From: a virus
DNA: 32,102 nt
IMG/VR virus record: IMGVR_UViG_3300028595_000349
Span: 1 to 32,102 of that record
Strand: one strand, 5' to 3'
In this document: piece after piece, positions 1 through 32,102 of the stretch
How the letters are laid out: each line of letters starts with the position of its first letter
Numbering within the stretch: the stretch's first letter is position 1
The notes under the pieces: generated by a model
The model's input: only the letters and a program-made list of their open reading frames with translations
What the model was told of the DNA's origin: nothing
The model's database searches: none
Program-made: the position numbers and the translations under genes

Positions 1-12
1 GGAGTTTATATA

Positions 13-822
13 ATGTTTTCAATTTGTTTACATAGCACTAACCGTGCTGAATATTTGGAGAACTTTCTTCAAAGTTTAACCTATCAAACAGATAAGGATT
101 TTGAAGTGGTGATAGTCGATAACGAAAGTAAAGATGATACTGAAGAAGTAATTAGAAAATTCAAAAGAAAACTTAAAATTAATCATATAGTTTTTGAGTA
201 TAAGGACGAGAATTTAAAAAACTTAAATCCAATTGCTTATAATTTAGCTGTTAAGAACGCTAAATATGATAAGATAATTCTAACTGTTGGCGATGTTATT
301 TTTGATATTAACAACGTCAAGAACGCAAAAGAATTATTTTCTAAGGGCGTTGTAATATATGGGTCTTCCTTAGAAATAGAAGATATGAAATTAATGACGC
401 CGATAAAGCAAAAGAAATATAAGTTAGATATTTCTAAGAATAAACGGCTTTTGAGTTTTGGAAATAATCCGAAAAGTAAAGCGTGGTTCAAGGTTAATCC
501 GAAATATCCGCAACCCGTTTTTTATTGTGCAGTGCTAAGCAAAGAGAAATATAATGCCGTTGGCGGTATGGACGAGAAATTCACTTATTTACTGCATTCA
601 AGCGATGTCGACTTAGGCCAACGGTTGCAGTGCATCACAAAAACCGTGTACACGGATGATATTTTTGTGATACATCAAAAGCATGACAGGCCTGAAATTA
701 AAGCCGAAGAAAAAGAGTTGATAGAAAAAGGTATTACATTACGTGAGCAAAATCGGCAAGCGGCGTTTCAAGGACGTTGGAAAGTAACGAATATCGAAAA
801 AGATATAAGGATAATAACATGA
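13..822 (+). CDS. Family 2-type glycosyltransferase
   Basis: This 269-residue protein is probably a GT-A fold glycosyltransferase that transfers a sugar from a nucleotide donor. It opens with a nucleotide-binding strand (SICLHSTNR, residues 3-11), then VVIVDNES (32-39), an acidic GDVIFD segment near 93-98 in the place of the metal-binding DxD, and GGMDEKF (184-190) followed by SSDVDLGQRL (196-205), the usual acceptor-side acidic region. The family call rests on this order of motifs. The start is supported by GGAG at bases 1-4. The stop overlaps the next start in ATGA, so the two are translationally coupled. It lies upstream of the late promoter and the packaging genes. A role in modifying host surface sugars or phage structural proteins is inference. 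The acceptor is unknown. Confidence 0.75.
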   Translation: MFSICLHSTNRAEYLENFLQSLTYQTDKDFEVVIVDNESKDDTEEVIRKFKRKLKINHIVFEYKDENLKNLNPIAYNLAVKNAKYDKIILTVGDVIFDINNVKNAKELFSKGVVIYGSSLEIEDMKLMTPIKQKKYKLDISKNKRLLSFGNNPKSKAWFKVNPKYPQPVFYCAVLSKEKYNAVGGMDEKFTYLLHSSDVDLGQRLQCITKTVYTDDIFVIHQKHDRPEIKAEEKELIEKGITLREQNRQAAFQGRWKVTNIEKDIRIIT

Positions 823-1073
823 ATATTTTAAAAATAATATTTGGGATTAACTTTGTTTTAGGCGGTGTGTGGGTTTTTATGGCTATTATCGGGAATGACG
901 TTTTAGACACTTTCAAAAGAAGACTTTTGTTTGTAATATTATTGCCAATTTCGTTTATATTGCCTTTGTGGATTTTAATATCTGGTTTTTACTGTTTTTT
1001 TCTTCTTGTTGTATGGCTAAAAGAAGGTAGAGGTGCTTTCAATTCTTACGGCGATTACGGTGATTACATATAA
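819..1073 (+). CDS. Small membrane protein, unknown function
   Basis: This 84-residue protein is not recognised. It is strongly hydrophobic: one segment spans about residues 4-24 (IIFGINFVLGGVWVFMAIIG) and a long second block about 36-68 is long enough for one or two more helices. The tail is short and polar (GAFNSYGDYGDY). The start at 819 was chosen over an in-frame ATG at 777 because it forms an ATGA overlap with the glycosyltransferase stop and has AAGGAT upstream. Coupling to the glycosyltransferase suggests a partner in surface modification, perhaps a flippase-like or anchoring role as in seroconversion loci, but no family motif supports that. Confidence 0.7.
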   Translation: MNILKIIFGINFVLGGVWVFMAIIGNDVLDTFKRRLLFVILLPISFILPLWILISGFYCFFLLVVWLKEGRGAFNSYGDYGDYI

Positions 1074-1385
1074 ATGTATAGCCATAAAAAAGTTAGAGGT
1101 ATACTAGAAAACTGGCACACTTTAAAACAAGAAAGGATAGGTTCGAAGCCTGCTTTTTCTTATAAGTTGCCTATCCCGGCGCATAAATTAGACATACTGT
1201 GTGGCCTCGGTCAACTTCAGGAAGTAGAACCGGACTATTTTACTGTTATCTATGAATACTATTTGCTAGGAAAAGACCGTGAGGAGATACTTGAAAAAGA
1301 AGGTATTTCTAAGAAATGGTTTTATGTTCGTATCAGCAGGGGGATAGACTTTATATCTTGTTTTTTGAGTAGCGGGAATAATTGA
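1074..1385 (+). CDS. Q-like late transcription regulator (putative antiterminator)
   Basis: This 103-residue protein has a C-terminal helix-turn-helix resembling sigma region 4 (about residues 58-95: an FTVIYEYYLLGKDREEIL helix followed by EGISKKWFYVRISRGI). This organisation is typical of small phage antitermination/late-regulator families such as Q, ArpU and RinA. Its gene ends 38 bases before a promoter whose architecture fits Q control: palindrome in the spacer, second -10-like element, then a terminator. In lambdoid phages Q lies in the same place relative to pR'. The start codon directly follows the previous stop (TAAATG) with only a weak Shine-Dalgarno, so translation is probably coupled. 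Regulator is likely; Q-type antitermination specifically is inferred from context. Confidence 0.55.
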   Translation: MYSHKKVRGILENWHTLKQERIGSKPAFSYKLPIPAHKLDILCGLGQLQEVEPDYFTVIYEYYLLGKDREEILEKEGISKKWFYVRISRGIDFISCFLSSGNN

Positions 1386-1400
1386 AAAAAATAAAAAAAT

Positions 1401-1414
1401 GCCGAAAATTCGGC
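1401..1414. other. Short perfect palindrome
   Basis: GCCGAAAATTCGGC is a 14-bp perfect palindrome between the Q-like gene and the late promoter. On the minus strand it is followed by a T-rich run (bases 1381-1400 read in reverse), so it could terminate leftward transcription. On the plus strand no T-run follows. It may equally be a protein-binding site just upstream of the -35 box. Confidence 0.45.
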
Positions 1415-1423
1415 AAAAAGTGC

Positions 1424-1452
1424 TTGACAAATAGTACACTGTACTATATAAT
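1424..1452 (+). promoter_or_regulatory. Late promoter (pR'-like)
   Basis: Consensus -35 TTGACA (1424-1429) and -10 TATAAT (1447-1452) are separated by 17 bases. The expected transcription start is near 1459. Exactly at 1459-1464 lies a second TATAAT, the position at which lambdoid late promoters carry a -10-like sigma-dependent pause element. It would drive the packaging and structural operon if the terminator at 1494-1520 is overcome. Confidence 0.8.
1431..1447. promoter_or_regulatory. Palindromic operator / Q-binding-element candidate in promoter spacer
   Basis: ATAGTAC-ACT-GTACTAT is a perfect 7-bp inverted repeat with a 3-base centre, filling the spacer between -35 and -10. Lambda and phage 21 Q proteins bind in this interval of their late promoters, and repressors can also act from here. 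Q-site is the preferred reading because of the neighbouring pause element and terminator; a repressor operator is the alternative. Confidence 0.6.
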
Positions 1453-1493
1453 TATTAATATAATAGAATATCTATCTATTAATATAAACTGAT

Positions 1494-1520
1494 AACCTGC
1501 TTAACAAAGCGGGTTTTTTT
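1494..1520 (+). terminator. Promoter-proximal intrinsic terminator (tR'-like)
   Basis: Arms AACCTGCTT (1494-1502) and AAGCGGGTT (1507-1515) form 9 pairs with one G-U around a 4-base loop, followed by seven T. It lies about 35 bases after the expected start, so unmodified polymerase would release a transcript of about 60 nt. It ends 6 bases before the ATG of the small terminase gene, leaving that gene without a visible Shine-Dalgarno sequence. Confidence 0.8.
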
Positions 1521-1526
1521 ATTATT

Positions 1527-1901
1527 ATGCAGAAGAAACACAAACAATTTATAGAAATATATTCAGCAGACACAACTCATGACGATAAGTACTTTGCTGA
1601 ACAATTCGGCGTTAGCCAAAAAACGATAGTACAATGGAAACATAAATACAGTAAGGAAATTGATAGTAAGATACAAGAAAATATTAAACCGGCACGCAAA
1701 ATATTATTAAACCATTTAACACACGGCTGTGAAGAACTAGTTAAATTGATAGACGATAAAAATAGCTACGTTCGGCTTAATGCTATCAAGACATTATTTG
1801 ACCATACCGGACTTAAAGCAAGTGATATAAACACAAACGGAAATTTCAATATTCTTTTCAAAATGGTGGATGCTAATCCCAGCGACACTGAAAAAACATA
1901 A
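1527..1901 (+). CDS. terS: Terminase small subunit
   Basis: This 124-residue protein should recognise phage DNA for packaging. The N-terminal third has the helix-turn-helix typical of small terminases (FAEQFGVSQKTIVQWKHKY, about residues 24-42), followed by a helical central region and a short polar tail. It directly precedes and overlaps the large subunit, the standard order. No Shine-Dalgarno is visible before the ATG because the terminator T-run fills that space. Translation may therefore be inefficient or depend on the same structural switch. The family call comes from the HTH, size and position. Confidence 0.8.
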   Translation: MQKKHKQFIEIYSADTTHDDKYFAEQFGVSQKTIVQWKHKYSKEIDSKIQENIKPARKILLNHLTHGCEELVKLIDDKNSYVRLNAIKTLFDHTGLKASDINTNGNFNILFKMVDANPSDTEKT

Positions 1902-3177
1902 TTATAACTTAATTTTTGAAATAGCATTATTACAATCTCAAAAAGAATTTGCCAATAAAGTAAACAAAGGTAAAAAATACACATTGTTCAGTGGTGGTAT
2001 TGGCAACGGAAAGACTTATATTTGTGACTTTCTATGTTTAAAAATGTGTATTCAATATCCTGGCATACGCGGTGTAATAGCAAGACGTACCGTAACAAGT
2101 TTAAAGAGAACCACACAAAAAGTTTTTCTTGATATGCTCACGAAATTTGGACTTTGGGACTTTGTAGAAAAGTTTAACAAAAGCGATAACTTATTAACTT
2201 TCAAAAATGGCAGTGAAATATATTTTATAGACTTAGAGGACATAACGAAAGTAATGGGAATGGAGCTGGGTTTTGCTTACGTGGACGAAGCAAGAGAAAT
2301 AAAAGAAAGTGTTTTTCTTGCGTTAATAGGACGACTAAGGCAAAAAGATATGCCTTTGCAATGTTTACTGTCAACTAATCCCGATACTCCTGCGCACTGG
2401 CTTTATAAATTATTTTACGAAAATCCGGACGATGAATTTCAAGTCGTAGATGCAAAAACTAACGAAAATACATATTTACCGGAAAGTTATTTAAGTACTC
2501 TTGATAAAGTATATCACGGAATATATAAAGAGCGTTTTCTTAGTGGGAAATGGGTTGCTTTTGAAGGGCTTGTTTATAACGAATTTAATCCGAGTGTTCA
2601 CGTTGTAGACGGTTTTGACTTTGGTGATAGGCAAGCATACGACTTTTACCGTGCAATAGACTGGGGTTATACTAACCCGTTTGTTTGTCTTTGGATAGCG
2701 GTTGATAGAGATAACAACTTTTATGTTTTTGATGAAATATACATTAAGAATTATCTACTTCCGGACTTGGTAAGACTGGTAAAAGAAAGGCACGTTATAC
2801 CTTATATTACTACTTACGCTGACCCATCAGAACCACAAAATATAAATTACTTTGCTAGTCAAGGACTTCCGGTCGAGCCTGCTTACAATCGGGTAATGCC
2901 AGGCATTCAGTTAGTCAAAGAGCATTTTGCTATTAACACAGAAACAGACGAGCCAAAAATATATATCGGTCGTAACTGCAAAAACTTAATTCGTGAATTA
3001 CAACTTTATCGTTGGCACGAAAGTAAGGAAGGTAAGCACGAAAAAGAAGAGCCTGTAAAACTAGACGACCACGCGTGTGATGCTTTGCGGTACTTTATAG
3101 CGTCATTCAAACGTGGAAAAACTGACTTTCACGATACCGATATTATACAACTGCAAGGGTTAAGGAGTTATGAATGA
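1870..3177 (+). CDS. terL: Terminase large subunit
   Basis: This 435-residue packaging motor combines an ATPase and a nuclease. Walker A is GGIGNGKT (residues 42-49) and Walker B is FAYVDEA (135-141). The RNase H-like nuclease domain shows the expected acidic residues in AIDWGYTNP (D264), YADPSEP (D318) and DDHACDALRYF (D400, D404). The length is normal for PBSX/T4-type terminases. The ATG at 1870 overlaps the end of terS by 32 bases and is preceded by GGTGG. The stop overlaps the portal start (ATGA). It should act at the portal vertex, cutting concatemers and pumping DNA into the head. Confidence 0.95.
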   Translation: MLIPATLKKHNYNLIFEIALLQSQKEFANKVNKGKKYTLFSGGIGNGKTYICDFLCLKMCIQYPGIRGVIARRTVTSLKRTTQKVFLDMLTKFGLWDFVEKFNKSDNLLTFKNGSEIYFIDLEDITKVMGMELGFAYVDEAREIKESVFLALIGRLRQKDMPLQCLLSTNPDTPAHWLYKLFYENPDDEFQVVDAKTNENTYLPESYLSTLDKVYHGIYKERFLSGKWVAFEGLVYNEFNPSVHVVDGFDFGDRQAYDFYRAIDWGYTNPFVCLWIAVDRDNNFYVFDEIYIKNYLLPDLVRLVKERHVIPYITTYADPSEPQNINYFASQGLPVEPAYNRVMPGIQLVKEHFAINTETDEPKIYIGRNCKNLIRELQLYRWHESKEGKHEKEEPVKLDDHACDALRYFIASFKRGKTDFHDTDIIQLQGLRSYE

Positions 3178-5585
3178 TAGTTGATAGAACTAATACACGA
3201 AATTTGACATTGGAATTAGTTAAAAATGATTTGAATAATTTCAATTACGTTTATCCTTATAACCCTGACGACTTAATATATAATATGAAGTCGGAGTATG
3301 GTCAAAGCGGATATGACTTGTATGCAGAAATAAGTAAAGACCCGAAAGTTAGTAGTATAGAAAGCATTATAAGGCAAGCGGTTTTTAACACGGAATATGG
3401 AATAATATACGATATAGAAAAATATCAAAACCAAGAAATAGAAGACTTTTGCAATTATAACTTAGATAATATCAAGAATGACAGTTTTACTAATATTTTG
3501 CGTAACATGATGGACGCTAGACTTTATGGTTTCAAGGTTGCTGAAAAAATATATAAGTATGATAACGGGAAATTAGTAATAGACAAAATAAAAGCGTTTC
3601 CGTCTAGTTACTTTGACTTCCGTGTAGACAATCAAAACAACTTGATAGAAATAATATTACATCAAGGAAAAGCTGAGCAAACAATTTTTAAGGTAGACGA
3701 CTTCAATTCTAAATTTATTTATTTTGTTTATCCGAACATTAAAGACGGCAATTATTATGGCGAGAGTGCGTTAAAGCCAATTTATCAGCTATGGCGGGTA
3801 AAAAAAAGGTTGGGTTTAATTGCTCCGATAGCTTTTGAGCTTAGGTTTATACCACCGATAATAAACGAATATTATGAGGGCCTTGACAAGCCAAGCCAAA
3901 CAGCAGTAAAAAATGCTGTTTCAGATATGCGGAATTATTCTAGGGTTTCAATACCGTCACGTCTTGATGAAAAAGGCGGGTTACATCCACTAGCGAACTT
4001 AAAAATATTAAACACTGAAATAAATAATTTTGATGATATTAAATCGCATATGGAATATCTTGACAAAGAAATAGCGCGTTCTTTGGGCGTGCCGGACGAG
4101 ATAGGTTTTTCTACTACTAATGTAGGCAGTAACGCAAAAGCGAACACGCAAATAAAAGTTTTTAATCAGTTAGTCAAAGAAGAGCAAAAGAAAATAGAAA
4201 GACTTGTAAACGAGCAGATACTGAAACCGTTAATAGACGTGAATTTCGGTAAGCAGGAAGTTTACCCAGTGTTCAAGTTTCACCGTTCTGATTATGACGA
4301 GCTATATACAAAAATGGATATACTTAAAATAATGCGCGAGGCTGGACTTACTCCTGACACCGACTTTATTAAGGACTTTATAGATATTCCGATAAAAGAG
4401 GACGAGATTGATGACCGAGTTGATGAGCAAGAAGAACCGGAAATACAAAAAGAGCAAGAACCAATAGAACAAAAAGAACAAGAAGAACAAGAGCAGGAAG
4501 AAATGAAAGCCGTTAGTGAAACTGATAAATTTGAAGCGTTGCGAGAAAAGATAGAAGATAGTAATATAACTTTTTTTACAAACAACATTACAAAACGTGT
4601 GGACTTCAAAGCAATCGACAAATTCTGGGATAAGCTCGAAGCTGGTTTTTTACGGCGATTGGTTCAGCATTTTAACGAAGCAAGACTTGAATTTATAAAA
4701 CAAGCGAAACGTGGTAAAGAATTCGAATTTAGAAAGTTTAATAAAAATAAAATACGGGATTATATATATGCGTTTTGCCTGCGTGCTTACTTAGACGGAA
4801 AGTATAGGGCTTTACAAGAAATACAAAAAGCTGTCGACTTTCAAGCAAGCAACGAATTTGTAATAGACTATATATTGCTTGAACAAAAAGAAAACTTTGC
4901 GACAACGGCTGATGAATTGATAAAAGTACAAGACGTAATTCAAGAATATTTAGATAAAGGGATTAAGTTGACAAGACAGCAACGTAAGAATTTAGTTGCC
5001 ATTAAGAAGTACGCTGGCTTAATAACAAATCAAATAACTGGTGAAATACAAAGTCAAGTTTCTCTAATATACGACTATACTCCTGGCGATGTTTCAGTTA
5101 ATCAAATTATAAAAGGGATAGATGACGTTTTCAAAAAGTATACTTCTATTGTGAACAATCCGGAAAAGATATTTATTATTTCACAGGCAGAATTATCCCA
5201 TCATTATATTAACACAATACTAAGAACTAATATATCAAGATATTTCAATCAGGGTCGTTACGACCAAATGACCGACCCTGACTTAAACGGTGTCGTTACA
5301 GCGATGCAATATTCTGCGATACTTGACGGACGTACGACGTACTTTTGTCGTGAACATGACGGTGAAGTTATAGCGATAGACGACCCGAGGATTCAGTCTT
5401 TGCAACCTCCAAATCACTTTAATTGCCGCTCACTTTTTGCACCTGTTTTCCGTCAAGATAACGAAGAAGCGAATTGGGGTGAAAAAGCTCAAGACAAACC
5501 GGAAAAGCAAGAAGCGTACAATTCGCCAGCTGAAGGGTTCGGCGGTCAAGGTCGTGTATCAATACCGAGAAGTATGGAGGAGTAA
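3174..5585 (+). CDS. Portal protein fused to MuF-type head morphogenesis protein
   Basis: This 803-residue protein joins two usually separate head proteins. Residues 1 to about 415 resemble the DUF935/Mu gp29 portal family (LYGFKVAEKIY, KAFPSSYFDFR, YGESALKPIYQLWRVKK, IARSLGVPDEIGFSTTN). A charged Gln/Glu-rich linker occupies about 415-445. The C-terminal part carries the Mu gpF (SPP1 gp7) signature near residues 685-760: ISRYFNQGRYDQ, AILDGRTTYFCREHDGEV and PPNHFNCRSLFAPVF. In Mu these are genes 29 and 30. The reading frame is continuous, with no sign of a frameshift. The portal ring is the head's DNA gate, and the MuF part is expected inside the procapsid. The stop overlaps the protease start. 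Confidence 0.9.
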   Translation: MIVDRTNTRNLTLELVKNDLNNFNYVYPYNPDDLIYNMKSEYGQSGYDLYAEISKDPKVSSIESIIRQAVFNTEYGIIYDIEKYQNQEIEDFCNYNLDNIKNDSFTNILRNMMDARLYGFKVAEKIYKYDNGKLVIDKIKAFPSSYFDFRVDNQNNLIEIILHQGKAEQTIFKVDDFNSKFIYFVYPNIKDGNYYGESALKPIYQLWRVKKRLGLIAPIAFELRFIPPIINEYYEGLDKPSQTAVKNAVSDMRNYSRVSIPSRLDEKGGLHPLANLKILNTEINNFDDIKSHMEYLDKEIARSLGVPDEIGFSTTNVGSNAKANTQIKVFNQLVKEEQKKIERLVNEQILKPLIDVNFGKQEVYPVFKFHRSDYDELYTKMDILKIMREAGLTPDTDFIKDFIDIPIKEDEIDDRVDEQEEPEIQKEQEPIEQKEQEEQEQEEMKAVSETDKFEALREKIEDSNITFFTNNITKRVDFKAIDKFWDKLEAGFLRRLVQHFNEARLEFIKQAKRGKEFEFRKFNKNKIRDYIYAFCLRAYLDGKYRALQEIQKAVDFQASNEFVIDYILLEQKENFATTADELIKVQDVIQEYLDKGIKLTRQQRKNLVAIKKYAGLITNQITGEIQSQVSLIYDYTPGDVSVNQIIKGIDDVFKKYTSIVNNPEKIFIISQAELSHHYINTILRTNISRYFNQGRYDQMTDPDLNGVVTAMQYSAILDGRTTYFCREHDGEVIAIDDPRIQSLQPPNHFNCRSLFAPVFRQDNEEANWGEKAQDKPEKQEAYNSPAEGFGGQGRVSIPRSMEE

Positions 5586-6490
5586 TGCCTGAAATATTAA
5601 GAAAACCAATTTTTAAAGCCGGTAAAACTTATGACGGTCGGCTAATATCCAAAAAACAAGTAAAAGAAGCGTACGAGAATACGGTTGCTATGCTTGATGA
5701 CGGGTATAAAATTCCCGTTAAGCTAGGTCACGAAGATTTTAACCAAATTTCTAAGGGTTGGTTAATGAATTTAGTTTTAGACGATGATACTATTTTTGCC
5801 GACTTCGTGGACTTAGACATGGAAATATATCAATCTTTTCAATCCGGAAAATTGCCAAGTGTGTCTATTGAGCTTAGAAATAAAGTTTATTGGAAAGATG
5901 AGAAGTATTCTAATGTTATATCAGCTGTGGCTATGCTTGGAATTGATCAACCGGCTATCCAATTTAAAAGTGAAGTTTCTACGTGGTTTAAATATCACGA
6001 AAATATAAATGAGGGTGTGAATATGCCTGAAGAAAAAAGCGAAAAATTTGTCATTGAACAATTTGAAGCTCAAAAAAAGGAAATAGAAAGTTACAAAGCT
6101 AAGATAGAAAATTTTGAAGCGGTTATACAAGAAAAAGATACGCTAATTAGCGAACAAGAAAACCAAATCGAAATTTTTAAAGCTAAAGTACAAGAACAAG
6201 AAAAAAAGGAATTCGAAACAAGAAAGACATCTTTGATAGAAAAATTCGAAAGTGAAGTTATAGCAAAGAACAGACTGCAACCTAGTGAAAAAGATAAGGT
6301 ATTGCAGACTTTTGAAGCGTTGAATTACGACGTTGAAAAGTGTGAAAATATTATATCGACTTATGCTTCTTTGCCTGAAGGTGTTTTGACTAAGGAATTT
6401 GCAAGCACGACTGAGAGTGATGTTCAGCTTAACAAGTTTGACAAAGCGTTCGGCGTGACTGAAGACGACAAGAAAAAGTATAGAGGTTAA
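5585..6490 (+). CDS. Prohead protease with C-terminal scaffold (Mu gpI-like)
   Basis: This 301-residue protein has an N-terminal protease-like half and a coiled-coil half. Features of the Mu gpI-type family are PVKLGHEDF near residues 39-47 (candidate catalytic His), KGWLMNLVLDDDTIFADF, the SGKLPSVSIEL strand near 88-98 (candidate Ser) and VISAVAMLGIDQPAI. From about residue 147 it is highly charged and heptad-like (many E/K/Q), as expected of a scaffold. It lies between portal/MuF and capsid genes, as gpI does in Mu. The catalytic assignments follow the family pattern and are inference. An internal in-frame start at 6023 suggests that a separate scaffold is also made. Confidence 0.8.
   Translation: MPEILRKPIFKAGKTYDGRLISKKQVKEAYENTVAMLDDGYKIPVKLGHEDFNQISKGWLMNLVLDDDTIFADFVDLDMEIYQSFQSGKLPSVSIELRNKVYWKDEKYSNVISAVAMLGIDQPAIQFKSEVSTWFKYHENINEGVNMPEEKSEKFVIEQFEAQKKEIESYKAKIENFEAVIQEKDTLISEQENQIEIFKAKVQEQEKKEFETRKTSLIEKFESEVIAKNRLQPSEKDKVLQTFEALNYDVEKCENIISTYASLPEGVLTKEFASTTESDVQLNKFDKAFGVTEDDKKKYRG
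6023..6490 (+). CDS. Nested scaffold protein (internal in-frame start)
   Basis: An ATG at residue 147 of the protease gene is preceded by GAGGGTG five bases upstream, a good Shine-Dalgarno inside a coding region. Initiation there gives a 155-residue, Glu/Lys-rich, predicted coiled-coil protein lacking the protease half. This mirrors lambda C/Nu3 and Mu I/Z, where scaffold is made from an internal start in the protease gene. It is inferred from the RBS position, exactly at the boundary between globular and coiled-coil sequence. Confidence 0.6.
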   Translation: MPEEKSEKFVIEQFEAQKKEIESYKAKIENFEAVIQEKDTLISEQENQIEIFKAKVQEQEKKEFETRKTSLIEKFESEVIAKNRLQPSEKDKVLQTFEALNYDVEKCENIISTYASLPEGVLTKEFASTTESDVQLNKFDKAFGVTEDDKKKYRG

Positions 6491-6495
6491 TAATT

Positions 6496-6909
6496 ATGGC
6501 TTTAAGCAAAAATAAAGTTTATAAAAAAATCGGTGAAAGCGGTGACACCGTTTCACATCCGGTTCAAGCAAGCACTACTATATATCAAGGTGCGATTGTT
6601 TGTTTTGATAGCAGTGGCTATATAACAACTGCTGCGGCTACTTCCGGGTATAGACCGGCAGGGATAGCGGCGGAATATTGTGATAATTCAAGCGGTTCTG
6701 CCGGCGATAAAGAAGTAAAAGTTGAAAAAGGTTTTGGTGTATACTATGCAACGGCAAGTGCAGTGCAAAGTCATGTAGGTGTGCCGGTTTACGCAACTGC
6801 TGATGATACTTTTACAGTTTCAAGTGGGAATTCAGGTTGTTTCGGAGTTATCGATAAGGTAGTTTCCGGTACAGCTTGGTATATCAGAATAAATAGGGTA
6901 CTGAAGTAA
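6496..6909 (+). CDS. Capsid decoration / cement-like protein
   Basis: This 137-residue, Gly/Ser/Ala/Val-rich, beta-type protein sits immediately before the major capsid gene. The pattern resembles the DUF2190/lambda gpD-type capsid cement family: GDTVSHPVQASTTIYQGAIVCFDSSGY near the N-terminus, RPAGIAAEYCDN in the middle and a strand-rich end. Such proteins bind the outside of the expanded shell at three-fold sites and stabilise it. The gene follows the protease by five bases. Identification rests on composition, size and position, so a head fibre is the main alternative. Confidence 0.7.
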   Translation: MALSKNKVYKKIGESGDTVSHPVQASTTIYQGAIVCFDSSGYITTAAATSGYRPAGIAAEYCDNSSGSAGDKEVKVEKGFGVYYATASAVQSHVGVPVYATADDTFTVSSGNSGCFGVIDKVVSGTAWYIRINRVLK

Positions 6910-6920
6910 GGAGGTAGACG

Positions 6921-7841
6921 ATGGCTTTAGATGGAACATATAACTTAGACCCGAAAATATTGAATGCGTTAAATGACACAATTTCGACTGCGTTCAATAA
7001 ACAAATGGAAGGCCAAGAGCGTGTTTATGGCGGGTTGATGATGACTATGAACGTGAACACGAACCAAGTAACTTTGCCATACATGGACGACTTAGGTGAT
7101 GGGCTTAATGCGTGGGATAGAGACGCAACGAAAAAGTTAGAGCAACTAGGCGGCGGCAAATACGTTGTCGACATCAATTCTTATGAAAAGACTATTGCGA
7201 TAAGACGTGAGGATATAGAGGACGACAATTTAGGATTATATCTGCCTATTATACAAGGCATGGCAGAAAACGTCGTACAAAATGACGATAAATTGATAGC
7301 GGATTTACTAGTAAGTGGTGCTAGTTTAGAATGTTTTGACGGTGCGAATTTCTTTTCTAATTCGCACGTAACACAAACATCAACTACGTATGACAACTTA
7401 TTAAGTGGCGCGCTTTCAAGCGGTACTATCGAAACAGGTATAACTACGATGAGAAAATTTAAAGGTAGGAATGGCAAAGTCTTAAATATCGTGCCTGATA
7501 CCATTATTGTACCTCCGGACTTAGAACCGACTGCAAGACGTTACGTAAATTCTAACGTTCGCGTTGGCGCTACTAACGAAGAGCCGAATTGGCTCGGTAG
7601 CGTTGTAAAAAATGTTATAGTTGATGCAAGACTTACAGACACAGACGACTGGTATTTAGTAAAAGCTAGCGGCGCTATGAAACCTTTTGTAAAAATACAA
7701 AGAACAGCGCCCCGTTTTGTGAACCTTACAAGAATGGATACTGATACAGTATTTCTAAAAGGTCAGTACGTATACGGTCTTGAAACTAGGTATACAATGG
7801 CTTATGGGTTATGGCAATATGCTATAAAATTTGTAAACTAA
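6921..7841 (+). CDS. Major capsid protein (Mu gpT-like)
   Basis: This 306-residue protein matches the Mu-type major head subunit (gpT, HK97 fold). Its landmarks are LNALNDTISTAFNKQM near the N-terminus, VTLPYMDDLG, the IAIRREDIEDDNLGLY segment (about 92-107), GANFFSNSHV near 144, and a C-terminal strand region with VFLKGQYVYGLETRYTMAYG. A strong AGGAGGT lies just before the ATG, fitting very high expression. It would form the icosahedral shell around portal and scaffold. The gpT-type capsid together with the gpF-type and gpI-type proteins indicates that the whole head module is Mu-like, although DNA is packaged by a terminase of this phage's own late operon. Confidence 0.92.
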   Translation: MALDGTYNLDPKILNALNDTISTAFNKQMEGQERVYGGLMMTMNVNTNQVTLPYMDDLGDGLNAWDRDATKKLEQLGGGKYVVDINSYEKTIAIRREDIEDDNLGLYLPIIQGMAENVVQNDDKLIADLLVSGASLECFDGANFFSNSHVTQTSTTYDNLLSGALSSGTIETGITTMRKFKGRNGKVLNIVPDTIIVPPDLEPTARRYVNSNVRVGATNEEPNWLGSVVKNVIVDARLTDTDDWYLVKASGAMKPFVKIQRTAPRFVNLTRMDTDTVFLKGQYVYGLETRYTMAYGLWQYAIKFVN

Positions 7842-7855
7842 TAAGGAGTTAGTAA

Positions 7856-7990
7856 ATGAAAAATTATCTTGTTGTCGCAACTGGAAAAGTAAAGCAATAC
7901 AACGAAACGGTCGGCAAAATACTAGTTGAGCGTGGCGAATTGCAAGAAGTAGAAGTAAAAAAATCCCCGGTTGTGAAAAAAGGTAAATAA
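7856..7990 (+). CDS. Small basic protein after capsid, unknown
   Basis: A 44-residue open frame begins at an ATG nine bases after TAAGGAG. It is basic (ten Lys), starts with a beta-like segment (YLVVATGKVKQY) and ends in a Lys/Val tail. It fills the gap between the capsid gene and the head-completion genes and ends two bases before the next start. Small proteins at this site are often head-tail joining or capsid-accessory factors. No family is recognised. Confidence 0.65.
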   Translation: MKNYLVVATGKVKQYNETVGKILVERGELQEVEVKKSPVVKKGK

Positions 7991-7991
7991 A

Positions 7992-8135
7992 ATGCGTGAA
8001 TATATTAACGCAGAAAAGCGGGCTTTTTGGAATGTTCGGACTGGTAAGAAAGAATACTACCGTCCGGACGTTGCAAAAGTATTGCTAAAACGTAAGGAAA
8101 TCGAACCGATAAGAAAATATTTTAGGATGTCGTAA
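7992..8135 (+). CDS. Small basic protein, unknown
   Basis: A 47-residue open frame starts one base after the previous stop and overlaps the next gene in TAATG. It is rich in Arg/Lys and aromatics (RAFWNVRTGKKEYYRPDVAKVLLKRKEIEPI). The tight coupling on both sides argues that it is a real gene of the head-completion cluster. The function is unknown; DNA or capsid-inner-surface contact would suit its charge, but this is inference. Confidence 0.65.
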   Translation: MREYINAEKRAFWNVRTGKKEYYRPDVAKVLLKRKEIEPIRKYFRMS

Positions 8136-8581
8136 TGGCTTATAGTACAGTAGCACAGTTAAGAGCAAACTTACCGACACATTCAAGCGGTGTTATATCA
8201 GACAGCACGGTAGAAAATAGAATAGCGTTAGCTGATAAGCAAATTGATGTTTGGGCTTTGAGTTGGGGTGTTGAAGACGGCTTTGATGATACACCCGACA
8301 CACCGAATATTATTAATTTGCTATCTCAATTTTGCACGTGCGAGCTGGTATTACTTACAGACTATACAAGTATTCGTGGCGGTGAAACACCTTTTGACCT
8401 GGCATATTGGCAAAAATTAAAAGATGAACTAAAAATGAAACTTGATAACGGTTATACCGTTGAGGATAGTTCCGGGGTTGCCTTAACTAGCTCAAAAATA
8501 AGCTATGATTACGAGCTTCCTGATAATACATATTTCGGTTATGAACGATATGGTCAAAATGCAAGTAGTGGGACGACATGA
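8135..8581 (+). CDS. Head-tail connector (DUF1320 / Mu gp36-like)
   Basis: This 148-residue protein begins MAYSTVAQLRANLP and continues with TVENRIALADKQIDVWALSWG and NIINLLSQFCTCELVLL. This is the helical pattern of Mu gp36/DUF1320 and other gp6-type connectors that form a ring beneath the portal. It follows the capsid gene at the usual distance and overlaps the next gene by 4 bases. The C-terminal third is loop-rich, with Ser/Gly and Tyr. The call rests on N-terminal similarity and gene order. Confidence 0.75.
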   Translation: MAYSTVAQLRANLPTHSSGVISDSTVENRIALADKQIDVWALSWGVEDGFDDTPDTPNIINLLSQFCTCELVLLTDYTSIRGGETPFDLAYWQKLKDELKMKLDNGYTVEDSSGVALTSSKISYDYELPDNTYFGYERYGQNASSGTT

Positions 8582-9084
8582 CAATATTCGGCTTGACAGA
8601 CTATTTTGATAATCTACAAAAAAAGTTAAAAAGTGTACCACGGGAATTTGTGGATAAGGTTAGCACGGAAGTGCTTAATCAAGCAATACCCCACAAACTT
8701 TTTCAAGCTGAAGGTAATGTTAGTGGAGTTGTGGAAGTAGCGCCGACCGGAACAAATATTTCACGGGCGGGTCAGCAATGGCAAACTTTACAACCTTCGA
8801 CCCTGCGTATAAACCCTAGAAGGAGGGGAGGCCGTATACTACAAGACACCGGAATGTTAAGAAATTCAATCGGTGTTCGTGGTGCAGTTGTAAAGACAAA
8901 AAGTGCTAAAATAAAATATGGTACTTTTTTAAAATATGCGGCAATACACCAATTCGGCGGGGTTGTAAACGTTTTCGGACGTGTACGAAAGCCAATGCCT
9001 GCTCGACCGTTCGTTTTCCTTACAGACAAAAACGTAAAAAAAATAATAAGCGTTGCTGGGAGTATTATAGATAAAAAACTATGA
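8578..9084 (+). CDS. Virion morphogenesis / tail completion protein (Mu gpG or HK97 gp10-like)
   Basis: This 168-residue protein has the conserved C-terminal pattern of the phage virion morphogenesis family: GTFLKYAAIHQFGG near residues 117-130 and KPMPARPFVFLTD near 138-150. Its middle carries RINPRRRGGRILQDTGMLRNSI, also typical. These proteins bridge connector and tail tube. The gene overlaps its neighbours by 4 bases on both sides, so the head-to-tail block is translated as a coupled unit. Confidence 0.85.
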   Translation: MTIFGLTDYFDNLQKKLKSVPREFVDKVSTEVLNQAIPHKLFQAEGNVSGVVEVAPTGTNISRAGQQWQTLQPSTLRINPRRRGGRILQDTGMLRNSIGVRGAVVKTKSAKIKYGTFLKYAAIHQFGGVVNVFGRVRKPMPARPFVFLTDKNVKKIISVAGSIIDKKL

Positions 9085-9539
9085 GAACAATTTTAGAAAA
9101 CATAAAAGCGTTGGTTCAAGACAATCATACATCAGTTAAAACTGTGCTTATTGCTACTCCGGAAATAACAGACTTTACGTATGTTAGACTACCGGCTGTA
9201 CTAATAGCGCCGATAAGCGAAAACGGGAATATAATTTTTACCCCCGCTTACCGAAAACTTGAATCAAAATATAGCGTTCAAATTTATGTTATTACTGAAA
9301 ACGTATCTTATAGCCAAAACGAAACAGCGATAAAAGAAAATATTACGCTTCGTGATGCTATTTTTGATACTTTGGTAACAACTGAAAACCAACGACTAAG
9401 CGGCGCTGTAAAAAATATTATGGGTGAATACTCAAAAGAAGACGGAATTTTCCTTAGTGCGAATGAGAAAATATTTTCAAGTGCGTCAAGAATGGTTTTG
9501 ACGTACCAAAAAACTACGTACTTCTCTGCAGCACTATAA
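9081..9539 (+). CDS. Tail terminator-like protein
   Basis: This 152-residue protein sits between the virion morphogenesis protein and the tail tube, the usual place of the tail terminator (DUF1834/gp37 or gpU type). It shows an N-terminal helix (ILENIKALVQD), a strand-rich middle (FTYVRLPAVLIAPISENGNII, KYSVQIYVIT) and a helix at TLRDAIFDTLVTTENQ, matching the alpha/beta layout of that family. No catalytic motif is expected. The role is inferred mainly from position and predicted fold. Confidence 0.6.
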   Translation: MRTILENIKALVQDNHTSVKTVLIATPEITDFTYVRLPAVLIAPISENGNIIFTPAYRKLESKYSVQIYVITENVSYSQNETAIKENITLRDAIFDTLVTTENQRLSGAVKNIMGEYSKEDGIFLSANEKIFSSASRMVLTYQKTTYFSAAL

Positions 9540-9563
9540 TAAATTAGATAATTGAGGTGTGTT

Positions 9564-10109
9564 ATGGCCTTAGGCAGTGTGGACGACACCAATTTTATGA
9601 TACAGAGTTTCGACGTGTATCGATGTACAGTCGATGCGTCAGACGGAACTATATCAAGCGGGACTCTTCTTTGTTATACAGAACCGGACTTTACTATAAC
9701 GATGAATAGGATGTACGCAGAATTCAAGACTGGTATTCCGAAAAGTACAGTAAGACGTGATATAACCGAACAAACTTTAGAAATATCGTTTCAAGCTAAA
9801 GAATGGGACGACGATTTAATCCAACTTTTGACAGACGGAAAAGACGGGACAGTAGACAGCTCAGGCGCTACTTTTTACGGTAGCGAACCGGAAGCAGCTA
9901 CTATATATGGCTGGGAATTCCGCGGAAAAAGAGTTGACGACAAAGTTGTCAGCTTTGTTATACGGAAAGGTAGAATTACAACCGAAGATATTAGTATTAA
10001 TATTGGTTCAGGCGAATATTCGAACATTCCGGTTAAGATAACTGCAGAAGTTGACGAGAACGTTGCGGACGCAGCGACTAACTTAGCTTTTTGGAAAATA
10101 CAGACTTAA
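9564..10109 (+). CDS. Tail tube protein
   Basis: This 181-residue, strand-rich protein is the likely major tail tube subunit. It has the beta-sandwich pattern of siphovirus tube proteins (FDVYRCTVDASDG, FTITMNRMYAEFKTGIPKSTVRRDITEQTLEISFQAKEW) and a C-terminal strand set (YSNIPVKITAEVDENVA). The start at 9564 is chosen because GAGGTG lies five bases upstream; an in-frame ATG at 9552 precedes that Shine-Dalgarno. The chaperone pair and tape measure follow, the canonical order. Two short hairpins follow the stop and may shield this abundant mRNA. Confidence 0.8.
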   Translation: MALGSVDDTNFMIQSFDVYRCTVDASDGTISSGTLLCYTEPDFTITMNRMYAEFKTGIPKSTVRRDITEQTLEISFQAKEWDDDLIQLLTDGKDGTVDSSGATFYGSEPEAATIYGWEFRGKRVDDKVVSFVIRKGRITTEDISINIGSGEYSNIPVKITAEVDENVADAATNLAFWKIQT

Positions 10110-10152
10110 CGTCTGTTTATATATATAACCCGCTCTTTTGTTAGGGCGGGTT
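10101..10152 (+). promoter_or_regulatory. Two hairpins between tube and chaperone genes
   Basis: CAGAC/GTCTG (10101-10115) straddles the tail-tube stop codon, and AACCCGC/GCGGGTT (10127-10133 with 10146-10152) follows 11 bases later. Neither has a proper T-run, so they look more like mRNA-stabilising or partial attenuating structures that set tube expression above that of the chaperone. Confidence 0.4.
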
Positions 10153-10176
10153 ACTTACTTATAGAAAGGAATTTAC

Positions 10177-10746
10177 ATGGAAGCGATTTTAAATAATGTT
10201 TTCACACTTCCGGAAATACCGGAAAGCATGATACTGAAAGTTGACGAGAAAAATCAAGAGACATTAATCTTACAAATACCAATAATAAACCATAAAGGTA
10301 TTACAAAATACTTATATTTAAAACCACCGAACTTCATAGACCATATTGAATTCCAAAAAGAATTCGGGAAGCTGCAATTATATACACTTCATAAATCCGG
10401 TATTGTAGGGCGTGATGTTTCAGAGTACGACGTGAAATTGTCCTTATTCGAGTTAATAGGACTAATGACGGACGACTTTCATTTATATGCAAAACTTTTA
10501 AAAAAGTATTTATTGTTTAAACCAAAAATAAAAAATGCGTGTAGTTATAGATGGTTGATAAAAAACGCTAATATATTTCAGATACAAAGAATATTAACTT
10601 ATATATGTATGTTACCGGAAGTTGTAAAAAAAAACGCAATATACCACGCTCGAAAATTAGGCATACTTCGACACTTGCAGACACAGAACGTGTCTATAAT
10701 AGAAAAATTGCGTCAACGAAGCAAATCTCTCAAACCTCGGTATTGA
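10177..10746 (+). CDS. Tail assembly chaperone (gpG-like, zero frame)
   Basis: This 189-residue protein lies between the tail tube and the tape measure, where the lambda gpG-type chaperone is found. The N-terminal part is beta-like (LILQIPIINHKGITKYLYLKPPNF) and the rest helical, as in many chaperones of this class. AAGGAA lies 8 bases before the ATG. Codons 150-153 read GTA AAA AAA AAC, a nine-A slippery run, and a -1 frame opens there and runs to just before the tape measure start. Two products, short and frameshifted, are therefore expected. Confidence 0.75.
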   Translation: MEAILNNVFTLPEIPESMILKVDEKNQETLILQIPIINHKGITKYLYLKPPNFIDHIEFQKEFGKLQLYTLHKSGIVGRDVSEYDVKLSLFELIGLMTDDFHLYAKLLKKYLLFKPKIKNACSYRWLIKNANIFQIQRILTYICMLPEVVKKNAIYHARKLGILRHLQTQNVSIIEKLRQRSKSLKPRY

Positions 10747-10826
10747 AAGTAAATTTACTATTATTGAGGTATGCGGAAAGCAATGCGGCTGAGAATGAAT
10801 ACTATGAAAAACAATATAAAAGGTAG
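10177..10826 (+). CDS. Tail assembly chaperone, -1 frameshift product (gpGT-like)
   Basis: A programmed -1 shift at the A-run (10626-10634) would join the first 152 residues of the chaperone to 64 residues from the -1 frame, giving about 216 residues and ending 3 bases before the tape measure ATG. The extension is basic to polar (RNIPRSKIRHTSTLADTERV, ending NEYYEKQYKR). The site contains heptamers of the X XXY YYZ form (A AAA AAA and A AAA AAC) in the correct phase. In lambda and many other siphoviruses the extended form recruits the tube subunit to the tape measure. The frameshift itself is inferred. Confidence 0.7.
10626..10634 (+). other. Slippery sequence for -1 ribosomal frameshift
   Basis: Nine consecutive A follow GT and precede CGC. 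The zero frame reads GTA AAA AAA AAC. A hairpin AGACAC/GTGTCT at 10679-10695 is 44 bases downstream, farther than usual stimulators, so the run itself is probably enough. Confidence 0.65.
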
Positions 10827-10828
10827 TT

Positions 10829-13800
10829 ATGGCAAATAAAGAAGTAATCATTGAAATAAAAGGCAAAATAGGAAACATAGAAGGCAAACTGAAAAAGTTA
10901 GAAGCGTCTACGAAAAGGACTGCCAAAGCTAGTAGTCGAATGTTTAGTTTATCTGTGTTTCAAATGGCAGCGCGTGGTATTTCTCAGGTAATGGGAAAAA
11001 TGAATGAGTTTATTAATTTGTATGAAAAGCAACGCACTGCTGAAAGAAAACTTTTTGCCTTAATGAAAAATCGTAACGACTACCAACGTAAACAATATAT
11101 TCAAAACCTGGCTTTGTCAAGACAGATGCAACGACAAACTTCTTATGGCGATGAGCAAATATTACAGTCAATCGCACAATTTCAAACTTTTGGTAATATT
11201 TCACAAAGAACTGCAAGAGAAGCCACACAGTATGCGGCGGATATAGCGGCAACCACGGGTCAGTCTATAACTTCGGTATCAATTCAGCTAGGTAAAGCGT
11301 TATCTGCACCGTTAAAATTGGCTTCAAGTTTACGGCGTTCTGGTATAATGTTTGATGAGGATAGACTTCGAAGTCTTGGCACTACTGCAGAAAGACAAGC
11401 GTATCTTTTACAGGAGATACAATCTCAATATGGCGGTGCTGCGGCGGGTGCAAGAAATGAATTCCAAAGTTTTCGTAATGTTCTAGGCGATATTAAGGAA
11501 AGTATTGGTAAAAATTTATTGCCAATGTTTAAGGCGTTAGCGCCAGTAATAAAAGGTGTTTTTTCAGCTTTGAATTGGGTTGTCGGCGGGTTACGTAACC
11601 TTTTCGACGCTTCAACGAATGTACAAAGGTCAACGCAAGAATTAGAAGTCGCGTTCGCTGAATATAATACAGAAATAAAAAAACTTAGTAGTCAAGAGAA
11701 GTTAATTGAAAGATACGAACAACTTGCAAACAAGACGAACCGAAGCGTTCAAGAACAAAACGAGTATAATAAATTATTGAAACAGTTATCAAGACAAATT
11801 CCGACTGCTATTGAAGGCATCGATGGCATGGGGAACGCTATGGGAATTTCGGCTAGTCGAGCAAGAGAATTTATACAAGCACAAAGAGAAATTGCAGGTG
11901 CGAAACTCCGCAATCAATTCAATACAGCGATGAACGAAACACAGCAGGCAGTCGCTAACTTCGCGATGACACGAAATTTGCAGGGTGACACTAGACTTAC
12001 TAACCGTCTGATGAGAATGTCTGGCGATAATCCGGAAATCAGAGGGCTTCTAATGCGAGGTGTTAGCGAATCCGACACAGCGGAAGACCGAGGGCGTGCA
12101 ATTCAAGAAATGCAAAAATTAAATAAATCTTATGATAAATATTATGAAATTCTAATGAAATCTAATAGCGCAACTGATAGCCAAATTCAAAGCATGGCGA
12201 TTTTAGCAGTTTCAACAGGTCGACTTTCCGGAAACTTTCAAAGTATGGCTGATGCCGTGGCGGCTTTTAGACAGCAGTTAGAATGGACTAGAGAAGCGTC
12301 GGCGGCTATAAATCAAATGGGTCTACAAGGACTTTCTCAAATATCTGCAACCGGTATGCGTACCTTACGGGAATATTATAATCGCGTTGGTTATGCTGAA
12401 GGGGTAGACGACGCGGCTATAAGGCAAGCAATGCAAGCAAGACTTAACCGAATTGTATCGAGTGAACGAACGGCACAAAGACGGACTAATTCAGGAGGAA
12501 ACAACCTTAACAAAGAAATAGAAAAAATACGTAACTTTTTAAATAACGTTAATGACGTATATATGCTTGAAATAGACGTGAAATTAAAAAGGTCAGCACA
12601 AAACTTTTTTAAGAAGTTTAACATAAATCGTCAAGGCCAAGCACAAATAACGGCTATCATGGACGCCGGTAATATGGAACAAGCTTATAAGAAATTTGCT
12701 GAAATTGTAAGACGTCGTTTTGGAAATGCTTTTTCTAATAGACAACTAAGGGACGCTTTTAATGCGCAGGCACATCAAAGGCAAATGATGTTACAAGAAT
12801 TCAACGAACAGCAAAGACAAGCGGTCGATAATTACATCAACGCAAATAATACAATATATAACACGTTTAAGAAAATTAATGATGAGCGAATAGCAGCGGA
12901 AAAAGCTATTTTACAAGACCGTTCGTATGCGAATGAAGAAGAAAGGCAAGCACAGCTAAATTTAGTAAACAGAATTGCTAAGTTACGAAAAGCGGCAGCT
13001 ATTTCCGAAATGGCGGGAAATATTTTTCAAGGTGCGGGCGGGCTTTATGACACTGTTACACAAACAGGGGGCACAGCTACGGATAGGGCTGGTCGAGCCT
13101 TTGGCGCTATGGGTCAAGTTGGCGGGTTAGCGAAAAACATTCCGGTCGTGGGTGAAACTATATCGAAAATTATGGGCGGTGTTCAAGCAGCGGGGCAATT
13201 CTTTACAAAAGTTTTCGGTGGTGAAACAGAACAGGAAAAAATGGAAAAAATGAAAAAAACTGTTTCACTTATCAACGCACAAATAGAAAACCAAATCTTT
13301 TTTCAGCAAAAAATAAACCGACGTATAAATGATAGATTAGAATTGCTGCAATTCGAATTAAAAACATTATATAAAATTAATGATGAGAACGAAAAATACA
13401 CAGCACAAACAGAAGCGTATAACGATGTTATCAATGAATTCGAGGCTAAGTATGGAAAGATGAGCAAAGAACAATTAACGGCACGAATGAAAGAACTTCA
13501 AATTCAAAGAGAACAACTTGCTGGCGAGAAAGCAAGTGTAGACTTACGAGAAGCCGAACTTATTTACCTCGACTGGTATCAATCAGAAGCACAGGGGTTT
13601 ATCTCTATGGTGCGTGCAACTAATCGGCAACGAGAAGCGAGCATATCTGGAGAAATGGATTTATTGAATAAGTATATTGATGCACAGGCCAGTCTTTACA
13701 ACCTTGACTTAGAACGTAACGAAGCACTGGAAAAGCAGTTAGGGCTTCAACGAAAATTAAGCGATGAGCTTATCAAGCAGTTACGTGCTTTAGGAAATAT

Positions 13801-14329
13801 TCAAATTAACAATATGCTTGATAAATTAAATGAACTGGCTTTCAAGATAAAAACGGGTGAAGTTAGAGAAGGCAGCCAGGCGGCTATCATTGGGCGACAA
13901 AATATCATGACTGCAATTGGAAATATTTTAGGCGGTCTTGGTCAAACGCAATTACAGAAAGCGTTGATAGGCGAGCGAGCATCTTACTTAGAAGAAGCGG
14001 ACCAAAAGAAATTCTTACAGAAAGCAGGGTTCGGGAATGTGGTAACTTTTGCTAGTGGTGGCTATACTGGCGATAGTAACGCAATGCGTCTTGTCGGGAA
14101 AAGGGAAACGGTATTAAATGAGCAACTTACTAACTTACTTTCTACTAGGTTAGGGGTATCGCCTTATAGTCTTCCGGCAGCTTTGGCTTCAGGTGGCGGT
14201 AACCCTATAAATATTGTTTTGAATAATAGTTTTTCCGGTGATATATCACGCAATCAGTCGAGAGAGTTGGAAAATGTTATTGTTGACACGGTACAAAGAA
14301 GTTTTCGGAGAATGGGAATAAGGATGTAA
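10829..14329 (+). CDS. Tape measure protein
   Basis: This 1166-residue protein should set tail length and may leave the tail during infection. The N-terminus is coiled-coil (KGKIGNIEGKLKKLEAS) and a long helical, Gln/Arg-rich body follows. A Gly/Ala-rich hydrophobic region lies near 720-790 (GNIFQGAGGLYDTV, GAMGQVGGLAKNIPVVG). The C-terminus has the common tape-measure ending (FASGGYTGDSNAMRLVGKRE, then VLNEQLTNLLSTRLG). With roughly 1.5 angstrom per residue for tape measures, the tail would be of the order of 170 nm. No lysozyme or peptidase motif was seen. It follows the chaperone pair at once. Confidence 0.9.
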   Translation: MANKEVIIEIKGKIGNIEGKLKKLEASTKRTAKASSRMFSLSVFQMAARGISQVMGKMNEFINLYEKQRTAERKLFALMKNRNDYQRKQYIQNLALSRQMQRQTSYGDEQILQSIAQFQTFGNISQRTAREATQYAADIAATTGQSITSVSIQLGKALSAPLKLASSLRRSGIMFDEDRLRSLGTTAERQAYLLQEIQSQYGGAAAGARNEFQSFRNVLGDIKESIGKNLLPMFKALAPVIKGVFSALNWVVGGLRNLFDASTNVQRSTQELEVAFAEYNTEIKKLSSQEKLIERYEQLANKTNRSVQEQNEYNKLLKQLSRQIPTAIEGIDGMGNAMGISASRAREFIQAQREIAGAKLRNQFNTAMNETQQAVANFAMTRNLQGDTRLTNRLMRMSGDNPEIRGLLMRGVSESDTAEDRGRAIQEMQKLNKSYDKYYEILMKSNSATDSQIQSMAILAVSTGRLSGNFQSMADAVAAFRQQLEWTREASAAINQMGLQGLSQISATGMRTLREYYNRVGYAEGVDDAAIRQAMQARLNRIVSSERTAQRRTNSGGNNLNKEIEKIRNFLNNVNDVYMLEIDVKLKRSAQNFFKKFNINRQGQAQITAIMDAGNMEQAYKKFAEIVRRRFGNAFSNRQLRDAFNAQAHQRQMMLQEFNEQQRQAVDNYINANNTIYNTFKKINDERIAAEKAILQDRSYANEEERQAQLNLVNRIAKLRKAAAISEMAGNIFQGAGGLYDTVTQTGGTATDRAGRAFGAMGQVGGLAKNIPVVGETISKIMGGVQAAGQFFTKVFGGETEQEKMEKMKKTVSLINAQIENQIFFQQKINRRINDRLELLQFELKTLYKINDENEKYTAQTEAYNDVINEFEAKYGKMSKEQLTARMKELQIQREQLAGEKASVDLREAELIYLDWYQSEAQGFISMVRATNRQREASISGEMDLLNKYIDAQASLYNLDLERNEALEKQLGLQRKLSDELIKQLRALGNIQINNMLDKLNELAFKIKTGEVREGSQAAIIGRQNIMTAIGNILGGLGQTQLQKALIGERASYLEEADQKKFLQKAGFGNVVTFASGGYTGDSNAMRLVGKRETVLNEQLTNLLSTRLGVSPYSLPAALASGGGNPINIVLNNSFSGDISRNQSRELENVIVDTVQRSFRRMGIRM

Positions 14330-14332
14330 ATA

Positions 14333-16780
14333 ATGGCAGTAGCTGATAATATTATTTTTGAAGTTATACAACCTAAGAATTATACAGACACACTGAATAA
14401 TTATGTAGGTCAAGATACATCTGCAGGTTTAATTCCGGCTAATAGTAGCGGCGATACTTGCTATATAGCGTCGAGTGGTTCTAATTCTAACGCCGGGAAT
14501 TATTCCGCTCCCGTACAAACAGTAAGCCATGCAAACGATGTTTGCCAGTCAAGCGGGTTAACGAAATTATGTTTAATAGATAATTCTTACTATACAGAAG
14601 GTTATATAAAACTTTCTACTGGGATTACGGACGTTTTTGCTTATCAAGACGCTTTGCCTTCTTTTTACTTAGCGTCTTCAACCTTGCCAAGTACGCATAT
14701 CGAAACATTATCAAGCATTAATAGACGACTTTACAATGAATATAATGACGAATTGTATGCAGCGTGTTCAAGTGGTAGTGCGCAACTTATTTATCATACT
14801 TCTGATGGTGAAATATGGAGTAGTATACACGATAACGGCGGGGATAACTATATAAGCAAAACAAGTACAATTACAACTACCTTAGCCGGTGCTTACTTTG
14901 GAAACGATAACGGTCAAATAATAAAGTTTACTGCCTCAACTTCAAGCGGTGTTTCGTACAATCAGGCCGGCGAAAGTATAAACGGAATTTGTGAGTTCAA
15001 TTCTTATCTTTGGGCGGTGTCAAGTGGTACTTCTCAAAAATTGCTTAGAAGTGCGGACGGTGCAACTTTTTCGGATATGAGTGCCAGTTTTCCGAGTGAT
15101 GTTAGCGGTCAAGACATTAAAGACTGTATAGAATATGATGATGAACTTATTATAGCTTTTGAAAATTCTATACTAAGCACGACTAACGGAACAAGTTTTA
15201 CAGTAGAAAAGAATTTTGATATTGGAAGTTTTGAGATAGAAAAATTGTTTGTTTTTGATAACACTTTGTATTTCACGGCTAACAATGCCGGTGTTTATAA
15301 GACTGTAGACTTGACAACTTATTCAAAAATATTTGCAGGTAACGTTAAGCAAATAGAAAGCAATAATAATTTATATATCATAACTGAAAGCGGAATTTGT
15401 TATCGTTCGACTGACGGTACGGCTTTTAATACTTACGCGACACTAACGACAAGCGAAATATATTTAGGTGTATATAAGGGACTTATTTATGCGGGCGATA
15501 AGCGCTTCAATTCTTATTTTTTAAAAGCACGTTCGGACGTTACTTTTACAGGACTGAAATTTGAAACTTCTATACTTGACTATGCAATATACACAGATGG
15601 CAAAAACCTTACTACCAGGTATAGCACTATTGACGGTTTTTCTAATTACGGTATTTACAAGACTGCGAATTATACGTCAAGCGGGGTTATTTGTCAAGAC
15701 AGTTACGGCGGGGTAAGAAGCTCAGGCACAGCTTTATATAGGGACTGCGTTTTTCATACTATTACTGAAAAAGCGGTACACGATACAAGCACAAACTTAA
15801 CAGTTAATCACTGTACTTTTTTTGACTGTAAGTATGGGCTTTACCTAGACGAACCAACAACGAACAGTATAAAAAATTCAATATTTTATTATTGTCATGA
15901 AAACGCTATCGAAAGCAATTTGACGTTAACAATGGACTATTGCGTGTATTCCCGTGCTGGCCTCGGCACAACGGTAACAGCTACAAACAGCATAAAAGCG
16001 AACCCTATTTTTGAAAGCACAGCTGAAAATAATGTCGACTTAAATATAAAGACAATTGAAACAGGATATGAAGTTTTGAATTCGCCTTGCAAGGAAGCGG
16101 GTGACGACGGTAAAAATATCGGTGCTTACGACGTTAGTTACACAGAAGCAGATAGAACGGCTATTCAAATCGAACTTACAAGTATACCGACTACTTTCCA
16201 ATTTGACGATATAAGAACAGACTATAACGGAGAATTTTCTATCAGCGGAAACCCTTTAATAAAGTTTGATAACGTTCGACGTAGTTTTATTTTTACTTGG
16301 GATAGTAACACGTATATAAAGGAAACCGATATTTATAAATATTGGCGGCTTTTCAATATGCACAGTACATTTTGGTATAAACCCGCCAACGCAACGGGCT
16401 ATGCTGATAATACCGGGACTGGTATTTTTTCAAGCGGTATAATATCAAATTACCCTGAGGCACAGTTAGCTCTTGATATAAAAAATAACAACTACGATGT
16501 AATTGTTATGCAAGATAATACGCAAAGTTGGGAGATAGCAAAATGGCGAGGTTGGTACGTAACATCAAGCGGAATTGACATGAAAGTGTTATACAATACA
16601 AGCAATACATTAATTCTTGACCATTCAAGCGTATTAAGCTCCGGAAGTTACACAATAGAAAAAATAAAAGGTCGTTTTGACGGTAACAGTCAAAAACAAA
16701 TTCAGCAACTTTACGACGGCTTTAAGGAAAGTCAAATTATTAATAATGTTCAATTGTCTTTCGTGGAGGCGAGCGAGTGA
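14333..16780 (+). CDS. Tail-tip or tailspike-like protein with propeller and beta-helix regions
   Basis: This 815-residue protein is probably a surface-exposed tail component. Near the N-terminus, CYIASSGSNSNAGNYSAPVQ is like the opening of secreted parallel beta-helix proteins. The middle (about 150-400) has repeated Asp-box-like motifs such as YHTSDGEIWSS, LLRSADGATFSDM, LSTTNGTSFTV and CYRSTDGTAFNT, suggesting a BNR/sialidase-type propeller. From about 400 to 570 short strand-turn repeats (TRYSTIDGFSNYGIYKT, LTVNHCTFFDCKYGLYLDEP, NSIKNSIFYYCHENAIESN) fit a right-handed beta-helix as in pectate-lyase-like spikes. The C-terminal 200 residues look like a tail-attachment domain. Receptor binding or polysaccharide cleavage is inference. 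The gene ends in a GTGA overlap with the next. Confidence 0.65.
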   Translation: MAVADNIIFEVIQPKNYTDTLNNYVGQDTSAGLIPANSSGDTCYIASSGSNSNAGNYSAPVQTVSHANDVCQSSGLTKLCLIDNSYYTEGYIKLSTGITDVFAYQDALPSFYLASSTLPSTHIETLSSINRRLYNEYNDELYAACSSGSAQLIYHTSDGEIWSSIHDNGGDNYISKTSTITTTLAGAYFGNDNGQIIKFTASTSSGVSYNQAGESINGICEFNSYLWAVSSGTSQKLLRSADGATFSDMSASFPSDVSGQDIKDCIEYDDELIIAFENSILSTTNGTSFTVEKNFDIGSFEIEKLFVFDNTLYFTANNAGVYKTVDLTTYSKIFAGNVKQIESNNNLYIITESGICYRSTDGTAFNTYATLTTSEIYLGVYKGLIYAGDKRFNSYFLKARSDVTFTGLKFETSILDYAIYTDGKNLTTRYSTIDGFSNYGIYKTANYTSSGVICQDSYGGVRSSGTALYRDCVFHTITEKAVHDTSTNLTVNHCTFFDCKYGLYLDEPTTNSIKNSIFYYCHENAIESNLTLTMDYCVYSRAGLGTTVTATNSIKANPIFESTAENNVDLNIKTIETGYEVLNSPCKEAGDDGKNIGAYDVSYTEADRTAIQIELTSIPTTFQFDDIRTDYNGEFSISGNPLIKFDNVRRSFIFTWDSNTYIKETDIYKYWRLFNMHSTFWYKPANATGYADNTGTGIFSSGIISNYPEAQLALDIKNNNYDVIVMQDNTQSWEIAKWRGWYVTSSGIDMKVLYNTSNTLILDHSSVLSSGSYTIEKIKGRFDGNSQKQIQQLYDGFKESQIINNVQLSFVEASE

Positions 16781-17874
16781 GTTATACTTTTTTGCTTAAC
16801 AATCAAGACGTAACTAATTACCTAGTTGATATAACTCCGGTAAAAGAAAGCAAAGAGCTTGATGATAACGTGTTAAAACCGGAATATGAATTTATATTTA
16901 ATAATGAAATATTTTTGCGTGTTAACGATACAAATTCGCCTTTTGTGAATACCGACTTTATTGAAACACCTGTAAGACTTTATGAAACGGAGACCGAGGA
17001 CGATATAATAACAGGCACAATAAACGACATCCAAAACTGCGGGAAAAAAACAAAGCTAATAGTAAGCATAGAAAACAAAAAGAATTTAGACCAAAAAATA
17101 TTAACTTCGTGGATAGCGATAAACCCTATAGAAATAATATATCAGTTATCCGTACTTTTTGATATACCGATGAACGCGCTACAATATAGACGTATGAAAC
17201 AGAGATATAATGGCGTCCGGTTTTCCTTGATAGGCGGTGATATTACCTTATTTGAAGCACTAAGAGAAATAAAGAAAAAAGCCGGTATACAAATATACTT
17301 CACAAACGGAGAATTGTATGTCGATGATTTAGACCCTGCAGTAAAAGACAATTCAAGTTTTACTATTACCGATGATGATATTTATGAAGGCGCTGAATTA
17401 TCGCAAAATACATATAATGATGAGCTATATACGGACTTTGCTTTTAAATGTTATGAAGAAGGCGATATTTTACTAACTGACGAAAACGGTGATAATTACG
17501 GTAGAGCTATCCGCCGGAAATTCGGCAGTATTCCATACGATGAGCTTGACGGGTCGAGTGCTAGCGATGTTAGGATATACGATGCTTCGAGCGGGTATGA
17601 AAGCCAAGTTAATTATATCAAAATGTATGGTCGAATATTTAAACAAATTGATATAAATTTATCAATACAGAAATATAACGCTTTTCGACTTGATACTATT
17701 TTTGTTTGGAATAGCACAAAATACAATTTTGAAAAGCGTTTTGAAGTAAGGGAAATAACAAGAAATTATAAGAAAGGTATCATTTCAGTTACAGCATGGG
17801 AACTAACCGATATTGAAAACAAAAGCTTTACTAGTGGTTACGGCTTTAATTGGGGTGGCAATTATGGGAATTAA
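16777..17874 (+). CDS. Tail hub / distal tail-like protein
   Basis: This 365-residue protein starts with GTG in a GTGA overlap with the preceding gene, with GTGGAGGCGAGC as ribosome site. The N-terminal part is strand-rich (FLLNNQDVTNYLVDITPVKES). The middle has IAINPIEIIYQLSVLF, TLFEALREIKKKAGIQIYFTNGELYVDDLDP (about 163-190), resembling the hub domains of gpD/gp27-type tail proteins that test for bound ligand or form the tip ring. The end is strand-rich. Family assignment is tentative and based on this pattern and gene order after the tape measure. Confidence 0.5.
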   Translation: MSYTFLLNNQDVTNYLVDITPVKESKELDDNVLKPEYEFIFNNEIFLRVNDTNSPFVNTDFIETPVRLYETETEDDIITGTINDIQNCGKKTKLIVSIENKKNLDQKILTSWIAINPIEIIYQLSVLFDIPMNALQYRRMKQRYNGVRFSLIGGDITLFEALREIKKKAGIQIYFTNGELYVDDLDPAVKDNSSFTITDDDIYEGAELSQNTYNDELYTDFAFKCYEEGDILLTDENGDNYGRAIRRKFGSIPYDELDGSSASDVRIYDASSGYESQVNYIKMYGRIFKQIDINLSIQKYNAFRLDTIFVWNSTKYNFEKRFEVREITRNYKKGIISVTAWELTDIENKSFTSGYGFNWGGNYGN

Positions 17875-17877
17875 AAA

Positions 17878-18555
17878 ATGGCGGTAGACGGATATACAAG
17901 CAATTACAATTTTGCGAAATACGCCATCGGTTCAAACGACTGGGGCGGTGGTATGAATAATAATTTGGACTTAATCGACACGCAAATAAAACAAAATGCG
18001 GATAATATCACATCGGCGGCTGGTGCTATAACAGGAGAAGTAAAAGCGGTTGCTTTTTCTACTGTACCGAGTGGCTGGTTAGAGTGTAACGGAGCTGCGG
18101 TTTCGCGGACTACTTACAGTGCTTTATTTTCTGCAATAGGTACAAATTTCGGCGAGGGTGACGGCTCAACTACTTTTAATTTGCCTGACTTGCGCGGAAA
18201 ATTTGTTCGTGGTTATGACAACGGCGCGGGTAACGACCCTGACGCTGCTAGTAGAACGGCGCAAGACACTGGTGGGAATACGGGAGATGATATAGGCAGT
18301 GTTCAAGACGATGCTATGCAAGGTCATAAACACCGATATAATTTTTATGACGCTGCTTCTCCTGTTTATATGTCACCTACTGGATATTATGGTGATAGAG
18401 ATTTCAATGGGGTCGGAATTGGAAGCAATACAAAAAACGCGACAAATGATGTTATTATTGATATTCCGATAGAAGACGGAACGAACGGCACACCAAGAAC
18501 ATCAGGAGAAACACGTCCTGTAAATGTTTCGCTTATGTATATTATAAAAACGTGA
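17878..18555 (+). CDS. Phage tail collar domain protein (tail fibre)
   Basis: This 225-residue protein has a clear collar domain from about residue 48 to 120: GEVKAVAFSTVPSGWLECNG, SRTTYSALFSAIGTNFGEGD and TFNLPDLRGKFVRGYDNGAG. This is the classic fibre-tip pattern, seen for example in T4 gp12 and many tail fibres. Residues 145-185 include a GHKHRYNF segment, then a region ending RPVNVSLMYIIKT, which is the usual C-terminal strand of this family (GNETRPVNVALLYCIK-like). It is the final structural gene before lysis and probably contacts the host receptor. It starts 3 bases after the previous stop. Confidence 0.88.
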   Translation: MAVDGYTSNYNFAKYAIGSNDWGGGMNNNLDLIDTQIKQNADNITSAAGAITGEVKAVAFSTVPSGWLECNGAAVSRTTYSALFSAIGTNFGEGDGSTTFNLPDLRGKFVRGYDNGAGNDPDAASRTAQDTGGNTGDDIGSVQDDAMQGHKHRYNFYDAASPVYMSPTGYYGDRDFNGVGIGSNTKNATNDVIIDIPIEDGTNGTPRTSGETRPVNVSLMYIIKT

Positions 18556-18562
18556 GGTATAT

Positions 18563-19192
18563 ATGGAACAATTAGCAGTAAAATATTTTCCGCAACGGGA
18601 CAACGATAATAACCCGATGGGTACGTGCTGTCCAACGTGTGCGGCGATGGCTTTAGAATTTAAAAATTTCGATACTGAATATCTTATGGCTGTGGTGCAT
18701 TCTACGGGTGCGAGACAAATTGAAGACGCGTTGACAAAACTAACACCGAATTATGCCGACTTTTACAAACTTGAGCATACTATTGATACACACTTTATGC
18801 GTGGTGATTATCAGTATACTGGGGTTAAGAATTTAACCCACGAAGGAATAAAACAAGAGATAGATAATTTGTATCCGGTTGAAATTGTAATTTGTATCGG
18901 TGCGACTTTGCATTGTGTTTTGGTAGTGGGATATGATAATGATAAATATTATATGCACGACCCTTACGGAAGTTTTATAGAAGGTTACCCTAAATTTGAC
19001 GAGCTCGGAAATGCTAAGGCTTTCAAAGATGGCCAATATGCAGAATATTCTTATAGTATGTTATGGAAAGGCGAGCCTGAAAAATACGGTTACGGGTGGA
19101 ATAGCATTCCACGTGGTAGACTAGCTTATATTGTAGGCGGTGATAAAACACCATGCCTTTTAATTCATGCGGATAAGGTTAAGGAGGTATAG
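18563..19192 (+). CDS. C39-like papain-fold peptidase, probable endolysin
   Basis: This 209-residue protein has the catalytic pattern of C39-like cysteine peptidases: a GTCCPTCAAMA segment with candidate nucleophile Cys22 and Cys23 where CGP normally has Gly, His118 in ATLHCVLVVGYD, and Asp134 in MHDPYGSF. No signal peptide or membrane segment is visible. It is the first gene of the lysis cluster, before holin and spanin candidates, so cleavage of peptide cross-links in host peptidoglycan is the likely role. The alternative is a virion-associated or processing peptidase. AGGTATAT precedes the ATG. Confidence 0.7.
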   Translation: MEQLAVKYFPQRDNDNNPMGTCCPTCAAMALEFKNFDTEYLMAVVHSTGARQIEDALTKLTPNYADFYKLEHTIDTHFMRGDYQYTGVKNLTHEGIKQEIDNLYPVEIVICIGATLHCVLVVGYDNDKYYMHDPYGSFIEGYPKFDELGNAKAFKDGQYAEYSYSMLWKGEPEKYGYGWNSIPRGRLAYIVGGDKTPCLLIHADKVKEV

Positions 19193-19193
19193 C

Positions 19194-19493
19194 ATGAGTA
19201 AAGCAATATGTAATATTTTAATAATTCTAAGTGTGCTTGTTTGTTTGGGTTTAGTCATCCTGGCGGTAATACAAAAACTATCGGACTGGAAAATATATGT
19301 ATTTCCTTTGGCTTTTGCAACTGGAATTCTTTTAATGTATCAGTCTGTTATTTATAAAGGGAAAAAAGATAAAACATTATTAGGCCAAATTCCATTTAAA
19401 GATATTAAAGAGTTAATAAAAAAACAACCCGTCGTTACTGCACCAACGCTAACACCTACACCGCCGACAACGCAAATAAACCCAAACGGGTGA
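19194..19493 (+). CDS. Holin candidate
   Basis: This 99-residue membrane protein has two hydrophobic segments (about 5-27, ICNILIILSVLVCLGLVILA; and about 33-54, IYVFPLAFATGILLMY), followed by a charged stretch and a Pro/Thr-rich tail. This is the size and shape of a class II holin. The start at 19194 is chosen over an upstream in-frame ATG at 19167 because AAGGAGGT lies directly before it. It lies between the lysin and the spanins. It may control the timing of lysis; a holin accessory protein is the alternative because another candidate lies at 19978. Confidence 0.55.
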   Translation: MSKAICNILIILSVLVCLGLVILAVIQKLSDWKIYVFPLAFATGILLMYQSVIYKGKKDKTLLGQIPFKDIKELIKKQPVVTAPTLTPTPPTTQINPNG

Positions 19494-19507
19494 AGAAGGA
19501 AACATGA

Positions 19508-19837
19508 ATGACAAAATATATAATTTTTGGTTTGATATTATTAATCGTTCTATTTGGGGCTATTATAGGAATTCAAAGATGTACTTTAAAGCGATTGCAG
19601 GCAGACTTACACGCAACGAAATTGAAGTTGGAAAGTGCAAAACAGCAAATAAAACTAATGCAGAATATAAGGGAAAGAGATGATGAAATTAACCGACGAA
19701 CACAAAGACAAATTAATAATATTAATAGCGTTGCTGATAATAATATCGTTACCGAGCTTAATCGGCTGTTCGGCTCGAGTAATAACACGTCCGGTAATAA
19801 TACCAATTCCGCAACGACCGGAAACGCCACAAATTAA
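19508..19837 (+). CDS. Inner-membrane spanin (Rz-like)
   Basis: This 109-residue protein has an N-terminal membrane anchor (IIFGLILLIVLFGAIIGI, residues 5-22), then a long charged coiled coil (LKRLQADLHATKLKLESAKQ...), and a Ser/Asn/Thr-rich end. This is the topology of Rz-type i-spanins, which span the periplasm from the inner membrane. The second half overlaps an open frame coding a lipoprotein, the signature of Rz/Rz1. GAAGGAAAC precedes the start. It would cooperate with that lipoprotein to fuse the membranes in the last step of lysis of a Gram-negative-type host. Confidence 0.75.
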   Translation: MTKYIIFGLILLIVLFGAIIGIQRCTLKRLQADLHATKLKLESAKQQIKLMQNIRERDDEINRRTQRQINNINSVADNNIVTELNRLFGSSNNTSGNNTNSATTGNATN

Positions 19838-19991
19838 CTTTTCTAACAGGGCTAGCGGTGTATGGTTGAGCTATGAACAAGCACGGAAATTAGCACGGTA
19901 TAGAATATTATTAGAAAGCTATATCAAAAAATTAAAAATCCGGATACTAGAAAATAATCGACTAGCAAGGGGTGAAGGTGAACGGGACTGA
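19680..19991 (+). CDS. Outer-membrane spanin lipoprotein (Rz1-like)
   Basis: This 103-residue protein (102 if the second of two adjacent ATGs at 19683 is used) starts inside the Rz-like gene in another frame. It has an n-region with Lys, a hydrophobic stretch (LIILIALLIIISLPSLIG) and a lipobox ending at Cys30 (SLIGC), as for a signal-peptidase II lipoprotein. After Cys come Pro-rich PVIIPIPQRPETPQ and a helical basic tail. The tail is longer than in lambda Rz1. Overlap plus lipobox makes the o-spanin call strong. It indicates a host with an outer membrane. Confidence 0.75.
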   Translation: MMKLTDEHKDKLIILIALLIIISLPSLIGCSARVITRPVIIPIPQRPETPQINFSNRASGVWLSYEQARKLARYRILLESYIKKLKIRILENNRLARGEGERD

Positions 19992-20337
19992 AAGTGCAGA
20001 AATATATCAACGACTTAATAGACTGGAAATTGACATGGCTAGGGTAAAAACTGACGTGCAGGGTTACAAAGAAATTATCAATCAAGAGCTAGTTGCTATT
20101 ACTAGGCTTGTCAACGAAACGAATTGCCTTATAAAAGACACCTCTAATGTATACTTGGCTACTGCTATTCAAAAACACAAAGATGAATGCGAAAAAGAAA
20201 GAAAAACAGATAATAAGGAAAAGAGCGAAACAAGCACGAAGAAAAAAGCATTTATTTTTGAAATTATCAAGTTTGCGGTTTCCGTTATAACAGGTGGCTC
20301 TATCCTGGCTTTGCTTAAAATTCTTAAAGTTTTATAG
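19978..20337 (+). CDS. XhlA-like coiled-coil membrane protein, holin accessory candidate
   Basis: This 119-residue protein starts with GTG. An in-frame GTG at 19972 lies too close to the AAGGGG at 19969-19974, so 19978 is preferred. The N-terminal 60 residues form a coiled coil (IYQRLNRLEIDMARVKTDVQ). A Lys/Glu-rich linker follows, and then one hydrophobic segment at the C-terminus (IFEIIKFAVSVITGGSILALL). This layout is that of XhlA-type proteins and of some phage holins. It overlaps the end of the Rz1-like gene. It is the last gene of the late operon; no clear terminator was recognised after it. Confidence 0.55.
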   Translation: MNGTESAEIYQRLNRLEIDMARVKTDVQGYKEIINQELVAITRLVNETNCLIKDTSNVYLATAIQKHKDECEKERKTDNKEKSETSTKKKAFIFEIIKFAVSVITGGSILALLKILKVL

Positions 20338-20439
20338 CAAATAAGGCTTGCGAGGATTGCGTACAAACGGTTTTATTTTCCTTATTGACTATTTACCTTG
20401 CCTTTAAAATAACTCTTCTTATATCGAACGGCTAAATAC

Positions 20440-20459
20440 TTACTATATAAGCATTTACA
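20440..20459 (+). repeat. 20-bp direct repeat, copy 1
   Basis: This copy is identical to the one at 20511-20530. The conserved block runs TTACTATATA then AGCATTTACA and extends imperfectly into an ACATTTC/CTATTTC-like tail. It is preceded by CTAAATACT at 20432-20440. Candidate iteron or operator. Confidence 0.7.
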
Positions 20460-20510
20460 ACATTTCACTATATTTTACCTATGCCTAAATACTGCTATTT
20501 TGCTAACTTG

Positions 20511-20530
20511 TTACTATATAAGCATTTACA
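20511..20530 (+). repeat. 20-bp direct repeat, copy 2
   Basis: This is the second perfect copy, 71 bp downstream of the first, close to seven helical turns. The intervening DNA carries another CTAAATACT (20485-20493). Confidence 0.7.
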
Positions 20531-20632
20531 CTATTTCTATTTACATGAAAGTGTCAAGCTTTATTTAACTTTATCTATATATTTATTTTTGTTATTTTTT
20601 TTTATGTTTTTGTTGTTTTTTTTAAAAAATAC

Positions 20633-20661
20633 TTGACAAAATGGAATATATATGTTATACT
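20633..20661 (+). promoter_or_regulatory. Promoter of the hammerhead cassette
   Basis: TTGACA (20633-20638), 17-bp spacer, TATACT (20656-20661); expected start near 20668. A T-rich/A-rich tract upstream could act as an UP element. The 15 bases ending in the -35 box are identical to those before the 25000 promoter. Confidence 0.8.
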
Positions 20662-20673
20662 TATAATATAACA
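20653..20673. promoter_or_regulatory. Inverted repeat over the -10 box (operator candidate)
   Basis: TGTTATA (20653-20659) and TATAACA (20667-20673) form a perfect 7-bp inverted repeat around a 7-base centre, covering the -10 hexamer and the expected start. A dimeric repressor bound here would block the cassette promoter. Confidence 0.5.
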
Positions 20674-20695
20674 AAGAGAGAAAAGGAGAAACAAA

Positions 20696-20905
20696 ATGAC
20701 AAGAGAAAACTTAAACCAAGAAAAATATGAAGAGAGTTATCCAATCCGAGAAGGACACAAAATCATAGGTTATACAACTGACATGGACTTTGAATTGATA
20801 TGGGAAGAGATGAAAAAAGTATTTAAAAAAGGTAACCGCTATTATTACACCTACAAAGACATGAGCAGTGAAGCGGGTGTCGAATTAATAGGCTTCCAAT
20901 ACTAA
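20696..20905 (+). CDS. Small protein, first gene of hammerhead cassette
   Basis: This 69-residue protein is not recognised. It is acidic at the start and has a basic, Tyr-rich middle (FKKGNRYYYTYKDM), with GYTTDMDFELIWEEMKKVF forming a likely helix. No membrane segment or signal is present. AAGGAG lies 7 bases before the ATG. The stop codon TAA at 20903-20905 is followed without any gap by the first base of hammerhead ribozyme 1. Its mRNA (about 282 nt from the expected start) would therefore end in the ribozyme after cleavage. Separation from the late and early operons and its own strong promoter suggest independent expression, perhaps early. Confidence 0.75.
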   Translation: MTRENLNQEKYEESYPIREGHKIIGYTTDMDFELIWEEMKKVFKKGNRYYYTYKDMSSEAGVELIGFQY

Positions 20906-20955
20906 GTCGTTCTGACGAGGCTTGCATAGCCGAAACGCCGTGAGGCGTCAACGAC
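20906..20955 (+). ncRNA. Type I hammerhead ribozyme 1
   Basis: All core elements are present in order: stem I GTCGTT (20906-20911), core CTGACGA (20912-20918), stem II GGCT/AGCC with loop TGCAT (20919-20931), core GAAA (20932-20935, last A pairing with T20948), stem III CGCC/GGCG closed by a GTGA (GNRA) tetraloop (20936-20947), then TC with predicted cleavage after C20949, and stem I AACGAC (20950-20955). Both ends lie in stem I, which defines type I. No conserved core residue is missing. Type I hammerheads are known from bacterial and phage DNA. Confidence 0.93.
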
Positions 20956-20976
20956 AAAAGAAAAAAGGAGAACAAA

Positions 20977-21165
20977 ATGAAAATACAAAAAATGAAATGG
21001 TACGAAAAAAAAGAGATTACAAAGATTGCAAAATATGTAACTAATAAATATGGTATTAAAATTACTACAAAAAATCTTTGTGATACAGGCACTAACGGTC
21101 TTATTTGCGAAGGCGGATATGGATGCAATATACTAGATAAAATAAAAAGTTATATTTGTCTTTAA
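20977..21165 (+). CDS. Small protein encoded between the two hammerheads
   Basis: This 62-residue basic protein is not recognised. It starts KIQKMKWYEKKEITKIAKYV and its second half is Cys/Gly-rich (NLCDTGTNGLICEGGYGCNI), with four Cys in all. The basic helix plus Cys-rich end could bind nucleic acid or metal, but no family pattern is clear. AAGGAG lies 7 bases before the ATG, within a leader (AACGACAAAAG...) that becomes the 5' end after cleavage by ribozyme 1. The stop TAA (21163-21165) abuts ribozyme 2. The gene would thus be carried on a 262-nt processed RNA. Confidence 0.75.
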   Translation: MKIQKMKWYEKKEITKIAKYVTNKYGIKITTKNLCDTGTNGLICEGGYGCNILDKIKSYICL

Positions 21166-21217
21166 GTCGTTCTGAAGAGGCTTCATTAGCCGAAACGGTC
21201 GTAAGACCGTCAACGAC
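21166..21217 (+). ncRNA. Type I hammerhead ribozyme 2
   Basis: Stem I GTCGTT/AACGAC (21166-21171, 21212-21217) and stem II GGCT/AGCC are identical to ribozyme 1. The core is CTGAAGA (21172-21178) and GAAA (21192-21195), and position 7 of the core is the only changed core base, a position known to tolerate any base. Stem III is CGGTC/GACCG with a GTAA tetraloop (21196-21209), one pair longer and of different sequence but fully paired. Predicted cleavage is after C21211. Preserved pairing despite substitutions is strong support for function. Confidence 0.93.
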
Positions 21218-21239
21218 AAAAGAAAATAAGTAAGCAAAA

Positions 21240-21269
21240 CTTTAACTAGTAAAAAAGTTAAGGTTTTTT
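21240..21269 (+). terminator. Bidirectional intrinsic terminator after the cassette
   Basis: CTTTAAC (21240-21246) pairs with GTTAAGG (21257-21263) with one G-U, extended by AAAA/TTTT, then a T-run (21264-21269). On the minus strand the same hairpin is followed by TTTTGC. It ends the hammerhead transcript and probably the convergent early-left operon, whose last stop codon lies in the T-run. Confidence 0.75.
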
Positions 21270-21396
21270 ATTTGTCTTTTTTATACGGCAATCTATCTAT
21301 ATAAAAACTAAGTGGCTTTGAATTGTGTATATCGAAACATAATGAAATTATGAAAAGTAAAATAAATAAACCTAAAAGTATTAATAATATTATCAT
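21268..21396 (-). CDS. Small single-pass membrane protein
   Basis: A 42-residue open frame on the minus strand begins after GAGGAGTAACAC. Residues 2-21 are almost wholly hydrophobic (IILLILLGLFILLFIISLC), followed by a short polar tail (HNSKPLSFYIDRLPYKKDK). One membrane helix with a basic cytoplasmic-type tail is expected. It is the last gene of the leftward operon and its stop lies in the terminator. The upstream leader retains the tail of a pentapeptide gene. The function is unknown. Confidence 0.6.
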   Translation of the reverse strand: MIILLILLGLFILLFIISLCFDIHNSKPLSFYIDRLPYKKDK

Positions 21397-21399
21397 GTG

Positions 21400-21493
21400 T
21401 TACTCCTCTATTTTTTTACATCCATATTTTTCTATAACATGGGCAGGTTAAGCATGAAAAATCTAAATTTGCGTTGTAAAAATTAGCATAATA
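21400..21493 (-). pseudogene. Remnant of the pentapeptide protein C-terminal region
   Basis: Minus-strand sequence after the TAA at 21494 still codes, in the same frame, for pentapeptide-like YYANFYNANLDFSC. Then, one frame over, it codes for VIEKYGCKKIEE followed by TAA (21400-21402). The latter is the counterpart of the IIKEHGCKKIEE ending of the 31151 paralogue. About 45 codons between the two, including the KIDKRIFTQ region, are missing. This shows a deletion with frameshift plus a nonsense change in an ancestor of the gene. Confidence 0.75.
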
Positions 21494-21961
21494 TTAACAC
21501 GAATAACTCAAATTCGCATTTCGTAAATCCGCACTTTGTAAATCAGCATTGCGTAAATCAGCATTGCGTAAATCAGCATTTCGTAAATCAGCATCGCATA
21601 ATTTTGCACTTTGTAAATCCGAACCATACAAATTCGCAAAACGCAAATTAGCACCACCGAAATTCGCGCCATGCAAATCTGCGTCTTCTAAATCCGCGAA
21701 ACGTAAATCTGCGCCACTCAAATCAGCATTGGTTAAAACAGCGCCATATAAATCCGCATAACGTAAATCTGCACCTTCTAAAACAGCATTGCGTAAAACA
21801 GCACTTTGTAAATCAGCACCAGTTAAATTAGCACAACGTAAATCCGCACAACGTAAATCTATATTATTAACACTATGATAACATAGCCACCTCCGATAGC
21901 GATTGAATTTCTCAACCTCACCATTTTTTAGCCAATTTGTATAACGTTCTTTTTTTATCAT
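21494..21961 (-). CDS. Pentapeptide repeat protein (C-terminally truncated)
   Basis: This 155-residue protein has an N-terminal cap (KKERYTNWLKNGEVEKFNRY) shared with two paralogues at the right end. About 20 tandem A(D/N)LXX pentapeptides follow, predicted to form a right-handed quadrilateral beta-helix. It ends at NLSYSC followed by TAA, whereas the 31151 paralogue continues with a conserved C-terminal domain whose decayed traces lie downstream. Some pentapeptide proteins mimic DNA and bind gyrase; a role of that kind is only a suggestion here. A weak AAGGAT precedes the start and a strong hairpin lies upstream in the leader. Confidence 0.8.
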   Translation of the reverse strand: MIKKERYTNWLKNGEVEKFNRYRRWLCYHSVNNIDLRCADLRCANLTGADLQSAVLRNAVLEGADLRYADLYGAVLTNADLSGADLRFADLEDADLHGANFGGANLRFANLYGSDLQSAKLCDADLRNADLRNADLRNADLQSADLRNANLSYSC

Positions 21962-21980
21962 TGTTTTAATCCTTATTAAT

Positions 21981-22014
21981 CCTGTCTTAATAACGGGGTG
22001 GTTATCAAGACAGG
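21981..22014 (-). promoter_or_regulatory. Strong hairpin in the leader of the pentapeptide gene
   Basis: On the minus strand CCTGTCTT pairs with AAGACAGG (8 bp), then one mismatch, then ATAAC/GTTAT (5 bp) around a 6-base C-rich loop. It lies about 20 bases before the ATG at 21961. It lacks a T-run, so regulation of translation or mRNA processing is more likely than termination. Confidence 0.5.
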
Positions 22015-22073
22015 ATAGTACTTCAAATCAAATAAAAAATTATTTGCGGCTACTCTAAGCCATGTATTATCTA

Positions 22074-22101
22074 ACCACAAACATCAACGATGTTTAGCGT
22101 G
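22074..22101. other. Inverted repeat in the same leader
   Basis: CCAC-AAACATC-AAC-GATGTTT-AGC-GTGG folds into a 7-bp stem with an outer CCAC/GTGG extension, on either strand. Together with the hairpin at 21981-22014 it makes the 142-base gap between the 78-residue gene and the pentapeptide gene highly structured. Confidence 0.45.
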
Positions 22102-22103
22102 GA

Positions 22104-22340
22104 TTAAAAACTACCATAATTATCAGCGCAATCGAATTCTTGCATTATGCCGTATACTTTTTTCATTTCTTCAACTTTCATAGCATCAGACATATCTGAA
22201 AACAAAATATTTTCAAACTTATTATATATTTTAATAAATTCGTTGTAACATTTTTGTAAATCTGAACGCATTTTTTTAAAGTCTTTTTTTGTGTAATTAA
22301 TAACTATATCTCCTATTTGTTCTTTATGTAATATTTTCAT
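22104..22340 (-). CDS. Small helical protein, unknown
   Basis: This 78-residue protein is not recognised. It is Lys/Glu-rich and mostly helical (DFKKMRSDLQKCYNEFIKIYNKFENIL; MKVEEMKKVYGIMQEF). AAGGAG lies 6 bases before the ATG. It is co-transcribed with the YopX-like gene 10 bases upstream. Such small genes are common among recombination genes of early phage operons. No function can be given. Confidence 0.65.
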   Translation of the reverse strand: MKILHKEQIGDIVINYTKKDFKKMRSDLQKCYNEFIKIYNKFENILFSDMSDAMKVEEMKKVYGIMQEFDCADNYGSF

Positions 22341-22350
22341 TTTTTACTCC

Positions 22351-22725
22351 TTATCTTTTTTTTTTTAACAATTCAGGATTTTCGTACATATTGCCTATAA
22401 TTTCACTTTCTTCCCAAAAAGGTGAGTAAAATAAATGCTCCCATTCACTATTTTTTAATAGTTTACCTTTTAACCCATTTTGATATTTCAAATTTATTTC
22501 TTCTATAAGAAAAATAAAATCTATACCTCTTGAATGTATTTCTATAATATCGCCTTCATAAATTTCTTTTCCGTTTTTATCTTTTAATCCTGTGTTTTGC
22601 ATTATAACATCACCTTGAATTTGAGTTTCCTCAAAAACGCTGTCTATTAAATCCAAACTAGAAATATTATAAAAATAAGTTATTTTTTTTTCTTCTTTGC
22701 TGTAAACCCTAAATTCGAACATCAT
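22351..22725 (-). CDS. yopX: YopX family protein
   Basis: This 124-residue protein carries the hallmark of the YopX family: MQNTGLKDKNGKEIYEGDII (about residues 42-61), preceded by an FEFRVYS...-type N-terminal strand and followed by a beta-barrel-like region. The biochemical role of the family is unknown, but it is very common in early operons of phages and prophages. The start overlaps the nuclease stop (ATGA), so it is coupled to the recombination genes. Confidence 0.88.
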   Translation of the reverse strand: MMFEFRVYSKEEKKITYFYNISSLDLIDSVFEETQIQGDVIMQNTGLKDKNGKEIYEGDIIEIHSRGIDFIFLIEEINLKYQNGLKGKLLKNSEWEHLFYSPFWEESEIIGNMYENPELLKKKR

Positions 22726-23462
22726 ATAAAAACCTCACTTTTTGAATATTTATATTTTATTTCATTTACAAACGGGTTATTTTTTAAGCGTCTATTTTTT
22801 AACAAGTAATATACTTCCGTTAGTTTTCGGAAAGTATCAAAGTTGCGCCTATCAAACAAAGTAAAGTTTTTCTTTTTAGAGTAGTCAACCCATTCCGGTA
22901 AACCCGTTTCCTTATCTAATCGTAATATTCCGTAACATTCAGCGTCAACTTTATTTGCATTAAAATATGCAGATATTTGAAGTTCATACTCGGGATATAT
23001 CGCTTTGCTTGTTTTAAAGTCAAGGATATATATTTTCCCGTTTTTATGTTTGAATTTTGCATCAAGTGTGCCGGCATATCCAACGTCAATATTAACAACC
23101 TCTTTTTCACTTTCAAGCCATTCGTCAACGTGTTCTTCCTCCCAGTCAAGAAAAGCAAGAAAGGAATTTTCACATTCATCTTTTAACTTCTGAAAACTTA
23201 TATCTTTATCGTGCTTGATGTAAATTTCTATTAGCTCATGGACTTTCGAACCGATATTTAAGGCGTCTTTTGAAACTTCTTTGTAATTGAAACGTGCAGA
23301 TTTTGCAAGCTCTTCAATGGAATTAAATTCCGTGTGTTTTTGAACTATATACTTTTCCATGCAACCCGTCGACCAACCGATAAGAGCGGGTGACTTGTCT
23401 AATAACCCTAGTATTGTCGTTACACTTGGATATTCGATGTTATTTATTTTGTATTTACTCAT
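22722..23462 (-). CDS. PD-(D/E)XK exonuclease (RecB/Cas4-like)
   Basis: This 246-residue nuclease has the RecB-type motifs: GSKVHELIE (His75), GYAGTLDAKF (Asp134), ILDFKTSK (Asp148, Lys150) and LQISAYFNA (Gln162, Tyr166). The N-terminal YPSVTTILGLLDKSPALIGW is typical of phage exonucleases of this type. It lies in an operon with an ERF annealing protein and SSB, so it probably resects double-strand ends to produce the single strand that ERF anneals, as lambda Exo does for Bet. AGGAGG lies 6 bases before the ATG. Confidence 0.85.
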   Translation of the reverse strand: MSKYKINNIEYPSVTTILGLLDKSPALIGWSTGCMEKYIVQKHTEFNSIEELAKSARFNYKEVSKDALNIGSKVHELIEIYIKHDKDISFQKLKDECENSFLAFLDWEEEHVDEWLESEKEVVNIDVGYAGTLDAKFKHKNGKIYILDFKTSKAIYPEYELQISAYFNANKVDAECYGILRLDKETGLPEWVDYSKKKNFTLFDRRNFDTFRKLTEVYYLLKNRRLKNNPFVNEIKYKYSKSEVFI

Positions 23463-23471
23463 TTTTTCCTC

Positions 23472-23855
23472 CTAGTATGGAACATTATCATCGTCCGGGT
23501 ATTCGTAAGTCGGCGGTTTATTCATATTTATATCAGGTGCTTTTTGTTTACTTTTTTGCAAAAATTGCACAGTGTTAACAATAATATTCACTGCACTTTT
23601 TTTGTTTCCGTTTTGGTCTTGATAGCGGTTTTGTGATAAACTTCCTTGTATTCCGCACTGGTCACCTTTTCCGAGATATTTTGTAATAAGTTCAGCTGTT
23701 TTATTCCATGCGACACAAGTAAAAAAAGACACGTCATTTTCTTTAAAACCGTTTACTGCGATAGAAAAACGACAGTAACTTTTTCCGTTGTTAGTTTGTT
23801 TTAACTTCGGTGGTTCAGTAAGTCTACCTATTATTGTTATTGTGTTTATATCCAT
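23472..23855 (-). CDS. ssb: Single-stranded DNA-binding protein
   Basis: This 127-residue OB-fold protein matches bacterial SSB: NTITIIGRLTEPPKLKQTNNGKSY at the start, then CRFSIAVN, VSFFTCVAWNKTAELITKYLGKGD and GSLSQNRYQDQNG. The acidic C-terminal tip DDNVPY resembles the protein-interaction tip DDDIPF, with Tyr instead of Phe as the last residue. It coats single strands in phage replication and recombination and likely hands them to the ERF protein. A GGAGTAAACA ribosome site precedes the ATG. Confidence 0.93.
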   Translation of the reverse strand: MDINTITIIGRLTEPPKLKQTNNGKSYCRFSIAVNGFKENDVSFFTCVAWNKTAELITKYLGKGDQCGIQGSLSQNRYQDQNGNKKSAVNIIVNTVQFLQKSKQKAPDINMNKPPTYEYPDDDNVPY

Positions 23856-23866
23856 TGTTTACTCCT

Positions 23867-24031
23867 TCAACTGTCTAAAAAATCATCATATTTTTTTATC
23901 AATTTGTTTACTTTATTTTTGAATTCATCATCTTTTTTTTTCCAATATTTTTTTATTCGCCTATATTCATTATACCATATCCATATAATAATTATTAGTG
24001 CTGAACCTGTTATTATTAAAAAAGCTGTCAT
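23867..24031 (-). CDS. Small membrane-anchored coiled-coil protein
   Basis: A 54-residue open frame fills the gap between the ERF and ssb genes. An N-terminal hydrophobic helix (AFLIITGSALIIIIWIW) is followed by a very basic Lys-rich helical tail (RRIKKYWKKKDDEFKNKVNK). AAGGAGTAAAGT precedes the ATG and GAAGGAGT of ssb follows the stop. The layout, with good ribosome sites on both sides, supports a real gene. The function is unknown. Confidence 0.65.
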   Translation of the reverse strand: MTAFLIITGSALIIIIWIWYNEYRRIKKYWKKKDDEFKNKVNKLIKKYDDFLDS

Positions 24032-24049
24032 ACTTTACTCCTTTATTTA

Positions 24050-24643
24050 TTAATTTATTGTGTTTACTAATTCTTGTAAAGTTTTCCTTTTTTCAGGGTG
24101 CTTTATAAGAATATTCATAATAAGTTCATGCTTTTCAAGGTTGTTACCGAACTTATCAGATATTATCGCCTTTTCTTCGTCTGTCAACTGCAACTTATTA
24201 CTTTTGCCTTTCAAGCGCATAATATCGTCGTCGTCATATTTCTTGCTATTATTTTGCTTTGTTTTTTCTTTTGGCTTTGCGGAATTGCCATCATCATCGT
24301 CTGCGACAAGGTTGAACATGGTTACTAATGAATACCGTCTATAATAAGTTATAGCTGAACCCATTTTTTGCGGGTCATTCAATTCCGGCAGGTTCATCTC
24401 TACCCAATTTAAACAATTTCCATTTTCAGCATTTATTAATTCGGTCGTTAAGGAAAATTTTTTAATCGAAGTTTGTATATAGCAGTTATGCTTGAAACAA
24501 ACATTATCTACAACTCTTTTTACTTCTTCAAGCGTAGAATATTTACTTTTGAAGAAAGGGTTGACGGCATTTTTAACCGGTTGCTCAATATCTTTAAGAA
24601 TATTGAATAATATTTTTGAATTATCATTTTCAGATTGCATCAT
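24050..24643 (-). CDS. erf: ERF-family single-strand annealing protein
   Basis: This 197-residue recombinase shows the ERF pattern: NPFFKSKYSTLEEVKRVV (about 27-44), a central strand region, and QKMGSAITYYRRYSLVTMFN (about 92-111), then DDDDGN. A Lys-rich linker and small C-terminal helical domain follow. ERF proteins (P22 Erf type) form rings that anneal complementary strands and help circularise phage DNA. It is coupled to the preceding gene by ATGA with GGAGGTGGT as ribosome site, and it shares the operon with SSB and a RecB-type exonuclease. Confidence 0.92.
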   Translation of the reverse strand: MMQSENDNSKILFNILKDIEQPVKNAVNPFFKSKYSTLEEVKRVVDNVCFKHNCYIQTSIKKFSLTTELINAENGNCLNWVEMNLPELNDPQKMGSAITYYRRYSLVTMFNLVADDDDGNSAKPKEKTKQNNSKKYDDDDIMRLKGKSNKLQLTDEEKAIISDKFGNNLEKHELIMNILIKHPEKRKTLQELVNTIN

Positions 24644-24906
24644 ACCACCTCCGCTAGTCTTGTTTTTGCGTAAGTAAAAAAAGCCGGCATATATCCCTTT
24701 TGTTCAATATATTCTAACATACAGACTTTTGTTCTTAAATTAAAATATTCATCACCGAAAAACTCGGTGTAAAGTTTCGTCCAAATTGTTTGATGTGGTT
24801 TTCCGGTGCGTTCGTGAAAAGCGTGAACTAAATTTGATAACGCTTTTCTTTCTACACTTGAAACTTTTGGAATTTTTTTTAACTCTTTTATTATTAGTTT
24901 TTCCAT
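24640..24906 (-). CDS. First gene of the leftward early operon, ORF6C/antirepressor-like candidate
   Basis: This 88-residue protein has an N-terminal helix (EKLIIKELKKIPK), then RKALSNLVHAFHERTGKPHQ TIWTKLYTEFFG and a C-terminal helical part (MLEYIEQKGYMPAFFTY). The 'GKPHQTIWTKLYTEF' pattern is reminiscent of the C-terminal DNA-binding portion of phage antirepressor/ORF6C-type proteins, but the match is weak. It lies directly behind the early leftward promoter and its Shine-Dalgarno GGAGGTTT is complementary to a segment of the RNA at 25348-25355. A regulatory or replication-accessory role is possible; a definite function cannot be given. Confidence 0.6.
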   Translation of the reverse strand: MEKLIIKELKKIPKVSSVERKALSNLVHAFHERTGKPHQTIWTKLYTEFFGDEYFNLRTKVCMLEYIEQKGYMPAFFTYAKTRLAEVV

Positions 24907-24933
24907 GTCTAAACCTCCTTAACCTTTAATATT

Positions 24934-24962
24934 ATTATAATAAATACTTATCATCTTGTCAA
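24934..24962 (-). promoter_or_regulatory. Leftward early promoter
   Basis: Minus strand: TTGACA (24962-24957), 17-bp spacer, TATAAT (24939-24934), both consensus. Expected start near 24927, giving a leader of about 20 bases with AAGGAGGT before the ATG at 24906. It is divergent from the promoter at 25000, with 37 bp between the two -35 boxes. Confidence 0.88.
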
Positions 24963-24999
24963 GCTCTTTTTTTAAAATAAAGAAAAATAAAAAAAATAC

Positions 25000-25028
25000 T
25001 TGACATAACTTTAATATTTGTTTATAAT
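25000..25028 (+). promoter_or_regulatory. Rightward early promoter (leaderless transcript)
   Basis: TTGACA (25000-25005), 17-bp spacer, TATAAT (25023-25028). The expected start, 7 bases after the -10 box, coincides with the A of the ATG at 25035, so the mRNA would have no leader, as lambda cI mRNA from PRM. Confidence 0.88.
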
Positions 25029-25034
25029 AATAGT

Positions 25035-25286
25035 ATGATAATAGACAAAAAAGAAAAAAACGAAATCAAAAAATATATTGATAGGCTAAAAGAGCAAGGT
25101 CAATATCAGCTACTTGAAGAAGTAGCAGTATGGTTTGGTGTTACTAGAACGTGCCTACATAACTACATCGCTAACTTTTCTCAACCGAAATATCCAATGA
25201 AACAAAAAATAGTTGATGTTTTGAATGAAAAGTTGGGCTTGGACTTGGTTATGCAAGATGTGTTTAAGTTAGTACCAAAAAGCTAA
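25035..25286 (+). CDS. HTH regulator (Cro/repressor-like)
   Basis: This 83-residue protein has a helix-turn-helix of the Cro/YdaS kind: QLLEEVAVWFGVTRTCLHNY (about residues 28-47), followed by a helix with KQKIVDVLNEKLGLDL. Divergent consensus promoters lie just upstream, so the region has the layout of a genetic switch. The 37-bp interval between them contains no obvious palindrome. There is no Shine-Dalgarno and the transcription start probably coincides with the ATG, so leaderless translation is expected. The protein lacks a C-terminal peptidase or oligomerisation domain, so it is nearer Cro than CI. The stop codon lies in a 12-bp hairpin. Confidence 0.75.
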   Translation: MIIDKKEKNEIKKYIDRLKEQGQYQLLEEVAVWFGVTRTCLHNYIANFSQPKYPMKQKIVDVLNEKLGLDLVMQDVFKLVPKS

Positions 25287-25313
25287 ATATTAATTCAAGT
25301 TTTAATATTTAGC
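25282..25313 (+). other. 12-bp hairpin across the stop codon of the HTH gene
   Basis: GCTAAATATTAA (25282-25293) and TTAATATTTAGC (25302-25313) are perfectly complementary with an 8-base loop. No T-run follows on the plus strand. It may protect the 3' end of the regulator mRNA or mark a processing point ahead of the structured RNA. Confidence 0.55.
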
Positions 25314-25451
25314 AAATAGCGGGTTAAAGAAATATTGAAAGTTATGCAAACCTCCAATTTACTCTTTGCCCGCCTGGGCGTTGCCCTATTATAAGGTTAG
25401 AATTTGCATCGTTGTTTTGGAAGCCCTGTTAAACAACGATGTATTTTTTTT
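25314..25451 (+). ncRNA. Structured regulatory RNA, C4-antisense-like candidate with terminator
   Basis: This gene-free stretch has several mutually compatible or competing helices: GCGGG/CCCGC (25319-25323, 25369-25373) extended by AAAG/CTTT; ATGCAAA/TTTGCAT (25344-25350, 25403-25409); GGGC-GTT-GCCC (25376-25386). It ends in a terminator hairpin (25407-25441). AAACCTCC (25348-25355) lies in the loop of the first helix and is complementary to Shine-Dalgarno GGAGGTTT of the divergent operon. This resembles the C4 antisense RNA idea of P1/P7/P22-like phages. The Rfam identity is from memory of the layout and is not proven. Confidence 0.5.
25407..25451 (+). terminator. Intrinsic terminator / attenuator
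   Basis: CATCGTTGTTT (25407-25417) and AAACAACGATG (25431-25441) form 11 perfect pairs around a 13-base loop, followed by TATTTTTTTT. Its 5' arm overlaps by three bases the helix partner TTTGCAT, so formation of that helix and of the terminator may compete. It stands between the regulator and the rest of the rightward operon. Confidence 0.85.
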
Positions 25452-25467
25452 AAAAAAAGGAATTTTT

Positions 25468-25710
25468 ATGGCAAAAAATAAATGCACATTCAAACGAACA
25501 CAAGACCATTGTGTACATATCAACGGAAAATGTAAAGGCGAGACAAATTGCGCTTACTATTTACTTATACAAGAAATAGAAAAGTTACATAAAGAATATA
25601 AAAATATTTACAAAAGAATGAACGGAACGGATAACCGTGTGACAGAAATATTCGCAAATTTGAAAAGGCGTGACTTAATAGAATTCACTTTGGAGGACGA
25701 TTTAAATTGA
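25468..25710 (+). CDS. Small Cys-containing protein, unknown
   Basis: This 80-residue protein starts at the ATG preceded by AAAAAGGAATTTTT. A longer in-frame frame starting at 25366 runs through the terminator and is rejected. Four Cys in the first third (residues 6, 15, 22 and 28) suggest a metal-binding or Fe-S-like knot. The rest is helical and charged (LIQEIEKLHKEYKNIYKRM). It is in the rightward early operon immediately after the attenuator and ends in a TTGA overlap with the next gene. No family is recognised. Confidence 0.7.
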   Translation: MAKNKCTFKRTQDHCVHINGKCKGETNCAYYLLIQEIEKLHKEYKNIYKRMNGTDNRVTEIFANLKRRDLIEFTLEDDLN

Positions 25711-25886
25711 GTTTTAAAGAAAAATATAGATACAAAGCTATCAAAGAAGTTGAGTTGACAAAAGGATATTCAAGCGATATTATCAAGCGTAACATTTTCC
25801 GGCTAGTTGATACCGGAGACTTTTCGTATGCCAAAGCCGAACGGGTTGCACGAAAATTTGCTTTGAAGTATAGAGAAAAAAGTTGA
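25707..25886 (+). CDS. Small basic HTH-like protein with TTG start
   Basis: A 59-residue open frame starts with TTG overlapping the previous stop, with GGAGGACG upstream. It is basic and helical, with YSSDIIKRNIFRLVDTGDFS then YAKAERVARKFALKYREK, compatible with a small DNA-binding helix-turn-helix protein. Its stop codon lies within the -35 hexamer of the next promoter. Such a protein could act as a local regulator; this is inference from size and charge. Confidence 0.6.
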   Translation: MSFKEKYRYKAIKEVELTKGYSSDIIKRNIFRLVDTGDFSYAKAERVARKFALKYREKS

Positions 25887-25911
25887 CAAAAAACGAAAAA
25901 TATATTATAAT
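25883..25911 (+). promoter_or_regulatory. Promoter of the pseudoknot RNA and downstream operon
   Basis: TTGACA (25883-25888), 17-bp spacer, TATAAT (25906-25911), fully consensus; expected start near 25918. The -35 box contains the TGA stop of the preceding gene. Transcripts meet a terminator about 95 bases later. Confidence 0.88.
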
Positions 25912-25917
25912 ACATAG

Positions 25918-26019
25918 ATATGAAAAACACATGGCGAGTTACAAACGGTTTTTTAAATAAAAAAAATGAAGCTCCAGCAGTTTTAAACTTCGCCAAGTGT
26001 TCTGTTGGGGCTTTTTTTT
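25918..26019 (+). ncRNA. Small RNA with predicted H-type pseudoknot and terminator
   Basis: Stem 1 pairs AACAC-A-TGGCGA-GTT (25926-25940) with AAC-T-TCGCCA-A-GTGTT (25986-26001). Stem 2 pairs AGCTCCAGCAG (25970-25980) with CTGTTGGGGCT (26002-26012), 11 pairs with two G-U. The strand order S1, S2, S1', S2' and the direct abutment of S1' and S2' at 26001/26002 define an H-type pseudoknot with possible coaxial stacking. Eight T follow stem 2. The RNA has its own consensus promoter. No match to a known RNA family is claimed. Confidence 0.7.
25970..26019 (+). terminator. Terminator formed by stem 2 of the small RNA
   Basis: The 11-bp stem (25970-25980 with 26002-26012) has a 21-base loop containing the partner of stem 1, and a T-run at 26012-26019. 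Readthrough would be needed for this promoter to reach the methylase and replication genes, so the element may work as an attenuator. Confidence 0.75.
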
Positions 26020-26038
26020 GTTTTGAAAGGATATAAAA

Positions 26039-26239
26039 ATGAATGACTTAGATTTATTCAAAGATGATGGTGATGATTTATTAGAAAAGTTGTTAGACTT
26101 GCCAGTTGAAAAAAGGGATAATATCAGAATGATGTTAATAAAAATAAAGCTATATGAGTTAAAAAATGAAATTAAAGAAAAGAATGAACATCTGACTATT
26201 TATAAAAGAATAGTTAAAAAAGTAAGGCGGTTTAATTAA
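26039..26239 (+). CDS. Small acidic-to-basic helical protein, unknown
   Basis: This 66-residue protein is acidic at the N-terminus (NDLDLFKDDGDDLLEKLLDL) and basic at the C-terminus (YKRIVKKVRRFN), with a coiled-coil centre (LYELKNEIKEKNEHL). AAAGGATATAAAA precedes the ATG. It lies directly after the pseudoknot RNA terminator and 4 bases before the ParB/methylase gene. The position next to the structured RNA raises the possibility that its expression is controlled by it. No family is recognised. Confidence 0.7.
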   Translation: MNDLDLFKDDGDDLLEKLLDLPVEKRDNIRMMLIKIKLYELKNEIKEKNEHLTIYKRIVKKVRRFN

Positions 26240-26243
26240 GGAT

Positions 26244-27452
26244 ATGGAAATACAAATAAATGAAAAAATAAAAAATATCATTCCTGCATTAACGAAAGAA
26301 GAATTTGAATTGTTAGAAAAAAGTATTATTACGGAAGGCTGCCGTGATGCTCTTATTGTTTGGAATGGTATATTAATCGATGGGCATAACAGATATAACA
26401 TTTGCAAGAAACATCAAATTGATTTTAAATATATTGAAAAAGAATTTGATAGTATTGAGGACGTTAAAGATTGGATTATTGTAAATCAACTTAGTAGAAG
26501 AAACTTAACGAAAGAACAACGGCAATATTTGATTGGTTTGCGTTATAGGAATGAAAAAAATAAACATGGTACTAATAGATATACAAATAAGAGGGCTCAA
26601 AATGAGCCCTCTAAAACATACAATAAAATAGCTGATGAAGAAAACGTAAGCAAGGAAACCGTGAAGCGTGCGGAAAAGTTTGCAAATGCTATTGACAAAC
26701 TTACCGAAACGTGCGGGAATAAAATAAAGGATAAAATATTAAATCGTGAAGTTAAAGCATCTCAAAAAGATGTACAAAAGTTAATAAACTTTGATACTGA
26801 AAAACAAAAAGAAATAATTAATGAAGTAGTTGAAAATAATTTAAGTATTAGTAAAGCTATTAAAAATATAAAAGTAAAAGCACAAAGGAAAAAAAGAGTT
26901 GAAAAACTAGATAAACCATATATAATTTTTAAGGTAGATAAGAAATATAATATTATTTACGCTGACCCCCCATGGAAATATCCTGCACCAAAAGAATTTT
27001 ACGGTCAAGACGTGCAATTTCATTACAATACGATGTCTATATCTGAATTAAAAGAATTGCCGGTTAAAGAAATTTCTAAAGATGATTGTGTTTTGTATCT
27101 TTGGGCTACTGCACCACTTTTAGACGTCGCAATTGAACTTTTAAAAACTTGGGGCTTTAAATATAAATCTTGTCTTGTATGGGATAAAGTAAAACATAAC
27201 ATGGGTTTTTATTCAAGTGTTCGGCACGAAATATTATTAATTGGTGGGCGTGGTCAATCAGCACCGACCGACAAAAAGTATGCAAATCAAACTGATAGCG
27301 TATATTCTGAACCCCGTCAAGAACATTCAAAAAAACCTTTATTTTATTATGAAATGATTGAAAAAATGCATCCGTATAAAACTGAAAAGATTGAACTTTT
27401 TGCAAGACAAAAAAAAGAAGGTTGGGATAGTTGGGGTAAAGAAGTAAGATAA
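26244..27452 (+). CDS. ParB-like domain fused to MT-A70-type adenine methyltransferase
   Basis: This 402-residue protein has an N-terminal ParB/Sulfiredoxin-fold domain (ILIDGHNRYNICKKHQI, about 43-59, with DGHNRY replacing the usual GERR), an HTH-like segment NVSKETVKRAEKFANAI (134-150), and a C-terminal methyltransferase of the MT-A70 family with DPPW (241-244) in NIIYADPPWKYP, then VLYLWATAPLLDVAIELLKTWGFKY and RHEILLIGGRG. It probably methylates adenine N6 in DNA, the ParB part binding DNA or a partner. A perfect 9-bp hairpin (26590-26612) lies in the linker. Start after AAGGAT. It is followed by a nuclease-fold candidate. Confidence 0.85.
   Translation: MEIQINEKIKNIIPALTKEEFELLEKSIITEGCRDALIVWNGILIDGHNRYNICKKHQIDFKYIEKEFDSIEDVKDWIIVNQLSRRNLTKEQRQYLIGLRYRNEKNKHGTNRYTNKRAQNEPSKTYNKIADEENVSKETVKRAEKFANAIDKLTETCGNKIKDKILNREVKASQKDVQKLINFDTEKQKEIINEVVENNLSISKAIKNIKVKAQRKKRVEKLDKPYIIFKVDKKYNIIYADPPWKYPAPKEFYGQDVQFHYNTMSISELKELPVKEISKDDCVLYLWATAPLLDVAIELLKTWGFKYKSCLVWDKVKHNMGFYSSVRHEILLIGGRGQSAPTDKKYANQTDSVYSEPRQEHSKKPLFYYEMIEKMHPYKTEKIELFARQKKEGWDSWGKEVR
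26590..26612 (+). repeat. 9-bp inverted repeat inside the ParB/methylase gene
   Basis: AGAGGGCTC (26590-26598) and GAGCCCTCT (26604-26612) are perfectly complementary with a 5-base AAAAT loop. It is much more GC-rich than its surroundings and codes part of the linker between the two domains. Confidence 0.7.
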
Positions 27453-27472
27453 TTTAGAAAAGGAGAAATAAA

Positions 27473-27946
27473 ATGGCTGAATTAACTGAAATTTATAAAG
27501 AACGTTTTAAGAAAGGTACAGAATTTGAGGATTTTGTTGCTAAAATATTATTACAAGAATTAGGAATTCCATTAATGAATTATTCATCTGAAAAGAATCA
27601 ATATAACGCTGGTGAAAACAAACAAGGAATAGAAATTAAATACCAACAACAAATGACAAATTTTAAAAGTATTTTTATTGAAGTATCGGAAAAAAGAAAT
27701 AAAAATAATAAAAATTTTATTCCAAGTGGTATTTTTAGAGAAGATAAAACATGGCTTTGGGTTACAGGCGATTATAACACACTTTACTTTTTTTCTAAAA
27801 AATGCTTAATATCATTATATAAAACAGGGAAATATCCAATAAAAGAAAATAAAGAAAAAACCGGAAAAGGTTTTACACTTTTAAAAAAAGATATTGAAAA
27901 ATATTCAATAAAAAAAATAATTGTGGAGGATTTAAACGATGAATAA
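27473..27946 (+). CDS. PD-(D/E)XK-fold nuclease candidate
   Basis: This 157-residue protein has the order expected of a restriction-endonuclease-like fold: an N-terminal helix with acidic residues (KKGTEFEDFVAKILLQEL), then GENKQGIEIKYQ (47-58) whose Glu54 and Lys56 would be the E-x-K of the active site, then a strand FKSIFIEVSEK. The C-terminal half is Lys-rich. It directly follows an adenine methyltransferase gene, which resembles a restriction-modification arrangement. Resolvase or repair nuclease are equally possible. AAAGGAGAA precedes the ATG and the end overlaps the next gene by 8 bases. Family call is by motif only. Confidence 0.5.
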   Translation: MAELTEIYKERFKKGTEFEDFVAKILLQELGIPLMNYSSEKNQYNAGENKQGIEIKYQQQMTNFKSIFIEVSEKRNKNNKNFIPSGIFREDKTWLWVTGDYNTLYFFSKKCLISLYKTGKYPIKENKEKTGKGFTLLKKDIEKYSIKKIIVEDLNDE

Positions 27947-28712
27947 ACCAAAAAAAATAATAAGAGTAATAAAAGATAAAGACAATCCGTATGTTATAAT
28001 TAATAAAAACCCGTTAGATGATGTAAATTTATCCTGGCAAGCAAAAGGTTTGCTATGCTACTTACTAAGCAAGCCGGACGACTGGGAAATATTTTTATCT
28101 GATTTAAAAAATAGAAGTACAAACGGTAGAGACAGCACAGCGTCGATTTTGAACGAATTGATAAAAGCCGGTTATATTTCAAGAACAAAGAAAGAAAATA
28201 AAGGTAAATTTCGTGGTTATGATTATACTGTTTTTGAAAAGAAAGAGCTTAACCGTATCGGAAAAACCGTAACGGAAAACCCGACGGTACTATATAATGA
28301 ATTAACTAATAATATTAGCAGGAACGAAACTAGCGATAAAAACGAAAACTCTTTTCCTGCCAAACAAGAAGAACAACCCAGCAAGCAAGAAAAATTTACT
28401 GCAAAAAGTGTGATAGCTAAATTCTTAGATAGTTATGTTGCGGTTTTTGGCGTTGCTTATCAAGGCAAGATAGCAGGAAAGGAGGCGGGCAGCGCTAAGC
28501 AGATAACAAAAAAAGTGTTATCTTGCGAACCGGAAACACCGCATGAGTTTTTAGATGAGCTTTTAGAAGTTGCGTTTCAGGATAACTGGTTCTATAAAAA
28601 TGCAAGTCTATCAGTTTTGAATAGCACAAAGTTTTTTAATCAGTGTGTTCGGAAGGTTAAGCAACGAAATATAGACCCGTACGCTAACTTAGATAAAGTG
28701 AGTGCGATATGA
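27939..28712 (+). CDS. Replication initiator / helicase loader-type winged-helix protein
   Basis: This 257-residue protein begins with a winged-helix domain as in DnaD/replisome-organiser proteins: NPYVIINKNPLDDVNLSWQA, KGLLCYLLSKPDDWEIFLSDLKNRSTNGRDSTASILNELIKAGYISRTKKENKGKFRGYDYTV (about 33-95). The middle is low-complexity (KQEEQPSKQEKF) and the C-terminus is a small helical domain. A DnaB-type helicase gene lies downstream in the same operon, so origin recognition or helicase loading is the likely role. GTGGAGGAT precedes the start; the gene overlaps its neighbours on both sides. Confidence 0.75.
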   Translation: MNKPKKIIRVIKDKDNPYVIINKNPLDDVNLSWQAKGLLCYLLSKPDDWEIFLSDLKNRSTNGRDSTASILNELIKAGYISRTKKENKGKFRGYDYTVFEKKELNRIGKTVTENPTVLYNELTNNISRNETSDKNENSFPAKQEEQPSKQEKFTAKSVIAKFLDSYVAVFGVAYQGKIAGKEAGSAKQITKKVLSCEPETPHEFLDELLEVAFQDNWFYKNASLSVLNSTKFFNQCVRKVKQRNIDPYANLDKVSAI

Positions 28713-29500
28713 GCAAGTTAAAAGAAAAAAAGAGTGAAAAAAGAAAAGAGTATAAAATTAACTTTTTCAACGACCATTTTCAAAACTATAAGAGATACGG
28801 GATTCCAAAAGCTCAACTTGTTATCGCTGATATTCCTTACAATATTGGGATTAATGCTTACGCTTCTAATCCGAATTGGTATAAAGATTGTGATAGAACA
28901 AACGGTGAATCTAGTTTAGCAAAAAAACAGTTTTTCGATACCGATAAGAACTTTAATTTAAAAGAGTTTTTTCATTTTTGTAGTAAGCTACTTAGAAAAG
29001 AACCTAAGGAAGTTAACCAAGCGCCTTGCATGGTCGTTTTTTGTGCTTTTGAACAGCAATTTGGGTTAATCGAAACTGCAAAAGAATATGGGTTGAATAA
29101 TTATATTAATTTGGTTTTTAGAAAAAAAACATCTGCGCAAGTTTTGAAGGCGAATCAACGTATAGTCGGAAACTGTGAATATGGTTTAGTTTTGTATCGG
29201 GATAAGTTACCTAAATTTAGAAATAACGGTAGAATGATATATAATTGTTTTGAGTATAGACGGGATAAGTATATCCCTGTAATACACCCTACTCAAAAAC
29301 CCGTTAATTTACTAGAAAGTATTATAAGAATTTTTACAGATGAGGGTGATGTTGTTATCGACCCTGTTGCCGGGAGCGCAACTACTTTGCTAGCGGCGCA
29401 TTTATTAAAAAGACAAGCATACGGTTTTGAAATAAAAAAGAATTTTTTTAAGGAAGCTAACGAAAAAATATTAAATAATTTTCAGATGAAGTTATTTTAG
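28709..29500 (+). CDS. DNA methyltransferase (N6/N4, beta-class-like)
   Basis: This 263-residue protein carries motif IV as DIPY (41-44) in VIADIPYNIG, the conserved HPTQKP (193-198) and motif I DPVAGSATT (218-226), then AAHLLKRQAYGFEIKK. The order, catalytic motif first and AdoMet motif last, is that of beta-class N6/N4 methylases. The second residue Ile in DIPY is unusual compared with DPPY. No cognate restriction enzyme is adjacent, so it is probably a solitary methylase for protection or regulation. The ATG overlaps the preceding stop (ATGA). Confidence 0.85.
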   Translation: MSKLKEKKSEKRKEYKINFFNDHFQNYKRYGIPKAQLVIADIPYNIGINAYASNPNWYKDCDRTNGESSLAKKQFFDTDKNFNLKEFFHFCSKLLRKEPKEVNQAPCMVVFCAFEQQFGLIETAKEYGLNNYINLVFRKKTSAQVLKANQRIVGNCEYGLVLYRDKLPKFRNNGRMIYNCFEYRRDKYIPVIHPTQKPVNLLESIIRIFTDEGDVVIDPVAGSATTLLAAHLLKRQAYGFEIKKNFFKEANEKILNNFQMKLF

Positions 29501-29507
29501 GAGCAAT

Positions 29508-30794
29508 ATGAAAAAAACACCCCCGCACGACTTACAACTAGAGCAAACGATTCTTGCTTGCGTGATACAGGATAACACTGTTTTTGACGCTTGCTTGAAA
29601 CTGAAACCGGACGACTTTTACAGGACGGCACACAGAATTATTTTTCTTGCTATGCTTGAATTATATGGCAGTGAAACAGGGATAGACTTGGTTTCGCTTA
29701 CGGAATATTTGAAAGAAAAAAGTAAACTTGCGGACGTCGGCGCTGTTTATCTTGCGGAACTTATAACTGAAATTCACAATATCGCAAATATAAAATATTA
29801 CGTCGAAAAGTTACGTGAATATTCTATTAAACGAAAAATATTAAAGTATGCTTTGAAGTTAGAGCATACTTGCGATGATGGATATACGCTTAATGAAATT
29901 ATATCAAACGTTCAAAAACAGTATAATGATATTCTTTCAGTTACGCACAGAGACGACGGACTGAAAAGCAGTGATGATATTATTCATGAGATAGTTGAGC
30001 AGTTTGAAAACCCTTCTAAGTATGCGGGAATTTTATCATCAATTTCTTCTTTGAATAATTTAATAAAAGGTTTTCAAAAAGGACATTTATATATCTTAGC
30101 GGCACGTCCGAGCGTTGGGAAAACGGCTTTAAGTTTGCAATTCGCTGAATACGCAAGCGCAAAGCTAAAAAATAAAGTTGCGTTTTTTACGTTGGAGATG
30201 TCAAGGCGAGAAATTTTAACACGGTTCATGCAAATTACAGCGCATGAAAATATTGATGTTTTGTATAAAGATAAACAGCGTTTTGAAAAAATATTGAATT
30301 CAACTAAGAACTCGCCTTTTTGGGTCGATGACACTGCAGACTTAACAATATATGATATTAAAGCACGATGTAAGAAATTAAAAAATTCATACGGTCTTGA
30401 TATGGTTATTATCGACTATTTGCAGTTAATAACTCCGACACAATTAAAAGTTAATAGGAATAACCAAGTTTCAGAAATATCGAGAAATTGCAAAATTCTT
30501 GCACGTGAACTAGAAATTCCGGTTATTGCTTTATCGCAGTTGAATAGAGAAAACGATAAACACAATAGAGCGCCGTTGTTAAGTGACTTGCGGGATAGCG
30601 GTGCGATTGAGCAAGATGCCGATGTGGTTATGTTTTTACACAGAAAAAAAGACGGCGGTTTGATTAAAGCGGATGGCGAGCTGATAGTCGCGAAACATCG
30701 TAACGGCAAGATAGGGAAACTAGATATTTATTTTGTAGGAAAAAGTATGAGCTTTGAAGAAAAAACTTTTTATAAGGAGGCGAGCTATGAGTAA
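29508..30794 (+). CDS. dnaB: DnaB-type replicative helicase
   Basis: This 428-residue protein has the N-terminal DnaB domain (HDLQLEQTILACVIQDNTVF; LVSLTEYLKEKSKLADVGAV), a linker and the RecA-fold ATPase: Walker A PSVGKT (201-206) in ILAARPSVGKTALSL, Walker B VIIDYLQL (300-307), and RDSGAIEQDADVVMFLHR near the C-terminus, the usual DnaB motifs. It unwinds DNA as a hexamer at the fork and, with the initiator gene upstream, shows that the phage brings its own replication start. GGAGCAAT precedes the ATG; the stop overlaps the next small gene. Confidence 0.95.
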   Translation: MKKTPPHDLQLEQTILACVIQDNTVFDACLKLKPDDFYRTAHRIIFLAMLELYGSETGIDLVSLTEYLKEKSKLADVGAVYLAELITEIHNIANIKYYVEKLREYSIKRKILKYALKLEHTCDDGYTLNEIISNVQKQYNDILSVTHRDDGLKSSDDIIHEIVEQFENPSKYAGILSSISSLNNLIKGFQKGHLYILAARPSVGKTALSLQFAEYASAKLKNKVAFFTLEMSRREILTRFMQITAHENIDVLYKDKQRFEKILNSTKNSPFWVDDTADLTIYDIKARCKKLKNSYGLDMVIIDYLQLITPTQLKVNRNNQVSEISRNCKILARELEIPVIALSQLNRENDKHNRAPLLSDLRDSGAIEQDADVVMFLHRKKDGGLIKADGELIVAKHRNGKIGKLDIYFVGKSMSFEEKTFYKEASYE

Positions 30795-30921
30795 ATATTT
30801 TGTTTGCCAATTAACCGGCAGAAAAACAATTGAGCAATGCCGGAAATGTTGGCAGAATTTAAAAGGTACGGTTACGTATAGAAGCCGAGCGGAGTGTAAA
30901 ATTGAAAACGAAAGGAAATAA
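30787..30921 (+). CDS. Small Cys-rich protein
   Basis: A 44-residue basic open frame overlaps the end of dnaB by 8 bases, with AAGGAGGCGAGCT before the ATG. Its four Cys (7, 18, 21, 37) include a CRKC motif typical of zinc ribbons. Likely a small zinc-binding protein. Its location next to the NrdD-tail peptide gene is noted, as NrdD uses Cys pairs near its C-terminus, but no link is shown. Confidence 0.6.
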   Translation: MSKYFVCQLTGRKTIEQCRKCWQNLKGTVTYRSRAECKIENERK

Positions 30922-30922
30922 A

Positions 30923-31027
30923 ATGGATAAGTTAATTTTTTTCATTATTGGTTTTTTTTATGGTATTTGTTTTTATATTATATATACTTTAGTTAAGGAG
31001 TACTTTGATGAAAAAATGCGAAGGTAA
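30923..31027 (+). CDS. Small single-pass membrane protein
   Basis: A 34-residue open frame begins one base after the previous stop. Residues 3-23 are hydrophobic and aromatic (LIFFIIGFFYGICFYIIYTLV), followed by a charged tail (KEYFDEKMRR). The end overlaps the next ATG (31008) by 20 bases. GAAAGGAAATAAA serves as ribosome site. Function unknown. Confidence 0.5.
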   Translation: MDKLIFFIIGFFYGICFYIIYTLVKEYFDEKMRR

Positions 31028-31133
31028 AACAGAAGTATATTCAAGAGTAGTTGGCTTTTTCCGTCCGGTTCAGCACTGGAACAAAGGGAAAAAAGAAGAG
31101 TTTTACGACAGAAAAGAATATGATATGAACTGA
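31008..31133 (+). CDS. Stand-alone C-terminal glycyl-radical segment of anaerobic ribonucleotide reductase (NrdD-like)
   Basis: This 41-residue protein reads like the extreme C-terminus of class III ribonucleotide reductase NrdD: KTEVYSRVVGFFRPVQHWNK followed by GKKEEFYDRKEY. In NrdD the RVxGY/F glycine carries the radical. Here RVVGF is retained (Gly16), with one Cys (Cys4) just before, where NrdD has the last zinc-ligand pair. The start has AAGGAG 8 bases upstream. The rest of NrdD is absent upstream, so it is a separate small gene and not an in-frame fragment of a larger one. A spare radical domain, comparable to GrcA for pyruvate formate-lyase, is a speculation. Confidence 0.65.
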   Translation: MKKCEGKTEVYSRVVGFFRPVQHWNKGKKEEFYDRKEYDMN

Positions 31134-31150
31134 TAATAAGGAGTAACACG

Positions 31151-31666
31151 ATGACAAAAAAAGAAAGATATACAGAATGGTTACAAAACGGTGAAATAAA
31201 AAAATTCAACCGCTATCGAAGATGGTTATGGTATCATGGTGTTAATAATATAGATTTATATAAAGTAAATTTTCATAATTCTGATTTACGTGATGTGGAT
31301 TTCCATAAAGCAAATTTAAGCGGAGCTGTTTTACGTGGTGCGGATTTGTGTGGGGCGGATTTACGTTTTGCGTATTTATATGGTGCTGATTTACGTGATG
31401 CGGGTTTACAAGGCGCTTATTTAAACGGTGCGAATTCCGGTGGTGCGAATTTACAAGGTGCGGATTTAGATTACTCTTGCTTGCCTTTATATTGTGGAAG
31501 TTTTGACATGAAAATTGATAAACGAATATTCACACAAATAGCGTATCATCTTTGTAGATTTAAAGTTAATGATAGCGAGTGTGTAGAATTGCAAAAGATA
31601 ATGGCGAAATTAGCAAATAAAAGTCATATTATCAAAGAGCATGGCTGTAAAAAGATAGAGGAGTAA
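31151..31666 (+). CDS. Pentapeptide repeat protein with conserved C-terminal domain
   Basis: This 171-residue protein has an N-terminal cap (KKERYTEWLQNGEIKKFNRY then RRWLWYHGVNNIDL), about 15 pentapeptide repeats of the A(D/N)LXX form (about 38-110), then a globular C-terminal domain of about 60 residues (YCGSFDMKIDKRIFTQIAYH ... LANKSHIIKEHGCKKIEE). It is the intact paralogue of the truncated minus-strand gene at 21494 and of the partial gene at 31671. AAGGAGTAACACG lies before the ATG. Beta-helix proteins of this type may mimic DNA; the role in this phage is unknown. Confidence 0.85.
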   Translation: MTKKERYTEWLQNGEIKKFNRYRRWLWYHGVNNIDLYKVNFHNSDLRDVDFHKANLSGAVLRGADLCGADLRFAYLYGADLRDAGLQGAYLNGANSGGANLQGADLDYSCLPLYCGSFDMKIDKRIFTQIAYHLCRFKVNDSECVELQKIMAKLANKSHIIKEHGCKKIEE

Positions 31667-31670
31667 AACA

Positions 31671-32102
31671 ATGAAAAATAAAAAAGAACGCTACGTAAAA
31701 TGGCTACAAAACGGTGAAATTGAGAAATTCAATCGCTATCGAAGATGGTTAATGTATCACGAAATTTATCAGATAGATTTGGATGGCGCTGATTTGAGTG
31801 GCGCGAATTTGTGCGGTGCGGATTTACGTGGCGCGGATTTATATCGTGCGAATTTGAAAGGTGCGTATTTATATGAAGCGGATTTATATGGCGCTGTTTT
31901 AACCAATGTTGATTTGAGTGATGTTAGATTACGATGGGCTAATTTAAACGGTGCTATTATGCAGGGTGCTAATTTGTGCGGTGCGGATTTGGATTATTCC
32001 TGCTTGCTTTTTAGTTGTGGAATTTTTGACATGAAAATTGATAAACGAATATTCACACAAATAGTATATCATCTTTGTAGATTTAAAGTCGACGATGAGG
32101 AG
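31671..32102 (+). CDS. Pentapeptide repeat protein, partial at window end
   Basis: An open frame of 144 codons runs to the edge of the window. It repeats the layout of the 31151 gene: cap KKERYVKWLQNGEIEKFNRY, pentapeptides (ADLSGANLCGADLRGADLYR and more), then CGIFDMKIDKRIFTQIVYHL and the start of the C-terminal domain. Nucleotide identity is high in the cap and C-terminal domain and lower in the repeats. GAGGAGTAAAACA precedes the ATG. It is a recent tandem duplicate. The 3' end lies outside the window. Confidence 0.85.
   Translation, partial: MKNKKERYVKWLQNGEIEKFNRYRRWLMYHEIYQIDLDGADLSGANLCGADLRGADLYRANLKGAYLYEADLYGAVLTNVDLSDVRLRWANLNGAIMQGANLCGADLDYSCLLFSCGIFDMKIDKRIFTQIVYHLCRFKVDDEE

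Follow-up and report, generated by a model that had tools for sequence, protein, structure and literature searches.

Two complete type I hammerhead motifs that probably punctuate a small operon of a tailed phage

The window analysed here comprises 32,102 bases with a G+C content of 35% and is the whole of an IMG/VR virus record. Its plus strand carries genes for a terminase, a tape-measure protein, a tail-fibre protein, an endolysin and a spanin, and these structural and lysis genes are followed by a minus-strand block encoding YopX, an exonuclease-like protein, SSB and ERF. The nearest relatives of the DnaB helicase encoded in the window include Listeria and Streptococcus phage proteins at 34-36% identity, and judging from these neighbours the phage looks Bacillota-like. 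Between the lysis genes and the convergent minus-strand block lies a small unit in which a probable promoter is followed by ORF69, ribozyme 1, ORF62 and ribozyme 2, and which closes with a hairpin and its T-rich tail (Table 1). Our best explanation, which taken as a whole we consider likely, is that the window comes from a tailed phage and that the ribozyme-bearing unit is a small accessory operon.

Several other features of the window were recorded. Two 36-nt direct repeats (20431-20466 and 20502-20537; 86%, core TTACTATATAAGCATTTACA) lie between the lysis genes and the promoter and are possibly an operator or a late-gene terminator region. Two pentapeptide-repeat-like proteins, encoded at 21494-21961 on the minus strand and 31151-31666 on the plus strand, match the same PHROGs, and the first of these genes shows a DNA periodicity of 15 nt. 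Two DNA methyltransferase genes are found on the plus strand (26244-27452 and 28709-29500), the first with an additional ParB-like match over residues 14-218; the two enzymes possibly have an anti-restriction role.

Table 1. Features of the ribozyme-bearing unit; hyphens separate stem strands from loops, and a caret marks the predicted cut.
Feature	Position	Strand	Details
Probable promoter	20633..20661	+	TTGACA-17-TATACT, TG ahead of -10; predicted start ~20668
ORF69, 69 aa, no assigned function	20696..20905	+	RBS AAAGGAGAA ahead of ATG; stop TAA 20903-20905
Type I hammerhead ribozyme 1	20906..20955	+	GTCGTT CTGACGA GGCT-TGCAT-AGCC GAA ACGCC-GTGA-GGCGT C^AACGAC; predicted cut C20949/A20950; 55.6 bits, E 7.4e-14
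Leader of released ORF62 mRNA	20950..20976	+	predicted 5'-OH; GGAG at 20967-20970
ORF62, 62 aa, no assigned function	20977..21165	+	stop TAA 21163-21165
Type I hammerhead ribozyme 2	21166..21217	+	GTCGTT CTGAAGA GGCT-TCATT-AGCC GAA ACGGTC-GTAA-GACCGT C^AACGAC; predicted cut C21211/A21212; 68.3 bits, E 1.5e-17
Second-leader relic	21212..21239	+	AACGACAAAAGAAAATAAGTAAGCAAAA; resembles ORF62 leader, GGAG lost
Probable intrinsic terminator	21236..21275	+	12-bp hairpin 21236-21267 + T-rich tail; -9.6 kcal/mol

The probable promoter matches the consensus at 11 of 12 positions with a spacer of 17. Promoter-like sites were no commoner in our scan than in shuffled sequences (4 vs 6.6), and the call therefore depends on the quality of this single site. 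The probable terminator was overlooked by the scan that gave the promoter because its stem holds few G-C pairs. From these two signals we infer a single transcript for the ribozymes and the ORFs. For both ORF69 and ORF62, searches gave no credible Pfam, PHROG or PADLOC family and no relative among viral contigs. One genome match to ORF62 (locus L126) looks spurious, as it apparently spans, out of frame, the beginning of a gene for a sugar-nucleotide dehydrogenase-like protein, and no hammerhead was found near the matching site. A homologous cassette in known phages was likewise rejected: the DNA similarity is mostly a weak 75-nt match (76-78%, query positions 329-403) that covers the promoter and the ORF69 leader.

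Both elements are complete type I hammerhead motifs. The core, CUGANGA ... GAAA ... UH at the cleavage site, is perfect in each copy, with a predicted cut after GUC, and is surrounded by stems of 6, 4 and 5-6 bp, of which stem I is open and stems II and III are capped. Stems I and II are identical between the two copies and loops II differ; stem III has 5 bp in element 1 and 6 bp in element 2, and changes in sequence while keeping all pairs and a GNRA cap. The complete cores, the identical stems I and II and the compensated stem III had been described in the initial annotation, and reading the sequence confirmed them. The cut sites that it predicted are supported by complete motifs at both positions, and the RNA between them is, as it had stated, 262 nt long with a single ORF of 62 codons. 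The full motif occurs twice in the window, as elements 1 and 2. By chance it appeared 2 times in 300 simulated windows (both strands) and 0 times in 1.12 Mb of reversed loci. For element 2 the hammerhead is the minimum-energy fold (z -3.6); for element 1 the optimum has a rearranged core, and stems I, II and III are present in the centroid (z -2.1). A search of viral contigs for the stem I strand GTCGTT with any stem II gave no match.

Two features of the arrangement were absent from the initial annotation. Each ribozyme begins at the first base past a TAA stop, that of ORF69 for ribozyme 1 and that of ORF62 for ribozyme 2, and the pair is enclosed by its own probable promoter and terminator. 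The repeats common to both ribozyme sites consist of the ribozymes and their leaders. The leaders are 84% alike over 32 nt, the second being without an RBS, and this similarity points to duplication of a ribozyme-leader unit. As only the leader relic and the terminator lie 3' of ribozyme 2, this copy parts no genes here.

At its gathering score Rfam reported neither window hammerhead, and a 451-nt scan at E<=10 gave no hammerhead. In a 63-nt scan around element 2, RF00163 (Hammerhead_1), which has the same core and open stem I as the window elements, aligned end to end over all 45 positions with 20.4 bits, short of its gathering score of 34. RF03152 (RAGATH-1-hammerhead) gave 20.8 bits against a gathering score of 56.3; within the aligned model positions 26-77 stem I is likewise open, whereas the first 25 positions of this model have no counterpart in element 2. 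The short scan covered element 2, and element 1 was scanned within longer stretches with no match reported. The initial annotation had counted a score below the family threshold against its own proposal, and formally this is the outcome for element 2, with element 1 unreported; the gathering score is a model threshold and no biochemical criterion. We also built an independent covariance model from 58 other phage hammerheads, the window excluded. In the window it found element 2 (68.3 bits), element 1 (55.6 bits) and nothing else. Rfam at gathering was also without a match in 14 loci that carry arrays of perfect hammerheads (L010, L011, L015, L016, L024, L029, L046, L048, L056, L058, L066, L113, L118 and L119). 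Since perfect arrays are also Rfam-silent and the independent model scores both window sites, the Rfam failure is a limit of the model, and Rfam-based annotation pipelines will under-report compact phage hammerheads.

Family members were sampled from IMG/VR with two patterns, one based on the stem II of the window and a second, broader one, and counts were taken among the matches listed. Both samples together hold at least 288 complete type I hammerheads in at least 194 loci, and at least 57 loci-strands carry two to seven copies. None of the 194 loci listed has copies on both strands. Among the matches listed in the first sample, stem I measures exactly 6 bp in 147 of 152 copies, and 142 of these 147 have an A on both sides of it. 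The 36 listed copies that fall off the stem II of the fetch pattern obey the same rule (35 six-bp stems, 36 with A upstream, 35 with A downstream), and the rule is therefore no artefact of the query. Loop II is mostly five bases long, among the matches listed always with T first, with A third in 128/134 and T last in 103/134. In an alignment of 58 members, 16 pairs are kept in all rows, a figure of 100% that is partly by construction as the rows were chosen to form stems; 14 of the 16 pairs show two-sided changes, and pairing falls to ~33% when the alignment is slid. Watson-Crick pseudoknots between loop II and the flanks showed no excess over shuffles, so any contact between them would be non-canonical.

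Both window ribozymes belong to this compact phage type I form, defined by a stem I of 6 bp with an A/A closure, a 4-bp stem II, a UNANU-type loop and a position at gene ends on the coding strand. The A flanks, the 6-bp stem I and a stop at offset 0 are found in both copies. Loop II of copy 2, UCAUU, fits UNANU, and that of copy 1, UGCAU, is one of the rare variants, its middle base being C. Elsewhere in the family, arrays of four to five hammerheads occur in L058, L113, L127, L046 and L118; every copy in L113 and L058 has the stem I GGTTAA, and in L046 and L118 each position has a stem I of its own.

The position at gene ends is a property of the family. Among the matches listed in the first sample, 137 of 152 copies have the end of an ORF (40 codons or longer) between -30 and +20 of stem I, compared with 146 of 760 random points (19%). 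The commonest stop offsets to stem I there are 0, +1, +6 and +10; stops also fall inside loop II (+20), and these may merely end chance frames. The start of an RBS-led ORF follows downstream, at most 60 nt away, for 87/152 of the same copies (57%), against 89/760 random points (12%). No conserved partner gene was found among the matches listed, where the neighbour proteins form 351 clusters, 260 of them singletons, and this diversity ties the ribozyme to gene boundaries and to no single gene. Exactly one RBS-led ORF lies in 35 of 94 listed fragments between neighbouring ribozymes, so that one gene per fragment is common but no rule.

The reading that we consider likely is that the two elements are active self-cleaving ribozymes and punctuate a small phage operon with its own promoter and terminator. 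A single transcript of ~600 nt, running from the promoter near 20633 to the terminator near 21270, would contain ORF69, ribozyme 1, ORF62 and ribozyme 2. Cuts after 20949 and 21211, during or after transcription, would then yield an ORF69 mRNA of ~282 nt, an ORF62 mRNA of 262 nt and a short terminator fragment. The 3' end of both mRNAs would be a folded ribozyme bearing a 2',3'-cyclic phosphate, and the ORF62 mRNA and the terminator fragment would start with a 5'-OH. The likely gain would be a separate stability and translation for each message. This reading is supported by the complete cores and near-zero chance expectation of the motif, the hits of the independent model, the two-sided covariation in the family, the restriction of copies to one strand, the position at gene ends, the diversity of the neighbouring genes and the probable promoter and terminator of the unit. 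Against it count the rearranged optimum fold of element 1, the lack of genes for ribozyme 2 to part and the modest share of family fragments that contain exactly one RBS-led ORF. Tandem arrays of a comparable kind in prophages were shown to cut themselves, in vitro as well as in E. coli (PMC3088659). For the window we infer cleavage of both copies, the resulting transcript ends and an effect on mRNA fate.

The same products would arise if cutting served to lower expression, as with glmS in Bacillus: exposure of a 5'-OH message or of an unprotected 3' end would lead to rapid decay and a lower output of the small genes. By sequence this mode of control is inseparable from punctuation. In Bacillota, RNase J can degrade RNA with a 5'-OH, and decay of such RNA would suit a phage whose DnaB lies near those of Listeria and Streptococcus phages. 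However, the ribozymes are tied to no one gene type, and the 50-nt elements carry no ligand-binding or regulatory extension; we regard down-control as unlikely, though it is the strongest of the rivals. Marginally less probable, in our judgement, is a gate set by the ribosome. As stop codons abut or overlap stem I, a ribosome that terminates there would cover stem I and the core, and the ribozyme could fold and cut only if upstream translation pauses or ceases.

The initial annotation had proposed a retrozyme-like coding circle, in which the 3' ribozyme re-ligates the excised fragment into a 262-nt circular RNA with ORF62. Stem I is identical in both window ribozymes, and AACGAC at the 5' end of the fragment could pair with GTCGTT near its 3' end; among the listed neighbours less than 500 nt apart, stem I is compatible in 31 of 38. 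However, a shared stem I is enough to produce this match in any two ribozymes, so that it follows from duplication, and the window's own pair, its stem I being identical, is by itself undecidable for circle closing. We therefore turned to the family, where closing a circle demands that the 5' stem I strand of the downstream ribozyme pair with the 3' strand of the upstream one. Among the matches listed, stem I pairs perfectly in this direction in 50 of 89 neighbour pairs, against 8% of unrelated pairs, and 39 of 89 pairs are unable to do so. Identity between neighbours, seen in 34/89 for stem I and 27/89 for stem III (first 5 nt) among the matches listed, follows from duplication. Selection is parted from kinship by comparing the two directions among non-identical pairs: of the 55 such pairs listed, 16 are perfect in the circle direction and 20 in the opposite one (exclusively so, 10 and 14). 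In related phages (L046/L118 and L029/L048), moreover, every position of the array retains a stem I distinct from those at the others, and it is stem III that changes. Without an excess in the circle direction, and with stem I specific to position, there is no sign of selection for circle closing. A retrozyme also needs a reverse-transcription route, and no reverse transcriptase match was found among the window proteins scanned, which cover part of the ORFs. Circles were looked for in phage arrays and none were detected (Perreault et al., 2011; PMC3088659). We consider the coding circle quite improbable, and of the suggested 'retrozyme-like or mRNA-tailoring system' it is mRNA tailoring that the data support. 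That the elements are decayed, functionless copies of a spreading element that lost cutting is more improbable still, for although the leader after ribozyme 2 lacks an RBS and no gene lies behind it, both cores are perfect, stem III differs with all pairs kept and the family covaries strongly on both sides of its stems.

The framing of a gene by paired ribozymes, which the initial annotation had set apart from known phage hammerheads, is not new and was published in 2011. Perreault et al. (2011; PMC3088659) reported that prophages often have several hammerheads placed around a single gene or a short block of genes; they proposed processing of long transcripts, and sought spliced or circular products with none detected. 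A 2017 review (PMC6155905) still described the role of phage hammerheads as open and mentioned small unconserved ORFs between them. Our search for a later survey of type I hammerheads in phages covered the open-access literature, a scope outside which most subscription papers and preprints fall, and gave none. Like those prophage arrays, the window has two or more hammerheads that flank genes of phage origin in a single predicted transcript, and in both cases there is no constant partner gene; ahead of the two hammerheads of the window lie structural, tail and lysis genes. The window differs in its phage and in ORFs without known relatives. It is thus a fresh example of an arrangement known in phages since 2011 and no new system. 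Judged by the text of PMC3088659, three points may be novel: the 6-bp stem I with its A/A closure, the placement relative to stop codons and the test of direction. The retrozymes of plants and animals share with the window two hammerheads that bracket one transcribed unit, but the window elements are of type I and belong to the DNA genome of a phage, neither retroelement parts nor, among the window proteins scanned, a route for reverse transcription came to light, and the family shows no circle bias.

The independent model also found the element, at 47-56 bits, in cultured phages: the pelagiphages HTVC019P, HTVC022P, HTVC131P and Jormungand, and the Flavobacterium phage elemoC. The annotation of these records lists no hammerhead at the matched sites. 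These copies share the compact architecture of the window elements and lie on the same strand as the early small genes, in the pelagiphages just upstream of the MarR-integrase genes; unlike the window, each genome has a single copy, with a longer stem III. Two hammerhead copies occur in uvMED S35-C6, which exists as a fosmid only. As further observations, ArdA genes lie ~1.3 kb upstream of the hammerhead in Jormungand (compare the ardA link in PMC3088659), and pelagiphages L219-L221, L223 and L224 have an unannotated type I hammerhead ~0.4 kb ahead of their MarR-integrase genes.

Taken alone, the window pair adds one more example to a question, the role of hammerheads in phages, that has been open since 2011. 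The comparison yields more: environmental phages carry the compact type I form in abundance, Rfam misses it at gathering scores, and it marks gene ends whatever the gene. Because cultured pelagiphages and Flavobacterium phages carry the element, its effect on mRNA is testable in infected cells. Were cleavage gated by ribosomes, the ribozymes of a very large set of phages would act as sensors of translation, gene by gene, and would cut short the life of messages that are poorly translated.
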